Shown here one piece after another: positions 1 through 64,000 of a stretch of 64,000 nt of DNA. The notes under the pieces were generated by a model. The model had not been told where the DNA came from. It searched no databases and saw only the letters and a program-made list of their open reading frames with translations. Positions within the stretch are counted from its first letter, which is position 1; each line of letters begins with the position of its first letter. The stretch covers positions 124,001 through 188,000 of the forward strand of contig NZ_MBTF01000003.1 of assembly GCF_002013915.1 (NCBI RefSeq), read 5' to 3'. A program made the position numbers and the translations under genes. This DNA comes from Mucilaginibacter pedocola (GTDB lineage Bacteria > Bacteroidota > Bacteroidia > Sphingobacteriales > Sphingobacteriaceae).

Positions 1-682
1 TCTCTTCGCCGCGTACAACTCCGTCGCCGTGGCAAACAGTACATTTATTGGTAATGGTGCTGCCTTCGCCGTTACAGGTAGGGCAGGTGCTGGTGGTTTG
101 CATCTGGCCCAAAATGGTATTGGTTACCCTGCGTACCGAACCTTGCCCACCGCAAGTTTTACAGGTGCTGAAAGATGATTTATCCTTAGCGCCGCTACCA
201 TCGCAGGTTTTGCAGACTACCTGTTTATTTACTTTTATTTTCTTTTCGGCACCGTTGGCAATTTCCTCTAAAGTTAGGCGCACTTTAATGCGCAGGTTGC
301 TGCCACGGGCTACACGGCGGCCACCGCCACCTTGCCTGCCACCGCCGCCAAAGAAGCCATCGAATGCACCGCCACCGCCGAATATATCGCCAAACTGGCT
401 GAATATGTCGTCCATATTCATGCTGCCACCGCCATAACCACCACCGCTGGCCGATGATGCATTGGCCGCGTGGCCAAACTGGTCGTACCGCTGGCGTTTC
501 TCGGGCGAGCTAAGCACCTCGTAGGCCTCGGCAGCTTCCTTAAACTTTTCTTCGGCAGCTTTGTCACCCTCGTTTTTATCGGGGTGGTATTTAATAGCCA
601 TTTTACGATATGCCTTTTTTACCTCATCGGCACTTGCGCCTTTGCTTACACCAAGCACATCGTAATAATCTCTCTTAGCCAT
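1..682 (-). CDS. dnaJ: Chaperone protein DnaJ (Hsp40), C-terminus cut off by window edge
   Basis: Co-chaperone that stimulates the ATPase of DnaK in protein folding and heat-shock recovery in the cytoplasm. The visible 227 residues show the J domain with HPD at residues 33-35, a Gly/Phe-rich linker at about 75-125 that is very Gly-rich here, and all four CxxCxGxG zinc-binding repeats. The substrate-binding C-terminal domains lie beyond the left edge. The ATG at 682 gives the canonical [12 protein letters not shown] start. It lies 149 bp downstream of grpE on the same strand, the usual grpE-dnaJ pairing in Bacteroidetes. Identity is secure. The gene is incomplete only because of the window boundary. 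Confidence 0.97.
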
Positions 683-831
683 TGTATTAATTAGTGAATT
701 TTTGAATGAGCGAAAAACACGCCCGGAAATATTATATGTATTTTTGAATCAGTAAGATAGCGATTTTAACAGAAAAAACCGAATCAGTTATTCACTAATT
801 CAGTCCTTCCTTCATTCGCTCATTGTGAGGC

Positions 832-1422
832 TTACGCGCCTACAATAACTTTAGCGAAGCGTACCACGCGTTCGTTAAGTTCATAGCCTTTTTCCATCTC
901 GTCAACCACCTTGCCTTTTAGGTCGTCGGTAGGGGCGGGGATGCTGGTGATAGCCTCGTGCAGGTCGGCATTAAATTCGGTACCTATCGATTGCATTTCT
1001 TTCAGGCCTTTTTGCCCTAAAATATTTTTCAGTTTGTTTTGTATCAGTATAACACCGTCGCGTACCGATGCTACTTCGGTAGCTTTTTCAGTAGCGCGCA
1101 GGGCGCGTTCAAAATCATCAAGCACGGGCAGCAGCGCAACAATTACATCCTTGCCTTCGGTTTTGCGTGCTTCTTCGCGTTCTTTTATAGTACGGCGGCG
1201 AAAGTTATCAAACTCGGCATATAAGCGTAAGTACTTATCATTTGCCTGCTGTACTTCCTCCTTTAATTTATCTTCTGCCGAAGGGGTGTTTTCTGCTGCT
1301 TCGGGTTGAGGGTTTAGTTCCTGTTTGTCGGTGTTTGCGCTCTCGTTTGCCATTTCCACAGTATTTTCAGGAGTTTCAGAATTTTCCTTCTTTTTTTTCT
1401 TCAACATGTCGTTAAAATTCAT
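832..1422 (-). CDS. grpE: GrpE nucleotide exchange factor
   Basis: Nucleotide exchange factor that releases ADP from DnaK, working with DnaJ. The 196-residue product has a charged, low-complexity N-terminus (Lys run, then Glu/Asn-rich to about residue 60), a long coiled coil containing the signature YLRLYAEFDNFRRRT, and a C-terminal beta domain ending in RVVRFAKVIVGA. I start at the ATG at 1422 (MNFNDMLKKKK). An in-frame TTG at 1434 would add four residues. It sits directly upstream of dnaJ on the same strand, so co-transcription is likely. Length and motifs are normal for the family. Confidence 0.96.
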   Translation of the reverse strand: MNFNDMLKKKKKENSETPENTVEMANESANTDKQELNPQPEAAENTPSAEDKLKEEVQQANDKYLRLYAEFDNFRRRTIKEREEARKTEGKDVIVALLPVLDDFERALRATEKATEVASVRDGVILIQNKLKNILGQKGLKEMQSIGTEFNADLHEAITSIPAPTDDLKGKVVDEMEKGYELNERVVRFAKVIVGA

Positions 1423-1518
1423 GAATAGTGCCAAACAAGTATCTTGCCATCGCTGTAAATGCGACAGCCTGTCAGCAGGGTATTCGTTTTTATGTAAAGT
1501 TTGTCGTGATTTATCTTT

Positions 1519-1640
1519 CAGTTGGCAGTTCTTGGTCAGTTAGCAGTTCCCGGTGCGCAGTTCGCAGTTAATAAAACCACAGCAAACTGTCGATTGCCCG
1601 TTGTCAACTGCAAACCGTCAACTGCCCACTGCAAACTGAA
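1519..1640. repeat. Inverted repeat, CAGTT-GCAGTT family (copy 1)
   Basis: A GC-balanced hairpin-forming element. Its left half repeats units like CAGTTGGCAGTT and its right half repeats the complement, AACTGCAAACTG. The same degenerate unit recurs at 6435-6613, 13361-13500 and 57755-57880. The right end stops 1 bp short of the TAG stop codon of the ftsE-like gene. The left end lies about 100 bp upstream of grpE. Confidence 0.8.
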
Positions 1641-1641
1641 C

Positions 1642-2325
1642 CTATGCTATTTGCACATCCTCCAGCACTTTGCCGTTCTCGCATTTAATGATGCGCGATG
1701 GGAAGGTGCGGATAATATGGTAATCGTGCGTAGCAATTACCACAGCGGTGCCCATTTGGCTGATCTGTTTTAGTAACAGTACAATTTCTTCGGAAGTATC
1801 CGGGTCGAGGTTACCGGTAGGTTCGTCGGCCAATATAATTTCGGGGTTATTAAGCAATGCACGGGCAATTACCACGCGCTGCTGCTCGCCGCCTGATAGT
1901 TCGTGCGGCATTTTTTTAAGTTTAGAACGCAGGCCTACTTTTTCTAAACAATCCAATATACGGTCGGCAATACCTTGTTTATCAGTCCAGCCGGTGGCGC
2001 GCAATACAAACTGCAGGTTTTGCTCAACCGACCTATCCGTTAACAATTGAAAATCCTGGAAAACGATGCCCAGTTTGCGGCGCAGGTAGGGTATCTCTTT
2101 GCTGGCCAGTTTACTCAGTTCGTAGCCGCAGGCATGGCCCGTGCCGCTGGTAACCGCAAGGTCGCCGTAAATAATTTTCAGCAAACTGCTTTTGCCCGAT
2201 CCTGTTTGGCCTATCAGCCATACAAAATCGCCTTTATCAATATGCAGGTTTACGTTAGATAGCACCAGGTGCTTCTGCTGAAAAATATCAACGTTGTTTA
2301 GTTTTATAATGGAGTTGCCTATCAT
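1642..2325 (-). CDS. ftsE: FtsE-like cell-division ABC transporter ATP-binding protein
   Basis: ABC ATPase of 227 residues. Walker A is GQTGSGKS (39-46), the signature is LSGGEQQR, Walker B is IILADEP and the switch His is in ATHDYH. Length and the sequence DEPTGNLDPDTSEEIV are typical of FtsE, which with the membrane protein FtsX controls septal peptidoglycan hydrolases at the inner membrane. No ftsX is adjacent. In Bacteroidetes the partner is often encoded elsewhere. The stop codon of the upstream 67-residue gene lies 3 bp before this ATG, so the two are probably co-transcribed. A generic LolD/MacB-type ATPase is the main alternative. Confidence 0.85.
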   Translation of the reverse strand: MIGNSIIKLNNVDIFQQKHLVLSNVNLHIDKGDFVWLIGQTGSGKSSLLKIIYGDLAVTSGTGHACGYELSKLASKEIPYLRRKLGIVFQDFQLLTDRSVEQNLQFVLRATGWTDKQGIADRILDCLEKVGLRSKLKKMPHELSGGEQQRVVIARALLNNPEIILADEPTGNLDPDTSEEIVLLLKQISQMGTAVVIATHDYHIIRTFPSRIIKCENGKVLEDVQIA

Positions 2326-2328
2326 TTG

Positions 2329-2532
2329 TTAGATATCCAGTTTTAATATTTTGCCGAAGGGGAGGTCGCGCACCACACCCATTATGTAATCGTATTTATC
2401 GCCAAGCCCAATTTTATCAAGCGATTTTTCGGGCCTATCAACCCTAAAATAAGCCAGCAGCGTAAACTTATCATCGCGCAGCTGCACATAATCGGGTATT
2501 TTGGCAACGCCTTTTACTTTTATAAGGTACAT
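2329..2532 (-). CDS. Small conserved hypothetical protein (67 aa)
   Basis: I do not recognise a named family. The product is a compact soluble protein of mixed charge (MYLIKVKGVAKIPDYVQLRD at the start) with no signal peptide or membrane segment. It lies 3 bp upstream of the ftsE-like gene on the same strand, which suggests a translationally linked pair. Codon use resembles that of neighbouring genes, so it looks like a genuine gene, but its function is unknown. Confidence 0.7.
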   Translation of the reverse strand: MYLIKVKGVAKIPDYVQLRDDKFTLLAYFRVDRPEKSLDKIGLGDKYDYIMGVVRDLPFGKILKLDI

Positions 2533-2607
2533 GTTAAGCTTAAAGTCTAAAATCCAAAGCAGAAAGCTTTCAGGGCAAATTTATCTTTTTTAGTTGACTT
2601 TCTGTTA

Positions 2608-2702
2608 GTCCGGAAGTCGGAAAAGTCCGCAAGTCCGAAAGAAAAGCTCGGCTTTATTGTTAAAATTTGTCTTTCGGACTTACCTCACTTTCGGACTTTC
2701 CG
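2608..2702. repeat. Inverted repeat, AAGTCCGAAAG family
   Basis: Units AAGTCCG and AAGTCGG on the left face CTTTCGGACTT units on the right, giving a long imperfect hairpin between the acyl-CoA reductase and the 67-residue gene. It begins about 11 bp after the acyl-CoA reductase stop codon on the minus strand, consistent with a 3'-end hairpin. No second copy was seen in the window. Confidence 0.7.
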
Positions 2703-2713
2703 AATAAAGAGCG

Positions 2714-3739
2714 TTAACTCAGCGTCGAAAGAAATTCCATCGTATCTACGCCATCGGCATAATCCCAAAGTTGCGGGTGCTGGCTTTGGCCGAATGGTAC
2801 CTGCTGGTTTTGGGTTTTGATGGCCGCGGTGGTTACAATGCACTGCAATTGTTCGCTTTGCTGCAGCAGCGTTTCCTGTGCCGAGTCGAGGCTTTCGTAA
2901 ATATCGTAAAACAACACAGCAAGCGGCGAAGTAAGGCGCTCATCCTGTTTTAGCATCAGGAAGCCGTTATCCAAATGCTGGTCTCCGTTTACCAGGTAAA
3001 TGGATTTATTATAATCGTAATTGTTGTTGTATTTGTGGTGGTTAATAATGGGGTGGAAATCCTCTATCGCTTCAAAAAAACTGTTGAAATTATACCCCGC
3101 AGGCACCAGTAACTTTGAAACATTGCGGCAGCCAAGCCCAAAGTAATCGAAGATATCGTTGCCCAAAGCATGCAATTCTTCGGTGCTTTCGTTACCGGTT
3201 AACAAGGCAATGCTGTTGCGGTTTTTACGGATAATGTTGGGTACCTTGCCGAAGTAGTACTCAAAATAGCGCGAGGTATTATTGCTGCCGGTAGCTATAA
3301 TGGCGTCAAAATCTACCAGTCGTTCTACAAAACTGGATTTGTCGGCATAGCTGCTATCTACTTCTACCAGTAAATTTAAAACGTATTTGATCAGCCTTGC
3401 ATCCTGCGATGATGCTTTAATAAGCGCATGGTTGCCACTCACCAATACGCAAAGTACATCATGGAAACCTACCAAAGGGATATTGCCCGCCAATACCAGG
3501 CCTATGCGTTTGCCTTTGGCTTCAGTAATGTTATATTTTGCCAGCCACTGGCTTAAGTCGGTACTGTTGAGCATTTCACCGGTGGCTTTTACAGCACTCA
3601 ATACACTTTCGGGTGTGAACCATGCATTGTATTGCCGCTCGGTGTTGATGATGCCCATCAAAGCCTCATCGGGGTTGGCAAGGCGTTTCCCCAGTTCGGC
3701 AAAGGTATTTATGGTGTTATTTATATCTATTTTTGACAT
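2714..3739 (-). CDS. Acyl-CoA reductase, LuxC-like
   Basis: Member of the LuxC/acyl-CoA reductase branch of the aldehyde dehydrogenase superfamily, which reduces activated fatty acyl groups to aldehydes with NADPH. The 341-residue product has the conserved GLGCRNVSKLLVP segment with the likely catalytic Cys near residue 204, and a Rossmann-type region with AIIATGSNNTSRYFEYYF. I start at ATG 3739 (MSKIDINNTINTF). An in-frame ATG at 3769 would add ten residues and overlap the -7 promoter area of the divergent ferredoxin. From memory, the pairing with a divergent ferredoxin recurs in Bacteroidetes. The physiological substrate is unknown. Confidence 0.85.
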   Translation of the reverse strand: MSKIDINNTINTFAELGKRLANPDEALMGIINTERQYNAWFTPESVLSAVKATGEMLNSTDLSQWLAKYNITEAKGKRIGLVLAGNIPLVGFHDVLCVLVSGNHALIKASSQDARLIKYVLNLLVEVDSSYADKSSFVERLVDFDAIIATGSNNTSRYFEYYFGKVPNIIRKNRNSIALLTGNESTEELHALGNDIFDYFGLGCRNVSKLLVPAGYNFNSFFEAIEDFHPIINHHKYNNNYDYNKSIYLVNGDQHLDNGFLMLKQDERLTSPLAVLFYDIYESLDSAQETLLQQSEQLQCIVTTAAIKTQNQQVPFGQSQHPQLWDYADGVDTMEFLSTLS

Positions 3740-3780
3740 ATATATGTTGACGAGCCAAACGCTTGGCATGATTTTTTTGT

Positions 3781-3788
3781 TATATTTG
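3781..3788 (+). promoter_or_regulatory. Predicted promoter -7 box for the ferredoxin gene
   Basis: TATATTTG matches the Bacteroidetes -7 consensus TAnnTTTG and is followed by a purine start region about 60 bp before the ferredoxin ATG. A TTG at 3763 could serve as the -33 element, but its 15-bp spacing is short. Only the -7 box is strong. Confidence 0.55.
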
Positions 3789-3846
3789 CACGTTTCCCGT
3801 TATGTGGGGCAAAGTTAATTGAGAATATAAGAATATTTAAAAAAAT

Positions 3847-4200
3847 ATGGCGATCATAATCACCGACGAATGCATCAACTGCGGAGCCTGCGAACCAGAG
3901 TGCCCGAATAATGCAATTTACGACGCTGGTGCCGCCTGGCGTTTTTCTGACGGTACGGCATTAAAAGGAGTAATTGATTTTGGCGATGGCAACACCCTGA
4001 ATGCTGAAGAGTCTCAGGCTGCCCTTTCTGATGATATATATTACATTGTACCCGATAAGTGTACCGAGTGTGTAGGCTTCCACGATGAGCCGCAGTGTGC
4101 TGCCGTTTGCCCGGTTGATTGCTGCGTAGATGACGAGGATGTGCGCGAGACAGACGAAGAACTGCACGCTAAAAAAGACTGGCTACACGCCAACGGTTAA
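3847..4200 (+). CDS. 4Fe-4S dicluster ferredoxin (117 aa)
   Basis: Small electron carrier with two iron-sulfur binding segments. The first is [12 protein letters not shown] near the N-terminus. The second is [18 protein letters not shown] at about residues 76-93, interrupted by the loop GFHDEPQ as in YfhL/FdxA-type ferredoxins. Between them lies an acidic insert of about 45 residues that is longer than in classical 2[4Fe-4S] ferredoxins. The gene starts at an unambiguous ATG, is divergent from the acyl-CoA reductase and ends at a strong terminator. It may supply electrons to a neighbouring reductase, but that is inference. Confidence 0.9.
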
Positions 4201-4226
4201 TTATAGCGCTGAAACAATATTGTTAC

Positions 4227-4260
4227 AAAAGGGGAGGCTAAACAAGCTTCCCCTTTTTTT
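4227..4260 (+). terminator. Intrinsic terminator after ferredoxin gene
   Basis: Stem GGGGAGGCT / AGCTTCCCC with one mismatch and a short loop, followed by seven T residues, 27 bp after the stop codon. Confidence 0.85.
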
Positions 4261-4318
4261 GTTACTTTACAACATTTATAAGCCGAAAACGTAATATAGA
4301 TTTTTTGCTCCCGACTTG

Positions 4319-5080
4319 ATGGAATACGGTATTTGTAATCTTGCTATTGTGCCTATGCGCGCCGAACCGAGCGACCGCAGCGAACTTGTTTCGCAGCTTT
4401 TGTTTGGCGAGGCTTTTGAAGTAACCGAATACAATAACAAATGGGCCAAGATACTTACCGCCATTGATAGTTATACCGGCTGGATAGATAGGTTACAGTT
4501 TACCCAACTGGGCCACATTGCCTATCGCGACTTGCAAAGCAAACCGGCGCCCATAACCTACCGCCCGGTTACACAGGCCTGGAAAATAGCCGATAATTCT
4601 ATCGTTTTTTTACCCGCGGGCAGTTCCCTGGCTTTTTTGCAAGGGACTACCAGCTATGTGGGCAACAATAAGTTTGAAATAATTGGAGAAATTGGCGAAA
4701 CCGACCATATAGCTAATGTGGCGCGGTCGTACCTTAATGTACCATATTTGTGGGGCGGGCGTACGCACTTCGGAATTGATTGCTCGGGCTTTACACAGGT
4801 TGTTTACAGGCTATGCGGGCACAATATTCAGCGCGATGCTTCTATGCAGGCGCAGGAAGGCACGGACGTAGAAAACCTCGCCCAAACCAAACTTGGCGAC
4901 CTTGCCTTTTTCCATAATCCTGAAGGAAAAGTCACCCATGTGGGCATTATCCTCAACAACGGGCAAATCATCCACGCATCGGGCAAGGTAAAAATTGATA
5001 TGATAGACAATGAGGGTATATGGTCTGAGGAGTTGAAGCGCCATACCCATAAATTGCACTCGATAAAGCGGTACTTTTAA
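4319..5080 (+). CDS. NlpC/P60 family peptidoglycan endopeptidase with SH3b domains
   Basis: Predicted gamma-D-glutamyl-diaminoacid endopeptidase of peptidoglycan stem peptides or recycled muropeptides (YkfC-like architecture). The 253-residue protein has bacterial SH3 regions over residues 1-130 (a first SH3b ending GWIDRL, then a second) and an NlpC/P60 domain over 135-253. The catalytic triad is visible: Cys155 in GIDCSGF, His207 in THVGI and His219 in IIHASG. I start at the ATG at 4319. A TTG at 4316 would add one residue. No signal peptide is evident, which fits a cytoplasmic recycling enzyme better than a secreted hydrolase. Confidence 0.88.
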   Translation: MEYGICNLAIVPMRAEPSDRSELVSQLLFGEAFEVTEYNNKWAKILTAIDSYTGWIDRLQFTQLGHIAYRDLQSKPAPITYRPVTQAWKIADNSIVFLPAGSSLAFLQGTTSYVGNNKFEIIGEIGETDHIANVARSYLNVPYLWGGRTHFGIDCSGFTQVVYRLCGHNIQRDASMQAQEGTDVENLAQTKLGDLAFFHNPEGKVTHVGIILNNGQIIHASGKVKIDMIDNEGIWSEELKRHTHKLHSIKRYF

Positions 5081-5084
5081 TTAC

Positions 5085-5324
5085 TTAATATTTTTGCTTT
5101 CGTTGAGGCTCTTTGCGGCTCAGGAAAACCAGGTAGTTTACAAATACCAATGCCGCAATTACCAGCACTTTAATAAAACCGTTTGAAAACACAGCTGCAA
5201 GGCGTTCACCTGTGCCCGGCATATTCTGGGCATAAGTTGTTAGTGGCAGGCAAAAACATAAGAACAGCAAAACGAAAAAAACGCGCCATCCGGGCACCAT
5301 CTTTTTGAAACGAATCTTTTCCAT
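5085..5324 (-). CDS. Small membrane protein of unknown function (79 aa)
   Basis: I do not recognise a family. From the ATG at 5324 the product begins MEKIRFKKMVPGW, then a hydrophobic signal-like segment ending in TTYAQ, a short polar stretch and a second membrane segment (VLVIAALVFVNYLVFL) before a basic tail (RKEPQRKQKY). It could be a two-pass protein or an exported one-pass protein. It converges with the NlpC/P60 gene with only 4 bp between the stops. An upstream in-frame start at 5405 looks like non-coding extension. Confidence 0.65.
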   Translation of the reverse strand: MEKIRFKKMVPGWRVFFVLLFLCFCLPLTTYAQNMPGTGERLAAVFSNGFIKVLVIAALVFVNYLVFLSRKEPQRKQKY

Positions 5325-5525
5325 CTTTACAAATAATTTATTCTGCAGCAGGGGTGGCTGCCTGATCGGTTTATAATTATAAAACAAAAGGTATGCCGCG
5401 CGCAATCTTTTGCTTTATAGTTACATAACTCAATAATACCGAACTTTGTTGTAAGAGGTTATGGTTTTGTTAATAAAATGGCCAATGTTTGTAAAACTAA
5501 CAGTTGTACGGCCAAGGGTAGTATC

Positions 5526-6428
5526 TTAGAAGCTTACCTGCCAGCGCATTATGGTTTTGTCGTCGCTAACAGATAACAGGTCATCGCCGGCCCAGGCCAG
5601 TTTGTTAATAGAGAGGACGTGGCAGGGGTAACCTTTTTCGCGGCTGATGATTTTGCGGAGTTTAAAATCAACAGCATCCCATATTTTAATGCTTTTATCC
5701 ATACTGGCAGTGGCAAAATATGGACGGGTAGGGTGGAAGACGATATGGTTAACCGCAAACATATGCGCGGGGATACTTTGTATAAGTGTATAAGTTTTAT
5801 TATCCCATATTTTTAACTGCGCATCGCGCGCCCCCGATACCAGGTACTCGCCATTGGGCGAATATTGAAGCGAGAACACCGCCATGGTATGCCCTACGAG
5901 TGCCTTAATGGGCGTATAATCCTGCGCATCGTACACCATTACCGTATTATCGCGGCAGCCAAAAGCAATGCGGTCTTCTGCCGGGTTTACGCTGATACAA
6001 CGTATTGTATCATGCGACACCTGTATGGTGTGCAACAGCTCCATCGTTTTCAGGCTCCAAACGGTAACCGTACCATCTTCTGAGGCTACCAGCAACTCAT
6101 CCTTGCTTTGGATAGATTTGATATCGAATATAGGCTTGATATGCTTGCGCAGCCTATGGGTTATCTTCTGCTCGATGAAATTAAAAACCAATACCTCGCC
6201 GCTGCGCAAACCCGCAAACATAAGCGGGTAACCCACTGGGCAATGGATGGCGTATATAGACGTGGGCACAGGGAACATCACTTTTATAAAAGCGTTATTC
6301 TCCAGCCCCCATTCCACCAGCCCCTTATCGTTACCGCCGGTAAAAAATATACCCGGCTTCTGCGAAAGCTCCAGCGTGAAAATAGGGTTGCTATGCCCGG
6401 TAAAGTCGGCGGTTTTTATTGCGTGCAT
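5526..6428 (-). CDS. WD40 repeat beta-propeller protein
   Basis: A 300-residue protein built almost entirely of WD40 blades. Recurrent GH...V..L..SP....L.SG..D..I.IWD patterns are clearest at GHTMAVFSLQYSPNGEYLVSG and in the following blade with KSIKIWD. About seven blades are expected from the length. There is no signal peptide, so it is probably cytoplasmic and acts as an interaction scaffold. The partner is unknown. It lies downstream of the his operon on the same strand, separated by a CAGTT-family repeat that begins 6 bp upstream of its ATG, so it may be read through from hisIE. Confidence 0.9.
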   Translation of the reverse strand: MHAIKTADFTGHSNPIFTLELSQKPGIFFTGGNDKGLVEWGLENNAFIKVMFPVPTSIYAIHCPVGYPLMFAGLRSGEVLVFNFIEQKITHRLRKHIKPIFDIKSIQSKDELLVASEDGTVTVWSLKTMELLHTIQVSHDTIRCISVNPAEDRIAFGCRDNTVMVYDAQDYTPIKALVGHTMAVFSLQYSPNGEYLVSGARDAQLKIWDNKTYTLIQSIPAHMFAVNHIVFHPTRPYFATASMDKSIKIWDAVDFKLRKIISREKGYPCHVLSINKLAWAGDDLLSVSDDKTIMRWQVSF

Positions 6429-6434
6429 CTTTTT

Positions 6435-6613
6435 CAGTTTGCAGTTGGCGGTGTGCAGTTAGCAGTCAGTAAACAGTTTGCGGGATGCAGTTAGCAGTCA
6501 GTTTTCAGTTAGCAGTTAGCGGTGCGCAGTTAGCAGTCAGTTTGCGATGTGCAGTTAGCAATTAGCTTATGATCGGCTTCTAACTGCAAACTGGCAACTG
6601 CCTACTGCAAACT
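6435..6613. repeat. Inverted repeat, CAGTT-GCAGTT family (copy 2)
   Basis: Multiple degenerate units GCAGTTAGCAGT on the left, closed by AACTGCAAACTG-type units on the right. The right end overlaps the TAG stop codon of hisIE. The left end is 6 bp upstream of the WD40 start codon. The element therefore fills the whole gap between the two genes. Confidence 0.82.
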
Positions 6614-7211
6614 ACTTATGTCTCTCTTCCAAATTCTTGGCTATCCGCTCCAAAGTTAGGTTCTTTTCGCGAAGCAAAACCAACAGGTGGAAAACCAGGT
6701 CGCTGGCTTCATTAATAAGGTCGGTTTCGGTTTCGGCCAATGCGGCTATAACCGTTTCTACGCCTTCTTCGCCTACCTTTTGGGCTATTTTGTTAAGCCC
6801 TTTGTTGCGCAGTTTGTTCACATACGAGCCTTCTAACGGGTTGGTGTACCTGTCGGCTATGATGTTTTCCAACTGCATAATAAAGTTTTGGTTGTATTCG
6901 GTTTGGAAACAACTGCGCGCGCCGGTGTGGCAGGTTGGTCCATCGGCACTGGCTTTTATCAGCAGGGTATCGTTATCGCAATCGATATGGATGCTTTTTA
7001 CATGCAGGAAATTGCTACTGGTTTCGCCTTTGGTCCAAAGGCGATTTTTAGAGCGGGAGAAAAACGTTACTACCTTTTCGGCAACGGTTTTCTCATAGGC
7101 TTCCTGGTTCATATAGCCCAGCATCAGTACTTCTAAAGTTTGCTCGTCCTGTATTATCACCGGCACTAAGCCGTCGGTTTTATCAAAATCGATGTTCATT
7201 TTCTCTATCAT
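6612..7211 (-). CDS. hisIE: Bifunctional phosphoribosyl-AMP cyclohydrolase / phosphoribosyl-ATP pyrophosphatase
   Basis: Catalyses steps 2 and 3 of histidine biosynthesis. The N-terminal HisI cyclohydrolase domain (about 1-110) has the metal-binding segment [15 protein letters not shown]. The C-terminal HisE pyrophosphohydrolase domain (about 110-199) has [13 protein letters not shown] and a helical [12 protein letters not shown]. The length of 199 residues is normal for the fusion. It is the last gene of the his operon. Its start codon is preceded by a perfect hairpin only 3 nt upstream, and its stop codon lies inside a repeat element. Both are unusual for a translated cistron. Confidence 0.96.
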
Positions 7212-7214
7212 TTG

Positions 7215-7236
7215 TTGGCGGTGGGGACACCGCCAA
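7215..7236 (-). promoter_or_regulatory. Hairpin immediately upstream of the hisIE start codon
   Basis: Perfect 9-bp stem TTGGCGGTG / CACCGCCAA with a 4-nt loop, ending 3 nt before the ATG on the mRNA strand. It would occupy the ribosome landing site. It may simply be another interspersed hairpin. Confidence 0.5.
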
Positions 7237-7254
7237 CGGGGTACTATTAATTAC

Positions 7255-7347
7255 GTCATGCCGAATTTATTTCGGCACCCCACATGCAAAGTTAGCGACT
7301 ATGCATGCGGCTCAGCGCGTGGGGTGCTGAAACAAGTTCAGCATGAC
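7255..7347. repeat. Inverted repeat between hisF and hisIE (GTCATGC...GCATGAC)
   Basis: Outer arms GTCATGC / GCATGAC enclose smaller hairpins, including CCGAATTTATTTCGG and TGCTGAAACAAGTTCAGCA. It resembles the 24301-24700 family in its GTCATGCTGA-type ends. It lies just downstream of the hisF stop codon. Confidence 0.7.
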
Positions 7348-7371
7348 GTTTGGGTAAGCTTTGGTGGGCTT

Positions 7372-8130
7372 TTACACCTCCCTCACCTCAATATCATTCT
7401 GTTTCAAAACCTTCTTCAGGTCGGGTATTAATATCTCACCGTAGTGAAAAACCGATGCTGCCAAAGCTGCATCTACATTGCTTTTCTGAAATACATCCAC
7501 AAAATGCTGTACCGAACCCGCACCGCCCGATGCAATAACGGGAATATTCACTGCATTGTTTACCTGCGTAAGGAAGGGGTTATCAAAACCTGCCTTGGTG
7601 CCATCATGGTCCATCGAGGTGAGGAGTATCTCTCCCGCACCGCGGCTTTCGGCTTCCAATATCCACTCGAGGGTTTGGCGCTCGGTTGGCAGGCGGCCGC
7701 CGTTGAGGTGCACAATGTTTTTATCGCCCATTACGCGGGTGTCAACCGCAACGATCACAAACTGCACGCCGAATGCCTTAGCCAGGTCATCGATCAGTTG
7801 AGGGTTGCGTACCGCGGCTGAATTGATCGATATTTTGTCAGCACCGGCATTCAGCAGGGCGTCCGCATCGGCAATTTCGGTTATACCTCCACCTATGGTG
7901 AAGGGGATGTTTATTTGCCTTGCAACGGCTTTTACCAGTTCTACAAGGGTTTTGCGTTTTTCTACCGTAGCGCTAATATCCAGGAAAACCAATTCGTCGG
8001 CACCTTGCTGCGAGTAGTTCCAGGCAAGTTCTACCGGGTCGCCGGCATCGCGCAGGTCAACAAAGTTTACGCCTTTTACGGTACGGCCGTCTTTAACGTC
8101 TAAACAGGGTATAATTCTTTTAGAGAGCAT
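7372..8130 (-). CDS. hisF: Imidazole glycerol phosphate synthase, cyclase subunit
   Basis: With HisH it converts PRFAR and glutamine to imidazole glycerol phosphate and AICAR. The 252-residue (beta/alpha)8 barrel starts [20 protein letters not shown], which includes the catalytic Asp of CLDV. The second catalytic Asp is in [11 protein letters not shown]. The phosphate-binding half-barrel motifs FTIGGGI and IASGGAG are present. The true start is the ATG at 8130. An upstream extension to 8157 would run into the intergenic repeat. It lies between hisA and hisIE in the operon. Confidence 0.97.
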
Positions 8131-8160
8131 GGGTTGTCTGTTCTGGTAGCCTAACAAACT

Positions 8161-8265
8161 ATGTCATTGCGAGCGATAGCGTGGCAACCTCATAGGACGT
8201 TCGGGCATGCAAAGCGGTCATGCAAGGCTACGAGTTTGCTTCGTCGTATCTCCTCGCAATGACAT
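8161..8265. repeat. Inverted repeat, GTCATTGCGAG family, between hisA and hisF
   Basis: Outer arms ATGTCATTGCGAG / CTCGCAATGACAT are exact. Inside are GGCAACCTC- and GCTTCGTCG-type segments. The element starts about 3 bp after the hisA stop codon on the mRNA strand. A second copy lies at 11956-12045 between hisD and hisC. Confidence 0.85.
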
Positions 8266-8268
8266 ATC

Positions 8269-9018
8269 TTAGATAGAGATAAGCGAATCCAAATTCCAGT
8301 TCTTAATTTCTTCGATGCTGATGTGTCCTTCGTAGATGGCTTTGCCAACTACGCACGACTCTACTTTGATAGCGCTTAGCTGTTCGATATCTTTCATGGA
8401 GCTTACACCACCCGAAGCGATCAGTTTGATGAACGGCGAATGATCCAGCAGTTTTTCGTACAGATCCACACCTGCGCCGCCCAGTTTGCCGTCTTTATTA
8501 ATGTCTGTACACAGGAAACGGAAGAAACCTAACGCCAAGCACTTGTCAACATAGTCCATCAGTTTAATGGGCGAACTTTCCATCCAGCCCGAGTATTTTA
8601 TTACCTCGTCCAATACATCGATAGCGATAACTACCTGGTCGCTGCATTTATCGCGGCCGCAGATAGCTTTGCTGAGTTCCTCAAGGAAGGCAGGGTTAGT
8701 GATGGCTTGCGTACCTACTATTACGCGGTGCACGCCGGCATCTATCAGTTCTTTCACCTTATCAATGCTGCGCACGCCGCCGCCATATTGCACCTGCATG
8801 TCTGTTTTGCGTATTACATCAAACAGGTATTGCTGGTTGCTGAAGTCGTTTTTAGCACCGTTAAGGTCGATGATGTGGATGAAGTTGGTACCATTGCTTT
8901 GGTAACGCTCTATCATCTCTTCCAGGGTAACGTCGTATTCGGTTACCTGCGAGTAATCGCCTTCGCGAAGCCTAACAACTTTTTTATTTAAAATGTCAAT
9001 GGCGGGGATAATATACAT
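8269..9018 (-). CDS. hisA: Phosphoribosylformimino-AICAR ribotide isomerase
   Basis: ProFAR isomerase, step 4 of histidine biosynthesis. The 249-residue (beta/alpha)8 barrel has the catalytic Asp in IPAIDILNKKVVRL and the second catalytic Asp in CTDINKDGKLGG, with phosphate loops QYGGGVRS and IASGGVSS. It starts at an ATG 5 bp after the hisH stop codon, indicating tight coupling with hisH. Confidence 0.96.
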   Translation of the reverse strand: MYIIPAIDILNKKVVRLREGDYSQVTEYDVTLEEMIERYQSNGTNFIHIIDLNGAKNDFSNQQYLFDVIRKTDMQVQYGGGVRSIDKVKELIDAGVHRVIVGTQAITNPAFLEELSKAICGRDKCSDQVVIAIDVLDEVIKYSGWMESSPIKLMDYVDKCLALGFFRFLCTDINKDGKLGGAGVDLYEKLLDHSPFIKLIASGGVSSMKDIEQLSAIKVESCVVGKAIYEGHISIEEIKNWNLDSLISI

Positions 9019-9023
9019 TGCTA

Positions 9024-9614
9024 TCAGATTTGTGAAAAGTTCTTTAATAATTGTTCGCCGTAGGTGCCTGATTTCTCGGGGTGGAACTGCACACCATAAA
9101 AATTATCCCTCCAAATTGATGCCGAAAACGGGTGGATATAATTTGTTGACGATAAAGTATATAACGGTTCATACTCAATAAAGTATGAATGTACAAAGTA
9201 AAAGTGTGAACCGGTTGGAATATTTGTAAAAAGCGGGTTTTCTTTCTCCGGAAAAACTTGGTTCCAGCCCGTATGCGGTACTTTAAAACCATCAGTTTGT
9301 GGGAATTTCATGGTTTTGATGGGGAACAATCCCAACAGATTGCTGTCGCCTTCTTCGCTGTACGATGTAAGCAATTGCATGCCCACACAAATGCCCAGCG
9401 TTGGCTTATCAAGCGCCTTTATTGCAGGCACCAGCCCGGTGCTTTCCAGCTTGTGCATAGCAGCACCAGCGTGGCCCACGCCGGGGATAATATACCGGTC
9501 GTACTGTGGCAGGTCGGCCTCGGTGTTTACCATGCCATAGGCAATGCCCAGCCTGTCTAAAGTGGCCGTTAGCGAGAAAATGTTGCCTGCGCCGTAGCGT
9601 ATTATTCCTATCAT
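9024..9614 (-). CDS. hisH: Imidazole glycerol phosphate synthase, glutaminase subunit
   Basis: Class I glutamine amidotransferase that hydrolyses glutamine and feeds ammonia to HisF. The nucleophile is Cys76 in LGICVGMQLL. The His-Glu pair of the triad is in YGVQFHPEKSG near the C-terminus. Length (196 aa) is normal. The gene is 5 bp upstream of hisA and 85 bp downstream of hisB, a gap filled by an inverted repeat. Confidence 0.96.
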   Translation of the reverse strand: MIGIIRYGAGNIFSLTATLDRLGIAYGMVNTEADLPQYDRYIIPGVGHAGAAMHKLESTGLVPAIKALDKPTLGICVGMQLLTSYSEEGDSNLLGLFPIKTMKFPQTDGFKVPHTGWNQVFPEKENPLFTNIPTGSHFYFVHSYFIEYEPLYTLSSTNYIHPFSASIWRDNFYGVQFHPEKSGTYGEQLLKNFSQI

Positions 9615-9621
9615 TTTTTAT

Positions 9622-9697
9622 TAGAATCAAGAACCAAGAGATAAGAATCAAGAAAGAGCGCATTGTCTTGTCTCTTGATTCTTACCTCTTGACTCTA
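9622..9697. repeat. Inverted repeat between hisB and hisH
   Basis: Left units TTAGAATCAAGAACCAAGAG and AAGAATCAAGA are matched by TCTTGATTCTTACCTCTTGA on the right. The element ends 2 bp before the hisB stop codon and fills the whole gap. Confidence 0.7.
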
Positions 9698-9699
9698 TC

Positions 9700-10848
9700 T
9701 TACAAAAGTCCTTTTGTAGAAGGTAAAACCATTTTATTTACGTCTCTTTTTACCGCCACTTTTATCGCTTTGGCAAAGGCCTTAAATATAGCTTCAATTT
9801 TGTGATGTTCGTTTTGGCCTTCTGCTTTTATGTTGAGGTTGCTTTTTGAAGCATCGCTGAACGATTTGAAGAAGTGGTAGAACATCTCGGTTGGTACATC
9901 GCCCACCTTTTCGCGCTTGAACTCGGCATCCCAAACGATCCAGTTGCGGCCGCCGAAATCGATAGCTGCTTGTGCCAGGCAATCGTCCATAGGCAGGCAG
10001 AAACCATAGCGCTCAATGCCCATTTTGTTGCCAAGGGCTGTTGCCATTACCTCGCCAAGGGCAATGCCGGTATCTTCAATGGTGTGGTGCTCGTCTATAT
10101 GCAGGTCGCCTTTAGCGGTTATCTCCAGGTCCATGCTGCCGTGGCGGGCAATTTGATCCAGCATGTGGTCGAAGAAGTGCAGCCCGGTTGATATTTTGGC
10201 ATCGCCGGTTCCGTCGAGGTTCAGTTTAATGTATATATCGGTTTCCTTGGTAGTGCGGCGGTGTTCCATCACGCGCTCGCCCAGTTTCAGAAACTCGTAA
10301 ATATCTTTCCAGCTCAGTGTTTGCAAGGCGATAACATCTGCCAAATTGCTTTCGTTTTCGGGAGTGAACTCGCCATCGCCCAAACCGGAGTTGTTGTTTA
10401 TCCAGATAGCTTTTGCGCCAAGGTTTTTGGCCAGCAGCACATCGTTCTTGCGGTCGCCAATGGTGAAAGAGTTGGCAAGATCGTATTTAGTGGTATCGAG
10501 ATATTGCGTTAACAGTCCGGTCGCAGGTTTGCGGGTAGGGGCATTGTCTTTAGCAAAGGTGCGGTCGATAGCCTGGTAGCTGAAGTGAACGCCCTCGTTC
10601 TCAAATGTTTTCAGGATGAGGTTGTGCACGGGGTGAAACGTATCCTCGGGGAACGATGCGGTACCAAGGCCGTCCTGATTGGTTACCATTACCAGTTCGT
10701 AATCGAGTTCAGCGGCTATTTTTGGCAGGTATTGCAGTGCGCCGGGGTAAAAGGTAAGCTTGGCGAACGAATCTATCTGCTCATCAGTAGTTTCGTTGAT
10801 GAGTGTACCGTCGCGGTCTATAAACAGTATTTTTTGCAGCTTGCTCAT
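9700..10848 (-). CDS. hisB: Bifunctional histidinol-phosphatase / imidazoleglycerol-phosphate dehydratase
   Basis: Catalyses steps 6 and 8 of histidine biosynthesis. The N-terminal HAD phosphatase (about 1-165) starts [16 protein letters not shown] with the nucleophile Asp in DRDGTL and has [15 protein letters not shown]. The C-terminal dehydratase (about 190-382) has the metal-binding [14 protein letters not shown] and [15 protein letters not shown]. The ATG at 10848 overlaps the hisC TGA as ATGA, fixing the start and implying translational coupling. A longer reading frame to 10926 is within hisC and is not used. Confidence 0.97.
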
Positions 10849-11891
10849 TTGTATTGCTGTAGGGTTTCTATAAGGGTGGTGTTTTCTCCGGGGGTGCCAA
10901 CGGTAATGCGCAGGCAGCCTTCGCAAAGTTCTACATTGGTGCGGTTACGAACGATGATGCCTTTATCTACCAAATAATTGTATATGCCGGTAGCATCGGT
11001 AGTTTTTACCAAAATGAAGTTGGCATCAGATGGGTAGATATCCAGCACAAATGGCATGTCTTTAAGTGTTAGCACCAATTTATCGCGCTGGGCAAGGGTT
11101 TCTTTTATCCAATCGTTCACCTGCCCAACGTTTTGCAGTGCTTGCAGCGCTAATTGTTGCGATGCTTCGTTTACGTTGTAAGGCGGTTTTACGCGGTTCA
11201 TCACCTCAATGATCTCTTCGCTGGCAAAGGCCATACCTACACGTAAGCCTGCTAAACCCCATGCTTTAGAGAGGGTTTGCATCACCACCAGGTTAGCATA
11301 TTCGGTAAGTTCCTGTATAAAGCTTTTTTGGCGGCTGAAGTTGATATAAGCCTCATCAACCACTACAATGCCTTTAAAGTTGGCCAGCAGAGTTTCCACA
11401 TCCTCGCGGTTGATGGAGTTGCCGGTAGGGTTGTTGGGTGAGCAAATGAATATCAGCTTGGTATGTTCATCAATAGCTTCGGCAATGCCATTAAGGTCGA
11501 GCTGATACTCTTCGGTAAGCACTACCTTTTTGGTTTCTACATCATTAATATTGGCCGATACCTGGTACATGCCGTAAGTAGGGGGCACAATGATCACATT
11601 ATCAACACCCGGGTTGCAAAAGCTGCGGAACAGGATATCGATGGCCTCATCGCTGCCGTTGCCTACAAAAATATTGCGCACCGGCAGGCCCTTTATCTCT
11701 TTTAGGCGCAGCTTAATAGCATGCTGCATAGGATCGGGGTAGCGGTTGTACGCGGTAGGCAGGGGCGAACCGAAAGCGTTTTCGTTCGCATCTAAAAACA
11801 CGCTGGCCTCGCCCTGGAACTCATCCCTTGCGGACGAGTAGGGGGTTAGGTTTTTAATGTTTTTACGAAGAAGGGTATTTATATCGAACAT
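10845..11891 (-). CDS. hisC: Histidinol-phosphate aminotransferase
   Basis: PLP-dependent class I/II aminotransferase that converts imidazole acetol phosphate to histidinol phosphate, step 7. The 348-residue protein has [24 protein letters not shown] and the PLP-binding Lys in [14 protein letters not shown]. It overlaps hisB by four bases at the 3' end. Upstream, between it and hisD, lie a perfect 15-bp palindrome and a GTCATTGCGAG repeat. Confidence 0.97.
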
Positions 11892-11909
11892 GGTATTGCG
11901 TCTGTATTA

Positions 11910-11940
11910 GATTTGACAACTTTTAAAAAGTTGTCAAATC
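11910..11940. repeat. Perfect 15-bp palindrome upstream of hisC
   Basis: Arms GATTTGACAACTTTT and AAAAGTTGTCAAATC pair perfectly around a single central base. It starts 19 bp upstream of the hisC ATG. It is independent of the adjacent GTCATTGCGAG element. Confidence 0.75.
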
Positions 11941-11955
11941 TTGTTTGTCCTTTTT

Positions 11956-12045
11956 GTCATTGCGAGCGAAGCGCGGCAACCTCGTCGTTTGCATGGCGTT
12001 CATGCTTAGCTAAGAGGTTGCTTCGTCGTTCCTCCTCGCAATGAC
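11956..12045. repeat. Inverted repeat, GTCATTGCGAG family, between hisD and hisC
   Basis: Exact outer arms GTCATTGCGAG / CTCGCAATGAC, with GCGGCAACCTCGTCG and GAGGTTGCTTCGTCG inside. It begins about 5 bp after the hisD stop codon on the mRNA strand. Same family as 8161-8265. Confidence 0.85.
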
Positions 12046-12050
12046 ATTAT

Positions 12051-13340
12051 TTATTTATTGTTAAGCCTCACGGAAACTGCATTCCGGTGCGCATGCAGTC
12101 CTTCCATATCTGCCAGTATCTCTACGGCCGGGCCTATGTTTTGTATGCCTTCGTCGGTTAAAAACTGGAAGGTCACTTTTTTTACGAACGAATCTACCGA
12201 TACACCTGAGTAGGCTCTTGCATAACTGCTGGTAGGCAGCGTATGGTTTGTACCTGACGCATAATCGCCCACACTCTCGGGCGTTAAATTGCCCAGAAAT
12301 ACCGAACCTGCATTTTTGATGCCGGCAGTTAGCCCCTTCCAGTTGGTTGTGGCCAATATCAAGTGCTCGGGGGCGTACACATTGCTGAAGTCCATCGCCT
12401 CGTCCAGCGTGTTGGTGATCACGATGTACGAGTTATCTATCGCCTGTTTTGCAATTTCGGCACGCGGTAATACGGTCAGTTGTTTTTCCACTTCGGCAAG
12501 GGTAGCATCGGCAATGGTTTGCGATGTGGTTACCAAAATGGCCTGGCTGTCTACACCGTGTTCGGCTTGTGCCAGCAGGTCGGCTGCCACAAAGGCCGGG
12601 TTGGCAGTTTCGTCAGCAATAATTAATACTTCCGATGGGCCTGCCGGCATATCAATCGCCGTGGTAGTTGTGCTTTGGATGATGGTTTTAGCCTTGGTTA
12701 CGAACTGGTTACCCGGGCCAAATATCTTGTCCACTTTACTGATGGTTTGCGTACCATAGGCCATAGCCGCAACGGCTTGCGAACCACCCACAAGGTACAC
12801 TTTATCTATACCCAGCAACAGCGCCACATAAGCTATAAAAGCATTCACCTTACCATTTTTTTGCGGGGGCGAACAAACTACTATCTCATCGCAGCCGGCA
12901 ATGCGGGCGGGTATGCCCAGCATTAAAAAGGTTGATGGCAGCACGGCCGTTCCGCCGGGTATGTACAGGCCTACTTTTTCTATGGCCCGCAATTCGCGCC
13001 AGCAGGTTACACCCGCCATAGTTTCTACCTTGTCCTCGGTTTTTAACTGCGACTGGTGGAATTTGTAGATATTATTATAAGCCGTTTGCAGAGCTTTCTG
13101 CTGGGCAGGGGATACAGCGGCGGCAATTTCCTCCAGCTCGGCTTTATCTAAATAAAGCCTATCCAGTTCTACCTTGTCAAACTTCAGGGCATAATCATAC
13201 AAAGCCGCGTCGCCGTTTTGCTTTACATGCGCTATCACATCCTCCACCAAAGTACGTATCTCGTTAGCCGGGTCAACGTTGCGTTGGGTGAGGGAGTTTA
13301 CGTCGTCTTTGCTTAAATTTCCGTAGTTATAAGTTTTCAT
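12051..13340 (-). CDS. hisD: Histidinol dehydrogenase
   Basis: Zinc- and NAD-dependent enzyme that performs the last two oxidations, histidinol to histidine. The 429-residue protein has the conserved GLYIPGGTAVLPSTFLM segment, the family signature with DMPAGPSEVLIIADE, zinc ligands in LLAQAEHG and the late SGTNHTLPT / ARAYSGVS region. Length is normal. It lies between hisG and hisC. The 150-bp gap to hisG carries a CAGTT-family repeat. Confidence 0.97.
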   Translation of the reverse strand: MKTYNYGNLSKDDVNSLTQRNVDPANEIRTLVEDVIAHVKQNGDAALYDYALKFDKVELDRLYLDKAELEEIAAAVSPAQQKALQTAYNNIYKFHQSQLKTEDKVETMAGVTCWRELRAIEKVGLYIPGGTAVLPSTFLMLGIPARIAGCDEIVVCSPPQKNGKVNAFIAYVALLLGIDKVYLVGGSQAVAAMAYGTQTISKVDKIFGPGNQFVTKAKTIIQSTTTTAIDMPAGPSEVLIIADETANPAFVAADLLAQAEHGVDSQAILVTTSQTIADATLAEVEKQLTVLPRAEIAKQAIDNSYIVITNTLDEAMDFSNVYAPEHLILATTNWKGLTAGIKNAGSVFLGNLTPESVGDYASGTNHTLPTSSYARAYSGVSVDSFVKKVTFQFLTDEGIQNIGPAVEILADMEGLHAHRNAVSVRLNNK

Positions 13341-13360
13341 TCCACTTACAATTATCTTTA

Positions 13361-13500
13361 CAGTGGGCAGTTTACAGTTGGCAGTTTGCTTTTTTAGTTC
13401 GCAGTTTACGGTTGGCGGTTTGCAATTTTGTTTTCTGCAAACTGATCATTGCTATCCGCCCACTGCTAACTGTGAACTGCCCACTGCAAACTGTCAACTA
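13361..13500. repeat. Inverted repeat, CAGTT-GCAGTT family (copy 3), between hisG and hisD
   Basis: Left units CAGTGGGCAGTTTACAGTTG match right units AACTGCCCACTGCAAACTGT. The right end includes the TAG stop codon of hisG. Confidence 0.82.
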
Positions 13501-14349
13501 CAATATTATCTTCTCTATCGGCATTACCACAATGCCTTGTGCGCCGGCTTGTTTTAGCTGGCTTATGCGGTCCCAAAAGTCGCGCTCAGGGATAACGGTG
13601 TGTACCGCTACCCATTCCGGCTCGGCCAATGGCACTACCGAAGGGCTTTTTACGCCCGGCAATAAAGCTGTAACCGCGGCTAAGTTCTCTTTCAAAACGT
13701 TAAGCACCACGTATTTAGTTTCTTTGGCACGCAGTACCGATTGTATGCGCTGGATAAGTTCCTGTATCAGGTCGTCGTTCTCGTTGCCTTTGTTGCTTAT
13801 CAATATGGCTTCGCTGCTCATTACATCAGCAAAAGGTTTTAAGCCGTTGCTTTTTAAAGTGCCACCGGTAGATACCAGATCGCAAATGGCATCGCTTAAA
13901 CCTAAGCCCGGCGAAATTTCTACCGAACCCGAAATAGTGCGTATCTCCGAGTTGATGCCTTTTTCTTCCAGGAATTTTTTCAGGATAACGGGGTAGGTGG
14001 TAGCAATGGCTTTGCCGTTGAGGTCTTCAAGCGTAGCTATGCTGTTGTTGTTTGGTACCGCTATTTTAAGTGAACATTTGCCAAAGCCAAGGCGCTGCAG
14101 GTAAGCAACGTCCACTTCGGTTTCTTCTATCACGTTTTCGCCTACAATGCCCAAATCGGCAATACCATCCTGAACGTATTCGGGGATATCATCGTCGCGC
14201 AAAAAGAGTATTTCTAACGGGAAGTTTGATACCGGGGAGATAAGCGAGCTCTTGTAATTTTCAAAATTAAGGCCGCAATTCTTTAATAATTCAACGGATT
14301 TTTCGTTGAGCCGACCCGATTTTTGGATCGCTATTTTTAGTGTTTTCAC
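13498..14349 (-). CDS. hisG: ATP phosphoribosyltransferase, long form
   Basis: First and committed step of histidine biosynthesis, condensing ATP and PRPP. At 283 residues it is the long HisG form with a C-terminal ACT-like regulatory domain (about 205-283), so it should not need HisZ and should be feedback-inhibited by histidine. It starts MKTLKIAIQKSGRL. The PRPP-binding region is near DAICDLVSTGGTLK. The start codon is GTG at 14349, with no in-frame ATG nearby. It is the first structural gene of the operon, 58 bp downstream of a His-rich leader ORF. Confidence 0.96.
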   Translation of the reverse strand: MKTLKIAIQKSGRLNEKSVELLKNCGLNFENYKSSLISPVSNFPLEILFLRDDDIPEYVQDGIADLGIVGENVIEETEVDVAYLQRLGFGKCSLKIAVPNNNSIATLEDLNGKAIATTYPVILKKFLEEKGINSEIRTISGSVEISPGLGLSDAICDLVSTGGTLKSNGLKPFADVMSSEAILISNKGNENDDLIQELIQRIQSVLRAKETKYVVLNVLKENLAAVTALLPGVKSPSVVPLAEPEWVAVHTVIPERDFWDRISQLKQAGAQGIVVMPIEKIIL

Positions 14350-14407
14350 AAAATGAGATTAAGGTACTATAATAAAATGGGGCTGTTATTTCACGTAGAA
14401 ACATACA

Positions 14408-14470
14408 TTATCTATTCATCACCGGGCGGTGATGGTGCAAATGCAGATGATGTTGTTTACGTGCGTCCAT
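14408..14470 (-). CDS. hisL: Histidine operon leader peptide (20 aa, six His)
   Basis: A 20-codon ORF in the 5' leader of the his operon reads MDARKQHHLHLHHHRPVMNR. It has six His codons within eight positions (residues 7, 8, 10, 12, 13 and 14). Such a run next to hisG is the hallmark of ribosome-mediated attenuation, in which scarce His-tRNA stalls the ribosome on the leader. The ATG is about 28 nt after the predicted transcription start. The stop codon is 58 bp before hisG. I saw no GC-rich hairpin followed by a U run before hisG, so the output step may not be a classical intrinsic terminator. Confidence 0.88.
   Translation of the reverse strand: MDARKQHHLHLHHHRPVMNR
14417..14434 (-). promoter_or_regulatory. 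Hairpin overlapping the last His codons of the his leader
   Basis: In the leader RNA CATCACC and GGTGATG form a perfect 7-bp stem with a GCCC loop over codons 13-18. The 3' arm can alternatively pair, with one G-U, with the CATCATC formed by the first two His codons at about 14446-14452. Ribosome position could therefore choose between the two structures. Confidence 0.55.
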
Positions 14471-14502
14471 TTATTGTATAGTAAAACTATAGATTAGCGC
14501 TG

Positions 14503-14533
14503 CAAATATAAACACGAGAATGTTAAATCAAAA
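14503..14533 (-). promoter_or_regulatory. Predicted his operon promoter
   Basis: On the minus strand TTTTG (14533-14529) is followed after 18 bp by TATATTTG (14510-14503). This matches the Bacteroidetes -33 TTTG and -7 TAnnTTTG pattern. Transcription would begin near 14497, giving a leader of about 150 nt before hisG. Confidence 0.72.
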
Positions 14534-14889
14534 TAATAACTCGTTTTTTTGACAGGATTAAGGGATTTAGGGATTATTGCAGGATTTTTTTTGCACCGAT
14601 TCCACCGATTTTCTTTGATTTCACTGATGAATTTCATTGTAGAGACGCAATACTTTGCGTCTCCCGGTTGCAAGTCCACAATGCTTTTTTGACAGGATTA
14701 AGGGATGGGCACGATTTAACAGGATTTTTTTGTCACCGATTCCACCGATTTGTTTTGATTCCACCGATTTTACTTAGATTTTTTGTCTGAACTCGAATTA
14801 AACGAATTTTAATAATGGGCAGAATGGATTGTGGATATCGCTTCTGGCTATTCCTTAAATTCCTTAAAATTCGAGTTCAGAAATTACCC
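14534..14889. repeat. Composite intergenic repeat region
   Basis: No gene is seen here. Two copies of a GACAGGATTAAGGGAT-start unit lie at 14551 and 14691. Both are followed by TTTGCACCGATTCCACCGATT-like text with short degenerate repeats of CCACCGATTT. Between them is a perfect hairpin GAGACGCAA / TTGCGTCTC (14642-14663). A third inverted pair, TCTGAACTCGAATT (14786-14799) and AATTCGAGTTCAGA (14868-14881), closes next to the stop codon of the downstream membrane-protein gene. Confidence 0.75.
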
Positions 14890-16428
14890 TTAATCCGTCC
14901 TCGTTTCGTCCTTGCTTTTATCGTACTCGTATATAGCGCCTTCGGGGAACTGTTTCAGCAGTTTCAGGTTGCGTACTTTTTGGATATCCTTAATGTTGAT
15001 CAACTCTGGGTTTTCGAGGTTGTTGAACCACACGAGGTAGTAATGGTCGCGGCGGTAGAATAGGGCAACATCGTTTTTAAAATACCTGTGCGGTAATAAA
15101 TAGGCCGACATGCCCGAGAAGAAGTAAACCGCCTCGTGTGCATCGGTATAAATAAGCACCTTGGGGTCCATGAATTTTTTGCCCTCGTCGCTGCGTAGAA
15201 AGTTGGCAAATTCGTTTTCCTGCCAGCTGCTGTCGGTATAGCCGGGAGCGCCGTAATCATCGGCCACCTGGTCCATGTAACGCTTATAATCTATATAGCC
15301 CTCTTTGCCAATAAAGCCCAGCATTATTATAGTAGCTATGGTGCCAATGATTTGGCGGGTGCGTTTGGTGTCGACGCTCTTTATCCACAACAATACCCAA
15401 CTGGTATATCCCCAAAGCGCTGTTATATATAAAGGTGAGAGTAAACGGCTATTGATACGCTCGTACCGCGAGAAGGTGCTGGATAGGATGATGAACAAAC
15501 CATAAACCAACGAGAAGGTGATGGCCAAATTCTCGTAGCTGTTCAAACTCCTGCGGAAATAATTAATAGCAAGTGCTACGATGAAACCTAATAGTATAAC
15601 CGAAGCAATAGGTATGGCCAGGAAGTATTGTTCGGGCGTGAAACCCATCCAATCGCACATAATAGTGCCGAAGTAGTACAGGTTTTTAATAAAAGGGGTA
15701 ATAGATGGTTCGCGCGGGCCGGTTACTGTGCCTGTTGCAAAGGTATTAAAGGTAAGGTTGGCCACCAGCAGCGATATACATATTATACCATATATAAATA
15801 TATGCCCTATCTTCTTTTTAATAGGCAGCGATCTATCTAATAATAAAAGCAAGCCTCCCGTGCCTACTATGGTTACCGCTGCATATCGGGTAACGCAGCC
15901 AATGGCGGCAATAATGGCGGCCAATACCAGCCATTTGCCGGCATGCGTATTTAAATACTGGCGAAAAGCAACAATAAAGAATAATACCTCTAATATAAAC
16001 AGCGTTTCCGACCATAAATACGAATATATCTGCAGTAGGCCCGGGCTTAATGCGATAGCCACCAGTAGCAACCATTTATACAATTGCGATGATGGAGCAA
16101 AGCGGTTCATGATCCAGCCGGCCGTATATAATAAGGAGGCGAATAACGTTCCGTTTAATATTACACCAAAGGCGGTAGGGTCTACCCGGGTGATCACCTT
16201 AATAATGCCCAAAAACAAAGGGTAAAACATCGGGAAATCGACGATAGGGATGCCGTTAAATGTTTTCAGGGTGCCTTCGGCAGAAAAGCTGCGGGCCGCG
16301 CTAGTGTACATAATAGAGTCGGGCGAAATGCCGATGCCGCTGTAACTGGTGTACAGGCAAATTAAAAAAAAGCCAAGCCCGCAAGCTATAAGCGTGCTGA
16401 TATCGTGTATGGGTTTCGGTTTTACCAT
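14890..16428 (-). CDS. Polytopic membrane protein, GT-C glycosyltransferase-like
   Basis: A 512-residue integral membrane protein with about ten hydrophobic segments up to residue 370 and a soluble C-terminal domain from about 390. The first extracytoplasmic loop contains SGIGISPDSIMYTSAARSF. An acidic residue in this position is typical of ArnT/PMT-like GT-C enzymes, which transfer sugars from polyprenyl carriers. The donor and acceptor cannot be inferred, and no glycan cluster is adjacent. A general membrane protein of unknown function is the alternative. Confidence 0.72.
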   Translation of the reverse strand: MVKPKPIHDISTLIACGLGFFLICLYTSYSGIGISPDSIMYTSAARSFSAEGTLKTFNGIPIVDFPMFYPLFLGIIKVITRVDPTAFGVILNGTLFASLLYTAGWIMNRFAPSSQLYKWLLLVAIALSPGLLQIYSYLWSETLFILEVLFFIVAFRQYLNTHAGKWLVLAAIIAAIGCVTRYAAVTIVGTGGLLLLLDRSLPIKKKIGHIFIYGIICISLLVANLTFNTFATGTVTGPREPSITPFIKNLYYFGTIMCDWMGFTPEQYFLAIPIASVILLGFIVALAINYFRRSLNSYENLAITFSLVYGLFIILSSTFSRYERINSRLLSPLYITALWGYTSWVLLWIKSVDTKRTRQIIGTIATIIMLGFIGKEGYIDYKRYMDQVADDYGAPGYTDSSWQENEFANFLRSDEGKKFMDPKVLIYTDAHEAVYFFSGMSAYLLPHRYFKNDVALFYRRDHYYLVWFNNLENPELINIKDIQKVRNLKLLKQFPEGAIYEYDKSKDETRTD

Positions 16429-16488
16429 TACCGTGTAAAAGGAAAAAAGCTATAAATTGTTTTTATTGGCTTAATTATGGTGGCTATT

Positions 16489-16710
16489 TAACCGCAAAGG
16501 GCGCAGAGATTTGCAGTTTAGTTAGCGCAAAGAGGCACAAAGCCTGTCCTGCTAATTTATTTCACGCAAAGGCGCAAAGCCGCAAAGAAAAATTGTAACA
16601 GATGATAAACTTTTTGAAAACTCACTCCTTTAGCTCTTCATCAGTTTGCAAAGCCTTTGCGTTCTTTGCGCTCACCGCCGCGCTAATACTCTGCGTGCTT
16701 TGCGGTTAAA
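16489..16710. repeat. Large inverted repeat, CGCAAAG / CTTTGCG family (copy 1)
   Basis: Outer arms TTTAACCGCAAAG and CTTTGCGGTTAAA frame a region made of degenerate units such as GGCGCAAAGCCGCAAAG. Related large elements occur at 29902-30083, 42914-43138 and 52633-52783. It occupies most of the gap between the membrane-protein gene and the gmhB-like gene. Confidence 0.8.
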
Positions 16711-16727
16711 TCCGCCACAAAGCAAAA

Positions 16728-17219
16728 TTATGCTATTTGGTCCAGCACTGTTGCTATAGGCTGGTCGCTATCAATTAATATACCTTTTACGCCGGCGGCG
16801 GTGCCTGCTTCTACGTCGCGTTCACGGTCGCCAATGAAGTAAGATTTTGATGGGTCGATGTTGTATTTCTCTATACCTTGTAATAAAAGGCCCGGTTTTG
16901 GCTTGCGGCAATCGCAGTCGCCGGTAAAGTTGGGGTGGTGGGGGCAGAAGAAGAAATCGGTTATCTCTACACCATGCTGTTGGTATACCTCTTTTAAATG
17001 AGCGTGCATTTTGCCCAGTTCGGCCAAATCGTACCAGCCTTTGGCTATGCCGCCTTGATTAGTGGCCACCAGTAACATGTAGCCGCGATCTTGCAATTCT
17101 TTCAGTGCATCAAAGTTGTCTAAAACGTGGAAATCTTCGAACTTGCAAACGTAGTCGCCCATCTCGCGGTTAAGCACGCCGTCGCGGTCTAAAAAAACTG
17201 CTTTATTTTTATCTGCCAT
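16728..17219 (-). CDS. gmhB: D-glycero-D-manno-heptose 1,7-bisphosphate phosphatase-like HAD hydrolase
   Basis: HAD-IIIA phosphatase of 163 residues. It has the nucleophile motif FLDRDGVLNRE, a zinc-binding loop FFCPHHPNFTGDCDCRKPKPG with Cys and His ligands, and the acidic motif YFIGDRERDVEAGTAAG. These features and the length match GmhB, which makes heptose 1-phosphate for ADP-heptose or related LPS/S-layer sugars. The histidinol-phosphatase domain of hisB belongs to the same superfamily but lacks this loop. No other heptose genes are adjacent, so the exact substrate is inferred. Confidence 0.83.
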   Translation of the reverse strand: MADKNKAVFLDRDGVLNREMGDYVCKFEDFHVLDNFDALKELQDRGYMLLVATNQGGIAKGWYDLAELGKMHAHLKEVYQQHGVEITDFFFCPHHPNFTGDCDCRKPKPGLLLQGIEKYNIDPSKSYFIGDRERDVEAGTAAGVKGILIDSDQPIATVLDQIA

Positions 17220-17470
17220 AAATATTACGCGGTGTTATGCGTGGGGCAAAATTACTGCAATATCATTATTTACTATGTGTGCATATTAAACAAACAATAA
17301 AAATTTAAAATTTCGTATAGAAAGCCTACGATTTTTGTCGACTTAATAATATTTTAATCTTAAATGCGCATTGTTTTAATAAATTTCAAAAAGTTAATGG
17401 CGTCCTTATTAAAAATCTGATAATTTGTTAACTTCGTTATTACCCGAATTACAAAAACTCGGATAATAAA
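17220..17470. other. Intergenic region between gmhB-like gene and gltB
   Basis: AT-rich divergent gap that must contain the gltB promoter. I saw no clear TAnnTTTG box and no leader ORF enriched in Glu or Gln codons. No inverted-repeat family member is present here. Confidence 0.5.
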
Positions 17471-20400
17471 ATGGATCAAACCGAAGGCTACCAGCAAGGC
17501 CTCTACAGGCCGGAATTTGAACACGATTCTTGCGGAACTGGGTTTATAACCAATATCAACGGACATAAATCTTACCATATCGTTGACGATGCTTTAACCA
17601 TGTTAGAGAACATGGAGCACCGTGGCGCATGTGGCTGCGACCCTGAATCAGGTGATGGTGCGGGTATTTTAATTCAGCTCCCCCACGAATTTTTAATGGA
17701 AGAATGTGCTAACCTCGAGATCAACCTCCCCGAACCGGGAGAGTATGGCGTAGGTATGATATTCCTCCCAACAGAGCCTGCCGCTAAGAAGGCATGCCGT
17801 TTAATTATTACCAACGCTATTGAGAAGATGGGCTTGCATAAGCTCGGCTACCGTAAAGTGCCGGTAGATTCGAGCACTATTGGCGAAACCGCCAGGCAAG
17901 TAGAGCCGCATGTGGAGCAATTGTTTATTGCCCGCCCGCACCATATTACCAACGCCGAAGATTTTGAGCGCAAGCTGTATATTTTAAGGCGTTATATTAA
18001 CAAAACCGTAAACGAAACCGTAGTTGGCGCAAGTGATTATTTTTACTTCACTTCGCTTAGCTGCAAAACCATAATTTATAAAGGCCAGGTTACTACTTAC
18101 CAATTGCGTAAGTACTTTACCGACCTTAACGATACGCGCGTTGCATCGGGCCTTGCCGTTATACACTCGCGTTTTTCTACCAATACTTTCCCGTCGTGGA
18201 AGCTGGCTCAACCGTTCCGCTTAATTGCGCACAACGGCGAGATCAACACCCTTACAGGTAACCTTAACTGGTTCTACTCGGGCCTTAAATCATACGTATC
18301 TACCTACTTCACTGCCGAAGAAATGGAGATGCTGTTACCGGTGATAGATAACAACCAGTCGGATTCGGCTTGTTTAGATAACATCATTGAGATATTGCTG
18401 CACACCGGCCGCTCGTTACCACACGTAATGATGATGCTGATACCTGAGGCTTGGGATGGTAACGTACACATGGACCCTATTAAAAAGGCCTTCTACGAAT
18501 ACCATGCTACTTTGATGGAGCCATGGGATGGCCCGGCAGCTATATCATTTACCGATGGTAAAATAGTTGGTGCCGTGTTAGACCGTAATGGTTTACGCCC
18601 GCTGCGTTATGTAGTTACCAGCGATGGCCGCGTTATTGCCGCATCAGAAGCAGGTACTTTAATTATCGACGAAAGCACCGTATTGCGCAAAGGCCGTTTA
18701 CAGCCGGGCAAAATGTTGCTGATCGATACCGAGCAAGGTAAGATCATTACCGACGACGAGATCAAAAAAGAAATTACCTCGCAGCAGCCATACGGCCGCT
18801 GGCTGGATAATTATAAGATCCGTTTAGGCGAACTGTCGGAGCCGCGTTTGGCCTTCGCCAGTTTGTCGCCAGATTCTGTTTACCGTTACCAGCAGGTATT
18901 CGGCTACAGCCGCGAGGATATCGATACCATTATTAAACCAATGGCATTGGATGGTAAAGAGCCTGTGGGCTCAATGGGTACCGATGTGCCTTTGGCCATC
19001 CTTTCTGATAAACCTCAGCATTTATCAAGCTATTTTAAACAATTCTTCGCCCAGGTAACCAACCCGCCGATAGACCCTATCCGCGAGCGCTTGGTAATGA
19101 GCCTGGCTACCTTTATAGGTAACAACGGCAATTTGCTTGATGAAGATAAAATGCACTGCCATTGCGTAGTGCTTGATCACCCGATACTGAAGAACCACCA
19201 GCTGGAGAAACTCCGCAGTATTGATACCGGTTTGTTCCACGCTAAAACCCTGCAAACCTACTTTAATGCCGATGGCAACCCGGGTTCGCTGGAAAAAGGT
19301 ATAGCAAGGCTTTGCCGCTACGCCGAAGATGCTGTGGATGATGGCTTTGAGGTACTGATACTGAGCGACCGCGCCGTTGACTCAGAGCACGCACCTATAC
19401 CAATGCTGTTAGCAGTATCGGCAGTGCACCACCACCTCATTAAAAAAGGACGCCGTGGCGCTGTAGGCTTGGTTGTAGAGACGGGCGACGTTTGGGAAGT
19501 ACACCACTTTGCTACCTTGCTGGCATTCGGTGCTACCGCCATTAACCCGTACCTGGCGCTATCTACCATTGAAACATTGAAAAACAATGGCAGCCTGGAA
19601 ACCAACCTGGATCTGAAAACCCTTTACAAAAACTATGTAAAATCGGTTAACGACGGCTTGTTGAAGATATTCTCTAAAATGGGTATATCTACGCTTCAAT
19701 CGTACCATGGTTCGCAGGTATTCGAGATACTGGGTATCAACAAATCTGTTGTAGATAAATATTTCTCGGGTGGTATTACCCGTATAGGCGGTTTAGGCCT
19801 TGACGAGATTGCACGCGAAGCTTTGTGCAAACACAAAATTGGTTTCAGCAGCGGCAAATCAGAGGTACGCTTACTGCCCGAAGGTGGTATCTACCAATGG
19901 AAACGCAGGGGCGAAGCGCACTTGTTTAACCCGGATACCGTTCACTTATTGCAGCATGCAACCCGTAGCAACAGCTACGCGGTCTACAAAAACTATGCAG
20001 CTAAAGTAAACGAGCAAACCGAAAAGCATTACACCATTCGTGGTTTGCTTGATTTTGCGCACCACCGCGAAGCTATCACTATTGACGAGGTAGAGCCGAT
20101 AGAGAGCATCATGAAGCGTTTTGCTACCGGTGCCATGTCCTTCGGTTCGATATCGCACGAGGCGCACAGCACCATGGCTATTGCCATGAACCGCATTGGT
20201 GGCAAAAGCAATACCGGCGAAGGCGGCGAGGACGAGATACGTTATGACAAGATGCCAAACGGCGATTCGATGCGTTCGGCCATCAAGCAAGTGGCATCGG
20301 GCCGTTTCGGGGTAACTTCTAATTACCTTACCAATGCCGATGAGTTGCAGATAAAAATGGCGCAAGGTGCAAAACCGGGCGAAGGCGGGCAGCTGCCGGG

Positions 20401-21994
20401 CCACAAGGTTGACGACTGGATCGCTAAAACACGCCACTCTACACCGGGCGTAGGCCTTATATCGCCTCCTCCTCACCACGATATTTACTCGATCGAGGAC
20501 CTGGCACAATTAATTTTCGACTTAAAGAATGCTAACCGCGCTGCACGTATCAACGTGAAGCTGGTATCAAAAGCAGGCGTAGGTACTATTGCCGCGGGTG
20601 TTGCCAAAGCACATGCCGATGTAATATTAATTGCCGGCTACGATGGTGGTACGGGTGCATCGCCAATAAGCTCTATAAAACACGCAGGTTTGCCATGGGA
20701 GCTTGGCCTGTCTGAAGCGCACCAAACACTGGTACGCAACAAACTGCGCAGCCGCGTAGTATTGCAAACAGACGGCCAGCTAAAAACAGGGCGCGACTTA
20801 GCTATAGCTACTTTATTAGGTGCCGAAGAATGGGGCGTAGCTACTGCTGCCCTTGTTGCCGGCGGCTGTATCATGATGCGTAAATGCCACCTGAACACCT
20901 GCCCTGTAGGTGTGGCCACGCAAGACCCTGAACTGCGCAAACTGTTCAGCGGTAAGCCTGATCATATCGTAAACCTGTTCCGCTTTATGGCAGAAGAGTT
21001 GCGCGAAATTATGGCCGAGCTGGGTTTCCGTACCATTAACGAAATGGTGGGCCGTGTGCAGTTCCTGAAAGTAAGGGATAACATACAAAGCTGGAAAGCC
21101 AAAAAAGTCGACATGAGCGGCATACTGCACCCGGTGAACAACACCAAAGGCATGACGCTTTACAACAGCGAAAGCCAGGATCATGGCATGGCCAATATCC
21201 TCGACTGGAAACTGCTTGAAGCTGCTAAACCTGCTTTGGAAGATAAAACACCGGTATTTGCAACCTTCGATGTAATAAACGTTGACCGTACTATTGGTAC
21301 CCTGTTATCTAACGAGATTTCGAAAGTATACGGTGCTGCAGGCTTGCCCGATAATACAATCAACTTCAAATTTAAAGGGTCGGCCGGCCAAAGCTTTGGT
21401 GCATTCAACACCAAAGGTGTATCGTTCGAACTGGAAGGCGAAGGTAACGACTACGTAGGTAAAGGCCTATCCGGCGCGCAACTGGCGGTTTACCCGGCAG
21501 CGAACGCAACCTTCAAACCCGAAGAAAACATCATCATAGGTAACGTTGCCCTGTATGGCGCAACCAGCGGCGAGTTGTTTGTACGCGGTATGGCAGGCGA
21601 ACGTTTCGCTGTGCGTAACTCGGGCGCAACCACAGTTGTTGAAGGTATTGGCGACCACGGTTGCGAGTACATGACCGGTGGCCGTGCACTTATCCTTGGC
21701 GAAACAGGCCGCAACTTTGCCGCCGGTATGAGCGGTGGTATTGCATGGGTATACAACCCTAACGGCACTTTTGCCGAAAACTGCAACATGGAAATGGTGG
21801 ACCTGGATCCGCTAAGCGCGCAGGACGAAGAGCAAATAACCGCCCTGCTTAAAAAGCACATCCACCTAACAGGCAGTAAAGTTGCCCAGGGATTACTTAA
21901 AAACTGGAAAGAAGCTTCGGCCCAGTTTGTTAAAGTGTTCCCAAGAGAGTACAAAAAAGTTTTAGAGAAACAACAATTACAAGCTATAGGATAA
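17471..21994 (+). CDS. gltB: Glutamate synthase, large (alpha) subunit
   Basis: Converts 2-oxoglutarate and glutamine to two glutamates with electrons from GltD. The 1507-residue protein begins with a short propeptide. The N-terminal nucleophile after processing should be Cys21 in HDSCGTGF. Order of domains: class II glutaminase (about 21-430), central domain, FMN-binding synthase barrel (about 850-1230) and a C-terminal beta-helix (GXXG repeats ending near 1460). The 3Fe-4S cluster ligands are Cys1133, Cys1139 and Cys1144 in CIMMRKCHLNTCPVG. Length is typical. gltD follows after 1 bp. Confidence 0.98.
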   Translation: MDQTEGYQQGLYRPEFEHDSCGTGFITNINGHKSYHIVDDALTMLENMEHRGACGCDPESGDGAGILIQLPHEFLMEECANLEINLPEPGEYGVGMIFLPTEPAAKKACRLIITNAIEKMGLHKLGYRKVPVDSSTIGETARQVEPHVEQLFIARPHHITNAEDFERKLYILRRYINKTVNETVVGASDYFYFTSLSCKTIIYKGQVTTYQLRKYFTDLNDTRVASGLAVIHSRFSTNTFPSWKLAQPFRLIAHNGEINTLTGNLNWFYSGLKSYVSTYFTAEEMEMLLPVIDNNQSDSACLDNIIEILLHTGRSLPHVMMMLIPEAWDGNVHMDPIKKAFYEYHATLMEPWDGPAAISFTDGKIVGAVLDRNGLRPLRYVVTSDGRVIAASEAGTLIIDESTVLRKGRLQPGKMLLIDTEQGKIITDDEIKKEITSQQPYGRWLDNYKIRLGELSEPRLAFASLSPDSVYRYQQVFGYSREDIDTIIKPMALDGKEPVGSMGTDVPLAILSDKPQHLSSYFKQFFAQVTNPPIDPIRERLVMSLATFIGNNGNLLDEDKMHCHCVVLDHPILKNHQLEKLRSIDTGLFHAKTLQTYFNADGNPGSLEKGIARLCRYAEDAVDDGFEVLILSDRAVDSEHAPIPMLLAVSAVHHHLIKKGRRGAVGLVVETGDVWEVHHFATLLAFGATAINPYLALSTIETLKNNGSLETNLDLKTLYKNYVKSVNDGLLKIFSKMGISTLQSYHGSQVFEILGINKSVVDKYFSGGITRIGGLGLDEIAREALCKHKIGFSSGKSEVRLLPEGGIYQWKRRGEAHLFNPDTVHLLQHATRSNSYAVYKNYAAKVNEQTEKHYTIRGLLDFAHHREAITIDEVEPIESIMKRFATGAMSFGSISHEAHSTMAIAMNRIGGKSNTGEGGEDEIRYDKMPNGDSMRSAIKQVASGRFGVTSNYLTNADELQIKMAQGAKPGEGGQLPGHKVDDWIAKTRHSTPGVGLISPPPHHDIYSIEDLAQLIFDLKNANRAARINVKLVSKAGVGTIAAGVAKAHADVILIAGYDGGTGASPISSIKHAGLPWELGLSEAHQTLVRNKLRSRVVLQTDGQLKTGRDLAIATLLGAEEWGVATAALVAGGCIMMRKCHLNTCPVGVATQDPELRKLFSGKPDHIVNLFRFMAEELREIMAELGFRTINEMVGRVQFLKVRDNIQSWKAKKVDMSGILHPVNNTKGMTLYNSESQDHGMANILDWKLLEAAKPALEDKTPVFATFDVINVDRTIGTLLSNEISKVYGAAGLPDNTINFKFKGSAGQSFGAFNTKGVSFELEGEGNDYVGKGLSGAQLAVYPAANATFKPEENIIIGNVALYGATSGELFVRGMAGERFAVRNSGATTVVEGIGDHGCEYMTGGRALILGETGRNFAAGMSGGIAWVYNPNGTFAENCNMEMVDLDPLSAQDEEQITALLKKHIHLTGSKVAQGLLKNWKEASAQFVKVFPREYKKVLEKQQLQAIG

Positions 21995-21995
21995 C

Positions 21996-23477
21996 ATGGG
22001 AAAACCTACAGGATTTCAGGAATTTAACAGGGAACTTCCCCAAAAGCTGCCCGTGGGCGAACGCTTAAAAAACTATAACGAGTTTGTTGGCTTGTTTCCC
22101 GAAGAAAAATTGAACCAGCAAAGCGCGCGCTGCATGAACTGCGGCATACCGTTTTGCCACAGCGGCTGCCCGTTGGGTAACGTGATACCGGAATTTAACG
22201 ATGCCGTGTACCGCAAAAGCTGGGCAGAAGCTTACCAGATACTATCATCAACCAATAACTTCCCCGAATTTACCGGCAGGATATGCCCCGCACCATGCGA
22301 ATCGGCATGCGTACTGGGTATTAACAAACCACCGGTTGCTATTGAGGAAATAGAGAAGCACATCATTGAGGTGGCTTACTCTAAAAATATGGTTAAGCCT
22401 ACCGCTCCGCTTATTAAAACAGGCAAAAAAGTTGCCGTTGTTGGGTCGGGCCCTGCGGGTATGGCCGCTGCTGCGCAATTAGCTAAAGCAGGCCACAAGG
22501 TTACCGTTTTTGAACGCGACGACCGCCCGGGTGGTTTGCTGCGCTACGGTATCCCCGATTTTAAATTGGAAAAATGGGTGATAGACCGCCGCGTACAGAT
22601 CATGGAAGAGGACGGCATTGTATTTAAATGCAATACTGAAATTGGTAAAGATATCCCTGCCGACGAGATTGTACGTACGCATGATGCCGTAGTGCTGGCG
22701 GGTGGCTCTACCATTCCGCGTAACCTGCCTATCCCGGGCCGCGAGCTAAAAGGTATCCATTTTGCAATGGACTTTTTAAAGCAGCAAAACAAACGCGTTA
22801 GCAACACGCCTGTACAGGGTGAGGATATCCTGACTGGTGGTAAAGATGTAGTGGTAATTGGCGGTGGCGACACCGGCAGCGACTGCGTAGGTACATCTAA
22901 CCGCCAGGGCGCCAAATCGGTAAGGCAATTTGAGGTGATGATGCAGCCACCGGCTGAGCGTACCGCTAATATGCCTTGGCCTACTTACCCAATGGTGCTA
23001 AAGACTACCAGCAGCCACGAAGAAGGCGTTGAGCGTTTTTGGGGTATAAACACCAAAGAGTTTTTAGGCGACGAAAACGGCGAACTGCGCGCTCTGAAGG
23101 TTGCCGATGTAACTTGGGAGATAGACGTAATGGGCCGTCCCATCAAATTCAGCGAAGTACCGGGCAGCGAGCGCGAGTTACCTTGCCAACGCGTTTTCCT
23201 GGCTATGGGTTTCGTTAACCCACAGTTTGAGGGCGCATTGGAGCAATTGAAAGTTGCTTTGGATGGCCGCAATAACGTGAATGCAAAAGAAGGCGTTTAC
23301 CGTACCAACGTAAGTAAAGTATTTGCTGCAGGCGATATGCGCCGCGGGCAATCGTTGGTGGTTTGGGCCATATCGGAAGGCCGCGAAGCCGCCCGTAAAG
23401 TGGATGAGTTTTTAATGGGCCATAGCAACCTCGAAAGTAAGGATGCCGTGAACCAGTTTGACCAGGTGTTTTACTAA
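21996..23477 (+). CDS. gltD: Glutamate synthase, small (beta) subunit
   Basis: NAD(P)H-dependent FAD subunit that passes electrons to GltB. The 493-residue product has N-terminal 4Fe-4S ligands in [13 protein letters not shown] (Cys46, 49, 54 and 58) and CPAPCESAC. An FAD-binding [10 protein letters not shown] follows, then an NAD(P)-binding GGGDTGSDC. The C-terminus has [16 protein letters not shown], the second FAD signature. It starts 1 bp after the gltB stop codon and ends at a strong terminator, so gltBD is a two-gene operon. Confidence 0.97.
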
Positions 23478-23511
23478 GCCCTAATCCAAACCCCATCATA
23501 GTTAAATTTGA

Positions 23512-23536
23512 AGCGCCCCAAAAGGGCGCTTTTTTT
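23512..23536 (+). terminator. Intrinsic terminator after gltBD
   Basis: Perfect stem AGCGCCC / GGGCGCT with a 5-nt loop followed by six T residues, 34 bp after the gltD stop. Confidence 0.9.
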
Positions 23537-23559
23537 GTGGCGCGATAGTGGCTAATTTA

Positions 23560-23567
23560 TATATTTG
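23560..23567 (+). promoter_or_regulatory. Predicted -7 box for the secreted protein at 23589
   Basis: TATATTTG matches TAnnTTTG, 22 bp before the ATG. A TTTG at 23534 could act as a -33 element with a slightly long 22-bp spacer that overlaps the gltBD terminator. Confidence 0.45.
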
Positions 23568-23588
23568 GCTTTAAACACATTTTTACTA

Positions 23589-24287
23589 ATGCTTACAAAA
23601 AGTTTTAAATATAGCTTCGCAGTTGCGATGGTTTCGATTTTCGTTCTGTTTGCTAATTTTTCAAGGGCTAACGACCGTACCATTGAACTTTCCGGTTTAG
23701 TAGTTGATGCCGAAAACCTGCAACCGCTTGATGGGGCAGAGATATTCGACTCGAAGAATACACTGCTGGGCGAAACGGACGATAAAGGCTACTACCACAT
23801 CACGCTAAATTGCACCTCTAAAGGCGACCTTGATTTTAAATTCAGTGTACGTAAACGGGGTTACAAAACCATTAACGAGCACGAGCACTGGGGCGAAGCC
23901 AACGCTAAAGGTGTGATATATTTCGGGTTAGAGGCCGGCTTATCGGGCGATAAGGAGTTTTCGGTATTGGGCGATAACAAGAATGCGCAGGAATATGCTG
24001 ATGTACTGAGCAGTTTCGACAAAGTAAAAGTACAACAGCAATTTAACGCCGACCTGCGAGCGGCGAAAGAGGGGAACGAGGACGTTTTTATCAAACTTCA
24101 CGACAAACTCTACATTGTAAATAACAGCGGCTGGATACAACTACAAACAGAAACCGACCCGGTAGCAATTGATAACAAACAAATAGTGCCTGCCAACAAA
24201 CTGAACTATGTTATCAAACGTAAACAGATCAAAGGCATGACGCCGGTTGATGCTGTGGATAAGAAGTTTGTGGTGTATACGAAGTAA
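23589..24287 (+). CDS. Secreted protein with carboxypeptidase regulatory-like domain
   Basis: The 232-residue product starts MLTKSFKYSFAVAMVSIFVL and has a classical signal peptide ending about residue 28 (NFSRAND). Residues 35-115 form a carboxypeptidase-D regulatory-like beta-sandwich (LSGLVVDAENLQPLDGAEIF, then GETDDKGYYHITL). The C-terminal half is charged and has no recognisable domain. I prefer the ATG at 23589 over a TTG at 23565, since the predicted promoter overlaps the latter. It probably acts in the periplasm or on the surface. Function is unknown. Confidence 0.72.
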   Translation: MLTKSFKYSFAVAMVSIFVLFANFSRANDRTIELSGLVVDAENLQPLDGAEIFDSKNTLLGETDDKGYYHITLNCTSKGDLDFKFSVRKRGYKTINEHEHWGEANAKGVIYFGLEAGLSGDKEFSVLGDNKNAQEYADVLSSFDKVKVQQQFNADLRAAKEGNEDVFIKLHDKLYIVNNSGWIQLQTETDPVAIDNKQIVPANKLNYVIKRKQIKGMTPVDAVDKKFVVYTK

Positions 24288-24300
24288 AATAGTAAGATTT

Positions 24301-24700
24301 GTCATGCTGAGGGACGAAGCATCTATTCGCGGATTTGCATAGCGTTTATTGCATCGTGGTTAATAGATTCTTCGCTCTCGCTCAGAATGAAAGGGGTTAT
24401 TTTGTCGTGCTGAGGGACGAAGCATCTATTCGCAGACTTGCATAGCGGTTATTGCATCGTGGTTAATAGATTCTTCGCTCTCGCTCAGAATGACAGGGGT
24501 TATTTTGTCGTGTTGAGGGACGAAGCATCTATTCGCGAATTTGCATAGCGTTTATTGTATTGTGGCTAATAGATTCTTCGCTATCGCTCAGAATGACAAA
24601 TGGTATTTTGTCATGCTGAGGGACGAAGCATCTATTCGCGAATTTGCATAGCGTTTATTGCATTATGGCTAACAGATTCTTCGCTATCGTTCAGAATGAC
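24301..24700. repeat. Four tandem copies of a 103-bp inverted-repeat unit
   Basis: Copies start at 24301, 24404, 24507 and 24610, an exact 103-bp period. Each begins GTC(A/G)TG(C/T)TGAGGGACGAAG and ends CTTCGCT..CG(C/T)TCAGAATGA, so each folds into its own long imperfect hairpin. Copies differ by scattered substitutions. The array fills the gap between two convergent genes. There are no unique spacers, so it is not a CRISPR array. Confidence 0.93.
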
Positions 24701-24723
24701 AAGTTGGCTAATTATTGTCTTTA

Positions 24724-25383
24724 TTACTTATCCGACGGATTCTTTTTCCCCGCTGCCAGCATCTCCGCCATTTTAGCTACACGGTTAAGCCGGGTTTGTT
24801 CCTGCCTGGCGGATAGCACCCAAACTACGTATTCTTTACGGTGCGAGTAGGCGAGCTTGTTGTAAGCTTCCAATGTACCGGGCGCGGCACTTAGCGCCTC
24901 CGCAACATCGGCAGGGAGTATTACGGTTTTAGTTTCGGGGTTAATGTAATTGGCGAAGTCGTTAGTTTTAATGGCCTCGTTGCGCGATTCGGAATGTTTT
25001 ACGAGGTTCTCCGGACGGAAACGGAGCGTGGTCCAAATATCGTTTACCGCTGCCGACGCTACGGGGCGTAACCCATGTTTTTTGGCAACCTCCCAGCCAC
25101 TCATCATCTCCAGGTCGGTATCTATGCCCTTATTCTTTTTGGGATAAATGCACCAAAGCACGGTTTCTGGTTTCAGTATTGGTGCCATGCGATCGAGGCT
25201 GATGGCTAATTCCGAGCTATTTCTCACGAAAAATTGTATGCCATCAACGGCTTCCTTCAACTCAAAAGTAAGCGATACAGCATCAGGCAAGGGCTCCAGT
25301 GCGGCCAGGTAGTCTTCGGGCGGGTCTAATATCAGCCAGTTTTGGCCGGGTTTCATGAGGAGTTTTTTAGCGAGAGGGCTCAT
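24724..25383 (-). CDS. YdeI/OmpD-associated family protein
   Basis: The 219-residue soluble protein ends with the YdeI/OmdA C-terminal helix-rich motif (LEAYNKLAYSHRKEYVVWVL, then ARQEQTRLNRVAKMAEMLAAGKK). The N-terminal half (about 1-120) begins LAKKLLMKPGQNWLILDPP and looks like the DUF3052-type domain. Family members are linked to stress or bacteriocin tolerance in enterobacteria, but a biochemical activity is not established. It is convergent with the preceding gene across the 103-bp repeat array. Confidence 0.8.
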   Translation of the reverse strand: MSPLAKKLLMKPGQNWLILDPPEDYLAALEPLPDAVSLTFELKEAVDGIQFFVRNSSELAISLDRMAPILKPETVLWCIYPKKNKGIDTDLEMMSGWEVAKKHGLRPVASAAVNDIWTTLRFRPENLVKHSESRNEAIKTNDFANYINPETKTVILPADVAEALSAAPGTLEAYNKLAYSHRKEYVVWVLSARQEQTRLNRVAKMAEMLAAGKKNPSDK

Positions 25384-25468
25384 TGGTTTATAGTTAAAGA
25401 TTCGTAGTTGATATCAGATGAATAGCTATTCATCAAATTTAAATAATCTATGAACCATGAACTATTAT

Positions 25469-25999
25469 CTATGAACTTATTTTCACCAGGAAGTCCCAAA
25501 GTACGATGCCTGCCGATACCACGATATTGAAAGAATGCTTAGTACCGAACTGCGGTATCTCGATACAAGTGTCGATCAATTCCATCGCCTCGTCGCTTAC
25601 GCCGTTCACTTCGTTGCCGAATATAAGGGAATACTTTTCATCCGCCGATGGTGTGAATTTATTCAGCATTACGCTGTTCTCGGCCTGCTCTATGGCTACT
25701 ATCTTGTAACCATCGTCGCGAAGTTTTGCTATGGCAGCTACTGTATCTGCAAAATATTCCCATGCTACTGACTGTGTGGCACCTAAAGCTGTTTTCTCTA
25801 TCTCTCGGTGCGGAGGCTGCGCCGTTATCCCGCATAAATAAACAGCCGTTACTGCCAAGGCATCCGAGGTACGGAATATGGAGCCTATGTTGTGCATGCT
25901 GCGCACATTGTCCAACACCACTACAACCGGCAGTTTTTCCTGTTCCTTAAATTCTTCTACTGTTGCCCGGTTAAGTTCGTCTAATTTTAGTTTGCGCAT
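25469..25999 (-). CDS. TrmH/SpoU family RNA 2'-O-methyltransferase
   Basis: SAM-dependent RNA ribose methyltransferase of the SPOUT fold, 176 residues. Motif 1 is LDNVRSMHNIGSIFRTSDA, motif 2 is IFGNEVNGVSDEAM and motif 3 is IPQFGTKHSFNIVVSAGIVLWDF. These form the knotted SAM site. The start is ATG 25999 (MRKLKLDELNRATVEEF). A longer frame to 26086 encodes translated repeat sequence and is rejected. The tRNA or rRNA target cannot be decided from sequence. Confidence 0.88.
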   Translation of the reverse strand: MRKLKLDELNRATVEEFKEQEKLPVVVVLDNVRSMHNIGSIFRTSDALAVTAVYLCGITAQPPHREIEKTALGATQSVAWEYFADTVAAIAKLRDDGYKIVAIEQAENSVMLNKFTPSADEKYSLIFGNEVNGVSDEAMELIDTCIEIPQFGTKHSFNIVVSAGIVLWDFLVKISS

Positions 26000-26004
26000 C
26001 GTTG

Positions 26005-26105
26005 GTGAGTGGAGAATAGTTGAATGGTGAGTGGTTGGAGATAAGCGAAGTGGAGAATGGTTAACTAGGTTAAAACCACTCTCCACTCTCTATTCACCAC
26101 TCACT
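26005..26105. repeat. Inverted repeat, GTGAGTGGAGAATAG family
   Basis: Left units GTGAGTGGAGAATAG and GAGTGG are matched on the right by CTCTATTCACCACTCAC and CCACTCTCCACTC. It fills the gap between galK and the TrmH-type gene and ends 5 bp before the galK stop codon. Confidence 0.75.
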
Positions 26106-26110
26106 AAAAG

Positions 26111-27280
26111 TTAAGCATGCGCCAGTTCCGGCAATAAGCCAACGCCATCGCCAATAAGCGAGCTGTATACCGATGGTGCGTAGCCAACTTCTTTGGTGTA
26201 ATATTCGGTTACTTCGGCACTGAATTTATCAAAGGCATCCTTCTTAACTAAAGCAATAGCGCAACCACCGAAGCCGGCACCTGTCATGCGGGCACCTATG
26301 ACATCGGCATTTGGCTTGCAGAAGTTTACTACGGTATCCAGTTCTTTACCGCTTACTTCGTACAAAGTGCTTAGCGAGTGGTGCGAGGCATACATCAATC
26401 GGCCAAACTCAGCAAGGACGTTATCATTAAGTGCTTTGGCCGCCAGTTTTACGCGGTCATTTTCTTCCACAACGTGGGTGGCGCGGTCTAATACTACTTT
26501 ATCAGTTATAAGATGTTTGTGCTTGTTGAAAGTTTCGGTGTTTATATCGCAAAGATAGTTGATGTCTAATTCTTGCTTTAACGCAGCAAGGGCGGCATTA
26601 CATTCCTGTACGCGTTCGTTGTATTTAGATTCGGCTAGCTTGCGTGGTTTGTTGGTATTGATAATGGCCAACAGGTAATCGCCCAGGTTACTATCTACCG
26701 CCTGGTAATCCAGCGTATCGCAATTTAACATCAGGGCTTTGTCTTTCTCGCCGAAAGCTACTGAGAACTGGTCCATAATACCGCTTTGCAGGCCAATGAA
26801 AACATTCTCTACCCATTTTGCAAGCTTTACCAATTCCAGCTTAGTGTAACCACCGTTGAACAAGTCGTTCAAAGCATAGGCAGTAACCACCTCGATAGAT
26901 GCTGATGACGAAAGGCCCGAAGCGATAGGGATATTACCGAAATACAGCATATCTAAACCCTGCAACTCTTTACCATCTTTATTAAAATGTTCGATAACGC
27001 CAATGGGGTAGTTAAACCAAAACTGCTCTTTTTTTACGTTAGATGAGCCTACAGCCACTTCGGCCGTTTCCTTAAAATTAACGCTTTTGAAGCGGAAAAC
27101 GCCATCGTTGTTCGGAGCCACCAACAAATAAGTACCCATAGTAACGGCGCATGGCATAACCAGGCCGCCATTGTAATCTATGTGTTCGCCAATAAGGTTT
27201 ACCCTGCCCGGCGAGAAGTAAGTGTGTTGATGTTCTTTACCGTAGTGCGTTAAAAAGTCCTGCTGCAATTGCTCTCTCAT
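26111..27280 (-). CDS. galK: Galactokinase
   Basis: Phosphorylates alpha-D-galactose to galactose 1-phosphate in the Leloir pathway. The 389-residue GHMP kinase has the galactokinase signature PGRVNLIGEHIDYNGG, the ATP loop PIASGLSSSASIEV, the catalytic Asp in SGIMDQFSVAFG and a C-terminal GARMTGAGFGGCAIAL. The start MREQLQQDFLTHYG at ATG 27280 matches family length. An extended frame to 27349 is not supported. No galT or transporter is adjacent. Confidence 0.96.
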   Translation of the reverse strand: MREQLQQDFLTHYGKEHQHTYFSPGRVNLIGEHIDYNGGLVMPCAVTMGTYLLVAPNNDGVFRFKSVNFKETAEVAVGSSNVKKEQFWFNYPIGVIEHFNKDGKELQGLDMLYFGNIPIASGLSSSASIEVVTAYALNDLFNGGYTKLELVKLAKWVENVFIGLQSGIMDQFSVAFGEKDKALMLNCDTLDYQAVDSNLGDYLLAIINTNKPRKLAESKYNERVQECNAALAALKQELDINYLCDINTETFNKHKHLITDKVVLDRATHVVEENDRVKLAAKALNDNVLAEFGRLMYASHHSLSTLYEVSGKELDTVVNFCKPNADVIGARMTGAGFGGCAIALVKKDAFDKFSAEVTEYYTKEVGYAPSVYSSLIGDGVGLLPELAHA

Positions 27281-27410
27281 AATGGTGTAATGGTTTAAGC
27301 AACAAATATTGTAAAACTTACAGTTAAAAGCTAAACCATTGTGCATCATTTTAAATTAATTTGCACCAAAAGGGCGTATACTTGTTACCGTAATATAAAC
27401 CAACTTAAAA

Positions 27411-27704
27411 ATGAACCAATACCTGATAACCGCATACGATTTTACCGACGAGCACGCTCTTGAACGCCGCATGGCCATACGCCCTCACCACCTCGATGGT
27501 GCATCGGCATTAAAAGCCAACGGTAACTTTATTTTAGGAGGTGCCATGCTGAACGATGAAGGTAAAATGATAGGATCTACCATGGTGCTACAATTTGAGA
27601 CTGAAGAAGAACTGGAAGCCTGGAAACAAGGCGAGCCTTACATTACCCAAAAAGTATGGGAAACGGTAGATGTAAAGCCGTTTAAAGTAGCGACGGTGAG
27701 CTGA
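27411..27704 (+). CDS. YciI-like protein
   Basis: A 97-residue ferredoxin-like alpha/beta protein of the YCII family (MNQYLITAYDFTDEHALERR, HHLDGASALKANGNFILGGA, TMVLQFETEEELEAW). The conserved His of HHLDG is present. Members are putative small enzymes or dimerisation modules, usually of unknown substrate. It is divergent from galK. Whether the two are functionally linked is not evident. Confidence 0.85.
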   Translation: MNQYLITAYDFTDEHALERRMAIRPHHLDGASALKANGNFILGGAMLNDEGKMIGSTMVLQFETEEELEAWKQGEPYITQKVWETVDVKPFKVATVS

Positions 27705-27780
27705 AGCTCAAAATTTAAATCCTAAAGACTAAACTCTAAATTCTAAGAAGGAAGAACTTCAAAAGTCGAAATTGCAAATT

Positions 27781-28206
27781 CTATAGGGGAGGGTTGGGGT
27801 TGTAACCTGTAAAGGCCCAATTCTCGTTCTCCCCCTTAGTATAATTTACAGTATAGCCTTTCCCGTTACTCCGAATATCAAAAGATAGGGTAGTAATGCT
27901 TTTATCGTGCGGGATGAACATCTCCAGTATGCTATCTGCCATTAGTTGGATGTTTTCTGCTTCGGATGGTTCGGGAGGAGGGGGGATTGCAGCCTGTAAA
28001 CTGGCCTTGTATTCTGCATAGGTTGCAAACAGGTCTTTCCCGCCAATTACATCATCTTCGTATGCCTTTGCCGCGTTAAAGGCAGCTTCTTCGGCCTGTT
28101 CGCGGTACTCTTCCATGGCTTTCAGTAAACCATCGGCAGCTATTTCGGGCATGCCGTCGGGGCCTTGCGTGTAGTATTTGGCCAGTATATCTTCTTTGCT
28201 TTTCAT
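27781..28206 (-). CDS. Hypothetical protein (141 aa)
   Basis: Not recognised. From ATG 28206 the product starts MKSKEDILAKYYTQGPDG. The first half is helical and rich in Ala/Glu (AMEEYREQAEEAAFNAAKAY), a proline run PPPPEP follows, and the last 50 residues look like a beta domain (TTLSFDIRSNGKGYTVNYTK). No signal peptide. It is convergent with the YciI-like gene and divergent from the VOC gene. Confidence 0.65.
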   Translation of the reverse strand: MKSKEDILAKYYTQGPDGMPEIAADGLLKAMEEYREQAEEAAFNAAKAYEDDVIGGKDLFATYAEYKASLQAAIPPPPEPSEAENIQLMADSILEMFIPHDKSITTLSFDIRSNGKGYTVNYTKGENENWAFTGYNPNPPL

Positions 28207-28307
28207 CCGCAGCAAAAGTAAGCATCAAAATAATTATTACAGCTAATTTTCGCTGCTGACATAGGGCTGTCATGTGCGCCCCGCACCTTTGGGTAAAACA
28301 AAATATC

Positions 28308-28832
28308 ATGACAAACACCCAAATAAAATTAACGCCCCAAGGTTACAGCACGGTAACGCCCTGGATAGTATCGCCATCAACCGCAAAACTGATAGACTTT
28401 TTAACCGGTGCTTTCGGTGCCGAAGAAATACCCCATAGCCGCATCACAAACGAGGAAGGCTGCATTATACATGTAGTAGTGAAGATAGGCGATTCGCTGA
28501 TAATGCTTTTCGACTCGCGCAAATGCTGGGGGCCAACGCCCGCATTGTTGAATTTATACGTAGCCGATGTAGAGGATACTTATAATAAAGCATTGGACTT
28601 AGGCGCAACGTCGGTAACGGATATCACTACCCTGTACTTCGGCGAGAAAGTATGCCGCATCATCGACCCATTTGGCAACCTGTGGTGGCTGAACCAGCGT
28701 GTAGAAGAAGTAGATTTTACTAACGCTGAAGATATGCAACGAAGGGCATCTACACCTGAAGCCATTGCCGGTGTTGCCTATATCCAATCATCTTTGAACG
28801 ATGCGATGCTGAGGCAGAAAGATTTCTTTTAA
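28308..28832 (+). CDS. VOC (glyoxalase/bleomycin-resistance fold) family protein
   Basis: The 174-residue product has a vicinal-oxygen-chelate fold resembling PhnB/YdhA-type VOC proteins: TVTPWIVSPSTAKLIDFLTGAF at the start of the domain, DSLIMLFDSRK, LNLYVADVEDTYNKALDLGA and FGEKVCRIIDPFGNLWWL. These modules often use a metal, but catalytic residues cannot be assigned with confidence. The last 40 residues, rich in Ala and charged residues, are outside the domain. I start at ATG 28308. The upstream extension to 28272 lacks support. Confidence 0.82.
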   Translation: MTNTQIKLTPQGYSTVTPWIVSPSTAKLIDFLTGAFGAEEIPHSRITNEEGCIIHVVVKIGDSLIMLFDSRKCWGPTPALLNLYVADVEDTYNKALDLGATSVTDITTLYFGEKVCRIIDPFGNLWWLNQRVEEVDFTNAEDMQRRASTPEAIAGVAYIQSSLNDAMLRQKDFF

Positions 28833-28842
28833 AGCGTTTATC

Positions 28843-28941
28843 TTTTTGAGTGAACACGAATTACACGAATTTTACAAATCATTTGGTCTAATTTAATTTG
28901 TGAAATTCGCATCAATTAGAAAAATTCGTGTTCACTCAAAA
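28843..28941. repeat. Inverted repeat, GAGTGAACACGAATT family (copy 1)
   Basis: Arms TTTTGAGTGAACACGAATT and AATTCGTGTTCACTCAAAA are exact over 18 bp, with further weaker pairing inside. It lies between two convergent stop codons and probably serves as a bidirectional terminator. Confidence 0.85.
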
Positions 28942-28947
28942 GTAAAT

Positions 28948-29811
28948 TTATCCTACCGGCGGCGAAATACCATCCAGTTCGTCCATGTCTTCGGCATCCA
29001 GTACAACACCTTCGGTTTTCATGTTCTCTTTCAGGTGGGCTACGCTTGATGTGCCGGGGATGAGCAATATGTTTGGCGAGTGGTGCAGCAACCAGCTTAA
29101 TGCTATTTGATGCACGGTTGCACTGTGCTTGGCAGCTATTTTTTGCAATATCTCCTGGCTGGCCACATTGCCGGCGCTTAGCGGATACCATGGTATAAAG
29201 GCAATTCCCTCGTGCTCGCAAAACTCCAGCACGCCTTCCCATTTACGATTATCTACGCTGTACATGTTTTGTACCGATACTACTTCAAAATACTCTTGTG
29301 CTTTTTTGATATCGTCTACATCTACTTCAGATAGGCCGATGTGTTTTATTTTACCATCCTGTTGCGCCTGCTTTAAAAACTCAAAAGTTTTTTCGACGGG
29401 CACGGTTGGGTCTATGCGGTGCAGCTGGTACAAGTCTATCTGCTCCAGCTTCAGGCGTTTAAGGCTGCCTTCTAAAGCTTCTTTTAAATGTTCGGGACTG
29501 GCATCAACGGGCCATTGGTTGGGGCCGGTGCGCAGCAGCCCGCCTTTGGTGCCTATTAGTAGATCTGCAGGGTAGGGGTACATTGCCTCGGCAATCAGTT
29601 CTTCCGATACATGCGGGCCGTAGCTGTCGGCAGTGTCAATAAAGTTTACGCCCAGTTCAACGGCGCGTTTTAGTACGCGGATGGCTTCGTCGTGGTCTTT
29701 TGGTGGCCCCCAAATGCCGGTGCCGGTAATGCGCATAGCGCCGTAGCCAATGCGGTTGATGGTGATATCGCCACCAAGGCTGAATGTTCTTTTGTAGGAT
29801 GAATTACTCAT
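28948..29811 (-). CDS. Aldo/keto reductase
   Basis: NADPH-dependent oxidoreductase with the AKR (beta/alpha)8 barrel, 287 residues. The catalytic Asp and Tyr are in NFIDTADSYGPH, the Lys in LIGTKGGLL and the His in LYQLHRIDPTVP. The C-terminus has IPGTSSVAHLKEN for cofactor binding. Start is ATG 29811 (MSNSSYKRTFSLGGD). A longer frame to 29871 is unlikely. Substrate unknown. Similar proteins are often annotated as general aldehyde or ketone reductases of the YdbC/YajO type. Confidence 0.92.
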   Translation of the reverse strand: MSNSSYKRTFSLGGDITINRIGYGAMRITGTGIWGPPKDHDEAIRVLKRAVELGVNFIDTADSYGPHVSEELIAEAMYPYPADLLIGTKGGLLRTGPNQWPVDASPEHLKEALEGSLKRLKLEQIDLYQLHRIDPTVPVEKTFEFLKQAQQDGKIKHIGLSEVDVDDIKKAQEYFEVVSVQNMYSVDNRKWEGVLEFCEHEGIAFIPWYPLSAGNVASQEILQKIAAKHSATVHQIALSWLLHHSPNILLIPGTSSVAHLKENMKTEGVVLDAEDMDELDGISPPVG

Positions 29812-29901
29812 GGTAGATACGGATTTATTTTTCGGTGCTAATGTAACGCTGCGGCTTGCGCTTTGTTCCACATGGGAGTGTCATCTTGTATTACTCGCTA
29901 T

Positions 29902-30083
29902 TTTACCCCAGAGAACACAGAGGGAAAAACACAAAGGGGCACAGAGAGCTTTGCATGCGGACTAAGGAGTTGCAAAGCGTAATAAATTTGCTCAAAATGG
30001 CTAAGGCTCACATAAAACTCAATTAAACAGTTTGCAAAGCTCTGTGCCTCTCTGTGTAAAACTCTGTGTTCTCTGCGGTTAAA
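29902..30083. repeat. Large inverted repeat, ACAGAG / CTCTGTG family (copy 2)
   Basis: Left text CAGAGAACACAGAGGGAAAAAC pairs with the right text CTGTGTTCTCTGCGGTTAAAA in reverse. Inner GCACAGAGAGCTTTGCA and TGCAAAGCTCTGTGCCTCTCTGTG also pair. It fills the gap between the aldo/keto reductase and the DUF1761 gene. Confidence 0.8.
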
Positions 30084-30087
30084 AAAA

Positions 30088-30492
30088 TCACCTCCACGCC
30101 CCTAATATCAACCCCATCAGCGTTAACGATACAATACTATACCCGCCGTTAATGAAAATATGCCGCCACGATTTCAGTTCGAAAAGGCTGTGCGTAGCTA
30201 TGGCGCCAAAAGTCCATATCCCGGCCAGGAAACCTGCGGTAGCGCCCCATGCCATATCGGTTTTAGCATCGGCTAAAAACATGGCCAGGTTGGCCGACAT
30301 AATGATAGAGAACAAAGCTGTGAAACCGAATATTTTGCCTTTGTTGCCGGCCTTTATTTGGTCTTCGGTGAGCCCGCTGTCGGTCATCCAGGCGTTGCCA
30401 AAAAGTGCACGTGAATACCAAATACCGCCAACAGCAAATGCAGATAGGCCTGCCACTACCACGGCTGCCCAGTTTACGAGGTTCATGTCCAT
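30088..30492 (-). CDS. DUF1761-like membrane protein
   Basis: A 134-residue four-pass membrane protein with N-terminal NLVNWAAVVVAGLSAFAVGG and WYSRALFGNAWM, as in the DUF1761 family. Helices are at about 5-27, 50-70, 82-102 and 112-133. Two close ATG codons (30492, 30486) are possible starts. Function is unknown, and no genes nearby clarify it. Confidence 0.78.
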   Translation of the reverse strand: MDMNLVNWAAVVVAGLSAFAVGGIWYSRALFGNAWMTDSGLTEDQIKAGNKGKIFGFTALFSIIMSANLAMFLADAKTDMAWGATAGFLAGIWTFGAIATHSLFELKSWRHIFINGGYSIVSLTLMGLILGAWR

Positions 30493-30583
30493 AATTAAAT
30501 TGTTTAAGGTTTGTATAAATTTAAACAATTATGCAGGATAAATGCAAGGGTAGTTTCGCCGTAAACCATCTGGCTTAAAACAG

Positions 30584-30612
30584 GAAGAGCGGCCATAAAA
30601 GCCGCTCTTCTC
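30584..30612 (-). terminator. Terminator hairpin after the MG2/plug protein gene
   Basis: Perfect stem GAAGAGCGGC / GCCGCTCTTC with a 7-nt loop, about 20 bp after the stop codon of the gene at 30632. The T run after it on the minus strand is short (CCTGTTTT). Confidence 0.65.
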
Positions 30613-30631
30613 ATCATACTTTTTTAAAGTA

Positions 30632-33358
30632 TTACTTCACTGTATAGCGGTAAACATATCGGCCCAGGTTGCCTTCGGCATCCATACCCTCAATGGTAGC
30701 GCGGTAGGTGCCATGGCCATCGGCATTGTAAAACTCTACAAAGGTAGCGCCGGTGGTTTTGTCGGTAGCTACTTTAGGGCTCCAGTAAATGGTGGTGCGC
30801 AGGTCGCCGCCCAGTGTACCCGGTTTTGGTACATCGTATTTAGGGGCATAAAACTCGCGGTTTACGGCATAGCCCACAGGCGAAATCTTGAGGATGTAAG
30901 GAGGGGGCATCAGTTCCTGCAACTCGGCCAGCGAAATTTTGGTGCCTTTTACTTCCTTTTTCAGGTTTATCTCAACTATACCATTTGTGCCATACATATC
31001 ATCGATACCGCTAAGCCCCTGGTTTTTGAAAACCTCTATCGATTCGATGTTGTTTACCTGCACCGAGTTGAGGTACGAAATATCAACAGGCATACCGTTC
31101 ACAAATATTTGTATCGGTTTTCTATCCTGTGCGGCATAATTTTTCATGAAGTACAGCTTGTTGTCGGCTACCGTAGTACCAAGTATAAAGCCCGAGATAC
31201 AAACGTATAAGTTGTTACACCCGCGTAGGGCCGCGGCTGATACCTGTTGGTCCGGCATCATGGGTAAGCCCGTAAGTACCGAAAAATCTGTATGGCTTAC
31301 TTTTTTTACAGGGCCGGCTTTAATAACAACTTCTTTTAGTTGGTGCATGTTGTTGTATTGCCTAAGACTGTTTACCAGGTATGGTTTAAATGTACTGTCG
31401 ATATTGGGCACCTCATCTGCCGCGAGGTTGTTTTTTGATGGGTAGGCAAACGATTCGGGGTTGGCTGTTACGCTTAAGTTTTTGCCGTTTACATTAGTGC
31501 GACCATTGATGATCACCTTTGCCGAATCGGTAAAGTTTAGTTTAGAGAAACGGTAGTTGCCCACCATATCTGTTGTGGTTTCGGCATAAAAATTACGCGA
31601 TGGTATCTGTAGCTTCAAGTAACCTTTGGCTATGGCCATACCGGTATTATTGCGTAAAACGCCGGTTATTTCTAAACCATTTTGCTCGGGCATAACGGTT
31701 ATCTGAGGCACTTTATCGGCTATAACGTTACGGTACGATAAGCGCCTATAACCCTGCGTAAGCATTAATATATCCAGGTTGTCCGTCGCATCTGCATCTT
31801 TGCTGATGAAGTAGTAGTTTGGTTTTTCAATGTAACCTTTCAAATCCGAGGTAAGCAAGGTGCTGCTTAAAATGGTTGTTTCGGCATTTTCATCAAACGG
31901 AACCTTGGTTTCGTCAACAACCGATACCGAGAAAGAGCCTGCCACCGGCAAGGTTTTGTTTTTAGCAGTAATATTGAGCCTTACTTTTTGGCGGATGTTG
32001 TAGGCCTTTGCCGCGCTGGCCATTGATAAGTTTAACGCATCGTTACGTTGTATAAAGGTTACGCGTTCGCAAAGGGCAACACCGCGGTCGGTAAGCAGGG
32101 TAAGCTGCAATACACCTGTGGGGAATTTGGCTTTGAGAATAGAAGCGCTGTAACTTGCATCGGTTAAGATGGTTTGGCCAGCAAAATACACCGCGCCGCC
32201 ATTTTGGGCTATTATATAGTATAGCTTACCCTTGTTAAGCTGCAGGTAAGGCTCGTTAGCCGAAAGCTTTATTTTTAGTTCGGCCGGGTCGTTGTTAAAA
32301 ACAGAAAGGTTAATGCCCGATGCTTTAATGCGGGGCAAATCGTACACGCTTTTGCTGCCATCGGCGTATTCTATATTTGCTTTGTAGGTTTTACCTGTTT
32401 CGGGCATTAAAGCAAAAACGCCCATGCCCAGGTGCTGCGATTTTAGCTCGGCCACAACAGCGCCTGTGTTATCGGTAATGGTGCCTTTCACATCTATCCC
32501 CAGCCCGGCGCTGTTAATGGCTTTATAGGCCACTCTCGAGCGCACACCCGTAATGAGTTCGCCGCCTTCGGGGAAAAATTGAATATCCTTACCGCTTGCA
32601 GCCGTTTTTAGCGGGAAGGTACTGGTAACGGTTTTGCGGTTGCCAAGGTCAATAATAGCTATTAAATCGGCACCTTTTAAGGCGGCGGGGGCACCACTAA
32701 AATCTGCTTTAAAAAAGCCGTTATCATCAGTAGATCCTTTGCCTTTGGCTATTTCTTCGCTGTTGGCGCCTACCACGGTCCAGCTTATTTTTTTATTAAG
32801 CAAAGGCAGGCTTTCGCGCGGCTCTTTATAGGCAACCTGCGCTACCACCCGCGTAAGGCCCGCTGCTGCCGACGAACTGAACGACACGTTGGTCAATATA
32901 TCCTTATCAACCGGGTTGCCTATTATCAGGTTCTTGTTAAAAAAGTATTCGGGGTCGTAATTGCGCATGTAGGCCGTGTAGCCGCGCAGGTGGTAATTGC
33001 CTTGTTTAAAATCTGCCGGGGGCAGGGGAATGTTACCACTGGCTACGCCATTTACTACCGGTAGCTTCAGGAAGCGGATCGCCGAATCTTGCGCATTGTA
33101 AATATCAACGTATACAATAGTGCTTAATACGGTAGGCGCATGCTGATCGATAGTTACGTACGATTTAAACCAAATGGTATCGCCGGCCGAGTAATACGGC
33201 TTATCGAAATGCATATAAACCTTCTCGAAAGGGTAGGTGCTGATGAGCTTTGTTGTTTTATTAACAATGGTGGTAAGCCCTACGGTGTCCTTTTGTGCAA
33301 AGGCGGGTAAAAAAAATATGAGCGATAATAGGAAAAGTACAGATTTTTTGAAGTTCAT
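30632..33358 (-). CDS. Exported MG2-domain protein with C-terminal TonB-plug-like domain
   Basis: A 908-residue protein with signal peptide MNFKKSVLFLLSLIFFLP..AFAQ. An alpha-2-macroglobulin-like MG2 module follows (FEKVYMHFDKPYYSAGDTIWF, about 45-140), then several more beta-sandwich modules including a carboxypeptidase-regulatory-like one near 590. A plug-like domain sits near the C-terminus (about 690-800, ending YGTNGIVEINLKK). There is no outer-membrane barrel after the plug, unlike a TonB-dependent receptor. Such proteins are common in Bacteroidetes surface genomes. Function is unknown. Start is ATG 33358. Confidence 0.82.
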   Translation of the reverse strand: MNFKKSVLFLLSLIFFLPAFAQKDTVGLTTIVNKTTKLISTYPFEKVYMHFDKPYYSAGDTIWFKSYVTIDQHAPTVLSTIVYVDIYNAQDSAIRFLKLPVVNGVASGNIPLPPADFKQGNYHLRGYTAYMRNYDPEYFFNKNLIIGNPVDKDILTNVSFSSSAAAGLTRVVAQVAYKEPRESLPLLNKKISWTVVGANSEEIAKGKGSTDDNGFFKADFSGAPAALKGADLIAIIDLGNRKTVTSTFPLKTAASGKDIQFFPEGGELITGVRSRVAYKAINSAGLGIDVKGTITDNTGAVVAELKSQHLGMGVFALMPETGKTYKANIEYADGSKSVYDLPRIKASGINLSVFNNDPAELKIKLSANEPYLQLNKGKLYYIIAQNGGAVYFAGQTILTDASYSASILKAKFPTGVLQLTLLTDRGVALCERVTFIQRNDALNLSMASAAKAYNIRQKVRLNITAKNKTLPVAGSFSVSVVDETKVPFDENAETTILSSTLLTSDLKGYIEKPNYYFISKDADATDNLDILMLTQGYRRLSYRNVIADKVPQITVMPEQNGLEITGVLRNNTGMAIAKGYLKLQIPSRNFYAETTTDMVGNYRFSKLNFTDSAKVIINGRTNVNGKNLSVTANPESFAYPSKNNLAADEVPNIDSTFKPYLVNSLRQYNNMHQLKEVVIKAGPVKKVSHTDFSVLTGLPMMPDQQVSAAALRGCNNLYVCISGFILGTTVADNKLYFMKNYAAQDRKPIQIFVNGMPVDISYLNSVQVNNIESIEVFKNQGLSGIDDMYGTNGIVEINLKKEVKGTKISLAELQELMPPPYILKISPVGYAVNREFYAPKYDVPKPGTLGGDLRTTIYWSPKVATDKTTGATFVEFYNADGHGTYRATIEGMDAEGNLGRYVYRYTVK

Positions 33359-33462
33359 TTGAGCTATAAAATGATACCGGGCTAATATAAACATTTAGCT
33401 TTACGGCGTGTTGAAAGCTGTGGTGTTTTAACATTTTATAACAGTATTGTTAGATAAATAGT

Positions 33463-33945
33463 ATGGCTGTAGAAATAGAACGTAAATTTTTGGTCGACCG
33501 CGAAAAATGGGAAGCACTCGGAAAGCCCCAAGGCAAATTACTTAAACAGGGCTATATTTTAAGCGACGACAAACGCACCGTGCGCATCCGCGTAACGGAT
33601 GACGCCGCCTACCTCACTCTAAAAGGCAGCACCACAGGCATCAGCCGCGCCGAGTACGAATACACCATACCTATACCCGATGGCAACGAAATATTAGCCG
33701 GTCTTACCGTATCCAAAATAGAGAAGGTACGTTACGAAATACCCTATGCCGGCAACATTTGGGAGGTAGATGTTTTCAGCGGAGATAATGACGGGTTGAT
33801 AGTAGCCGAAATTGAATTAGATAGCGAAGAGCAAACCTTTGATAAACCAGATTGGGTACTTGATGAAGTAACAGATGATTTTAGGTATACCAACGCCAGT
33901 TTATCAGTAAATCCGTTTAAGAATTGGGGCGGGGTGAGTATCTGA
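33463..33945 (+). CDS. CYTH domain protein (class IV adenylate cyclase / triphosphatase-like)
   Basis: The 160-residue protein begins MAVEIERKFLVDREKW, with the defining EIERKFL motif of the CYTH tunnel fold. Alternating charged strands include RTVRIRVTDDAAYLTLKG and AEYEYTIP. Members typically hydrolyse inorganic triphosphate or triphosphate-bearing substrates with Mg. Adenylate cyclase activity is less likely in a protein of this length. It is divergent from the MG2/plug gene. Substrate not determined. Confidence 0.9.
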   Translation: MAVEIERKFLVDREKWEALGKPQGKLLKQGYILSDDKRTVRIRVTDDAAYLTLKGSTTGISRAEYEYTIPIPDGNEILAGLTVSKIEKVRYEIPYAGNIWEVDVFSGDNDGLIVAEIELDSEEQTFDKPDWVLDEVTDDFRYTNASLSVNPFKNWGGVSI

Positions 33946-33964
33946 GGCATCGTTTTGCGCCCGG

Positions 33965-34091
33965 TCGGGCGTCCACGCCTGACTGTAGAATGGTTGAAGC
34001 GTCCACGCTTCATTTTATAGAAAGGTATCTTTTATAACTTACATGGCCGGCGCAGACGCTGGCAAGTTATTTCGGCAGGCGAGGACGCCTG
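33965..34091. repeat. Four short hairpins with GTCCACGC-like loops
   Basis: Successive hairpins at 33965-33983, 33996-34011 (GAAGCG / CGCTTC, perfect), 34034-34070 (outer ATAACTT / AAGTTAT) and 34076-34091 (CAGGCG / CGCCTG, perfect). They share the loop motif TCCACG or AGGACG. No gene is seen between 33946 and 34188. Confidence 0.75.
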
Positions 34092-34134
34092 TCGATGCGG
34101 AATATAATTAAGCATTGCTTTTTAAATCCCCATA

Positions 34135-34172
34135 AACAACAAAACCCGCCTCTCGGCAGGTTTTGTTGTTTT
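34135..34172. terminator. Bidirectional terminator between CYTH and the 70-aa gene
   Basis: A 16-bp stem with one mismatch (AACAACAAAACCCGCC against GGCAGGTTTTGTTGTT) with a TCTC loop. T runs on both strands fit convergent transcription. Confidence 0.85.
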
Positions 34173-34188
34173 ATAGCGTCAGTAATAT

Positions 34189-34401
34189 TTACCAGCCAGA
34201 ACCTTTTTTAGCTGCGCCAGAAGCAATGTGGCCTTCTGCTGTAGCTTTGCCCATTATAGCGGCCATTTTGTTTCCGTCAGCATCGGTACCTGTGGCAATA
34301 TAGCGGCCAGATTTTACATCGATAACCGGGTTGATCATTGGAACATTTTTGGTTTTGGTTTTTACTGAATAGGCGGTAATGCCTGCTGCTTGTGCTGCCA
34401 T
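34189..34401 (-). CDS. Small hypothetical protein (70 aa)
   Basis: Not recognised. The sequence MAAQAAGITAYSVKTKTKN is followed by VPMINPVIDVKSGRYIATG and a glycine/alanine-rich tail ending SGAAKKGSGW. No signal peptide or membrane segment. It has a plausible ATG, a terminator downstream and codon use like its neighbours. It is likely a real small soluble protein of unknown role. Confidence 0.6.
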   Translation of the reverse strand: MAAQAAGITAYSVKTKTKNVPMINPVIDVKSGRYIATGTDADGNKMAAIMGKATAEGHIASGAAKKGSGW

Positions 34402-34548
34402 GTCTTTAAAGTTTTTTTAGTGTAAACTGTATTAATTAATTTTTGTTTGCGCCCCTGTTTTAATAATTTAGGTTATGGGCGGGGCAATTGGTTTTTTGCG
34501 TGGCAAGTTATGTAATTATACTTAACTAACAAATTTTATACAGGGTTG

Positions 34549-35103
34549 TTATTTTTTTGTTGTAATTAAACTGTAGACCGCCGAATCAACAAAGGTTCCC
34601 TTATAGTTATAATTCTCTTTAAAGCAGGCCTCGCGCACAAAACCACAGCGCTCCAGTAGGTTTATCGATGCAATATTATCCGGGTTTAGGTTAGCTTCTA
34701 CAGAGTGTAGGTTAATGTGGCCGAAAGCATAAGCAATAGCTTCATTTAAAGCTTCTTGCATAAAGCCTTTGCCTTGGTGTAGCGGGCTTAACATATAGCC
34801 AACTTCGGCGCGGTGGTGCTGTTTGTTTATATTCCAAATGCCAATGCTGCCTATCATTTCGGTACTTCCCTGCAAACTAAGCGCCCACATTACACCCTCA
34901 TTTTTTTCGTGGATGCCCAGTATCATTTTTATCCAATCGTATACTGCTTCTATGGCTTTTGGCTGGTTTATATCAATGTATTTTAGCACATCAGGGTCGG
35001 TTCGCAGCGTAAAAAGGGCATCAGCATCGTCAAAATTTAATTCGCGCATGGTCAAACGTGCCGTTAGCAGGGTGGGGAAGGGGTGCAAATTTACATCGAG
35101 CAT
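34549..35103 (-). CDS. GNAT family N-acetyltransferase (RimJ/RimL-like)
   Basis: Acetyl-CoA-dependent N-acetyltransferase of 184 residues. It has LTARLTMRELNFDDADALFTL at the start, GSIGIWNINKQHHRAEVGYMLSP in the core, and the acetyl-CoA loop HQGKGFMQEALNEAIAYAF followed by EANLNPDNIASINLLERCGF. This resembles ribosomal-protein Ser/Ala acetyltransferases, but also spermidine and drug acetyltransferases. The substrate is not evident. Confidence 0.9.
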   Translation of the reverse strand: MLDVNLHPFPTLLTARLTMRELNFDDADALFTLRTDPDVLKYIDINQPKAIEAVYDWIKMILGIHEKNEGVMWALSLQGSTEMIGSIGIWNINKQHHRAEVGYMLSPLHQGKGFMQEALNEAIAYAFGHINLHSVEANLNPDNIASINLLERCGFVREACFKENYNYKGTFVDSAVYSLITTKK

Positions 35104-35226
35104 GGGGCTTATATTGGTTGCGTAAATATAACTTAAATTGCCGCCGGTGCATTTTGGTGCCGATAAAAAGGCATGAACTATTTGCCCGCAAAATTGTAGT
35201 ATAGCAAAACAATAAAAGAGAAAATT

Positions 35227-35724
35227 ATGAAACCTTATATGATAGTTTGCGCCCTTGCCCTGGCAGGTTGCGCGGGGAATGGTAATAAAGGTGCTGCCGA
35301 TAGCGCAAAGGCTGATAGCCTGAAGATCGATAGCGCGGCGGCTTCAACAAGCGGAGCACCGGCTCAAAATATGGAATACTGCTTTGTACACACCGATGGC
35401 ACCGCCGGGCAAGATACTACGGCCGTACACTTGGCCATTAACGGAAAAAAAGTAACAGGCGAAATGAGCTGGCTGCCTAAGGAGAAAGACCGCCGAAAAG
35501 GCACGCTTGAAGGTACTATTGATGGCGATAAAATAAACGCCGTTTGGAGTTTTATGCAGGAAGGGCAAACCGATACGCTTGGCGTAGCCTTTAAGCTGTC
35601 ATCACAGCAATTAGCACAAAAGCCGCTAACGGTTGATACCAAAACCGGTCGCCAGTTAACCGACGGCAAAGCCGATTACACGGTTATATATAATATGGAT
35701 AATTGCGATAAGTTTAAAAAGTAA
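35227..35724 (+). CDS. Putative lipoprotein
   Basis: A 165-residue exported protein with a short signal and lipobox ALAGC (Cys15), so probably anchored to a membrane. Residues 16-45 are a low-complexity Ala/Asp/Lys linker. The C-terminal 110 residues form a predicted beta-rich domain (MEYCFVHTDGTAGQ, VHLAINGKKVTGEMSW, LEGTIDGDKINAVW) similar to small Bacteroidetes periplasmic lipoproteins of unknown role. It ends convergent with the KDIGQAD gene array. Confidence 0.8.
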   Translation: MKPYMIVCALALAGCAGNGNKGAADSAKADSLKIDSAAASTSGAPAQNMEYCFVHTDGTAGQDTTAVHLAINGKKVTGEMSWLPKEKDRRKGTLEGTIDGDKINAVWSFMQEGQTDTLGVAFKLSSQQLAQKPLTVDTKTGRQLTDGKADYTVIYNMDNCDKFKK

Positions 35725-35770
35725 CCATTGCGGCAAGGCAAACGCTAAGTTTTAAATACTATCGATTTCG

Positions 35771-35799
35771 ATGCACCGGGCAACCCCTGGTGCATTTTT
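35771..35799 (+). terminator. Terminator after the lipoprotein gene
   Basis: Stem ATGCACC / GGTGCAT with an inner GG/CC extension, followed by TTTTT, 46 bp after the stop codon and 29 bp before the convergent array gene. Confidence 0.7.
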
Positions 35800-35827
35800 C
35801 GTTTTCGGGATTATGCTGAAGGCTTAA

Positions 35828-36019
35828 TTAGTCTGCCTGTCCAATGTCTTTTTTAGTGTCTGCTTGTCCGATATCTTTTTTGGTGTCTGCCTGGCCGATA
35901 TCTTTTTTGGTTGCCGGTTTGGTGGTAGTGGTATCGCGTTTTACGGGAGTTGCTGCGGTGAATGCTGATACTACGCCGGTAGTTAATATAAGGGCTGCTG
36001 CTACAATTGCTTTTTTCAT
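35828..36019 (-). CDS. Secreted KDIGQAD triple-repeat peptide, array copy A (63 aa)
   Basis: Last of six tandem paralogues in the direction of transcription. Signal peptide MKKAIVAAALILTTGVVSA is predicted to be cut before FTAATPVKRD. A Thr/Lys linker follows, and then three perfect copies of TKKDIGQAD end exactly at the stop codon. The three units use different synonymous codons (for example GAC/GAT for Asp, ATT/ATC for Ile, GGA/GGC for Gly) yet give identical residues. The mature product of about 44 residues should be soluble and exported. Function is unknown, and a peptide-precursor role is inference only. Confidence 0.8.
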   Translation of the reverse strand: MKKAIVAAALILTTGVVSAFTAATPVKRDTTTTKPATKKDIGQADTKKDIGQADTKKDIGQAD

Positions 36020-36094
36020 GGTGTTGAGGGTGTTATTCTATTTGTTTAGGGGTGATGTATGTTCTGTGCTTTGTTTTATATGCTGAAGGCTTAA

Positions 36095-36286
36095 TTAGTC
36101 TGCCTGGCCGATATCTTTTTTAGTGTCTGCTTGACCGATGTCTTTTTTGGTATCAGCCTGGCCAATATCTTTTTTGGTAGCCGGTTTGGTGGTAGTGGTA
36201 TCGCGTTTTACAGGAGTTGCTGCGGTGAATGCTGAAACTGCGCCTGTGGTTAATATAAGGGCTGCTGCTATAATTGCTTTTTTCAT
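36095..36286 (-). CDS. Secreted KDIGQAD triple-repeat peptide, array copy B (63 aa)
   Basis: Same architecture as copy A. The signal peptide differs at two positions (MKKAIIAAALILTTGAVSA), and the C-terminal 27 residues are again three exact TKKDIGQAD units. The stop is shared in context: ATGCTGAAGGCTTAATTAGT precedes the stop in both A and B, showing they arose by one duplication including 3' flank. The start-to-start distance to copy A is 267 bp. Confidence 0.8.
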   Translation of the reverse strand: MKKAIIAAALILTTGAVSAFTAATPVKRDTTTTKPATKKDIGQADTKKDIGQADTKKDIGQAD

Positions 36287-36359
36287 GGTCTTGAGGGTTA
36301 TTTTGAGTTTGTAAGGGTTTGTTGTTTACTGTGCTTTTGTTTTATGATAGAGGGCTTAA

Positions 36360-36551
36360 TTAGTCTGCTTGGCCTATATCTTTTTTGGTATCTGCTTGGC
36401 CAATGTCTTTTTTAGTATCTGCCTGGCCGATATCTTTTTTGGTTGCCGGTTTAGTGGTGGTGGTATCGCGTTTTGCGGGAGTTGCTATGGTGAATGCAGA
36501 TACTACGCCGGTAGTTAATATTAAGGCTGCTGCTACGATTGCTTTTTTCAT
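36360..36551 (-). CDS. Secreted KDIGQAD triple-repeat peptide, array copy C (63 aa)
   Basis: Linker variant FTIATPAKRD. Signal peptide and the three TKKDIGQAD units are otherwise as in copy A. Copies C, D, E and F repeat at an exact 246-bp period including nearly identical intergenic DNA (ATGATGCTTATGGTGTTGTT just outside the start). C is therefore one end of a recently amplified block. Confidence 0.8.
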   Translation of the reverse strand: MKKAIVAAALILTTGVVSAFTIATPAKRDTTTTKPATKKDIGQADTKKDIGQADTKKDIGQAD

Positions 36552-36605
36552 GATGCTTATGGTGTTGTTGGTATTATTAAAATTGATGATTGTGTTGATG
36601 TTTAA

Positions 36606-36797
36606 TTAGTCTGCCTGGCCGATGTCTTTTTTAGTATCTGCTTGGCCAATGTCTTTTTTGGTATCAGCCTGGCCGATATCTTTTTTGGTAGCCGGTTTAG
36701 TAGTAGTGGTATCGCGTTTTACAGGAGTTGCTATAGTGAATGCAGATACTACGCCTGTGGTTAATATAAGGGCTGCTGCTACAATTGCTTTTTTCAT
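36606..36797 (-). CDS. Secreted KDIGQAD triple-repeat peptide, array copy D (63 aa)
   Basis: Linker variant FTIATPVKRD, 246 bp from copies C and E. The triple TKKDIGQAD tail is unchanged. Comparing the DNA of C, D and E shows mostly third-codon-position substitutions in the tail and small indels in the intergenic DNA. Confidence 0.8.
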   Translation of the reverse strand: MKKAIVAAALILTTGVVSAFTIATPVKRDTTTTKPATKKDIGQADTKKDIGQADTKKDIGQAD

Positions 36798-36851
36798 GAT
36801 GCTTATGGTGTTGTTGGTGTTTTTAAAAATGATGATTGTGTTGATGTTTAA

Positions 36852-37043
36852 TTAGTCTGCTTGGCCTATATCTTTTTTGGTGTCAGCTTGGCCAATGTCT
36901 TTTTTAGTATCAGCCTGGCCGATATCTTTTTTGGTAGCCGGTTTAGTAGTAGTAGTATCGCGTTTTGCGGGAGTTGCTATAGTGAATGCAGATACTACGC
37001 CTGTGGTTAAAATTAAGGCTGCTGCTACAATTGCTTTTTTCAT
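36852..37043 (-). CDS. Secreted KDIGQAD triple-repeat peptide, array copy E (63 aa)
   Basis: Linker variant FTIATPAKRD, as in copy C, with the same signal peptide and tail. It is 246 bp from copies D and F. Its near identity to C suggests conversion or recent unequal crossing-over among the tandem copies. Confidence 0.8.
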   Translation of the reverse strand: MKKAIVAAALILTTGVVSAFTIATPAKRDTTTTKPATKKDIGQADTKKDIGQADTKKDIGQAD

Positions 37044-37097
37044 GATGCTTATGGTGTTGTTGGTGTTTTAAAAATTGATGATTGTGTTGATGTTTAA

Positions 37098-37295
37098 TTA
37101 GTCTGCCTGGCCGATATCTTTTTTAGTGTCAGCTTGGCCGATGTCTTTTTTGGTATCAGCCTGGCCAATATCTTTTTTGGTTGCCGGTTTAGTGGTAGTG
37201 GTATCGCGTTTTACAGGAGTTGGTGTTTTTACAGTGAATGCTGATACTACACCGGTGGTTACTATAAGGGCTGCTGCTACAAATGCTTTTTTCAT
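37098..37295 (-). CDS. Secreted KDIGQAD triple-repeat peptide, array copy F (65 aa)
   Basis: First of the six triple-repeat genes in the transcription direction and the most divergent in its leader. The signal is MKKAFVAAALIVTTGVVSA and the linker FTVKTPTPVKRD is two residues longer. The tail is again three exact TKKDIGQAD units. Upstream are the two related small lipoprotein genes. Confidence 0.8.
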   Translation of the reverse strand: MKKAFVAAALIVTTGVVSAFTVKTPTPVKRDTTTTKPATKKDIGQADTKKDIGQADTKKDIGQAD

Positions 37296-37358
37296 GATGA
37301 GGGAATTTTTATATTGTGTTTGTTTTATGCTTTAAAATTTATTGTGTTTGCTGTAAGC

Positions 37359-37502
37359 TTAATCGGCTGTGCCAATGTCTTTAATGTATGGCGCGGTGTT
37401 GTGCTCAATAACAATGGCAGTAGGTTTTACAACTTCGTTTTTACGGCACGATAGCGCCATGCCTGTGCTAATTACTATTGCTGCTATGACGATCTTTTTC
37501 AT
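37359..37502 (-). CDS. Small lipoprotein with C-terminal KDIGTAD (47 aa)
   Basis: A short gene that reads MKKIVIAAIVISTGMALSC, a signal with lipobox-like ALSC (Cys19). A polar segment with VVKPTAIVIEH follows, and the C-terminus is YIKDIGTAD. The last seven residues match the KDIGQAD unit of the adjacent six genes except for Thr in place of Gln, and the stop follows the same Asp. It is on the same strand, 63 bp upstream of copy F. The shared tail argues that it belongs to the same system. Its individual role is unknown. Confidence 0.75.
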   Translation of the reverse strand: MKKIVIAAIVISTGMALSCRKNEVVKPTAIVIEHNTAPYIKDIGTAD

Positions 37503-37538
37503 GTATGTACGCTGATAGGTTAGTATAATAATTTGAAA

Positions 37539-37679
37539 TTAGTCTGCTGTTGCTATGTCCTTACGGATGCCTACCGTTGGCTTCAGTATCACATCAATGG
37601 CCTTGGTTGTGGTGGTCTTGACGCAAGAACTGATGATGCCCGTTAACAGGATAAGTAAGGCAAGGCAAACTTTTTTCAT
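37539..37679 (-). CDS. Small lipoprotein with C-terminal KDIATAD (46 aa)
   Basis: The first gene of the cluster in the transcription direction. It reads MKKVCLALLILLTGIISSC with a lipobox-like ISSC (Cys19), then VKTTTTKAIDVILKPTVG, and ends RKDIATAD. The tail is a variant of KDIGQAD (Ala for Gly, Thr for Gln). The gap to the KDIGTAD gene is 36 bp. Like its neighbour it is too short for most gene callers, so homologues may be unannotated. Confidence 0.73.
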   Translation of the reverse strand: MKKVCLALLILLTGIISSCVKTTTTKAIDVILKPTVGIRKDIATAD

Positions 37680-38012
37680 TGTATTGTTTATTAGTTTAAA
37701 ACTTTATTTTATTTAACTATGCTGCAAACGCCTTTTGCAGCCATTTTTGCTTTTGGCCACAGGCTTATAGCCTGTAGTTTTTAACTTCAGTTGCTTAATT
37801 ATTCAACTTTTTGGGCAATATGAAATCGCAACAAATAGTTTATAACGTATTGTTAGTCAATTAATTAAGCGATTCAAATATATAGATGTTTTTTAATTAT
37901 CAGGAAACTTTTTCCATATTTTTTTTAGTATTTTTTTCTAAATTTAGTACAATAGCTATTAGTAACTAATTATTTTATAACTTTCGGCGCATTTACACGT
38001 ATATATCCCCCG
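37680..38012. other. Divergent control region between the peptide array and the TPR-kinase gene
   Basis: No gene is seen. Two perfect hairpins lie near the array side: 37721-37741 (GCTGCAAA / TTTGCAGC) and 37759-37775 (ACAGGCT / AGCCTGT). The rest is AT-rich. A TATATTTG box for the array is at 37882-37875 on the minus strand. A TAACTTTC (one mismatch to the -7 consensus) at about 37977 could serve the kinase gene on the plus strand. Confidence 0.55.
37875..37882 (-). promoter_or_regulatory. Predicted -7 box for the small-peptide array
   Basis: TATATTTG on the minus strand matches TAnnTTTG. Transcription would start near 37869 and give a 190-nt leader carrying two hairpins before the first lipoprotein gene. 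The -33 region is weak. Confidence 0.45.
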
Positions 38013-39452
38013 ATGAACAAGATTTATGCCCTGGCTCTACTATTGATATGGTGCTGTTTGGTAACTGCTGTGCCCGCCCACGCAGCCATAAGCGCACGCG
38101 ATACTGCCGAGGTTATAAAACTAAACAAACAAGCCTACGATAACCGCTACACCAGCCCCGAGCAAACCGTTGAGGTTGCCGAAAAAGCCCTTGCCCTTGC
38201 TACCGAGCTTAACTACACCCGCGGCGTTGGCGAAGCTTACCGTGTAATGGGTATTGGTAATTATTACCTTAACCAGGCCGGCAAAGCCATTGATAATTAC
38301 CTTAAAGCCCGCGATGTTTTCCAGTCTATAAACGATCTGCGCAGCCAGGCCAAAGTGCTTAACAACATTGGCAACCTTTATCTCGATAACAATAAGGACA
38401 AAGCGCTGGAGTACCTCAATCTTGCGTTAGATATTGTCCAAAAACTAAAAGACGAAGACCTGAAAGCCTCGCTTTACATGAACATTGGCAACGTTTACTA
38501 TCGTAACAAGAGTTATAACCAGGCATTAAGCTTTTACGATAAAAGCAACGTAATGTTTGCAAAAAACGGCGATTCGATAAATTTAGTTCAGGTGCTGCAA
38601 AACAGGGGAGTAATTTACTATAACCTGCACGAGTATGATAAGGCCGAAAGCCTGTTACTTGCGGCCAATAAGGCCGGTAAAGAGCAGGACCTTAACAAGC
38701 CCGTAGCCAGTACCAACCTCACGCTGGCTTCGCTGTACATTGCCCAGGGTAAGTTTGAAGCAGCCGGCAGCGTAGTTACCGAAGGGCAGGCTTACGCCAA
38801 GGTTTTAAAAGACGAAAAACTGATAAACGATTATAACTATATAAGCTATCAGCTGGAGCTAAAGCAACGCCATTACGAAAAAGCGCTTGGTTACCTGCAA
38901 ACCATATTTAAGCAGGATAGCCTTATACACAGCTCTAACGAAAGCACGCAGATAACCATGCTGCAAGAGCAGTATAAACAAGCTGCTACACAGCGCGAGA
39001 AAGATGCCATTATTTTACGCCAGCAAAACGACAGGATAAAGTTTTGGGCTGTAACCGCCGTGGCGGGCCTGCTATTGGTGGTAATAGGCTTGCTTTATAC
39101 CAACGTAAAACGCAAGGCCAAAACCAACCTGCAGCTTACCGAGCTTAACGGTGAGGTACTGAAGCAAAAAGACAACCTCGACCGCGTGAACCATCACCTG
39201 GAGGAGATCATTGACGAGCGTACCAAAGACCTGCAATTTAAGAACAAGAAATTATCTGAGTATTCATCTTACCTATCGCACCAGATACGCGGGCCTATAG
39301 CTACGCTGCGCGGGCTGATGAACCTTGAAAAAGAAGGGCTGGTTGATGAGAAAGAATGCATCCGTATGATGGATAAATGCGTTTTCGATATCGACCAAAA
39401 GATCATCGAAATGAGCGAGATGCTTAACGATAACGGCAAAACCGTTTTTTAG
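38013..39452 (+). CDS. Exported TPR protein with membrane segment and HisKA-type domain lacking an ATPase domain
   Basis: A 479-residue protein with signal peptide MNKIYALALLLIWCC to about residue 25, an all-helical tetratricopeptide region at about 45-330 (units such as AEVLNNIGNLYLDN-like AKVLNNIGNLYL), a membrane segment at 344-365 and a coiled coil. A dimerisation/phosphoacceptor domain follows, with His423 in YLSHQIRGPIATLRGL. The protein ends about 55 residues after this His, with no HATPase_c N, G1 or G2 motifs. It cannot autophosphorylate alone. It may be a phospho-relay partner or a decoy. Topology places the TPR region outside the cytoplasm, facing the exported peptides of the divergent array. 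Confidence 0.8.
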   Translation: MNKIYALALLLIWCCLVTAVPAHAAISARDTAEVIKLNKQAYDNRYTSPEQTVEVAEKALALATELNYTRGVGEAYRVMGIGNYYLNQAGKAIDNYLKARDVFQSINDLRSQAKVLNNIGNLYLDNNKDKALEYLNLALDIVQKLKDEDLKASLYMNIGNVYYRNKSYNQALSFYDKSNVMFAKNGDSINLVQVLQNRGVIYYNLHEYDKAESLLLAANKAGKEQDLNKPVASTNLTLASLYIAQGKFEAAGSVVTEGQAYAKVLKDEKLINDYNYISYQLELKQRHYEKALGYLQTIFKQDSLIHSSNESTQITMLQEQYKQAATQREKDAIILRQQNDRIKFWAVTAVAGLLLVVIGLLYTNVKRKAKTNLQLTELNGEVLKQKDNLDRVNHHLEEIIDERTKDLQFKNKKLSEYSSYLSHQIRGPIATLRGLMNLEKEGLVDEKECIRMMDKCVFDIDQKIIEMSEMLNDNGKTVF

Positions 39453-39461
39453 GCCCGCGGT

Positions 39462-39755
39462 TTAGTGCAGCGCAGGCCATGTGCTGTGTATCTGCGCCTC
39501 AATAAGCCCCAAATACATACAGTACCACGATATCATGTGCAGTATAAGCAGTTGCCTGTGCCTGCGGTAGCCCTGTGTTTCAAAAGCAATGGTTTCTTCG
39601 CCGGCGGTAACAAAAAATTGTACTTCGCCTTTACGCGGCTTAAACCTCGAGCGTAACATATCAAATGCCTTTACTTTTAGCTTGCTGCGCGGATCGTGAA
39701 TGGTAGCATTCTTTAGGGCTTCGGCATTGGCTATGGATATCATGTAGTTGCTCAT
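39462..39755 (-). CDS. Hypothetical protein (97 aa)
   Basis: Not recognised. A compact protein starting MSNYMISIANAEALKNATIHD, with a basic middle (SRFKPRKGEVQFFVTAGEE) and a more hydrophobic C-terminus (LLILHMISWYCMYLGLIEAQ). It is convergent with the TPR-kinase gene, 9 bp between the stops. Confidence is limited by lack of any family match. Confidence 0.55.
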   Translation of the reverse strand: MSNYMISIANAEALKNATIHDPRSKLKVKAFDMLRSRFKPRKGEVQFFVTAGEETIAFETQGYRRHRQLLILHMISWYCMYLGLIEAQIHSTWPALH

Positions 39756-39854
39756 ACAATTCTAATTTTGTTCGGTATTGGTAATACAATTTTGTAACCA
39801 AATGCCAAACTCTATCAGAAAGGTAGACTAAAAACAGCCAAAACACAACGAAAA

Positions 39855-39909
39855 TTTCACCTTGCTCAATTCAATTAATTTTTGATTAATAAAATTGATC
39901 AAGGTGAAA
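39855..39909. repeat. Long inverted repeat upstream of the 97-aa gene
   Basis: Arms TTTCACCTTGCTCAATT and AATTGATCAAGGTGAAA match with one mismatch. The loop carries ATTAAT / ATTAAT. It lies in the 221-bp gap between two minus-strand genes and could terminate the XRE transcript. Confidence 0.7.
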
Positions 39910-39976
39910 ATATGGCGCTGTCTATAAAAAAGTAATTGTTTTGTTTACCAAACAGTTATACAACTGCGGTAAAGTT

Positions 39977-40342
39977 TTACGAGTTATTTTTATTCAGCAG
40001 TTCTTCGTACAGCAGTATTACTTTGCGCTGCAGCCCGGTGATCTCGTTCTCGCGGTCGGTTAGTTTTTTCTGGAGTATATTAAGGCTCGCGTCCTGAACG
40101 CTTGGCTCTTCCACATATTCCAACGAAAGCAGGTTCACTACGCTCACTTCAAAAATGTTTGCAATTTGTTCAAGTCTTGATAAATTGATGTCGGTTACAC
40201 CGGTCTCAATTTTAGAAAACGCAGGGATCGAAATGCCCAGGCGGCTTGCAACATCTTCCTGGCTCCAGCCACGTTCGTGGCGTAAAGTGCGGATGTTCTT
40301 ACCTGCAGACTTGTTCGTTTTCTTCTTTATAGTCTCGCTCAT
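39977..40342 (-). CDS. XRE-family HTH transcriptional regulator
   Basis: A 121-residue DNA-binding protein. The helix-turn-helix domain (about 15-75) reads NIRTLRHERGWSQEDVASRLG then ISIPAFSKIETGVTDINLSRLEQIANIF, a classical Cro/C1 fold. The C-terminal 45 residues form a coiled coil that probably dimerises. The start is ATG 40342 or 40345 (MSETIKKK). A 16-bp dyad lies 29 bp upstream. Its targets are unknown. Proximity to the peptide array and TPR-kinase gene is suggestive only. Confidence 0.88.
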   Translation of the reverse strand: MSETIKKKTNKSAGKNIRTLRHERGWSQEDVASRLGISIPAFSKIETGVTDINLSRLEQIANIFEVSVVNLLSLEYVEEPSVQDASLNILQKKLTDRENEITGLQRKVILLYEELLNKNNS

Positions 40343-40370
40343 CATGTACATAAAAAATTAATTAAGAGAA

Positions 40371-40386
40371 AAGGGTATTAACCCTT
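40371..40386. promoter_or_regulatory. Dyad upstream of the XRE gene, candidate operator
   Basis: AAGGGTATTAACCCTT has exact 6-bp arms and a 4-bp centre, 29 bp before the XRE start codon. Position and symmetry suit autoregulation by a dimeric HTH protein. No second copy was seen. Confidence 0.45.
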
Positions 40387-40507
40387 AACCAAATCAAATG
40401 CCACTGATGAAAAGTGCCCCTATTGCGTTGTATTAACACATAGTTAAGCACAGGTGAAGAAAATGTGTGGAATTACTTCTACAAAATAGTGGGAAAACCG
40501 GGTAGTT

Positions 40508-42805
40508 CTACTCGTTTACGATGCTCAGTTTTGCAAATTTTAGCAGCAGTTGTTTTTGCCCTATTTCCTTAAAAAAGATGGTTGCTTTAATATCCGGCTT
40601 GGTGCCTTCCAGGGTTAACACTTTACCAAAACCAAAGCGCTCATGCTCAACCTGCATACCTACCTGCAGGTTGCTTGTATCAGATACCTTAAAGTCTTTT
40701 GATACCACGTGTGCCTTCGCCAGTATAGATGTTGTTTTTACCGGTGCGGCACTGGCTGGCTTGGGTTTAGAGAAGGTATCGCCTCCACTACTTTTGTTAG
40801 TGTCTTTACGGCTCCACGCACTGCGTTCATCATCAAAAAACGAGCTTTGAGCAGGTTTTGCCGAATAATCAAGCTCAAGGTACTTCGCATCTATCTCGTC
40901 CAGAAAACGGCTTGGCTCGCTGTTTATAAGCGTTCCGAATTTGAAACGAGAGGTAGCGTAGCTGATGCTCAGCTTGCGCTCGGCGCGGGTAACGGCCACG
41001 TAAAACAGGCGGCGCTCTTCCTCCAGATCGCTACGGGAATTGAGCGACATTTGCGATGGGAAAAGATTTTCTTCCAGCCCCACAACGTACACCTGCGGAA
41101 ATTCCAACCCTTTTGAGGAGTGGATAGTCATGAGCGAAACCGTGTCGGCATCCTTGTTTTTATCCTTATCGTCGTTGGTTAAAAGTGCAACATCCTGCAT
41201 AAAAACATCAAGGCCTTTTTCCTCAATATCCTCTCGTTCCGAAAACTCTTTTATACCATTAAGCAACTCCTGTATGTTTTCGTATCGGTTAAGTCCTTCT
41301 ACCGATTTATCGGCATAAAGGTCCTTCAATACGCCGGAATGCTGGGCTATGTATAAGGCTGCATCGTAAGCACTTTGGTTTTTTGCCAGTACCTGGAAGC
41401 TTTGTATCATGGTGCCGAAGGCTTGCAAAGCAGCAGGCGCCTTGCCATCAAGGTATTGCGCAGGTTGCAATACAACCTCAAACAAGGTAATGTTATGCTG
41501 ATCGGCAGCAACAACAATTTTATCAACCGTAGTATCGCCAATGCCACGTTTCGGGTAATTGATAACACGTTTAAGCGCTTCTTCATCATTAGGGTTAAAC
41601 GTGAGGCGGAAGTAGGCTATTAAGTCTTTTATCTCTTTACGCTGATAGAAGGATAGGCCACCGTATATTTTGTAAGGGATGTTCAGCTTACGCAAGGCCT
41701 CCTCCATAGAGCGCGACTGGGCATTGGTACGGTAAAGGATGGCGAAATCGTTCCACTTCATGCCATTGCTGCTGCGGTCCTGCATAATGCTTTCGGCCAC
41801 GGTTTTGCCCTCCTCGTTATCGCTGTAGGCGCGCATCACCTTTATTTTATCGCCGCTTTCTTTTTCCGAGAAAACGTTTTTCTTCAGCTGGTCTTTATTG
41901 TTGGCAATAATGCTGTTGGCAACGTTTACAATGTTTTGGGTAGAGCGGTAGTTTTGCTCCAGCTTAAACACCTTCAAGTCTGGGTAATCCTTCTCAAAGT
42001 TGAGGATGTTTTGGATGTTGGCCCCGCGGAAGGCGTAGATACTTTGAGCGTCGTCGCCCACTACGCAAATATTTTCGTTAACGGCTGCCAGACGCTTTAC
42101 AATCAAGTACTGCGAAAAGTTGGTATCCTGGTACTCGTCCACCATCAGGTATTTAAACTTCTGCTGGTATTTATTCAGAACATCCGGGTGCAGCTTAAGT
42201 AGTTCGTTGGTTTTGTATAGCAGGTCGTCAAAATCCATTGCGCCTGCGCGGTAGCAGCGCTGTACATAGGTTTGATAGATGACGCCCAATTTGCCGCGGC
42301 CGCCGCTTTGATCGTCGGCCTGTATTTGCGGGTTTTGTTGGTATTCTTGCCAGCCAACCAAATTGTTTTTGGCGGCGGATATGCGGTTAAGTACAAAGTT
42401 TACGGCGTACAGCTTATCGTCGAGGTTCATTTCTTTCAAAATGGCACGCAGAACGCTCTTGCTGTCGTCGGTATCGTAAATGGTGAAGTTGCTGGGGTAA
42501 CCAATTTTTTCGGCTTCAACCCTTAATAATTTAGCAAAAACGGAGTGGAAGGTACCCATCCAAATATTTTTGGCTTCGGGGCCGCAAATATGGTTTATAC
42601 GCTCGCGCATTTCGCGGGCGGCCTTGTTGGTAAAGGTAAGTACAAGTATGTTAAACGAATCTACCCCGCTGTTAATGAGGTGGGCAACCCTGAAAGTAAT
42701 AACACGTGTTTTGCCCGAGCCTGCGCCCGCAATAATCATTACCGGGCCTTTAGTTTGCAGTACGGCGGCCTTTTGTTCGGGGTTTAACCCAGCTAAATAA
42801 TCCAA
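40508..42805 (-). CDS. pcrA: UvrD/PcrA-type superfamily 1 DNA helicase
   Basis: ATP-dependent 3'-5' DNA helicase in repair and replication. The 765-residue protein has Walker A AGAGSGKT (26-33), Walker B LMVDEYQDTN, motif III-like VVGDDAQSIYAFRGA, motif IV LEQNYRST and VI-type VAVTRAERKL. The C-terminus carries a short Tudor-like domain (VGMQVEHERFGFGKVLTLEG) as in PcrA. Length and motif order are normal for UvrD/PcrA. The gene stands alone between intergenic repeats. Confidence 0.95.
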   Translation of the reverse strand: MDYLAGLNPEQKAAVLQTKGPVMIIAGAGSGKTRVITFRVAHLINSGVDSFNILVLTFTNKAAREMRERINHICGPEAKNIWMGTFHSVFAKLLRVEAEKIGYPSNFTIYDTDDSKSVLRAILKEMNLDDKLYAVNFVLNRISAAKNNLVGWQEYQQNPQIQADDQSGGRGKLGVIYQTYVQRCYRAGAMDFDDLLYKTNELLKLHPDVLNKYQQKFKYLMVDEYQDTNFSQYLIVKRLAAVNENICVVGDDAQSIYAFRGANIQNILNFEKDYPDLKVFKLEQNYRSTQNIVNVANSIIANNKDQLKKNVFSEKESGDKIKVMRAYSDNEEGKTVAESIMQDRSSNGMKWNDFAILYRTNAQSRSMEEALRKLNIPYKIYGGLSFYQRKEIKDLIAYFRLTFNPNDEEALKRVINYPKRGIGDTTVDKIVVAADQHNITLFEVVLQPAQYLDGKAPAALQAFGTMIQSFQVLAKNQSAYDAALYIAQHSGVLKDLYADKSVEGLNRYENIQELLNGIKEFSEREDIEEKGLDVFMQDVALLTNDDKDKNKDADTVSLMTIHSSKGLEFPQVYVVGLEENLFPSQMSLNSRSDLEEERRLFYVAVTRAERKLSISYATSRFKFGTLINSEPSRFLDEIDAKYLELDYSAKPAQSSFFDDERSAWSRKDTNKSSGGDTFSKPKPASAAPVKTTSILAKAHVVSKDFKVSDTSNLQVGMQVEHERFGFGKVLTLEGTKPDIKATIFFKEIGQKQLLLKFAKLSIVNE

Positions 42806-42913
42806 ATCCAGTTCCTCTTTTGTTAAGGGGCGAAATTAGGGAATTGAGGTTAAAGCTGAAAGATTAAAGCTTAAAGGTTTTCAACGCGATGTGTTTAAAA
42901 GGTAAATTTATTA

Positions 42914-43138
42914 TTTAACCACAGAGGTCACGGAGTTTTACACAGAGAGGCACAGAGCCTGTATAGTGGTAGGGAGAAAGAGTTTATATTAACCGCGGAG
43001 ATTGCAGAGGTTACGCAGAGATTCGCGGAGCCTATATAGTTATTATTGAGTTTTGCATAGGCGACAAATATATCTCATCACCACCATGCAAAGCTCTCTG
43101 CGAACCTCCGCGTAACCTCTGTGTTCTCTGTGGTTAAA
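42914..43138. repeat. Large inverted repeat, ACAGAGG / CCTCTGTG family (copy 3)
   Basis: Outer text TTTAACCACAGAGGTCACGGAG pairs in reverse with AACCTCTGTGTTCTCTGTGGTTAAA. An inner pair GCAGAGGTTACGCAGAGATTCGCGGAG faces CTCTCTGCGAACCTCCGCGTAACCTCTG. This fills the gap between the helicase and the membrane-protein gene. Confidence 0.82.
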
Positions 43139-43150
43139 TAGCCACCCTCA

Positions 43151-43540
43151 CTAAAACTTTTTCTTCATCGCCATAATAATCACCCAGCCGAAAGGCAGCA
43201 ACCAAATAATATCGTTCCAAACATTTACCCAAAAGAAAGCCGGAGCAAGTTTGCCCATTACTATGTAGTAAACCGAGCCAATAGGTCCCAAGAGTTTGCC
43301 TATCCATCCCACCAATATCAGCGGCCAGTAAGTCTGCGGATCGCGCGAGGCAAAATAGTACGCAATGCCGTAAACGCCCACCAGCATACCCACGCAACGC
43401 AGAATGATGAGCAGGAAATCGGTAGGAGGGTTGCTGAAAAGAAGTATCTGCGGCCAGGCAGATATTATCAATCCCCAGAAAATGTTATAAATGGCCGCCA
43501 AAAGCATAATTGCTTTGGCGTATTTGAGTTTAGTTGCCAA
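43151..43540 (-). CDS. Small polytopic membrane protein (129 aa)
   Basis: Not recognised beyond four predicted membrane helices (about 9-30, 42-62, 72-92 and 100-122). It contains GLIISAWPQILLFSNPPTDF in the first loop and ends in a basic tail MKKKF. Its stop lies just inside the large intergenic repeat. It is 18 bp from the TonB-like gene upstream, so probably co-transcribed. Function unknown. Confidence 0.72.
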   Translation of the reverse strand: MATKLKYAKAIMLLAAIYNIFWGLIISAWPQILLFSNPPTDFLLIILRCVGMLVGVYGIAYYFASRDPQTYWPLILVGWIGKLLGPIGSVYYIVMGKLAPAFFWVNVWNDIIWLLPFGWVIIMAMKKKF

Positions 43541-43558
43541 AATAGGTGCAGGTGTTTT

Positions 43559-44383
43559 TTATGGTTCTAACTTAAAATGAATAGGGATGGAGTATTGGGT
43601 GCGTACCGCCTGTCCGTTCATTTTGCCGGGTATCCATTTTGGCGAAGCGCTTACCACACGGGTAGCCTCTTTATCGCAATCGGTACTTATGCCTCTTATA
43701 ACTTTTATATCGGTTAAACTACCGTCCTTTTCAACTACATAGCTCAATATAACACGCCCTTGCACATTGTTTTCTTTGGCACTTGCGGGCATCTTTAAAT
43801 TGTCGGCAACATACTTTTCCCAATTACCGTTAAACTTTGGCTGTTCTTCTACCGCCGTGTAAATACGTTTGGGGTCTACAGTTCGGTCAACGGTTATAAC
43901 AGGGTCTCCCGCGCCAATTGGTTCGTCTATCCTTACATCTGCAAAACTGCCGCGGGGTATCTCCGGCGCACTAAATTTTTTGTATTCAGGCGTGGTGTAG
44001 GCATCCATGGCATGGGCCTGGTTGTAGGCTTTCTTTTTGTTCCACTCCGCTATGTATTGGGCAGAATACGCCGAGGTAAGGTCGTTCAGTTGAATATCCA
44101 ATGCCTTTTGCTGCGGGCTTACTTTTACAACTACCTGCGGATCCTGCTTATTATCTATACTGATAAGTACGGGCCTGTCATTTGGGAATACGAAGCTGAA
44201 TTTACCCGCTCTATCGGTTGTTGTGCCAATAGTGCCGCCAAATAACGATATACTGTAACCGGCCAAAGGCTTATTGGTGATATCGGTAATTTTGCCGGTT
44301 ACTTTGCGGTAGGCTATTGTTTGCGCTTGCAATGCTGTTGTGAAGCTAATAAGTATAAACGATAAGGCTATAAGGTACTTCAT
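43559..44383 (-). CDS. TonB C-terminal-like protein with carboxypeptidase-regulatory domain
   Basis: A 274-residue exported protein with signal peptide MKYLIALSFILISFTTALQA. A carboxypeptidase-regulatory-like beta-sandwich follows at 25-95 (KVTGKITDITNKPLAGYSI), then a linker and a C-terminal TonB-like domain at about 195-274 (NNVQGRVILSYVVEKDGSLT, PKWIPGKMNGQAVRTQYSIP). There is no N-terminal anchor after cleavage, so it is not a classical inner-membrane TonB. It resembles exported Bacteroidetes energy-transducer-like proteins. Divergent from the YyaL-type gene. Confidence 0.83.
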   Translation of the reverse strand: MKYLIALSFILISFTTALQAQTIAYRKVTGKITDITNKPLAGYSISLFGGTIGTTTDRAGKFSFVFPNDRPVLISIDNKQDPQVVVKVSPQQKALDIQLNDLTSAYSAQYIAEWNKKKAYNQAHAMDAYTTPEYKKFSAPEIPRGSFADVRIDEPIGAGDPVITVDRTVDPKRIYTAVEEQPKFNGNWEKYVADNLKMPASAKENNVQGRVILSYVVEKDGSLTDIKVIRGISTDCDKEATRVVSASPKWIPGKMNGQAVRTQYSIPIHFKLEP

Positions 44384-44478
44384 AACTTAATTAGTGTAAT
44401 AATTGCAAGCTAAAATACACCTTTGTTAGCTTTTGGCATTAATTTTATCACATTTGCGCAGCTAAGCACCTACCCGTT

Positions 44479-46500
44479 ATGAATCGCCTCGCCAATTCCA
44501 CTTCGCCATATTTATTGCAGCATGCCAACAACCCGGTTAACTGGTACCCATGGGGAGCCGAAGCCCTGCAAAAAGCTAAAGACGAAAATAAACTGATACT
44601 AGTGAGTATTGGCTACTCAGCCTGCCATTGGTGCCACGTAATGGAGCACGAAAGCTTTGAGGACGAGCACGTAGCTGCGGTAATGAACGAGTATTTCGTG
44701 TGCATTAAAGTTGACCGCGAGGAACGCCCCGATGTTGACCAGATATATATGAGCGCCGTGCAACTGATGAGCGGCCGTGGCGGCTGGCCGCTTAACTGTA
44801 TTTGCCTGCCCGACCAGCGCCCTATTTATGGTGGCACCTACTTCCGTAAAAACGACTGGACGAGTCTGCTTTTCAACCTTGCCGATTTTTACAAAACCAA
44901 ACCCGAAGAAGCTGAAGATTATGCTGTTCGCTTGACGGCTGGCATTAAACAATACGAATCGGTAGCCTTTGTTCAGGAACAAGCCGAATACGCCAAAGCC
45001 GATTTTGAGCCAATACTGAAAGCCTGGGGGCGGTATTTTGATGAAGAAGAAGGTGGCTTTGGCAATGCGCCAAAATTCCCGATGCCCAATAACTGGCAAT
45101 TTTTAATACGCTATGCGCACCTGATGCAGGATGAGCATGTGGCCAACCTTGCGAAACTGACGCTTAACAAAATGGCCTTTGGTGGTATATACGACCATAT
45201 TGGCGGCGGCTTTGCCCGCTACGCGGTTGATGGTGTTTGGCATGTGCCCCACTTCGAAAAAATGCTTTACGATAACGGGCAACTGCTTAGCCTGTATGCC
45301 GAAGCTTATACCTGGCAGCCCGACCCGCTTTATAAAACCATTGCCGACGAGATCATCAGCTTTGTGGAACGTGAACTTACTTCGCCCGAATATGGTTTTT
45401 ACTCGGCATTAGACGCCGATAGCGAAGGGAAAGAGGGCAAGTACTATATTTTTACCAAAGACGAACTGGAGGGGATATTAGGCGAAGAAGCACAGCTGTT
45501 TTGTATTTATTACCATGTAACCGATATGGGCAATTGGGAAGAAGAGTATTCCAACGTATTCTTCCGCAGGGAAAGTGATGCGGAACTGGCGGCTACTTTA
45601 GGGGTATCTGTTGAAGAATTAACCGCCCGTATAGATCTTGCCCGGCAAAAGGTATTTGATGCGCGGGATAAACGCATCCGCCCGGGCTTGGATAATAAAA
45701 TACTGGCATCGTGGAACGGCTTGATGCTAAAAGGGCTTTGCGATGCCTACCGTGCATTTGATGAGCCAGCATACCTCGACCTGGCCTTGCGGAATGCCGA
45801 TTTCCTGACCAATAATATGCTCTCGGGCGATAAACTGCTGCGCATATTTAAGGAACCGGTATTGCTTTCCAATGGCGACCATGAACCCATTGCTACCTTT
45901 TTAGATGATTATGCCAATGTGGTTGATGCTTTTATCGCCCTGTACGAAGTTACTTTTGATGAGCAATGGCTTACCCGTGCAAAAGGCATTACCGACTACG
46001 CTATACTTCACTACCATGATAAACAAAGCGGCATGTTCTTTTACACTGCTGATGACGATGAGCACCTGATAGCCCGGAAATCTGAGATTATGGATGGGGT
46101 GATACCTTCCTCAAACTCCGTAATGGCGCGCAATTTGAAAAAGCTTGCCCTGTTTTATGATGAGGAGCGATACCACGATATTGCCGCCCAGATGCTGCGC
46201 AACATTGTGCCGCACCTTGCCAAATACGGCACCGCTTACAGCAACTGGACGGCTTTACTCTTAGATGAGGTGTTTGGCGTGTACGAAATTGCCATTACCG
46301 GTGAGGCTTCCACATCATTGCGTAAAGAATTGGAACAAAACTATATTCCTAATAAAATAATATTGGGCGGTACAAAAGGAACATTACCTTTGCTAGCAGA
46401 TAAGCCTATGGACATCAGCCGCATTTACGTATGCAGTAACAAAACGTGCAGCCTGCCGGTTGATAATGTAGGCCAAGCGTTAAAACAAATAGATAAGTAA
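44479..46500 (+). CDS. YyaL/DUF255 thioredoxin-domain protein
   Basis: A 673-residue cytoplasmic protein with an N-terminal thioredoxin-like domain ([22 protein letters not shown], then [12 protein letters not shown]) and a large alpha/alpha-barrel (N-acylglucosamine 2-epimerase-like) over the rest, including [13 protein letters not shown] and [20 protein letters not shown]. Members of this family (also called spermatogenesis-associated protein 20) are widespread but biochemically undefined. The CxxC of CHWC may be redox-active. Confidence 0.93.
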
Positions 46501-46590
46501 TTGCTTTTATTTTAGGAGCAGAAAGCAAAAAGACCAAAGCAAAAGCTTTAAGCTTTACACTTTGAGCTTTAATCTCAAAAAAACATCATA

Positions 46591-47091
46591 ATGAAAATAG
46601 AACCAAAACACGTAGTATCATTAACCTACGACTTGTATGTAAAAAAAGAAGACGGCGTTGAAGGCCTGGTAGAAAGCGCTACGCAGGAGCAACCCTTAAC
46701 CTTTTTATTCGGCGCGGGCCAAATGATACCAAAATTTGAAGAGAACCTGAGCACATTGTCTACCGGCGATACTTACGATTTCCACATTGCTGCTGCAGAT
46801 GGTTACGGCGAGTTTGACGAAGAGGCTGTAGCTAATTTGCCAAAAGATATGTTCAACGGTACCGAGATACCTGAAATTGGCGAGGTGTTGCCTTTGCAGG
46901 ATAACAATGGTAACCGTTTTCAGGGCCAGGTTGTATCAGTTACCGAAGATTCGGTAATTGTTGACCTTAACCACCCTATGGCCGGCCAGGACCTGCACTT
47001 TAAAGGCGAGATATTAAACGTTCGCCCGGCAACTCCGGAAGAACTGGCTCACGGCCATGCACACGGCCCGGATGGCCATCACCATCATTAA
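46591..47091 (+). CDS. slyD: FKBP-type peptidyl-prolyl isomerase, SlyD-like
   Basis: A 166-residue cis-trans prolyl isomerase and chaperone. FKBP strands are VSLTYDLYVK and PLTFLFGAGQMIPKFEENL. The inserted IF domain covers about residues 76-130, and the chaperone-like C-terminus is metal-binding, HGHAHGPDGHHHH, as in SlyD. It begins at an ATG and ends 53 bp before a strong terminator. It is cytoplasmic since no signal is seen. The His-rich tail suggests nickel or other metal handling. Confidence 0.93.
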   Translation: MKIEPKHVVSLTYDLYVKKEDGVEGLVESATQEQPLTFLFGAGQMIPKFEENLSTLSTGDTYDFHIAAADGYGEFDEEAVANLPKDMFNGTEIPEIGEVLPLQDNNGNRFQGQVVSVTEDSVIVDLNHPMAGQDLHFKGEILNVRPATPEELAHGHAHGPDGHHHH

Positions 47092-47144
47092 GCCGAAAGC
47101 TTAAAGTCTAAAGCAAAAAGCCAAAAGCCAAAAGATAATTATAG

Positions 47145-47180
47145 AAAAGGCGCATTACCCGATAGGGTTTTGCGCCTTTT
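47145..47180. terminator. Bidirectional terminator between slyD and the exported TonB-like gene
   Basis: Stem AAAAGGCGCA / TGCGCCTTTT with an inner ACCC / GGGT stem. T-rich on both strands and placed between convergent stop codons. Confidence 0.85.
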
Positions 47181-47186
47181 ACTTTT

Positions 47187-47891
47187 TTAATTCCTGAAGT
47201 CGAGGTGCCCGTCTTCGGTGATACGCGCCTCTATAATAATACGGCAGGCTATAGGCTGGCCGTTTTTTGTTGCGGGGGTAAATACGTTGTCGGCAGGGTC
47301 GGGCAACTCCAGGTTCATGCGGAATACTCTTTCGTAATCGTTAATGCCGGTTAAGCGTACCCAGTAATAAGCAAGCCGCCCCAGCGGACTTATCAATAAT
47401 TCTACCTGCGCGGTGTTGGTTATCCTGTTTATATTCCAAATATCGTTGGGGAGGGTAAAAAGCCTTAGGTAAGGTAAAAAGCCATAATACCTGCCGCCGA
47501 TTTTTATGGGCTTGGTAACCACATCTGTCGAGTCTATATCCGTATCGGCAAAATAATGAAGTTTTGAATTGGAATACTCCGGCGCTTCGAATAATAGTTT
47601 GCTATTGCTGAAGTCGTAGGTTTGCATTAAAACGCCTCTTGAATCATAAAAACGCCATGGGCCTACTCGTTTGTCGTGATCGTAGGTGCCGGTTGCTATT
47701 GGTGTTTTTTTTCTAAACATGGCCGTATAGCTACCCTGCTTAACGTGTTTATTGGTTTTTAATACGGTGTACGTTTCTTTTATAGAGTCGGTAAGCCAAT
47801 TGGTTTTGGTTGTGGTTTCTTCCTGGGCTTGGGCGCTTGTGATAATTATAAATAAAAACGATGCGAGAAGCTGTAATTTAGTTTTGAGCAT
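47187..47891 (-). CDS. Exported protein with TonB-like C-terminus
   Basis: A 234-residue exported protein with signal peptide MLKTKLQLLASFLFIIITSAQA. A MORN-like segment lies at about 50-90 (GSYTAMFRKKTPIATGTYDHD, RVGPWRFYDSRG). The C-terminal half resembles a TonB-type domain (AQVELLISPLGRLAYYWVRL, ACRIIIEARITEDGHLDF) but is divergent. Role unknown. The neighbouring PH-domain gene lies 54 bp upstream. Confidence 0.68.
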   Translation of the reverse strand: MLKTKLQLLASFLFIIITSAQAQEETTTKTNWLTDSIKETYTVLKTNKHVKQGSYTAMFRKKTPIATGTYDHDKRVGPWRFYDSRGVLMQTYDFSNSKLLFEAPEYSNSKLHYFADTDIDSTDVVTKPIKIGGRYYGFLPYLRLFTLPNDIWNINRITNTAQVELLISPLGRLAYYWVRLTGINDYERVFRMNLELPDPADNVFTPATKNGQPIACRIIIEARITEDGHLDFRN

Positions 47892-47945
47892 GAGCGCTGT
47901 AGATATTAACGTAACACTTTTACAATGGCACAGCAGGTATTGTTT

Positions 47946-48347
47946 TTAATACTTAATGCCGGGGTTTATTTTTTGCAGTTCGGTTACAAATATGGCTTTA
48001 TCCGCGGGCGATATTACTACCGAATCGAATTTGTTATAAAATATTTCCATCCTATCCATTGATAGCGCGGGGGCACTTAATATCGAATTGGTGTTTTCTA
48101 CCCGGGTAATGCTACCAATTGGTATTTTCAAGTTAAACAGTAACCCGCATTTCACTTTTAAAATACCAGTCTCACTAATTTCATAGTAGGTATTAAAAAA
48201 CATAGGCAAAACTAAAGCCGACATTATTATCAGTATCACAACAGCGCCTTCGTAAAGCCCGCCTGCTAAAAAACCAAGCTCAACGGTGATCAAAATGATC
48301 AGCGGGATGTATATAACAAAACCCTTTTTCGACGGGAATCTTTGCAT
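47946..48347 (-). CDS. Membrane protein with bacterial PH domain
   Basis: A 133-residue protein with two membrane helices at about 10-32 and 35-52, followed by a PH-like beta domain at about 55-130 (YYEISETGILKVKCGLLFNLK, SITRVENTNSILSAPALSMDR). This layout matches small YdbS/YcxB-like PH proteins with unknown ligand. It is 41 bp downstream of the outer-membrane barrel gene. Confidence 0.75.
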   Translation of the reverse strand: MQRFPSKKGFVIYIPLIILITVELGFLAGGLYEGAVVILIIMSALVLPMFFNTYYEISETGILKVKCGLLFNLKIPIGSITRVENTNSILSAPALSMDRMEIFYNKFDSVVISPADKAIFVTELQKINPGIKY

Positions 48348-48388
48348 ACGGTTTAATGTTGGCTAAAAATAAGCAAAAAGAGCTTTAT

Positions 48389-51190
48389 TTAATCCGGCCT
48401 GCCACCACCACCGCCGCCAAATCCACCGCCGCCTTCGCCGCCCCTGCGGCCACCGCCGCCTTGCCTGCCGCCACGTGCACCGGCAAATTTTTGCAACCTT
48501 ATGGCAAAGGTGAGCATAAAGTAACGCCCCAAACGGTTGGTGCGGGTATCGATGATCTGGTTGCCGCTTACGCTTCGTGTTACGCCCGTGTTTTGGTTAA
48601 ACAAATCGAACGCCTGGAAGCGTAGTGCGCCTACATTGCCTTTCAAAAATTGGTATTCTACATACGTGCTCAGCAGGGTGGGGTTGGCCTTTACCGTTGC
48701 GCTAAAGCCATGGTTTATGGTTTGAGTAAGGTTGTAACCCAATACCCAGTTCTTAAAAAAGTAGCTGCGCCCATCTAAACCGAAGGTCCAGGTTTTGGCA
48801 TCGGTGTTTATGCTTTCCTCGCTGCTGTACCGGGTGGTATTGATACTGTAGTTGCCGCTCACTTCGGTATCCATTAAGCTATCTATATCGATCCGAACTT
48901 TCAATCCCTGGTTAAATACCCAGTTTTTGCCCACGTTGCGTTCGTCGCGCGCGTAAAACACGTTGTTATTAAAAGTTGCGCCCCCATTTAACGTTACGGT
49001 GTACTTGCGGTTGGCAAATGGTTTTGAGTAGGCGTAATTACCATTTGCGGAGTAAAAGCCGTTAGTATTTATATAGCGGGTTTCCTGCACGGTATTGTTG
49101 GTATCGCGCCCGGCGGTAATTACGGTAATGGGTTTCGAATTGGTTACTATCTTATCCTGCGTAGTAGTGAACGAAAGATTGGTGAATAAAGAGTTGCCGC
49201 TGGTGAGGTCGAACTGGTTATAACGCAGGCTGATGTTGTTGCTAAACTCGGGTTTCAGGTCGGGGTTACCGTAAATACGGTTTTGCGGGTTGCTAAAATC
49301 GGGCTGTAATTGCAACTGTGTAAAGCTTGGCTGGTTGTTGCTGCCGGTATAATTGATAGACAGCGAATGGTTGCGTTGGAAATTATAAATGAACCTTGCA
49401 GTTGGGATGTAGTTGAACGTATGCGTACTGGTGCTGAAGTTATGCGACTGCCCGTTGAGTGATGTAGGCTGCACTGCCAAACCCAATGTATAATTATACT
49501 TAGCCTTTACGCCGCGCAGGTTAAGGCCAAACCTATCGGTAATAAACTGATAGTTGTAAAGCGTACTTAACGAATCTACATAGGTTTCCGTTTTGGTATC
49601 AGGGTCTACGCGGTAATTGAGGCGGTTATTATCGGTATTGGTATAGTTGTGGCTATAGTTGGCCTCCAAAAAGTTGCCGTTGCCCAGTGGCTCGGTGTAT
49701 GATAGGGCTATATTGTATTTGTTGCTGCTATTATCGGTGTTTATTTGCTGGAACAGGGGCGTGGTGATGTTGTTTCTTTCGGTTGTGTATTCGTCATAAA
49801 GCCCCTGTGTGGTTTTAGAGTAACTAAGCCCTGTGTTGATGCTGAAGTTACGCCCTTTTTTGCGGAATTTATGGTTATACAAAACCGATACACCGCCGCT
49901 TGGTGCCGAGCCGGTTGTAAGCGCCAGTTCGTTACCGTTTATGAGGGTGTTCTGCCTGGTGTTGCTGAATACATCAGTAGTATTATCGAACGACGAATTG
50001 TAGCTGAAGTTGGGGTTCACCTTCAGGTAGTTCAGCGTATCTATCCGGTATTCGACATTAAAATCGAAACGGTGGTTGATGTTATGGGTTTTACTGATGC
50101 TGTTATCGTTGCTTAAAAGCGTATCACCGTTAAAGTTGTTTTGTGTTTGCGAGGTACTGTTGCCCACTTTATCGCGGTCGGCAAAGCTGTAGCTGCCATA
50201 GGCAGTAATTTTCTTGCCCCATTCGTTGCGGTAGTTAAAGCCTACCGAGCGGTTAGTAGTAATGCCGTTGGCCGTACTCACTCCGCCACTTGCGCCACCG
50301 CCGCCGCCACCACGGCCACCGCGCCCGCCACCACCACCGCCTGCACCCAGGTTAAAAGAGTTGGTATTGGTGTTATTGATGGTACCGATGAGCGATATCT
50401 GCTCATCCTCTTTAAAAGCATTTGCCGATACACGGGCCAAATACCGGTCGTCATTCCCGGCACCCACCGTAGCCTGCCCGAATTTGCCCGTGCGCTTGCC
50501 TTTTTGTATAGTGATGTTCAGGATTTTCTCCGGGTCGCCGGTTTTTATGCCGGTTAGGTTGGCCTGGTCGCCGTAGTCGTCTATCACCTGTACGTTCTCT
50601 ACAATCTCGGCGGGGAGGTTTTGGGTTGCGGTTTGCACATCGCCGCTGAAGTAGTTTTTGCCGTTTACACGCACTTTGGTAACCTGCTTGCCATGAGCAG
50701 TAACATTGCCATCCTTATCAACGGATACGCCCGGCAGTTTCTTCAACAAGTCCTCCACCGGCGAACCGGCACGAACGGGGTAGGCCGATGCTTTGTATTC
50801 AACCGTATCTTCCTTAATAACTATAGGCACGACTGCCGCTGTTATGGTCACCTGCGATAATGCGTTGGTTGCAACGGTGAGTTTTATAGGGTCGAGTTTG
50901 ATGGCGGTTTTGCCATCGTCCATCGTATATTTCCGGCTTATGCCCTGGTAGCCTAAACCGGTAACGGTTATTTTAAAGTTTTTAGCGAACACAGCGCCGA
51001 AGCTGAACACACCCTTGGCATCGCTGGCCACAACCATGCTATCCTTATCAGATGTTAGCTTCACCGTCATGCCCGGCACGGTGCCAAGGCTGTCTATCAA
51101 TGTACCGCTAACCGAGCGGGGAGGTTGTTGTGCAAATGCTTTTGTAGCAAGCATAAACAGCACTAAAAACAAGGGGGCAAATTTTGTCAT
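48389..51190 (-). CDS. Outer-membrane beta-barrel protein with carboxypeptidase-regulatory and plug-like domains
   Basis: A 933-residue exported protein of the OMP_b-brl_3/TonB-dependent type. Signal peptide is MTKFAPLFLVLFMLATKAFA. A carboxypeptidase-regulatory-like domain (SVSGTLIDSLGTVPGMTVKL) is followed by a plug (VEDLLKKLPGVSVDKDGNVTA) and a long barrel to the C-terminus. Two Gly-rich, low-complexity inserts are seen, one at about 290-305 and one at the extreme C-terminus, GGGGFGGGGGGRPD. A canonical TonB box was not located. Start is ATG 51190. The longer frame to 51271 lies in the upstream region. Confidence 0.88.
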   Translation of the reverse strand: MTKFAPLFLVLFMLATKAFAQQPPRSVSGTLIDSLGTVPGMTVKLTSDKDSMVVASDAKGVFSFGAVFAKNFKITVTGLGYQGISRKYTMDDGKTAIKLDPIKLTVATNALSQVTITAAVVPIVIKEDTVEYKASAYPVRAGSPVEDLLKKLPGVSVDKDGNVTAHGKQVTKVRVNGKNYFSGDVQTATQNLPAEIVENVQVIDDYGDQANLTGIKTGDPEKILNITIQKGKRTGKFGQATVGAGNDDRYLARVSANAFKEDEQISLIGTINNTNTNSFNLGAGGGGGGRGGRGGGGGGASGGVSTANGITTNRSVGFNYRNEWGKKITAYGSYSFADRDKVGNSTSQTQNNFNGDTLLSNDNSISKTHNINHRFDFNVEYRIDTLNYLKVNPNFSYNSSFDNTTDVFSNTRQNTLINGNELALTTGSAPSGGVSVLYNHKFRKKGRNFSINTGLSYSKTTQGLYDEYTTERNNITTPLFQQINTDNSSNKYNIALSYTEPLGNGNFLEANYSHNYTNTDNNRLNYRVDPDTKTETYVDSLSTLYNYQFITDRFGLNLRGVKAKYNYTLGLAVQPTSLNGQSHNFSTSTHTFNYIPTARFIYNFQRNHSLSINYTGSNNQPSFTQLQLQPDFSNPQNRIYGNPDLKPEFSNNISLRYNQFDLTSGNSLFTNLSFTTTQDKIVTNSKPITVITAGRDTNNTVQETRYINTNGFYSANGNYAYSKPFANRKYTVTLNGGATFNNNVFYARDERNVGKNWVFNQGLKVRIDIDSLMDTEVSGNYSINTTRYSSEESINTDAKTWTFGLDGRSYFFKNWVLGYNLTQTINHGFSATVKANPTLLSTYVEYQFLKGNVGALRFQAFDLFNQNTGVTRSVSGNQIIDTRTNRLGRYFMLTFAIRLQKFAGARGGRQGGGGRRGGEGGGGFGGGGGGRPD

Positions 51191-51413
51191 AGCAATACGG
51201 TAAACTGTGCTAATGACGGGTAAAGTATCAAGAAGTTTAATTGTAATGCCAATGTCATACAAATGTTGCAATGAAAGTGTTAATTCACTGTTAATTTAAT
51301 TATATATTAAATTTTTTAACTGTTTTTATAGGATATACGAATCATGATCCATATCTTTAAGGCAGCCCCAATTACTAAACATAAATTGATAAACTAATCT
51401 CCCCAAAACACTG

Positions 51414-52493
51414 ATGGCATTCATCCATGATGTGCTCGAACAACCTTCCTATGGCTGGAAGGATGCTGATGGCAACCTTTCCAAACCCTCAAACAGCCAG
51501 GTATTAAAAGAATTTCTTTCGAGGTTAAACATTGTTAAAAGCAAAAAGAACTGGCTCTCGTTTATGAGCTGGGCCATGGTGGCAACACTGGGTGTCTTTT
51601 TTTACCTGTTTTTGTTCGAGTATTTTTCGCTGCAAGGCCTCATTATTGCATTTGTATACAGCATGATTGTGATGGGGACGCACGGAACCATTTGGTACCA
51701 CAGGTATTGCACCCATGGTGCTTATAAATTCAGCAATAACTTCTGGCGATTTTTTACGCAGAACCTGACGCTGAAAATTATCCCCGAAGAAATTTACGCT
51801 ATATCGCACCACGTGCACCACGCCCTATCCGACCAGCCCGGCGACCCGTATAATGCGCAAGGCGGCTTCTTGTACTGCTTCCTGGCCGATGCCAACCATC
51901 AGCCCGTTAACCGTAATATGAGCGAAAAGGATTATTGCCGCTGCCTTACACTGATGAAACATACCGGCGTAACTACAAACACTTATGCGCAATACCAAAA
52001 ATGGGGTTCCATTGCAAACCCCTTTCATACCATTTTAGGCGTAATAGCTAACTGGGCTTTTTGGTTCGCGGTATTTTACTTGCTTGGCGGCATGGCACTG
52101 GCTTGCGCTATATTTGGCGCAGCAGGCTTTTGGGCAGTAGGCGTGCGTACCTTCAACTACGAAGGGCATGGCAAAGGCGAAGACAAACGCCGCGAAGGGA
52201 TAGACCATAATTACAAGGATATGTCGGTAAACCAATTGTGGCCGGGCTATGTGGCAGGCGAGTGGCACAACAACCACCACCTGTTCCCAAAAAGCGCACG
52301 CTCGGGTTTTAAACCGCACCAGGTAGATATGGCTTTTGTTTATATCAAGTTTATGCACATGATTGGTGCCGTAAGCAGTTATAAAGATTCGAAGGCACAA
52401 TTTATTAAAGAATATGTTACGCCTTTTGTAGCGGTAGAACCTGTACCCGTTTTTTGCCCGGTAACCGGAAAACAAATATTTGCAACGAAGTAA
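51414..52493 (+). CDS. Acyl-CoA (fatty acid) desaturase
   Basis: Membrane di-iron desaturase of 359 residues, probably introducing a cis double bond (delta-9 type) into acyl chains. Three His boxes are visible: HRYCTH (96-101), HHVHH (132-136) and HNNHH (about 285-289). Membrane helices flank box 1 (about 50-90) and box 3. It has GAYKFSNNFWRFF and KSARSGFKPHQVDMAF as in other bacterial acyl-CoA desaturases. Electron donor is not adjacent. It stands alone and ends at a terminator. Confidence 0.92.
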   Translation: MAFIHDVLEQPSYGWKDADGNLSKPSNSQVLKEFLSRLNIVKSKKNWLSFMSWAMVATLGVFFYLFLFEYFSLQGLIIAFVYSMIVMGTHGTIWYHRYCTHGAYKFSNNFWRFFTQNLTLKIIPEEIYAISHHVHHALSDQPGDPYNAQGGFLYCFLADANHQPVNRNMSEKDYCRCLTLMKHTGVTTNTYAQYQKWGSIANPFHTILGVIANWAFWFAVFYLLGGMALACAIFGAAGFWAVGVRTFNYEGHGKGEDKRREGIDHNYKDMSVNQLWPGYVAGEWHNNHHLFPKSARSGFKPHQVDMAFVYIKFMHMIGAVSSYKDSKAQFIKEYVTPFVAVEPVPVFCPVTGKQIFATK

Positions 52494-52519
52494 ACCTAAC
52501 CGTATAATAATGTGAGTAG

Positions 52520-52546
52520 AAGGAGGGCCATGGCTCTCCTTTTTTA
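52520..52546 (+). terminator. Terminator after the desaturase gene
   Basis: Palindromic stem AAGGAGGGCC / GGCTCTCCTT (one mismatch) followed by TTTTTT. Confidence 0.75.
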
Positions 52547-52566
52547 TTTGGTGCGAACGTATGTTT

Positions 52567-52628
52567 CTTTTGAGTGAACACGAATTGCACGAATTATGCA
52601 AATTTTCACAGATCGAATTGGTAGAATT
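52567..52628. repeat. GAGTGAACACGAATT family, left half only (copy 2)
   Basis: TTTTGAGTGAACACGAATTG matches the left arm of 28843-28941, but the matching right arm is missing. It is a truncated copy. Confidence 0.65.
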
Positions 52629-52632
52629 TTAG

Positions 52633-52783
52633 CACGCAAAGGCGCAAAGCCGCAAAGAAAAAATAGAAGAGAATGCCGCTCAATCCCGATGGATGTAAAG
52701 TTTAATCTGAATTAAAACTCTCTAACCCGTTTGCCAAGCTCTCTGCGAATCTCTGTGTAACCTCCGCGAACTCTGTGGTTAAA
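52633..52783. repeat. Chimeric GCAAAG / CTCTGTG element (copy 4)
   Basis: The left half, ACGCAAAGGCGCAAAGCCGCAAAG, is of the 16489-16710 type, while the right half, GCGAACTCTGTGGTTAAA, is of the 42914-43138 type. The halves do not pair well. It appears to be a recombinant of two family members. The rest of 52494-52903 has no gene. Confidence 0.6.
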
Positions 52784-52903
52784 TAGCCACTTATCCCCCT
52801 CCAAAACAACATTTTTTATATTAAAAGCAACTTTTATAGTGTAGTTTTTACAAAATGAAATACATAACTTAGTAAACCAATTTTGCCAACCTAATAAACT
52901 GTG

Positions 52904-54445
52904 ATGCATAAAATATTTACCACTCGCTTTTTCGCCGTGGCGTTTGCCCTATGCCTGTTCGCAACTAAAAGTTTTGCGCAACAAACGCCCATCGGAATTT
53001 TCGACCAACATAGTGATGTAGGCTCCGTAAAGAAGAAAGGCGATGTAAAATACGATGCCAAACTGCAGCAATACACCATAAGCGGAGCAGGTACCAATAT
53101 ATGGGCTAATACCGATGAATTTCAGTTTGTGTGGAAGAAGGTGAAAGGCGATTTTATCCTGCGCACTAATGCTGCTTTTATTGGCAAGGGTATCGAACTG
53201 CACCGTAAATTCGGCTGGATGGTGCGCCAATCATTAGATGGCAATTCGGCACATGTAAATGCCGTAGTACATGGCGACGGGCTTACCTCGCTGCAATACC
53301 GCAAAACCAGCGGCGCGGTTACCGAGGAACAAAAATCTGCCCAAACCTTTGCCGATGTTGTTCAACTGGAACGCAGGGGCAAAACCTTCACTATGTCGGT
53401 AGCTAAAAACGGCGAAATGTTTGGCCCGGAAGAAAAGCTGGAGCTTGATTTAGGCGACGAAGTTTATGTAGGCCTTTTTGTTTGTTCGCACAATGCCGAT
53501 GTAATGGAGCAGGCAGTATTTAACAATGTGCGCATTGTTAGCCCCGCCCCGGCAGACCTTGTTCCGTATAAAAGATACCTGGGCAGCGCTATCGAATTGT
53601 TGGATATGACGAGCCATAACAGCCGTGTGGTTTATCAATCCCCAAAATCGTTGCAAGCTCCAAATTGGACGGTAGACGGCAAATCGCTTATCTATAACAG
53701 CGATGGCACGCTTTACAAATTCAATATCGCAACATCAACACCAAAAGCGTTAAATACAGGTGCTGCCAAGAATAATAATAATGACCACGTGATATCCTTC
53801 GATGGTAAAATGTTAGTGATCAGCAGTGGCGATGGTGGCCCGTCAATCGGCTATACTGTGCCTCTTGATGGTGGCGAGGCTAAAGCCGTTACCAAAAAAG
53901 GGGTGGGGGCAAGCTATATGCATGGCTGGTCGCCGGATGGTAAGTATTTGGTGTTTTGCGGCGAACGCGGCGGCGAGTACGATGTTTACCGTATCCCGGC
54001 AGAAGGCGGCCCCGAAGAACGCTTTACCGATACCAAAGGTTTAGATGACGGCCCCGAGTACACGCCCGATGGCAAGTACATTTACTTCAACTCGGTGCGC
54101 AGCGGGCTGATGCAGGTTTGGCGCATGGATGCCGACGGCAAAAACCAAACGCAGATAACTAACGACGATGCCAACAACTGGTTTCCGCATATATCGCCCG
54201 ATGGCAAATGGATAGTATATATCACCTTCCTGAAGAGCGAGGTTGCCCCCGGCGATCATCCTTTTTATAAACATGTTTACATCCGGGTAATGCCCGTTGG
54301 CGGTGGTCCCTCAAAAGTGGTTGCTTATCTGTACGGCGGGCAGGGTACTATCAATACGCCATCGTGGTCGCCTGATAGTAAGCATATTGCCTTTGTCAGC
54401 AATTCCGACTGGTTGTTCCCCGTTTTCCCAATCGCAAAAAACTAA
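52904..54445 (+). CDS. Exported TolB-like beta-propeller protein
   Basis: A 513-residue protein with signal peptide MHKIFTTRFFAVAFALCLFA. The N-terminal region at about 25-215 looks like a jelly-roll (GIFDQHSDVGSVKKKGDVKY, TDEFQFVWKKVKGDFILRT). A C-terminal WD40-like TolB propeller (PD40) follows at about 235-510 with units HGWSPDGKYLVFCG, ISPDGKWIVYI and SWSPDSKHIAFVS. It heads the sugar-oxidation cluster and overlaps no neighbour. The next gene starts 13 bp after its stop. It probably acts on saccharide or protein targets outside the cytoplasm. Start ATG 52904. A GTG at 52901 is the alternative. Confidence 0.78.
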   Translation: MHKIFTTRFFAVAFALCLFATKSFAQQTPIGIFDQHSDVGSVKKKGDVKYDAKLQQYTISGAGTNIWANTDEFQFVWKKVKGDFILRTNAAFIGKGIELHRKFGWMVRQSLDGNSAHVNAVVHGDGLTSLQYRKTSGAVTEEQKSAQTFADVVQLERRGKTFTMSVAKNGEMFGPEEKLELDLGDEVYVGLFVCSHNADVMEQAVFNNVRIVSPAPADLVPYKRYLGSAIELLDMTSHNSRVVYQSPKSLQAPNWTVDGKSLIYNSDGTLYKFNIATSTPKALNTGAAKNNNNDHVISFDGKMLVISSGDGGPSIGYTVPLDGGEAKAVTKKGVGASYMHGWSPDGKYLVFCGERGGEYDVYRIPAEGGPEERFTDTKGLDDGPEYTPDGKYIYFNSVRSGLMQVWRMDADGKNQTQITNDDANNWFPHISPDGKWIVYITFLKSEVAPGDHPFYKHVYIRVMPVGGGPSKVVAYLYGGQGTINTPSWSPDSKHIAFVSNSDWLFPVFPIAKN

Positions 54446-54458
54446 ATCTAAATACACC

Positions 54459-55373
54459 ATGAATTCATCCCGCAGAAGTTTCCTCAAAACCGGCGCCGTA
54501 GCTGTAACCGCAGCAACGTTAATGCCTAAAAGCATTTTCGCTGCCGGCAAAATACAACACGTAGGCCTGCAGCTTTATTCCGTTCGCGACCAAATGCGCA
54601 CCGATCCATCGGGCACGTTGAAAAAGCTGGCCGATATGGGCTATGTTACTGTAGAGCACGCCAACTACGTAAACCGCAAGTTTTACGGCTACACCGCTAA
54701 AGAATTCAGGAAACTGCTGGACGACCTGGGTTTGGTAATGCCAAGCGGGCACACCGTAATGCTGCCATCGCACTGGGATACCGCTACTAATGATTTCACC
54801 GATGCCTGGAAATGGACCGTAGAAGACGCTGCCGTTTTAGGCCAGAAATATGTTTTCAGCCCGTGGATGGATGAGAAAGTGCGTACCGATAAGGCGGCGC
54901 TCGACCGTACAATGGAGCAGTTTAACAAAAGCGGCGAGCTGTGCCAAAAATCGGGGATGAAGTTTGGTTACCACAACCACGATTTTGAATTTACCACCAT
55001 GGTAGGCGATATGCGCCTGTTCGATTACATTATGCAGCACACCGATCCTAAATTGGTATCGCAGCAGCTGGATATTGGTAACATGTATGGCCGCGAGAAC
55101 GACGCGATAGGCATCCTTAAAAAATACCCGGGCCGTTTCGAATCGATGCACGTGAAGGATGAGATAAAAAGCGCCGAGCACCCTAACGAAGGTACCGGTT
55201 ATGAAAGTTGCATATTGGGCAAAGGCGTATTGCCGGTGAAAGAAGTGCTTAAAGTTGCCAAGAAAATTGGTGGAACAGGCTATTTGATCATCGAACAGGA
55301 GTCGTACCAGGGCATGGACCCGATGGATTCTGTAAAAATTGATTTACAAACCATGAAAAAATGGGGTTATTAG
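54459..55373 (+). CDS. Tat-exported TIM-barrel sugar isomerase/epimerase-like protein
   Basis: A 304-residue protein with a twin-Arg signal (MNSSRRSFLKTGAVAVTAAT). The barrel starts HVGLQLYSVRDQMRTDPSG and includes GYHNHDFEFTTM, DIGNMYGRE and MHVKDE. The metal-binding Glu, Asp and His pattern is typical of xylose-isomerase-like AP endonuclease-2 folds. The location after the propeller gene and before the dehydrogenase genes points to a role in oxidised-sugar processing. Substrate is unknown. Confidence 0.85.
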   Translation: MNSSRRSFLKTGAVAVTAATLMPKSIFAAGKIQHVGLQLYSVRDQMRTDPSGTLKKLADMGYVTVEHANYVNRKFYGYTAKEFRKLLDDLGLVMPSGHTVMLPSHWDTATNDFTDAWKWTVEDAAVLGQKYVFSPWMDEKVRTDKAALDRTMEQFNKSGELCQKSGMKFGYHNHDFEFTTMVGDMRLFDYIMQHTDPKLVSQQLDIGNMYGRENDAIGILKKYPGRFESMHVKDEIKSAEHPNEGTGYESCILGKGVLPVKEVLKVAKKIGGTGYLIIEQESYQGMDPMDSVKIDLQTMKKWGY

Positions 55374-55483
55374 GCTTTAAAACCTACCTTAACCCGCGCA
55401 TTTATACTTGGCGGGATATTGTTTGAGCGCAATATCCCGTTATAAAAGCATAAACTTAATTATCTAAAACTTTGGACTATCAA

Positions 55484-56044
55484 ATGAACAGGCGGATAGC
55501 TATCCGCAACATGGCTTTGATCCTGGGCAGCGTGGCCGTACTGCCATCTTGCCTTAACGATAACAAAGGCAAACCCGTAGTAAAGCTTAACCACTTAAAC
55601 GTGGATGCTGAGCAGGAAAGCCTGGTTAACGAACTTACCGAAACCATCCTCCCCAAAACAAAAACACCCGGCGCTAAAGACTTAGGCATAAACCTGTTTG
55701 TTTTTAAAATGATTGACGACTGCTACGATAAAAAAGGGCAGGACGAATTTATGGCCGGGTTGAAAGAATTTGCCGATGCCGTTGATAAAAAGCATGGCAA
55801 ACCATTCCACGAACTTACCGCAGCAGAGCGCACCGCTTTTGTAAACGATATAGAAAAACAAAGCAAAGACCCTAATAACAAGGATAAAGACAGCAAGGCC
55901 AATGGCTTTTACTGGACCGTGAAAGGGCAAACCGTATTTGGCTACACCACCTCCAAATACTTCATGACAGAGAAAATAGTATACGAATTGGTACCGGGCA
56001 GGTATAATGCCATGTTCCCGGTTAAAAAGAAAGCTTCGGCATAA
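55484..56044 (+). CDS. Gluconate 2-dehydrogenase subunit-3-like protein (first copy)
   Basis: A 186-residue protein with a twin-Arg-type N-terminus MNRRIAIRNMALILGSVAVL and a possible lipobox at PSCL. The mature part is helical: VNELTETILPKTKTPGAKDL, then FHELTAAERTAFVNDIE. These are the gluconate_2-dh3 hallmarks. Such small subunits bring a GMC flavoprotein partner across the membrane by Tat hitch-hiking. Its partner is the GMC gene 4 bp downstream (stop 56044, ATG 56049). A TTG at 55472 would add four residues. Confidence 0.88.
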   Translation: MNRRIAIRNMALILGSVAVLPSCLNDNKGKPVVKLNHLNVDAEQESLVNELTETILPKTKTPGAKDLGINLFVFKMIDDCYDKKGQDEFMAGLKEFADAVDKKHGKPFHELTAAERTAFVNDIEKQSKDPNNKDKDSKANGFYWTVKGQTVFGYTTSKYFMTEKIVYELVPGRYNAMFPVKKKASA

Positions 56045-56048
56045 TAAA

Positions 56049-57758
56049 ATGGCTAATTTAAATATAGATAGTGTTAAAGACCGCACCTACCAGGCCATTG
56101 TAATTGGCTCGGGCATGAGCGGCGGCTGGGCAGCCAAAGAACTTGGCGACAAAGGCGTAAAAACCCTGATACTGGAGCGCGGCCGCGATGTAAAGCATAA
56201 TAAGGATTACCCTACCACCAATATGTTCCCTTGGGAGTTCCCTCACCATGGGCAAATAACCGATGAACTGCGCGAGGCCAACCCCATAGTAAGCAAGTGC
56301 TATGCTTTTGGCGAAGATGCCCAGCATTTTTTTGTGAAGGATGCCGAACACCCTTACGTACAGGAAAAACCATTCGACTGGATACGCGGCTACCAAACCG
56401 GTGGTAAATCGTTACTATGGGCACGCCAAACCCAGCGCTGGAGTGATTTCGATTTCCAGGGCCCGGCGCGTGACGGCTTTGCTGTAGATTGGCCTATCCG
56501 CTATGCGGATATAGCGCCATGGTACAGCCATGTAGAGAAATTTGCGGGTATTTCCGGTAACCTCGATGGGCTTGCCGAACTTCCGGATGGCGAGTTCTTA
56601 CCAGCTTTCCCTTTGAACGCCGTAGAGCGCCGTTTCAGCGCACACGTAAAGCAGCATTATAAAAACAGGCACGTAATAAGCGCGCGTTGCGCACACTTAT
56701 CAATCCCTAAACAAATACATTTTGACCAGGGCAGGGCACAATGCCAGCGCCGTACGCTTTGCCAGCGCGGTTGCCCTTTTGGTGGCTACTTTAGTGCCAA
56801 CGCAAGTACTATACCTTGGGCATTAAGGTCGGGCCATGTTACTTTGCGTCCGTTCTCGGTGGTAGAATCTATTATTTACGATGAGAAATTGGGTAAAGCA
56901 ACGGGCGTTCGTGTTATTAATGCTAACACCAAAGAGGCTATAGAATACTATGCCGATGTAATATTCCTGAACGCAGCTGCATTAAACAGTAACCTGGTGT
57001 TGCTAAATTCTACATCAAGCCGTTTCCCTAACGGTTTGGGTAACGATAGCGGTACACTGGGTAAATACGTAGCATTCCACAACTACTCAGCACATATTAA
57101 TGCCGAGTGGGAGGGCGATAAAGAATGGACAACCGATGGCCGTAACCCGGCAGGTGGTGGTTATATTCCGCGTTTCCGTAACGTGTACAAACAAGAAACG
57201 GATTTCTTGCGTGGTTATGCAGCCGGCTTCTACGCATCGCGCTACCGCCAAACCAATAGCGATGGCATTGGGGATGACCTGAAGGCCAACCTGGTGAAAG
57301 ATGACCTGGGCCTGTGGCAGGTAGGCTCGCACATGATGGGCGAAACTATACCGAAAGAAAGCAATTACGTAACACTGGATAAAACGCTGAAGGATCCATT
57401 CGGTATACCGCAACTGAAAATATCGGTAGAGTACGACGATAACGATGCCAAAATGAAGAAGGACTATGTTGAGCAAATGACAGAGATGTTCACTTCCGCA
57501 GGGTTCACCAACATTAAAGCATCAGTAGATAGCCGTGCACCGGGTTTGGATATCCACGAAATGGGCGGCGTACGTATGGGTAACGATCCAAAAACATCGA
57601 TGCTTGATAAATGGCACCGCCTGCACGCCTGCCAAAACGTGTACGTAACCGATGGCGCCAGCATGACCTCAACCTCATGCCAAAACCCATCCCTTACATA
57701 CATGGCATTTGCAGCAAGAGCGGTAGACCATGCGGTGAGCACGAAGGGGAAAAGTTAG
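56049..57758 (+). CDS. GMC family FAD oxidoreductase with iron-sulfur motif (first copy)
   Basis: A 569-residue flavoprotein. The Rossmann motif GSGMSGG is at 20-26, then LILERG. A C-x5-C-x3-C motif (Cys232, 238 and 242) sits in CQRRTLCQRGCPFGGYFSA. From memory, this spacing coordinates a 3Fe-4S cluster in bacterial FAD glucose dehydrogenases. A conserved GMC region with catalytic His/Asn lies near TSCQNPSLTYMAF. No signal peptide is present, consistent with hitch-hiker export on the partner subunit. Probable function: oxidation of a sugar hydroxyl with electrons passed to a cytochrome. Its stop codon TAG lies in a repeat. Confidence 0.88.
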   Translation: MANLNIDSVKDRTYQAIVIGSGMSGGWAAKELGDKGVKTLILERGRDVKHNKDYPTTNMFPWEFPHHGQITDELREANPIVSKCYAFGEDAQHFFVKDAEHPYVQEKPFDWIRGYQTGGKSLLWARQTQRWSDFDFQGPARDGFAVDWPIRYADIAPWYSHVEKFAGISGNLDGLAELPDGEFLPAFPLNAVERRFSAHVKQHYKNRHVISARCAHLSIPKQIHFDQGRAQCQRRTLCQRGCPFGGYFSANASTIPWALRSGHVTLRPFSVVESIIYDEKLGKATGVRVINANTKEAIEYYADVIFLNAAALNSNLVLLNSTSSRFPNGLGNDSGTLGKYVAFHNYSAHINAEWEGDKEWTTDGRNPAGGGYIPRFRNVYKQETDFLRGYAAGFYASRYRQTNSDGIGDDLKANLVKDDLGLWQVGSHMMGETIPKESNYVTLDKTLKDPFGIPQLKISVEYDDNDAKMKKDYVEQMTEMFTSAGFTNIKASVDSRAPGLDIHEMGGVRMGNDPKTSMLDKWHRLHACQNVYVTDGASMTSTSCQNPSLTYMAFAARAVDHAVSTKGKS

Positions 57759-57880
57759 CAGTTCCCAGTTAGCAGTTATCAGTTGCCAGATAGCAGTTTG
57801 CAGTTTGCAAACCAGTTTTCAAAACTGCAAACCGCCAACCGAAAACTGCAAACTGAAAAGGAACTGCAAACCGGCAATTG
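57755..57880. repeat. Inverted repeat, CAGTT-GCAGTT family (copy 4)
   Basis: Left units AGTTAGCAGTTCCCAGTTAGC pair with right units AACTGCAAACTG, and the TAG stop codon of the first GMC gene lies in the left end. The gap to 57984 has no gene. Confidence 0.82.
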
Positions 57881-57983
57881 TGTATAAAAAACACATTGAA
57901 AAAAGATTTGAAAAATAATTATTATGCCTACATTAGGCGAGACAACCAATACTAAACAAATTTTATTTTAATTCAATACTACT

Positions 57984-59663
57984 ATGTCTGCAAACACTTA
58001 TGACGCCATCGTCATTGGTTCAGGGATATCGGGCGGCTGGGCTGCGAAAGAACTGACCGAGAAGGGCTTAAAAACCATAATGTTAGAGCGCGGTAAAAAC
58101 ATCGAGCACATTAAGGATTACGTGAACGCGAATAAAGGCCCATGGGAATTTGAACACCGTGGTGGCCGTACTCAAAAAATGATCGAAGATTACCCCGTTT
58201 TAAAGCGCGACTACCCGCTTAACGAGACAAACTTAGACTATTGGGTTGATGAAAAAGAAAGCCCTTACACCGAAATTAAGCGCTTCGACTGGTTCCGTGG
58301 GTACCATGTGGGTGGCCGCTCGCTGATGTGGGGCCGTCAATCGTACCGCTGGCACGATACCGATTTCGAGGCCAACTTAAAAGATGGTATAGCCGTTGAC
58401 TGGCCTATCCGTTATAAAGACCTGGAAAAATGGTATAGCTATGCAGAAAAATTTGCCGGTATATCGGGCAACCGCGATGGCGTTCCAATTCTGCCGGATG
58501 GCGATTTTATGCCGCCAATGGAAATGAACGTAGTAGAAAAAGATGTTCAAAAACGTTTTAAAGAATTTTATAAAGATACCCGCCACTTTGTTATTGGCCG
58601 TACCGCCAATATCACTGTGCCGCATAATAACCGTACCAACTGCCAGTACCGCAACAAATGCTGGTTAGGCTGTCCGTTCGGTGCATACTTCAGCACACAG
58701 TCGGCTACTTTGCCTGCTGCTATGGCAACCGGTAATTTAACCGTTCGCCCATGGTCAATTGTTAAAGAGATCATTTACGACAAAGACACCAAGAAAGCAA
58801 AAGGCGTACGCATAGTAGATGCCGAAACCAACAAAACTTACGAGTTCTTCGCTAAGATCGTTTTCGTTAACGCATCTGCACTAAACAGCGCCTGGGTGTT
58901 AATGAACTCGGCTACCGACGTTTGGGAAGGCGGCTTAGGCAGCAGCAGCGGCGAGCTTGGCCACAACGTAATGGACCACCACTTAGGTGTTGGCGCAGGC
59001 GGCCGTATAGAAGGCTTTGAAGATAAGTATACATTCGGCCGCAGGGCTAACGGTATTTACATACCGCGTTACCGCAACCTTAATGGCGAAAAACGCGATT
59101 ACATCCGCGGTTTTGGTTACCAGGGTGGGGGCAGCCGCGCCAACTGGAGCCGCGATATTGCCGAGTTGAGCATAGGCGGTGCCTTTAAAGATGCCTTATC
59201 AGAACCAGGCTCATGGAGCTTTGGTATGGGCGGCTTCGGCGAAACATTGCCATACCACGAAAACAAGATCACTCTTGATAAAGAGAAAAAAGATAAATGG
59301 GGCCTGCCTACATTAGCTATCGATGTTGAGGTAAAAGACAACGAGCGTAAAATGCGTGTAGACATGATGAACGACGCAGTAGAAATGCTGACTAACGCCG
59401 GCGTTAAAGATGTAAAAGGCTACACCAGCGAAGGTATCTTAGGCCGTGGTATACACGAGATGGGTACTGCACGTATGGGCCGCGACCCCAAAACATCGGT
59501 ACTGAACGAGTGGAACCAGGTTTGGGATGCCAAAAACGTATTTGTTACGGATGGTGCCGCCATGACTTCGGCCGCTTGCCAAAACCCATCGCTTACTTAC
59601 ATGGCGCTTACTGCCCGCGCAGCCAACCACGCGGTAGAAGAACTGAAAAAAGGTAATATTTAA
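57984..59663 (+). CDS. GMC family FAD oxidoreductase with iron-sulfur motif (second copy)
   Basis: A 559-residue paralogue of the preceding GMC. GSGISGG is near residues 13-19, and C-x5-C-x3-C is at Cys220, 226 and 230 in CQYRNKCWLGCPFG. The C-terminal SAACQNPSLTYMALTARAAN carries the GMC active-site region. It lacks a signal peptide. It is followed after 20 bp by a Tat-exported Gfo/Idh/MocA gene and then by the second subunit-3 gene at 61161, so a second complete dehydrogenase pair exists. Substrate probably differs from the first copy. Confidence 0.88.
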   Translation: MSANTYDAIVIGSGISGGWAAKELTEKGLKTIMLERGKNIEHIKDYVNANKGPWEFEHRGGRTQKMIEDYPVLKRDYPLNETNLDYWVDEKESPYTEIKRFDWFRGYHVGGRSLMWGRQSYRWHDTDFEANLKDGIAVDWPIRYKDLEKWYSYAEKFAGISGNRDGVPILPDGDFMPPMEMNVVEKDVQKRFKEFYKDTRHFVIGRTANITVPHNNRTNCQYRNKCWLGCPFGAYFSTQSATLPAAMATGNLTVRPWSIVKEIIYDKDTKKAKGVRIVDAETNKTYEFFAKIVFVNASALNSAWVLMNSATDVWEGGLGSSSGELGHNVMDHHLGVGAGGRIEGFEDKYTFGRRANGIYIPRYRNLNGEKRDYIRGFGYQGGGSRANWSRDIAELSIGGAFKDALSEPGSWSFGMGGFGETLPYHENKITLDKEKKDKWGLPTLAIDVEVKDNERKMRVDMMNDAVEMLTNAGVKDVKGYTSEGILGRGIHEMGTARMGRDPKTSVLNEWNQVWDAKNVFVTDGAAMTSAACQNPSLTYMALTARAANHAVEELKKGNI

Positions 59664-59683
59664 TCGATTAGCATCTATAAAAA

Positions 59684-61117
59684 ATGACTGAGAAGAAAGA
59701 AGAAACCCCGGTAACGGGTACCTCCAGAAGGGACTTTTTAAAGAACACCTCGCTGGCCGCTGCCGGTTTCATGATCGTTCCGCGTTTTGTGCTGGGCGGT
59801 AAAGGTTACACTGCGCCAAGCGATATGCTGAATGTAGCAGGTATTGGTGCCGGTGGTAAAGGCGAAAGCGATATTGCTGCCTTTGCAAAAAGCGGCAAAG
59901 CCAACATTGCATTCCTTTGCGATGTGGATGACCGCCGCGCTGCTAAATCACGCGCATCGTTCCCTAAAGCAAAATATTATAAAGACTGGCGCGAACTGTT
60001 GGATAAAGAAGGGAAGAATTTTGATGCCGTATCGGTTTCAACCCCGGATCATAACCACGCTATTATTGCTTACGGTGCTATGCAACTGGGCAAGCACGTG
60101 TACGTACAAAAGCCATTAACGCACGACTTGTGGGAAGCTCGTTTGCTAACCGAGGCAGCCAAGAAATATAAAGTGGTTACCCAAATGGGTAACCAGGGTG
60201 CATCTAACGATGGTACCCGCTTAATGTCGGAGTGGTACGATGAAGGCCTGATAGGCGATGTACATACCGTTTACTGCTGGACAAACCGCCCTGTGTGGCC
60301 GCAAGGCATTAAATGGCCCGATCCAAGCCAGAATATCCCTAAAGAATTAGATTGGGACCTGTGGTTGGGTACTGCCCCTAAAAAAGACTACGTAGAGAAA
60401 CTGGTACCTTTTAACTGGCGCGGCTGGTGGGATTACGGCACCGGCGCCCTGGGCGATATGGGTTGCCACTTAGTTGAGGCTCCTTTCCGCGTATTGGGTA
60501 TCCGCTATGCAAAAGATGTGCAAGCCAGCGTTGGTAGTGTATATGTAGATGAGTTTAAACAAGGCCGCTTCCCTGAAAGCTGCCCTCCATCGAGCCACAT
60601 TACTTTAACCTTCCCTAAAACCAACAAAACCAAAGGCGATGTAACCCTGCACTGGATGGACGGCGGCATACAGCCGGAACGCCCTATAGAGCTTGGCGCT
60701 GATGAGAAATGGGGCGGCGAAGAAGGCAACGGTACCTTATTCATCGGTACAAAAGGTAAAATGTACGCCAGCACCTACTCAGATGCTGCTACCTTATTAC
60801 CAAAAAGCCGTATGGAGAACGTTAAAGCAAAGCAAAAATATGCCCGCGTACCGGGTGGCGCAAGTGGCCACTACGCACAATGGGTTGAGGCTTGTATAGC
60901 TGGCTACGGTAAACAGGAAGTAAGCTCTCCATTCGAGATTGCTGGTCCGTTGACCGAAGCTTTGCTGATGGCTAACCTTGCAGTACGCGGCCACGACCTG
61001 AAAGGCGGCACCATTAAAATGCTGTGGGATAACGACGCTATGAAGGTGACCAACTTTGCCGAGGCTAACCAATTTGTAAAACGCGAATACCGCGAAGGTT
61101 TTGTTTTAAAAGCCTAA
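59684..61117 (+). CDS. Tat-exported Gfo/Idh/MocA oxidoreductase
   Basis: A 477-residue NAD(P)-binding oxidoreductase with twin-Arg signal SRRDFLKNTSLAAAGFMIVP. The Rossmann segment is NVAGIGAGGKGESDI, the catalytic-type KPL is in VQKPLTHDLWEARLL, and the substrate-domain segments are LGDMGCHLVEAPF and FNWRGWWDYG. Periplasmic Gfo/Idh/MocA enzymes with tightly bound NAD often perform net-redox-neutral sugar reactions such as 3-keto-sugar elimination or epimerisation. The substrate here is not proven. Confidence 0.88.
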   Translation: MTEKKEETPVTGTSRRDFLKNTSLAAAGFMIVPRFVLGGKGYTAPSDMLNVAGIGAGGKGESDIAAFAKSGKANIAFLCDVDDRRAAKSRASFPKAKYYKDWRELLDKEGKNFDAVSVSTPDHNHAIIAYGAMQLGKHVYVQKPLTHDLWEARLLTEAAKKYKVVTQMGNQGASNDGTRLMSEWYDEGLIGDVHTVYCWTNRPVWPQGIKWPDPSQNIPKELDWDLWLGTAPKKDYVEKLVPFNWRGWWDYGTGALGDMGCHLVEAPFRVLGIRYAKDVQASVGSVYVDEFKQGRFPESCPPSSHITLTFPKTNKTKGDVTLHWMDGGIQPERPIELGADEKWGGEEGNGTLFIGTKGKMYASTYSDAATLLPKSRMENVKAKQKYARVPGGASGHYAQWVEACIAGYGKQEVSSPFEIAGPLTEALLMANLAVRGHDLKGGTIKMLWDNDAMKVTNFAEANQFVKREYREGFVLKA

Positions 61118-61160
61118 GGTATAACTAACAAGAAATCATTAATTCAAAATAATTGATAAA

Positions 61161-61793
61161 ATGAACAGAAGAGACGCAATTGGCCGGGTGGGTTTGATCC
61201 TTGGGGGAACCATCATCGGCGCAGAGTTCTTTATGTCGGGCTGTAAACCTTCAGGCAGCTCTGCAAGCAACATCGAGGATTTGGCTAAACCCGAGATAAC
61301 TGCTTTTTTAGATGAAGTGGCCGAAACCATTTTGCCTGAAACCAGCACTCCGGGCGCTAAAGCAGCCAAAGTTGGTGCCTTTATGAACGTAATGGTGCGC
61401 GATTGCTACACCGAGGCCGACCAGAAAGTTTTCCTGGAAGGTATTGGCAAGCTTGACGAGGCCAGCAACAAAAAGTTCAGCAAAAAATTCATGGAAGTTA
61501 CGCCTGCACAGCGTACCGAACTGTTAACCGAGCTGGATAAAGAAGCTAAAGACTACGCCAAAAAGAAAGGCGAAGATGCTGAAGCTGATAAAGCTAAACA
61601 TAAAGACGAAAAAGATTACAAAGCACCGGATGTGCCAAACCACTACTTCACCATGATGAAGCAATTGACCCTGTTGGGTTACTTCACATCAGAAGTAGGT
61701 GCTACCAAAGCATTGCGCTACTTACCGGTACCCGGTAAATACGATGGTAACTACCCTTACAAAAAAGGCGACCGCGCCTGGGCATTATCGTAG
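61161..61793 (+). CDS. Gluconate 2-dehydrogenase subunit-3-like protein (second copy)
   Basis: A 210-residue protein with Tat-like MNRRDAIGRVGLILGGTIIG and a likely lipobox at MSGC. The family core DEVAETILPETSTPGAKAAK, with a Lys/Glu-rich insert near 135-160, is present. It matches the second GMC gene two genes upstream. The Gfo/Idh/MocA gene between them may be part of the same complex or pathway. It ends at a strong terminator. Confidence 0.86.
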   Translation: MNRRDAIGRVGLILGGTIIGAEFFMSGCKPSGSSASNIEDLAKPEITAFLDEVAETILPETSTPGAKAAKVGAFMNVMVRDCYTEADQKVFLEGIGKLDEASNKKFSKKFMEVTPAQRTELLTELDKEAKDYAKKKGEDAEADKAKHKDEKDYKAPDVPNHYFTMMKQLTLLGYFTSEVGATKALRYLPVPGKYDGNYPYKKGDRAWALS

Positions 61794-61807
61794 GCCAAAA
61801 ATCAAAA

Positions 61808-61840
61808 CCCTCTCCGTTTTATAGCGGAGGGGGCTTTTTT
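61808..61840 (+). terminator. Terminator after the second subunit-3 gene
   Basis: Stem CCCTCTCCG / CGGAGGGGG with one wobble pair and a loop of about seven bases, then TTTTTT. It separates the two GMC/subunit-3 units from the Gfo/Idh/MocA gene at 61971. Confidence 0.8.
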
Positions 61841-61970
61841 ATTTAGTAAGCAATCGATTGAAATTGCTTAAGAATACTTAAAATTACATCACACTTTAAT
61901 ATCAAAACTAAACCCGATGCTCTCTGCTAACCGGCAGAAAGAATTAAACGGGAGTTTACTGTTATCACTT

Positions 61971-63140
61971 ATGAGCAAAAGAAAATTACGCATGGGCATG
62001 ATAGGCGGCGGTAAGGATGCCTTCATTGGCGCTATACACCGCATTGCCGCTAACATGGATGGCCAGATAGAACTGGTTGCCGGCGCGCTTAGCGTTAACC
62101 CCGAAGTAGCACAGGAAAGCGGCCGCATCCTTTTCCTGGATGAAGACCGTACCTACAACAGCTTTGCCGAGCTTTTTGAAGCAGAAGCAAAAATGCCCGA
62201 AGATAAACGCATGGATTTCGTGACCATCGTTACGCCAAACTTCGCACACTTTGCACCGGCAATGGCAGCTTTAGAGAACGGCTTTAACGTGGTGATAGAA
62301 AAACCCGTAACCTTTACCTTAGAAGAAGCTTTACAACTGAAAGCCAAAGTAGAAGAAACCGGCCTGATGCTGTTGCTTACCCATACCTATGCCGGTTACC
62401 CGATGGTAAAACAGGCAAGGCAAATGGTTAAAGATGGTGCTTTGGGTAAAGTGCGTAAAATATATGTTGAGTACATACAAGGCTGGTTGAGCCGCCTATC
62501 GGAGCGTGAAGGTAATGCACAGGCCTCATGGCGTACCGACCCGTCAAAATCGGGCAAGAGCGGTTGCATGGGCGATATTGGTACCCACGCTGCACACTTG
62601 GCCGAATATATTTCGGGCAAAAAAATTACCCAGCTGAATGCTTCATTAAACATTGTGGTAGATGGCCGTATGCTGGATGATGACGGCGCGGTGTTGCTGC
62701 GTTTTGAAGACGGCGTTACCGGTACCTTAACCGCATCGCAAATTGCTGCGGGCGAAGAGAATGCCCTGAAAATACGCGTATATGGCGAGAACGGCAGCCT
62801 GGAATGGCGCCAGGAAGAGCCAAACACCCTGAACGTAAAATGGCTGGATAAACCTGCCGAAGTATTACGCGCAGGTGCCGGTTATACCGACAGGCTTTCG
62901 AGCTATGCTACCAGCAACTGCCGCACACCGGGAGGCCACCCCGAAGGTTACCTGGAAGCATTTGGTAACCTGTACCGCAACTTCGCTTTGGCACTGAGTG
63001 CTAAAATAGAAGGCGCAGAGCCACAGTCCGAATGGCTGGATTTTCCGTCTATCGATGATGGTATCCGCGGTATGGCATTCATCAACAACGTGGTGGCATC
63101 AAACACCAGCGAGCAAAAATGGACCGATTACGTTATCTAA
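61971..63140 (+). CDS. Gfo/Idh/MocA family oxidoreductase
   Basis: A 389-residue cytoplasmic oxidoreductase starting MSKRKLRMGMIGGGKDAF, with the Rossmann GGGKDA motif, the catalytic-type EKPVTF, and C-terminal segments GDIGTHAAHLAEYISG and GHPEGYLEAFGNLYRNF. An upstream in-frame start at 61917 is possible but lies in the intergenic region. Unlike the copy at 59684 it has no Tat signal, so it probably works on imported intermediates. It is followed after 9 bp by a TIM-barrel gene. Confidence 0.9.
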   Translation: MSKRKLRMGMIGGGKDAFIGAIHRIAANMDGQIELVAGALSVNPEVAQESGRILFLDEDRTYNSFAELFEAEAKMPEDKRMDFVTIVTPNFAHFAPAMAALENGFNVVIEKPVTFTLEEALQLKAKVEETGLMLLLTHTYAGYPMVKQARQMVKDGALGKVRKIYVEYIQGWLSRLSEREGNAQASWRTDPSKSGKSGCMGDIGTHAAHLAEYISGKKITQLNASLNIVVDGRMLDDDGAVLLRFEDGVTGTLTASQIAAGEENALKIRVYGENGSLEWRQEEPNTLNVKWLDKPAEVLRAGAGYTDRLSSYATSNCRTPGGHPEGYLEAFGNLYRNFALALSAKIEGAEPQSEWLDFPSIDDGIRGMAFINNVVASNTSEQKWTDYVI

Positions 63141-63149
63141 ACTAAAAAC

Positions 63150-64000
63150 ATGAATACTATAAAAGGGCCGGCAATATTTTTAGCGCAGTTTATAGGCAAC
63201 GAAGCGCCTTTTAACGATTTAAGCTCCATCTGTAAATGGGCGGCGGGGCTTGGTTATAAAGGTGTGCAGTTACCAACTAACGATGCGCGCTTCATCGACC
63301 TGCAAAAAGCAGCCGAAAGCAAAACTTACGCCGACGAAATAAAAGGCATTGTAAACGCAGCCGGTTTAGAAATTACCGAACTATCAACCCACTTACAGGG
63401 CCAGTTAGTAGCCGTTAACCCGGCTTATGATTCGCTATTCGACGCTTTTGCGCCGGATGCCGTGAAGAATAACCCTGCCGAGCGCCAAAAGTGGGCCGTA
63501 CAGCAACTGAAGTATGCTGCTAAAGCATCACAAAATTTAGGCCTGAACGCGCACGTTACTTTCAGCGGCGCGCTCATCTGGCAAACCGTTTACCCATGGC
63601 CACAGCGCCCTGCAGGTTTGGTAGATACTGCCTTTACCGAACTGGCGAAACGCTGGGAGCCTATCCTGAACGTTTTCGACGAGAACGGTATCGACCTTTG
63701 CTACGAGATACACCCCGGCGAGGACCTGCACGATGGTATCACTTACGAGATGTTCTTGGAAAAAGTGAACAATCACAAACGTGCTAACCTGCTGTACGAT
63801 CCATCGCACTTTGTGTTGCAAGCGCTTGATTACCTCGAGTACATCGACATTTACCACGAGCGCATCAAGATGTTCCACGTTAAGGATGCCGAGTTTAACC
63901 CTACCGGCAGGCAGGGCGTTTACGGCGGCTACCAGGACTGGATAAACCGTGCGGGCCGTTTCCGCTCATTGGGCGACGGGCAGGTGGACTTTAAATCGAT
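63150..64000 (+). CDS. TIM-barrel sugar isomerase/epimerase, cut by window edge
   Basis: The first 283 residues start MNTIKGPAIFLAQFIGNEAP and are in frame to the right edge with no stop codon, so the gene is incomplete. It has GYKGVQLPTNDARFIDL, CYEIHPGEDLHDGITYE, LLYDPSHFVLQALDYLEY and FHVKDAEFNP, the isomerase/AP-endonuclease-2 metal pattern. It directly follows the cytoplasmic Gfo/Idh/MocA gene, so the pair likely acts in one catabolic route. Confidence 0.87.
   Translation, partial: MNTIKGPAIFLAQFIGNEAPFNDLSSICKWAAGLGYKGVQLPTNDARFIDLQKAAESKTYADEIKGIVNAAGLEITELSTHLQGQLVAVNPAYDSLFDAFAPDAVKNNPAERQKWAVQQLKYAAKASQNLGLNAHVTFSGALIWQTVYPWPQRPAGLVDTAFTELAKRWEPILNVFDENGIDLCYEIHPGEDLHDGITYEMFLEKVNNHKRANLLYDPSHFVLQALDYLEYIDIYHERIKMFHVKDAEFNPTGRQGVYGGYQDWINRAGRFRSLGDGQVDFKS

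Follow-up and report, generated by a model that had tools for sequence, protein, structure and literature searches.

A tandem array of small exported-type proteins and a divergent membrane TPR protein as a candidate extracytoplasmic peptide signalling pair in Sphingobacteriaceae

A tandem array of genes for tiny exported-type proteins with a common C-terminal motif and the divergently oriented gene F0, which codes for a receptor candidate with TPRs and a membrane helix, are in all likelihood a functional pair. We think it probable from their sequences that the array and F0 constitute an extracytoplasmic peptide-receptor signalling pair that resembles the RRNPP systems in its working and is not a member of them. 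The pair is carried by a family of soil bacteria, the Sphingobacteriaceae, and it may be an undescribed peptide signalling system. The following features are in the window, by which we mean the whole stretch of 64,000 nucleotides of Mucilaginibacter pedocola that was analysed; the host genome is 7.0 Mb.

37875..37898, minus strand: predicted array promoter, the element AATTAAAAAACAT with the -7 box TATATTTG
37680..37874, minus strand: array leader, about 195 nt, downstream of the -7 box and ahead of peptide gene 1
37539..37679, minus strand: peptide gene 1, 46 aa, lipoprotein-like, C-terminus KDIATAD
37359..37502, minus strand: peptide gene 2, 47 aa, lipoprotein-like, C-terminus KDIGTAD
37098..37295, minus strand: peptide gene 3, 65 aa, three TKKDIGQAD units
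36852..37043, minus strand: peptide gene 4, 63 aa, three TKKDIGQAD units
36606..36797, minus strand: peptide gene 5, 63 aa, three TKKDIGQAD units
36360..36551, minus strand: peptide gene 6, 63 aa, three TKKDIGQAD units
36095..36286, minus strand: peptide gene 7, 63 aa, three TKKDIGQAD units
35828..36019, minus strand: peptide gene 8, 63 aa, three TKKDIGQAD units
38013..39452, plus strand: F0, receptor candidate, 479 aa, with a predicted signal peptide, TPRs at 28-290, a membrane helix at about 344-361 and HisKA at about 411-471

The ORF coordinates, lengths and C-termini confirmed what an earlier note on this DNA had claimed, namely, that eight tiny exported-type ORFs are clustered at 35828-37679 and that all of them stop right at a shared motif, KDI[GA][QT]AD. 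Export was called by a hydropathy rule and inspection by eye, and a lipobox-like Cys is present in the 47-aa and the 46-aa ORFs. That the cluster holds 18 units with the same residues and varied codons was also found to be correct: the 18 TKKDIGQAD units of the window occur in 14 DNA versions, and the seven variable nucleotides are all at third codon positions and cause no amino acid change. The remark that no named family has this layout holds for Pfam and NCBIfam at their cut-offs, the array ORFs having given no match near or above them. Of the three roles that had been offered, a multi-copy secreted peptide precursor appears from the sequences to be the best, but the divergent TPR membrane protein, F0, had been missed.

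The possibility that the tail is private to this strain was looked into and was not borne out. A protein query with the peptide gave matches in 64 of 149 Mucilaginibacter genomes (E <=0.01), which is an undercount because loci chosen by F0 show variant tails, and exported-type ORFs, in most loci with at least one that ends in Asp, were found beside F0 in 11 genera. A strict test for the tail and stop codon was done with a 24-nt DNA pattern, K-D-[ILVM]-[GA]-x-A-D-TAA. This genome gave eight matches, every one inside the cluster, and among 399 Sphingobacteriaceae genomes the pattern was found in 20 Mucilaginibacter genomes (4-10 matches each) and once in one other genome. The reversed pattern, used as a control on the 399 genomes, gave one match in each of two genomes. 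The matches in a Mucilaginibacter genome formed one cluster or, in three genomes, were divided over contig ends. Three genomes have arrays that are cut in this way (L078/L079, L082/L083 and L105/L106) and several arrays terminate at contig ends; copy numbers from draft assemblies may therefore be too low.

Many Mucilaginibacter arrays contain several classes of ORFs, that is, short single-tail proteins, often lipoprotein-like, and multi-unit proteins. A frequent last class, with a KSDIATAD-like C-terminus, is absent from the array in the window. Inside one array the single-tail proteins can deviate from the repeat units, as they do in the window (KDIATAD and KDIGTAD against KDIGQAD). The commonest unit per genome occurred in 18 versions among 37 genomes, including KKDVGTAD (nine genomes), KKDIGQAD (five), KKDIGTAD (five) and KKDVSSAD (three). 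Across F0 loci the copy number ranged from 1 to 12 ORFs per locus, and the largest unit count was 21, in one ORF of 331 aa. The Asp-ending motifs in the loci chosen by F0 are genus-specific, mostly [A/W/G/Y]D. In genera other than Mucilaginibacter the ORFs are mostly lipoprotein-like, with tails such as KKDMGGWD, QKDNGNWD, KRDLGSYD, KRDLGTGD, KKDTTQWD, KGNLGTWD and KKDMSGWD. The multi-unit ORFs of Mucilaginibacter are, in our view, an amplified form of those in the other genera.

The earlier idea that selection acts on the peptide was supported by the third-position variation in the window and by a comparison of units from 37 genomes. Within genomes pS was 0.65 and pN was 0.013, and between genomes pS was 0.77 and pN was 0.195, so that differences at amino acid sites were 15-fold lower within genomes than between them; the units had been selected for partial similarity to the commonest one, and this makes the pN values somewhat too low, and the pairs are not independent. 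With a wider definition of the unit, pN/pS was 0.044 in 42 loci. These sequence comparisons support strong purifying selection on the motif. Recent copying of the units is disfavoured because silent sites also differ within a genome. Since the units are uniform within species and different between species, they are most simply explained by a single partner that every unit of a cell has to fit and that has a species-specific preference. In 77 loci, distances between tails followed those between receptors no more closely over the TPR part of F0 (partial correlation 0.30) than over its cytoplasmic part (0.32), and because this covariation is inseparable from shared ancestry it is not counted as support.

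The first set of loci, consisting of 36 fetched regions and the window, had F0 beside the array in 33 of 37 cases, and the remaining four were contig-end pieces. This set was biased because it had been picked by array matches and, therefore, a second set was picked by F0 alone. F0 was found in 82 of 181 Sphingobacteriaceae genomes and in 11 of 25 genera; 29 of the matches were in Mucilaginibacter, and no Mucilaginibacter genome was among the F0 misses listed. Across the phylum, five of 296 genomes had F0 at E <=1e-45 and all five were Sphingobacteriaceae. The F0-chosen set comprised 54 neighbourhoods from 11 genera. Two of them, L146 and L156, were left out because their contigs end 258 and 568 bp upstream, and exported-type ORFs were beside F0 in all 52 evaluable loci. 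In 51 of these the ORFs were found by script, upstream and divergent, and in the 52nd (L183) a repeat ORF runs off the contig. At least one Asp-ending ORF was present in 43 of the 51 script-scored loci.

In the full set of 87 F0 loci, 84 had exported-type ORFs and 76 of these 84 had at least one that ends in Asp. There were 402 exported-type ORFs, a count that includes some spurious ORFs and some broken by runs of N, and 322 of them end in D; on the opposite strand of the same stretches there were 71 such ORFs and only one ends in D. All but 11 of the 402 ORFs (391) are at most 100 aa long, the longest being 331 aa. The gap between F0 and the array is 333 bp in the window, at most 400 bp in 67 of 84 loci and 663 bp at the maximum. 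The eight loci without any D-ending ORF are of different kinds. In L181 and L182 many units are followed by a few other residues, L167, L168 and L169 have the C-termini YEE, GGWGG and YGE, and L174, L175 and L176 have extra residues beyond a GD- or AD-type stretch. Of the 80 ORFs with another last residue, 51 carry the core motif within their last 14 residues. A free terminal Asp is, therefore, not universal in the precursors.

Absence of F0 was used for the converse comparison. F10, an M20 peptidase, flanks the array in 27 of 50 Mucilaginibacter loci and in 32 of 37 other F0 loci, and it is present in 16 of 17 genomes without F0, these 16 spanning 11 genera. Neither F0 nor a D-ending exported ORF was found beside F10 in these 16 genomes; three short ORFs there fit a loose pattern and none of them ends in D. 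The UvrD helicase flanks F0 in 47 of 50 Mucilaginibacter loci and in 33 of 37 other loci. In five of the 16 F0-lacking genomes UvrD is one of the two genes closest to F10 on its upstream side, yet it is on the other strand, which is not so in the Mucilaginibacter loci and means that the site is also rearranged there. Paralogous TPR kinases with an ATPase-type C-terminus had no such peptides upstream (none of 11), and one D-ending ORF near them overlaps a 260-aa gene on the opposite strand and by eye has no N-terminal hydrophobic stretch. Among 297 other gene starts with divergent room, seven have a D-ending exported-type ORF; six of these are in F0 loci that the filter had let through, with tails of the types given above or similar ones, and one (L083) is unrelated.

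Other neighbours were considered and dropped. F10 was rejected as a processing enzyme because of its presence in the F0-lacking genomes and because it is located elsewhere in this genome. The XRE-type regulator F2 (39977-40351), which is convergent with F0 and has 11 matches in this genome, was rejected as a core part since a homologue is in 48 of 50 Mucilaginibacter F0 loci and in none of the 37 loci from other genera. Only part of the genus has the neighbours F5 and F13, which were likewise rejected as core parts. No modifying enzyme, transporter or response regulator adjoining the array or F0 was found among the recurrent neighbour families.

The -7 box motif used here is of the Bacteroidota type. 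A -7 box facing the array was found in 59 of 84 intergenic regions against 15 expected from mononucleotide shuffles, and a -7 box with a -33 TTG in 33 of 84 against 1.8 expected. Facing F0, the full promoter form was found once and the -7 box in 19 of 84. Counted only at a distance of 40 bases or more from F0, the -7 box is present in 48 of 49 Mucilaginibacter loci and in 11 of 35 other loci, and AAAACAT is present shortly ahead of it in 34 of the 49 and in none of the 35. Only one of 318 gaps inside the arrays has a -7 box and, therefore, the array is probably one operon read from the one predicted promoter. The promoter element occurs once in this genome, and no further site of the element with its box was found there with up to two mismatches. 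The length of the leader is nearly constant in relatives (nine of 22 leaders are 193 nt), and in this strain the leader folds better than shuffled sequences (z -2.8). RNAalifold gave no consensus structure for the 22 leaders and Rfam gave no match.

F0 has homologues of 477-499 aa (33 homologues), and by hydropathy 80 of 81 F0 proteins have an N-terminal hydrophobic stretch and a membrane helix beyond the TPRs. Nine F0 proteins were scanned, eight of them as the matched stretch only. TPR_12 and HisKA were matched in all nine, HisKA being above the Pfam cut-off in one, and HATPase_c was matched in none. Residues R45, E74, R77, N117, N118, N157 and the cytoplasmic H423 are conserved in at least 95% of 81 homologues and N197 in at least 90%. 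In an AlphaFold2 model made from four sequences, six helix pairs and then a long helix form a TPR solenoid that is predicted with confidence, and the model ends in a helical hairpin; pLDDT is mostly 84-96 over residues 28-290 and weak elsewhere. The best structural match to the modelled TPR domain is LGN (Z 25.4). The RRNPP receptors Rap and NprR, with and without pheromone, match with Z 19.5-21.5, KLC1 with C-terminal peptides with Z 20.7-20.8, and APPBP2 with a degron with Z 20.3-20.9. Since MalT (Z 20.2), PilF (19.6) and APC/C subunits (about 19) score like the RRNPP receptors, the likeness shows suitability for peptide binding and not function. The model thus suggests that the fold is a generic TPR fold and that the domain is suited to bind peptides. 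By sequence, RapJ is a weak match (E 6.7e-4).

The array and F0 are reminiscent of the RRNPP(A) systems, such as Rap-Phr, NprR-NprX, PlcR-PapR and AimR, in having a small propeptide that is conserved near its C-terminus and can contain repeats, an adjacent TPR gene and a similar TPR fold. In one account the RRNPP signature is given as a Sec-secreted propeptide of 10-100 aa next to a TPR receptor of 250-500 aa at a distance of -60 to 400 bp, the conserved part of the propeptide being near its C-terminus and the receptor intracellular, and the systems are described there for Bacillota (PMC10075063). Repeats of the pheromone inside RRNPP propeptides are put at one to four copies in another (PMC11343458). 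The array and F0 agree with the signature in propeptide length, receptor length, TPRs of the peptide-binding type and adjacency, and by the hydropathy rule the N-termini of the array ORFs are signal-peptide-like. They differ in the location of the receptor. With a signal peptide and a membrane helix, the TPRs of F0 should face outward, unlike those of RRNPP receptors, which are intracellular and bind a re-imported peptide, and for this reason we do not file the array and F0 as an RRNPP member. Further differences are the HisKA stub, the divergent orientation of the genes, the copy numbers, which reach 21 units in an ORF and 12 ORFs at a locus, and the occurrence in Bacteroidota.

The NCBIfam families FimS and BT3442, which are Bacteroidota TPR histidine kinases, have a weak full-length likeness to F0 and the same architecture of signal peptide, TPRs, membrane helix and kinase-type domain. 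F0 is, however, far below their cut-offs (53.8 against 600 bits and 63.4 against 940 bits) and has no ATPase match; compared with a sensor histidine kinase, it shows the conserved H423 and a HisKA match that is above the Pfam cut-off in one of nine proteins, and it shows no HATPase_c match. KLC1, which binds JIP1 or torsinA tails, and APPBP2, which binds the RxxGP degron, have a fold like that of the F0 model, and a similar grip of F0 on a free C-terminus is hypothetical. Both are eukaryotic intracellular proteins, and a clamp like theirs would be hypothetical in F0. The TPR domain of HOP reads the EEVD C-terminus. In receptors of the ComD/AgrC/ComP type the sensor is a transmembrane bundle. 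Two-component peptide quorum sensing of that type is similar to the proposed pair in having a membrane receptor with histidine-kinase machinery and a peptide ligand, and in one account of it the signals of Gram-negative bacteria are given as small molecules (PMC8895600). F0 differs from that type in its TPR sensor, in having no ATPase domain and in having no adjacent response regulator among the recurrent neighbours.

We propose the following mechanism. One predicted promoter would serve the array of small exported-type precursors, which would cross the inner membrane by Sec, some of them as lipoproteins. The conserved Asp would be the last residue of a short peptide, here approximately KKDIGQAD, that is then exposed or cut out, so that each cell would have many identical ligands. 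The most economical link between the two partners is that the tail binds the TPR domain of F0 directly, and we consider this fairly probable. In the TPR groove, the conserved Asn ladder (N118, N157 and N197) would hold the backbone of the ligand, and R45 or R77 perhaps its carboxylate. As its sequence suggests, F0 would consist of an outward-facing TPR domain, a membrane anchor and a cytoplasmic HisKA stub, and binding would alter the stub. Since the stub is without an ATPase, it must depend for its action on another protein, either a kinase or a response regulator. Such a circuit would report the density of the peptide around or inside the envelope, and the signal may go from cell to cell instead of staying inside a single cell. 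Our tentative proposal is that this is a new peptide language of Bacteroidota, in which a lineage-specific code word is read outside the cytoplasm by a membrane TPR receptor that signals through a catalytically empty stub. The C-terminal code word would be roughly [KR]-x-[DN]-[ILVM]-[GS]-[TQSN]-[AWGY]-D, each lineage having its own word that is kept uniform by the receptor, and it would be written in arrays that have about a dozen genes at most, with as many as 21 units in some of these genes.

F0 could also sense the tail without any signal passing between cells. The small proteins would then be bulk components of the envelope and F0 would tune their production. Of the 322 D-ending ORFs, 119 have a lipobox-like Cys, and among the 59 D-ending ORFs that are first in their array the number is 41. 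Such a Cys would keep many of the precursors membrane-bound; the divergent arrangement with a single promoter is also in keeping with this explanation. We nevertheless regard it as unlikely because homeostasis alone does not explain the tandem units or the change of the code between species. The motif is C-terminal in 322 of 402 ORFs, and one of the structures that the model resembles is APPBP2, a TPR protein that reads C-terminal degrons. Both would be expected if the tail were a sorting or proteolysis tag that leads to a protease or an export machine, with F0 as a regulator or cargo receptor. Many internal tandem copies would be needless in a tag, and a tag should be far more constant than the between-species pN of 0.195 allows, which makes this explanation quite improbable.

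It is also quite improbable, and slightly more so, that the peptides are antibacterial or modified (RiPP-like) products under the control of F0. They are small, of exported type, multi-copy and fast-changing between species as such products would be, but no modifying enzyme or transporter is recurrent beside the array, the tails are short and charged and do not look membrane-active, and no Pfam or NCBIfam match was above cut-off. Finally, a neutral or selfish expansion of small repeat ORFs beside F0 could account for the variable copy number and for the several arrays at contig ends. With pN/pS at about 0.02-0.04, silent sites near saturation and a constant partner gene, we find such an expansion hardly credible. 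The peptide-receptor signalling pair is, thus, the reading that we prefer.

The open-access literature (without preprints) was searched for the array peptides and the array-F0 pair, and no paper on either was recognised among the top matches; five tail strings gave none. If the proposal is true, an outward-facing peptide-TPR pair in eleven Sphingobacteriaceae genera would extend peptide signalling to a large phylum of Gram-negative bacteria, and dozens of naturally occurring ligand-receptor pairs would become available. Since the units are uniform within and different between species, specificity would be testable with short synthetic peptides.

A few observations on individual loci may be added. 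In the window, a 70-aa ORF on the minus strand at 34189-34401, which contains ITAYSVKTKTKNVPM, has close matches among small ORFs in the array loci L091, L093, L094 and L100. In L159, L161 and L163, which belong to one genus, a gene of about 320 aa is beside the peptide gene on the opposite strand, and in L159 a second peptide (..GDKRPTGTYD) is upstream of a neighbouring gene. L149, L150, L189, L190 and L192 are likewise from a single genus; inside their first ORF a Cys-rich motif ([RQ]?GCG.WD or like) precedes a tail of other residues, and the second ORF has KRLA[SN]WD at its stop.
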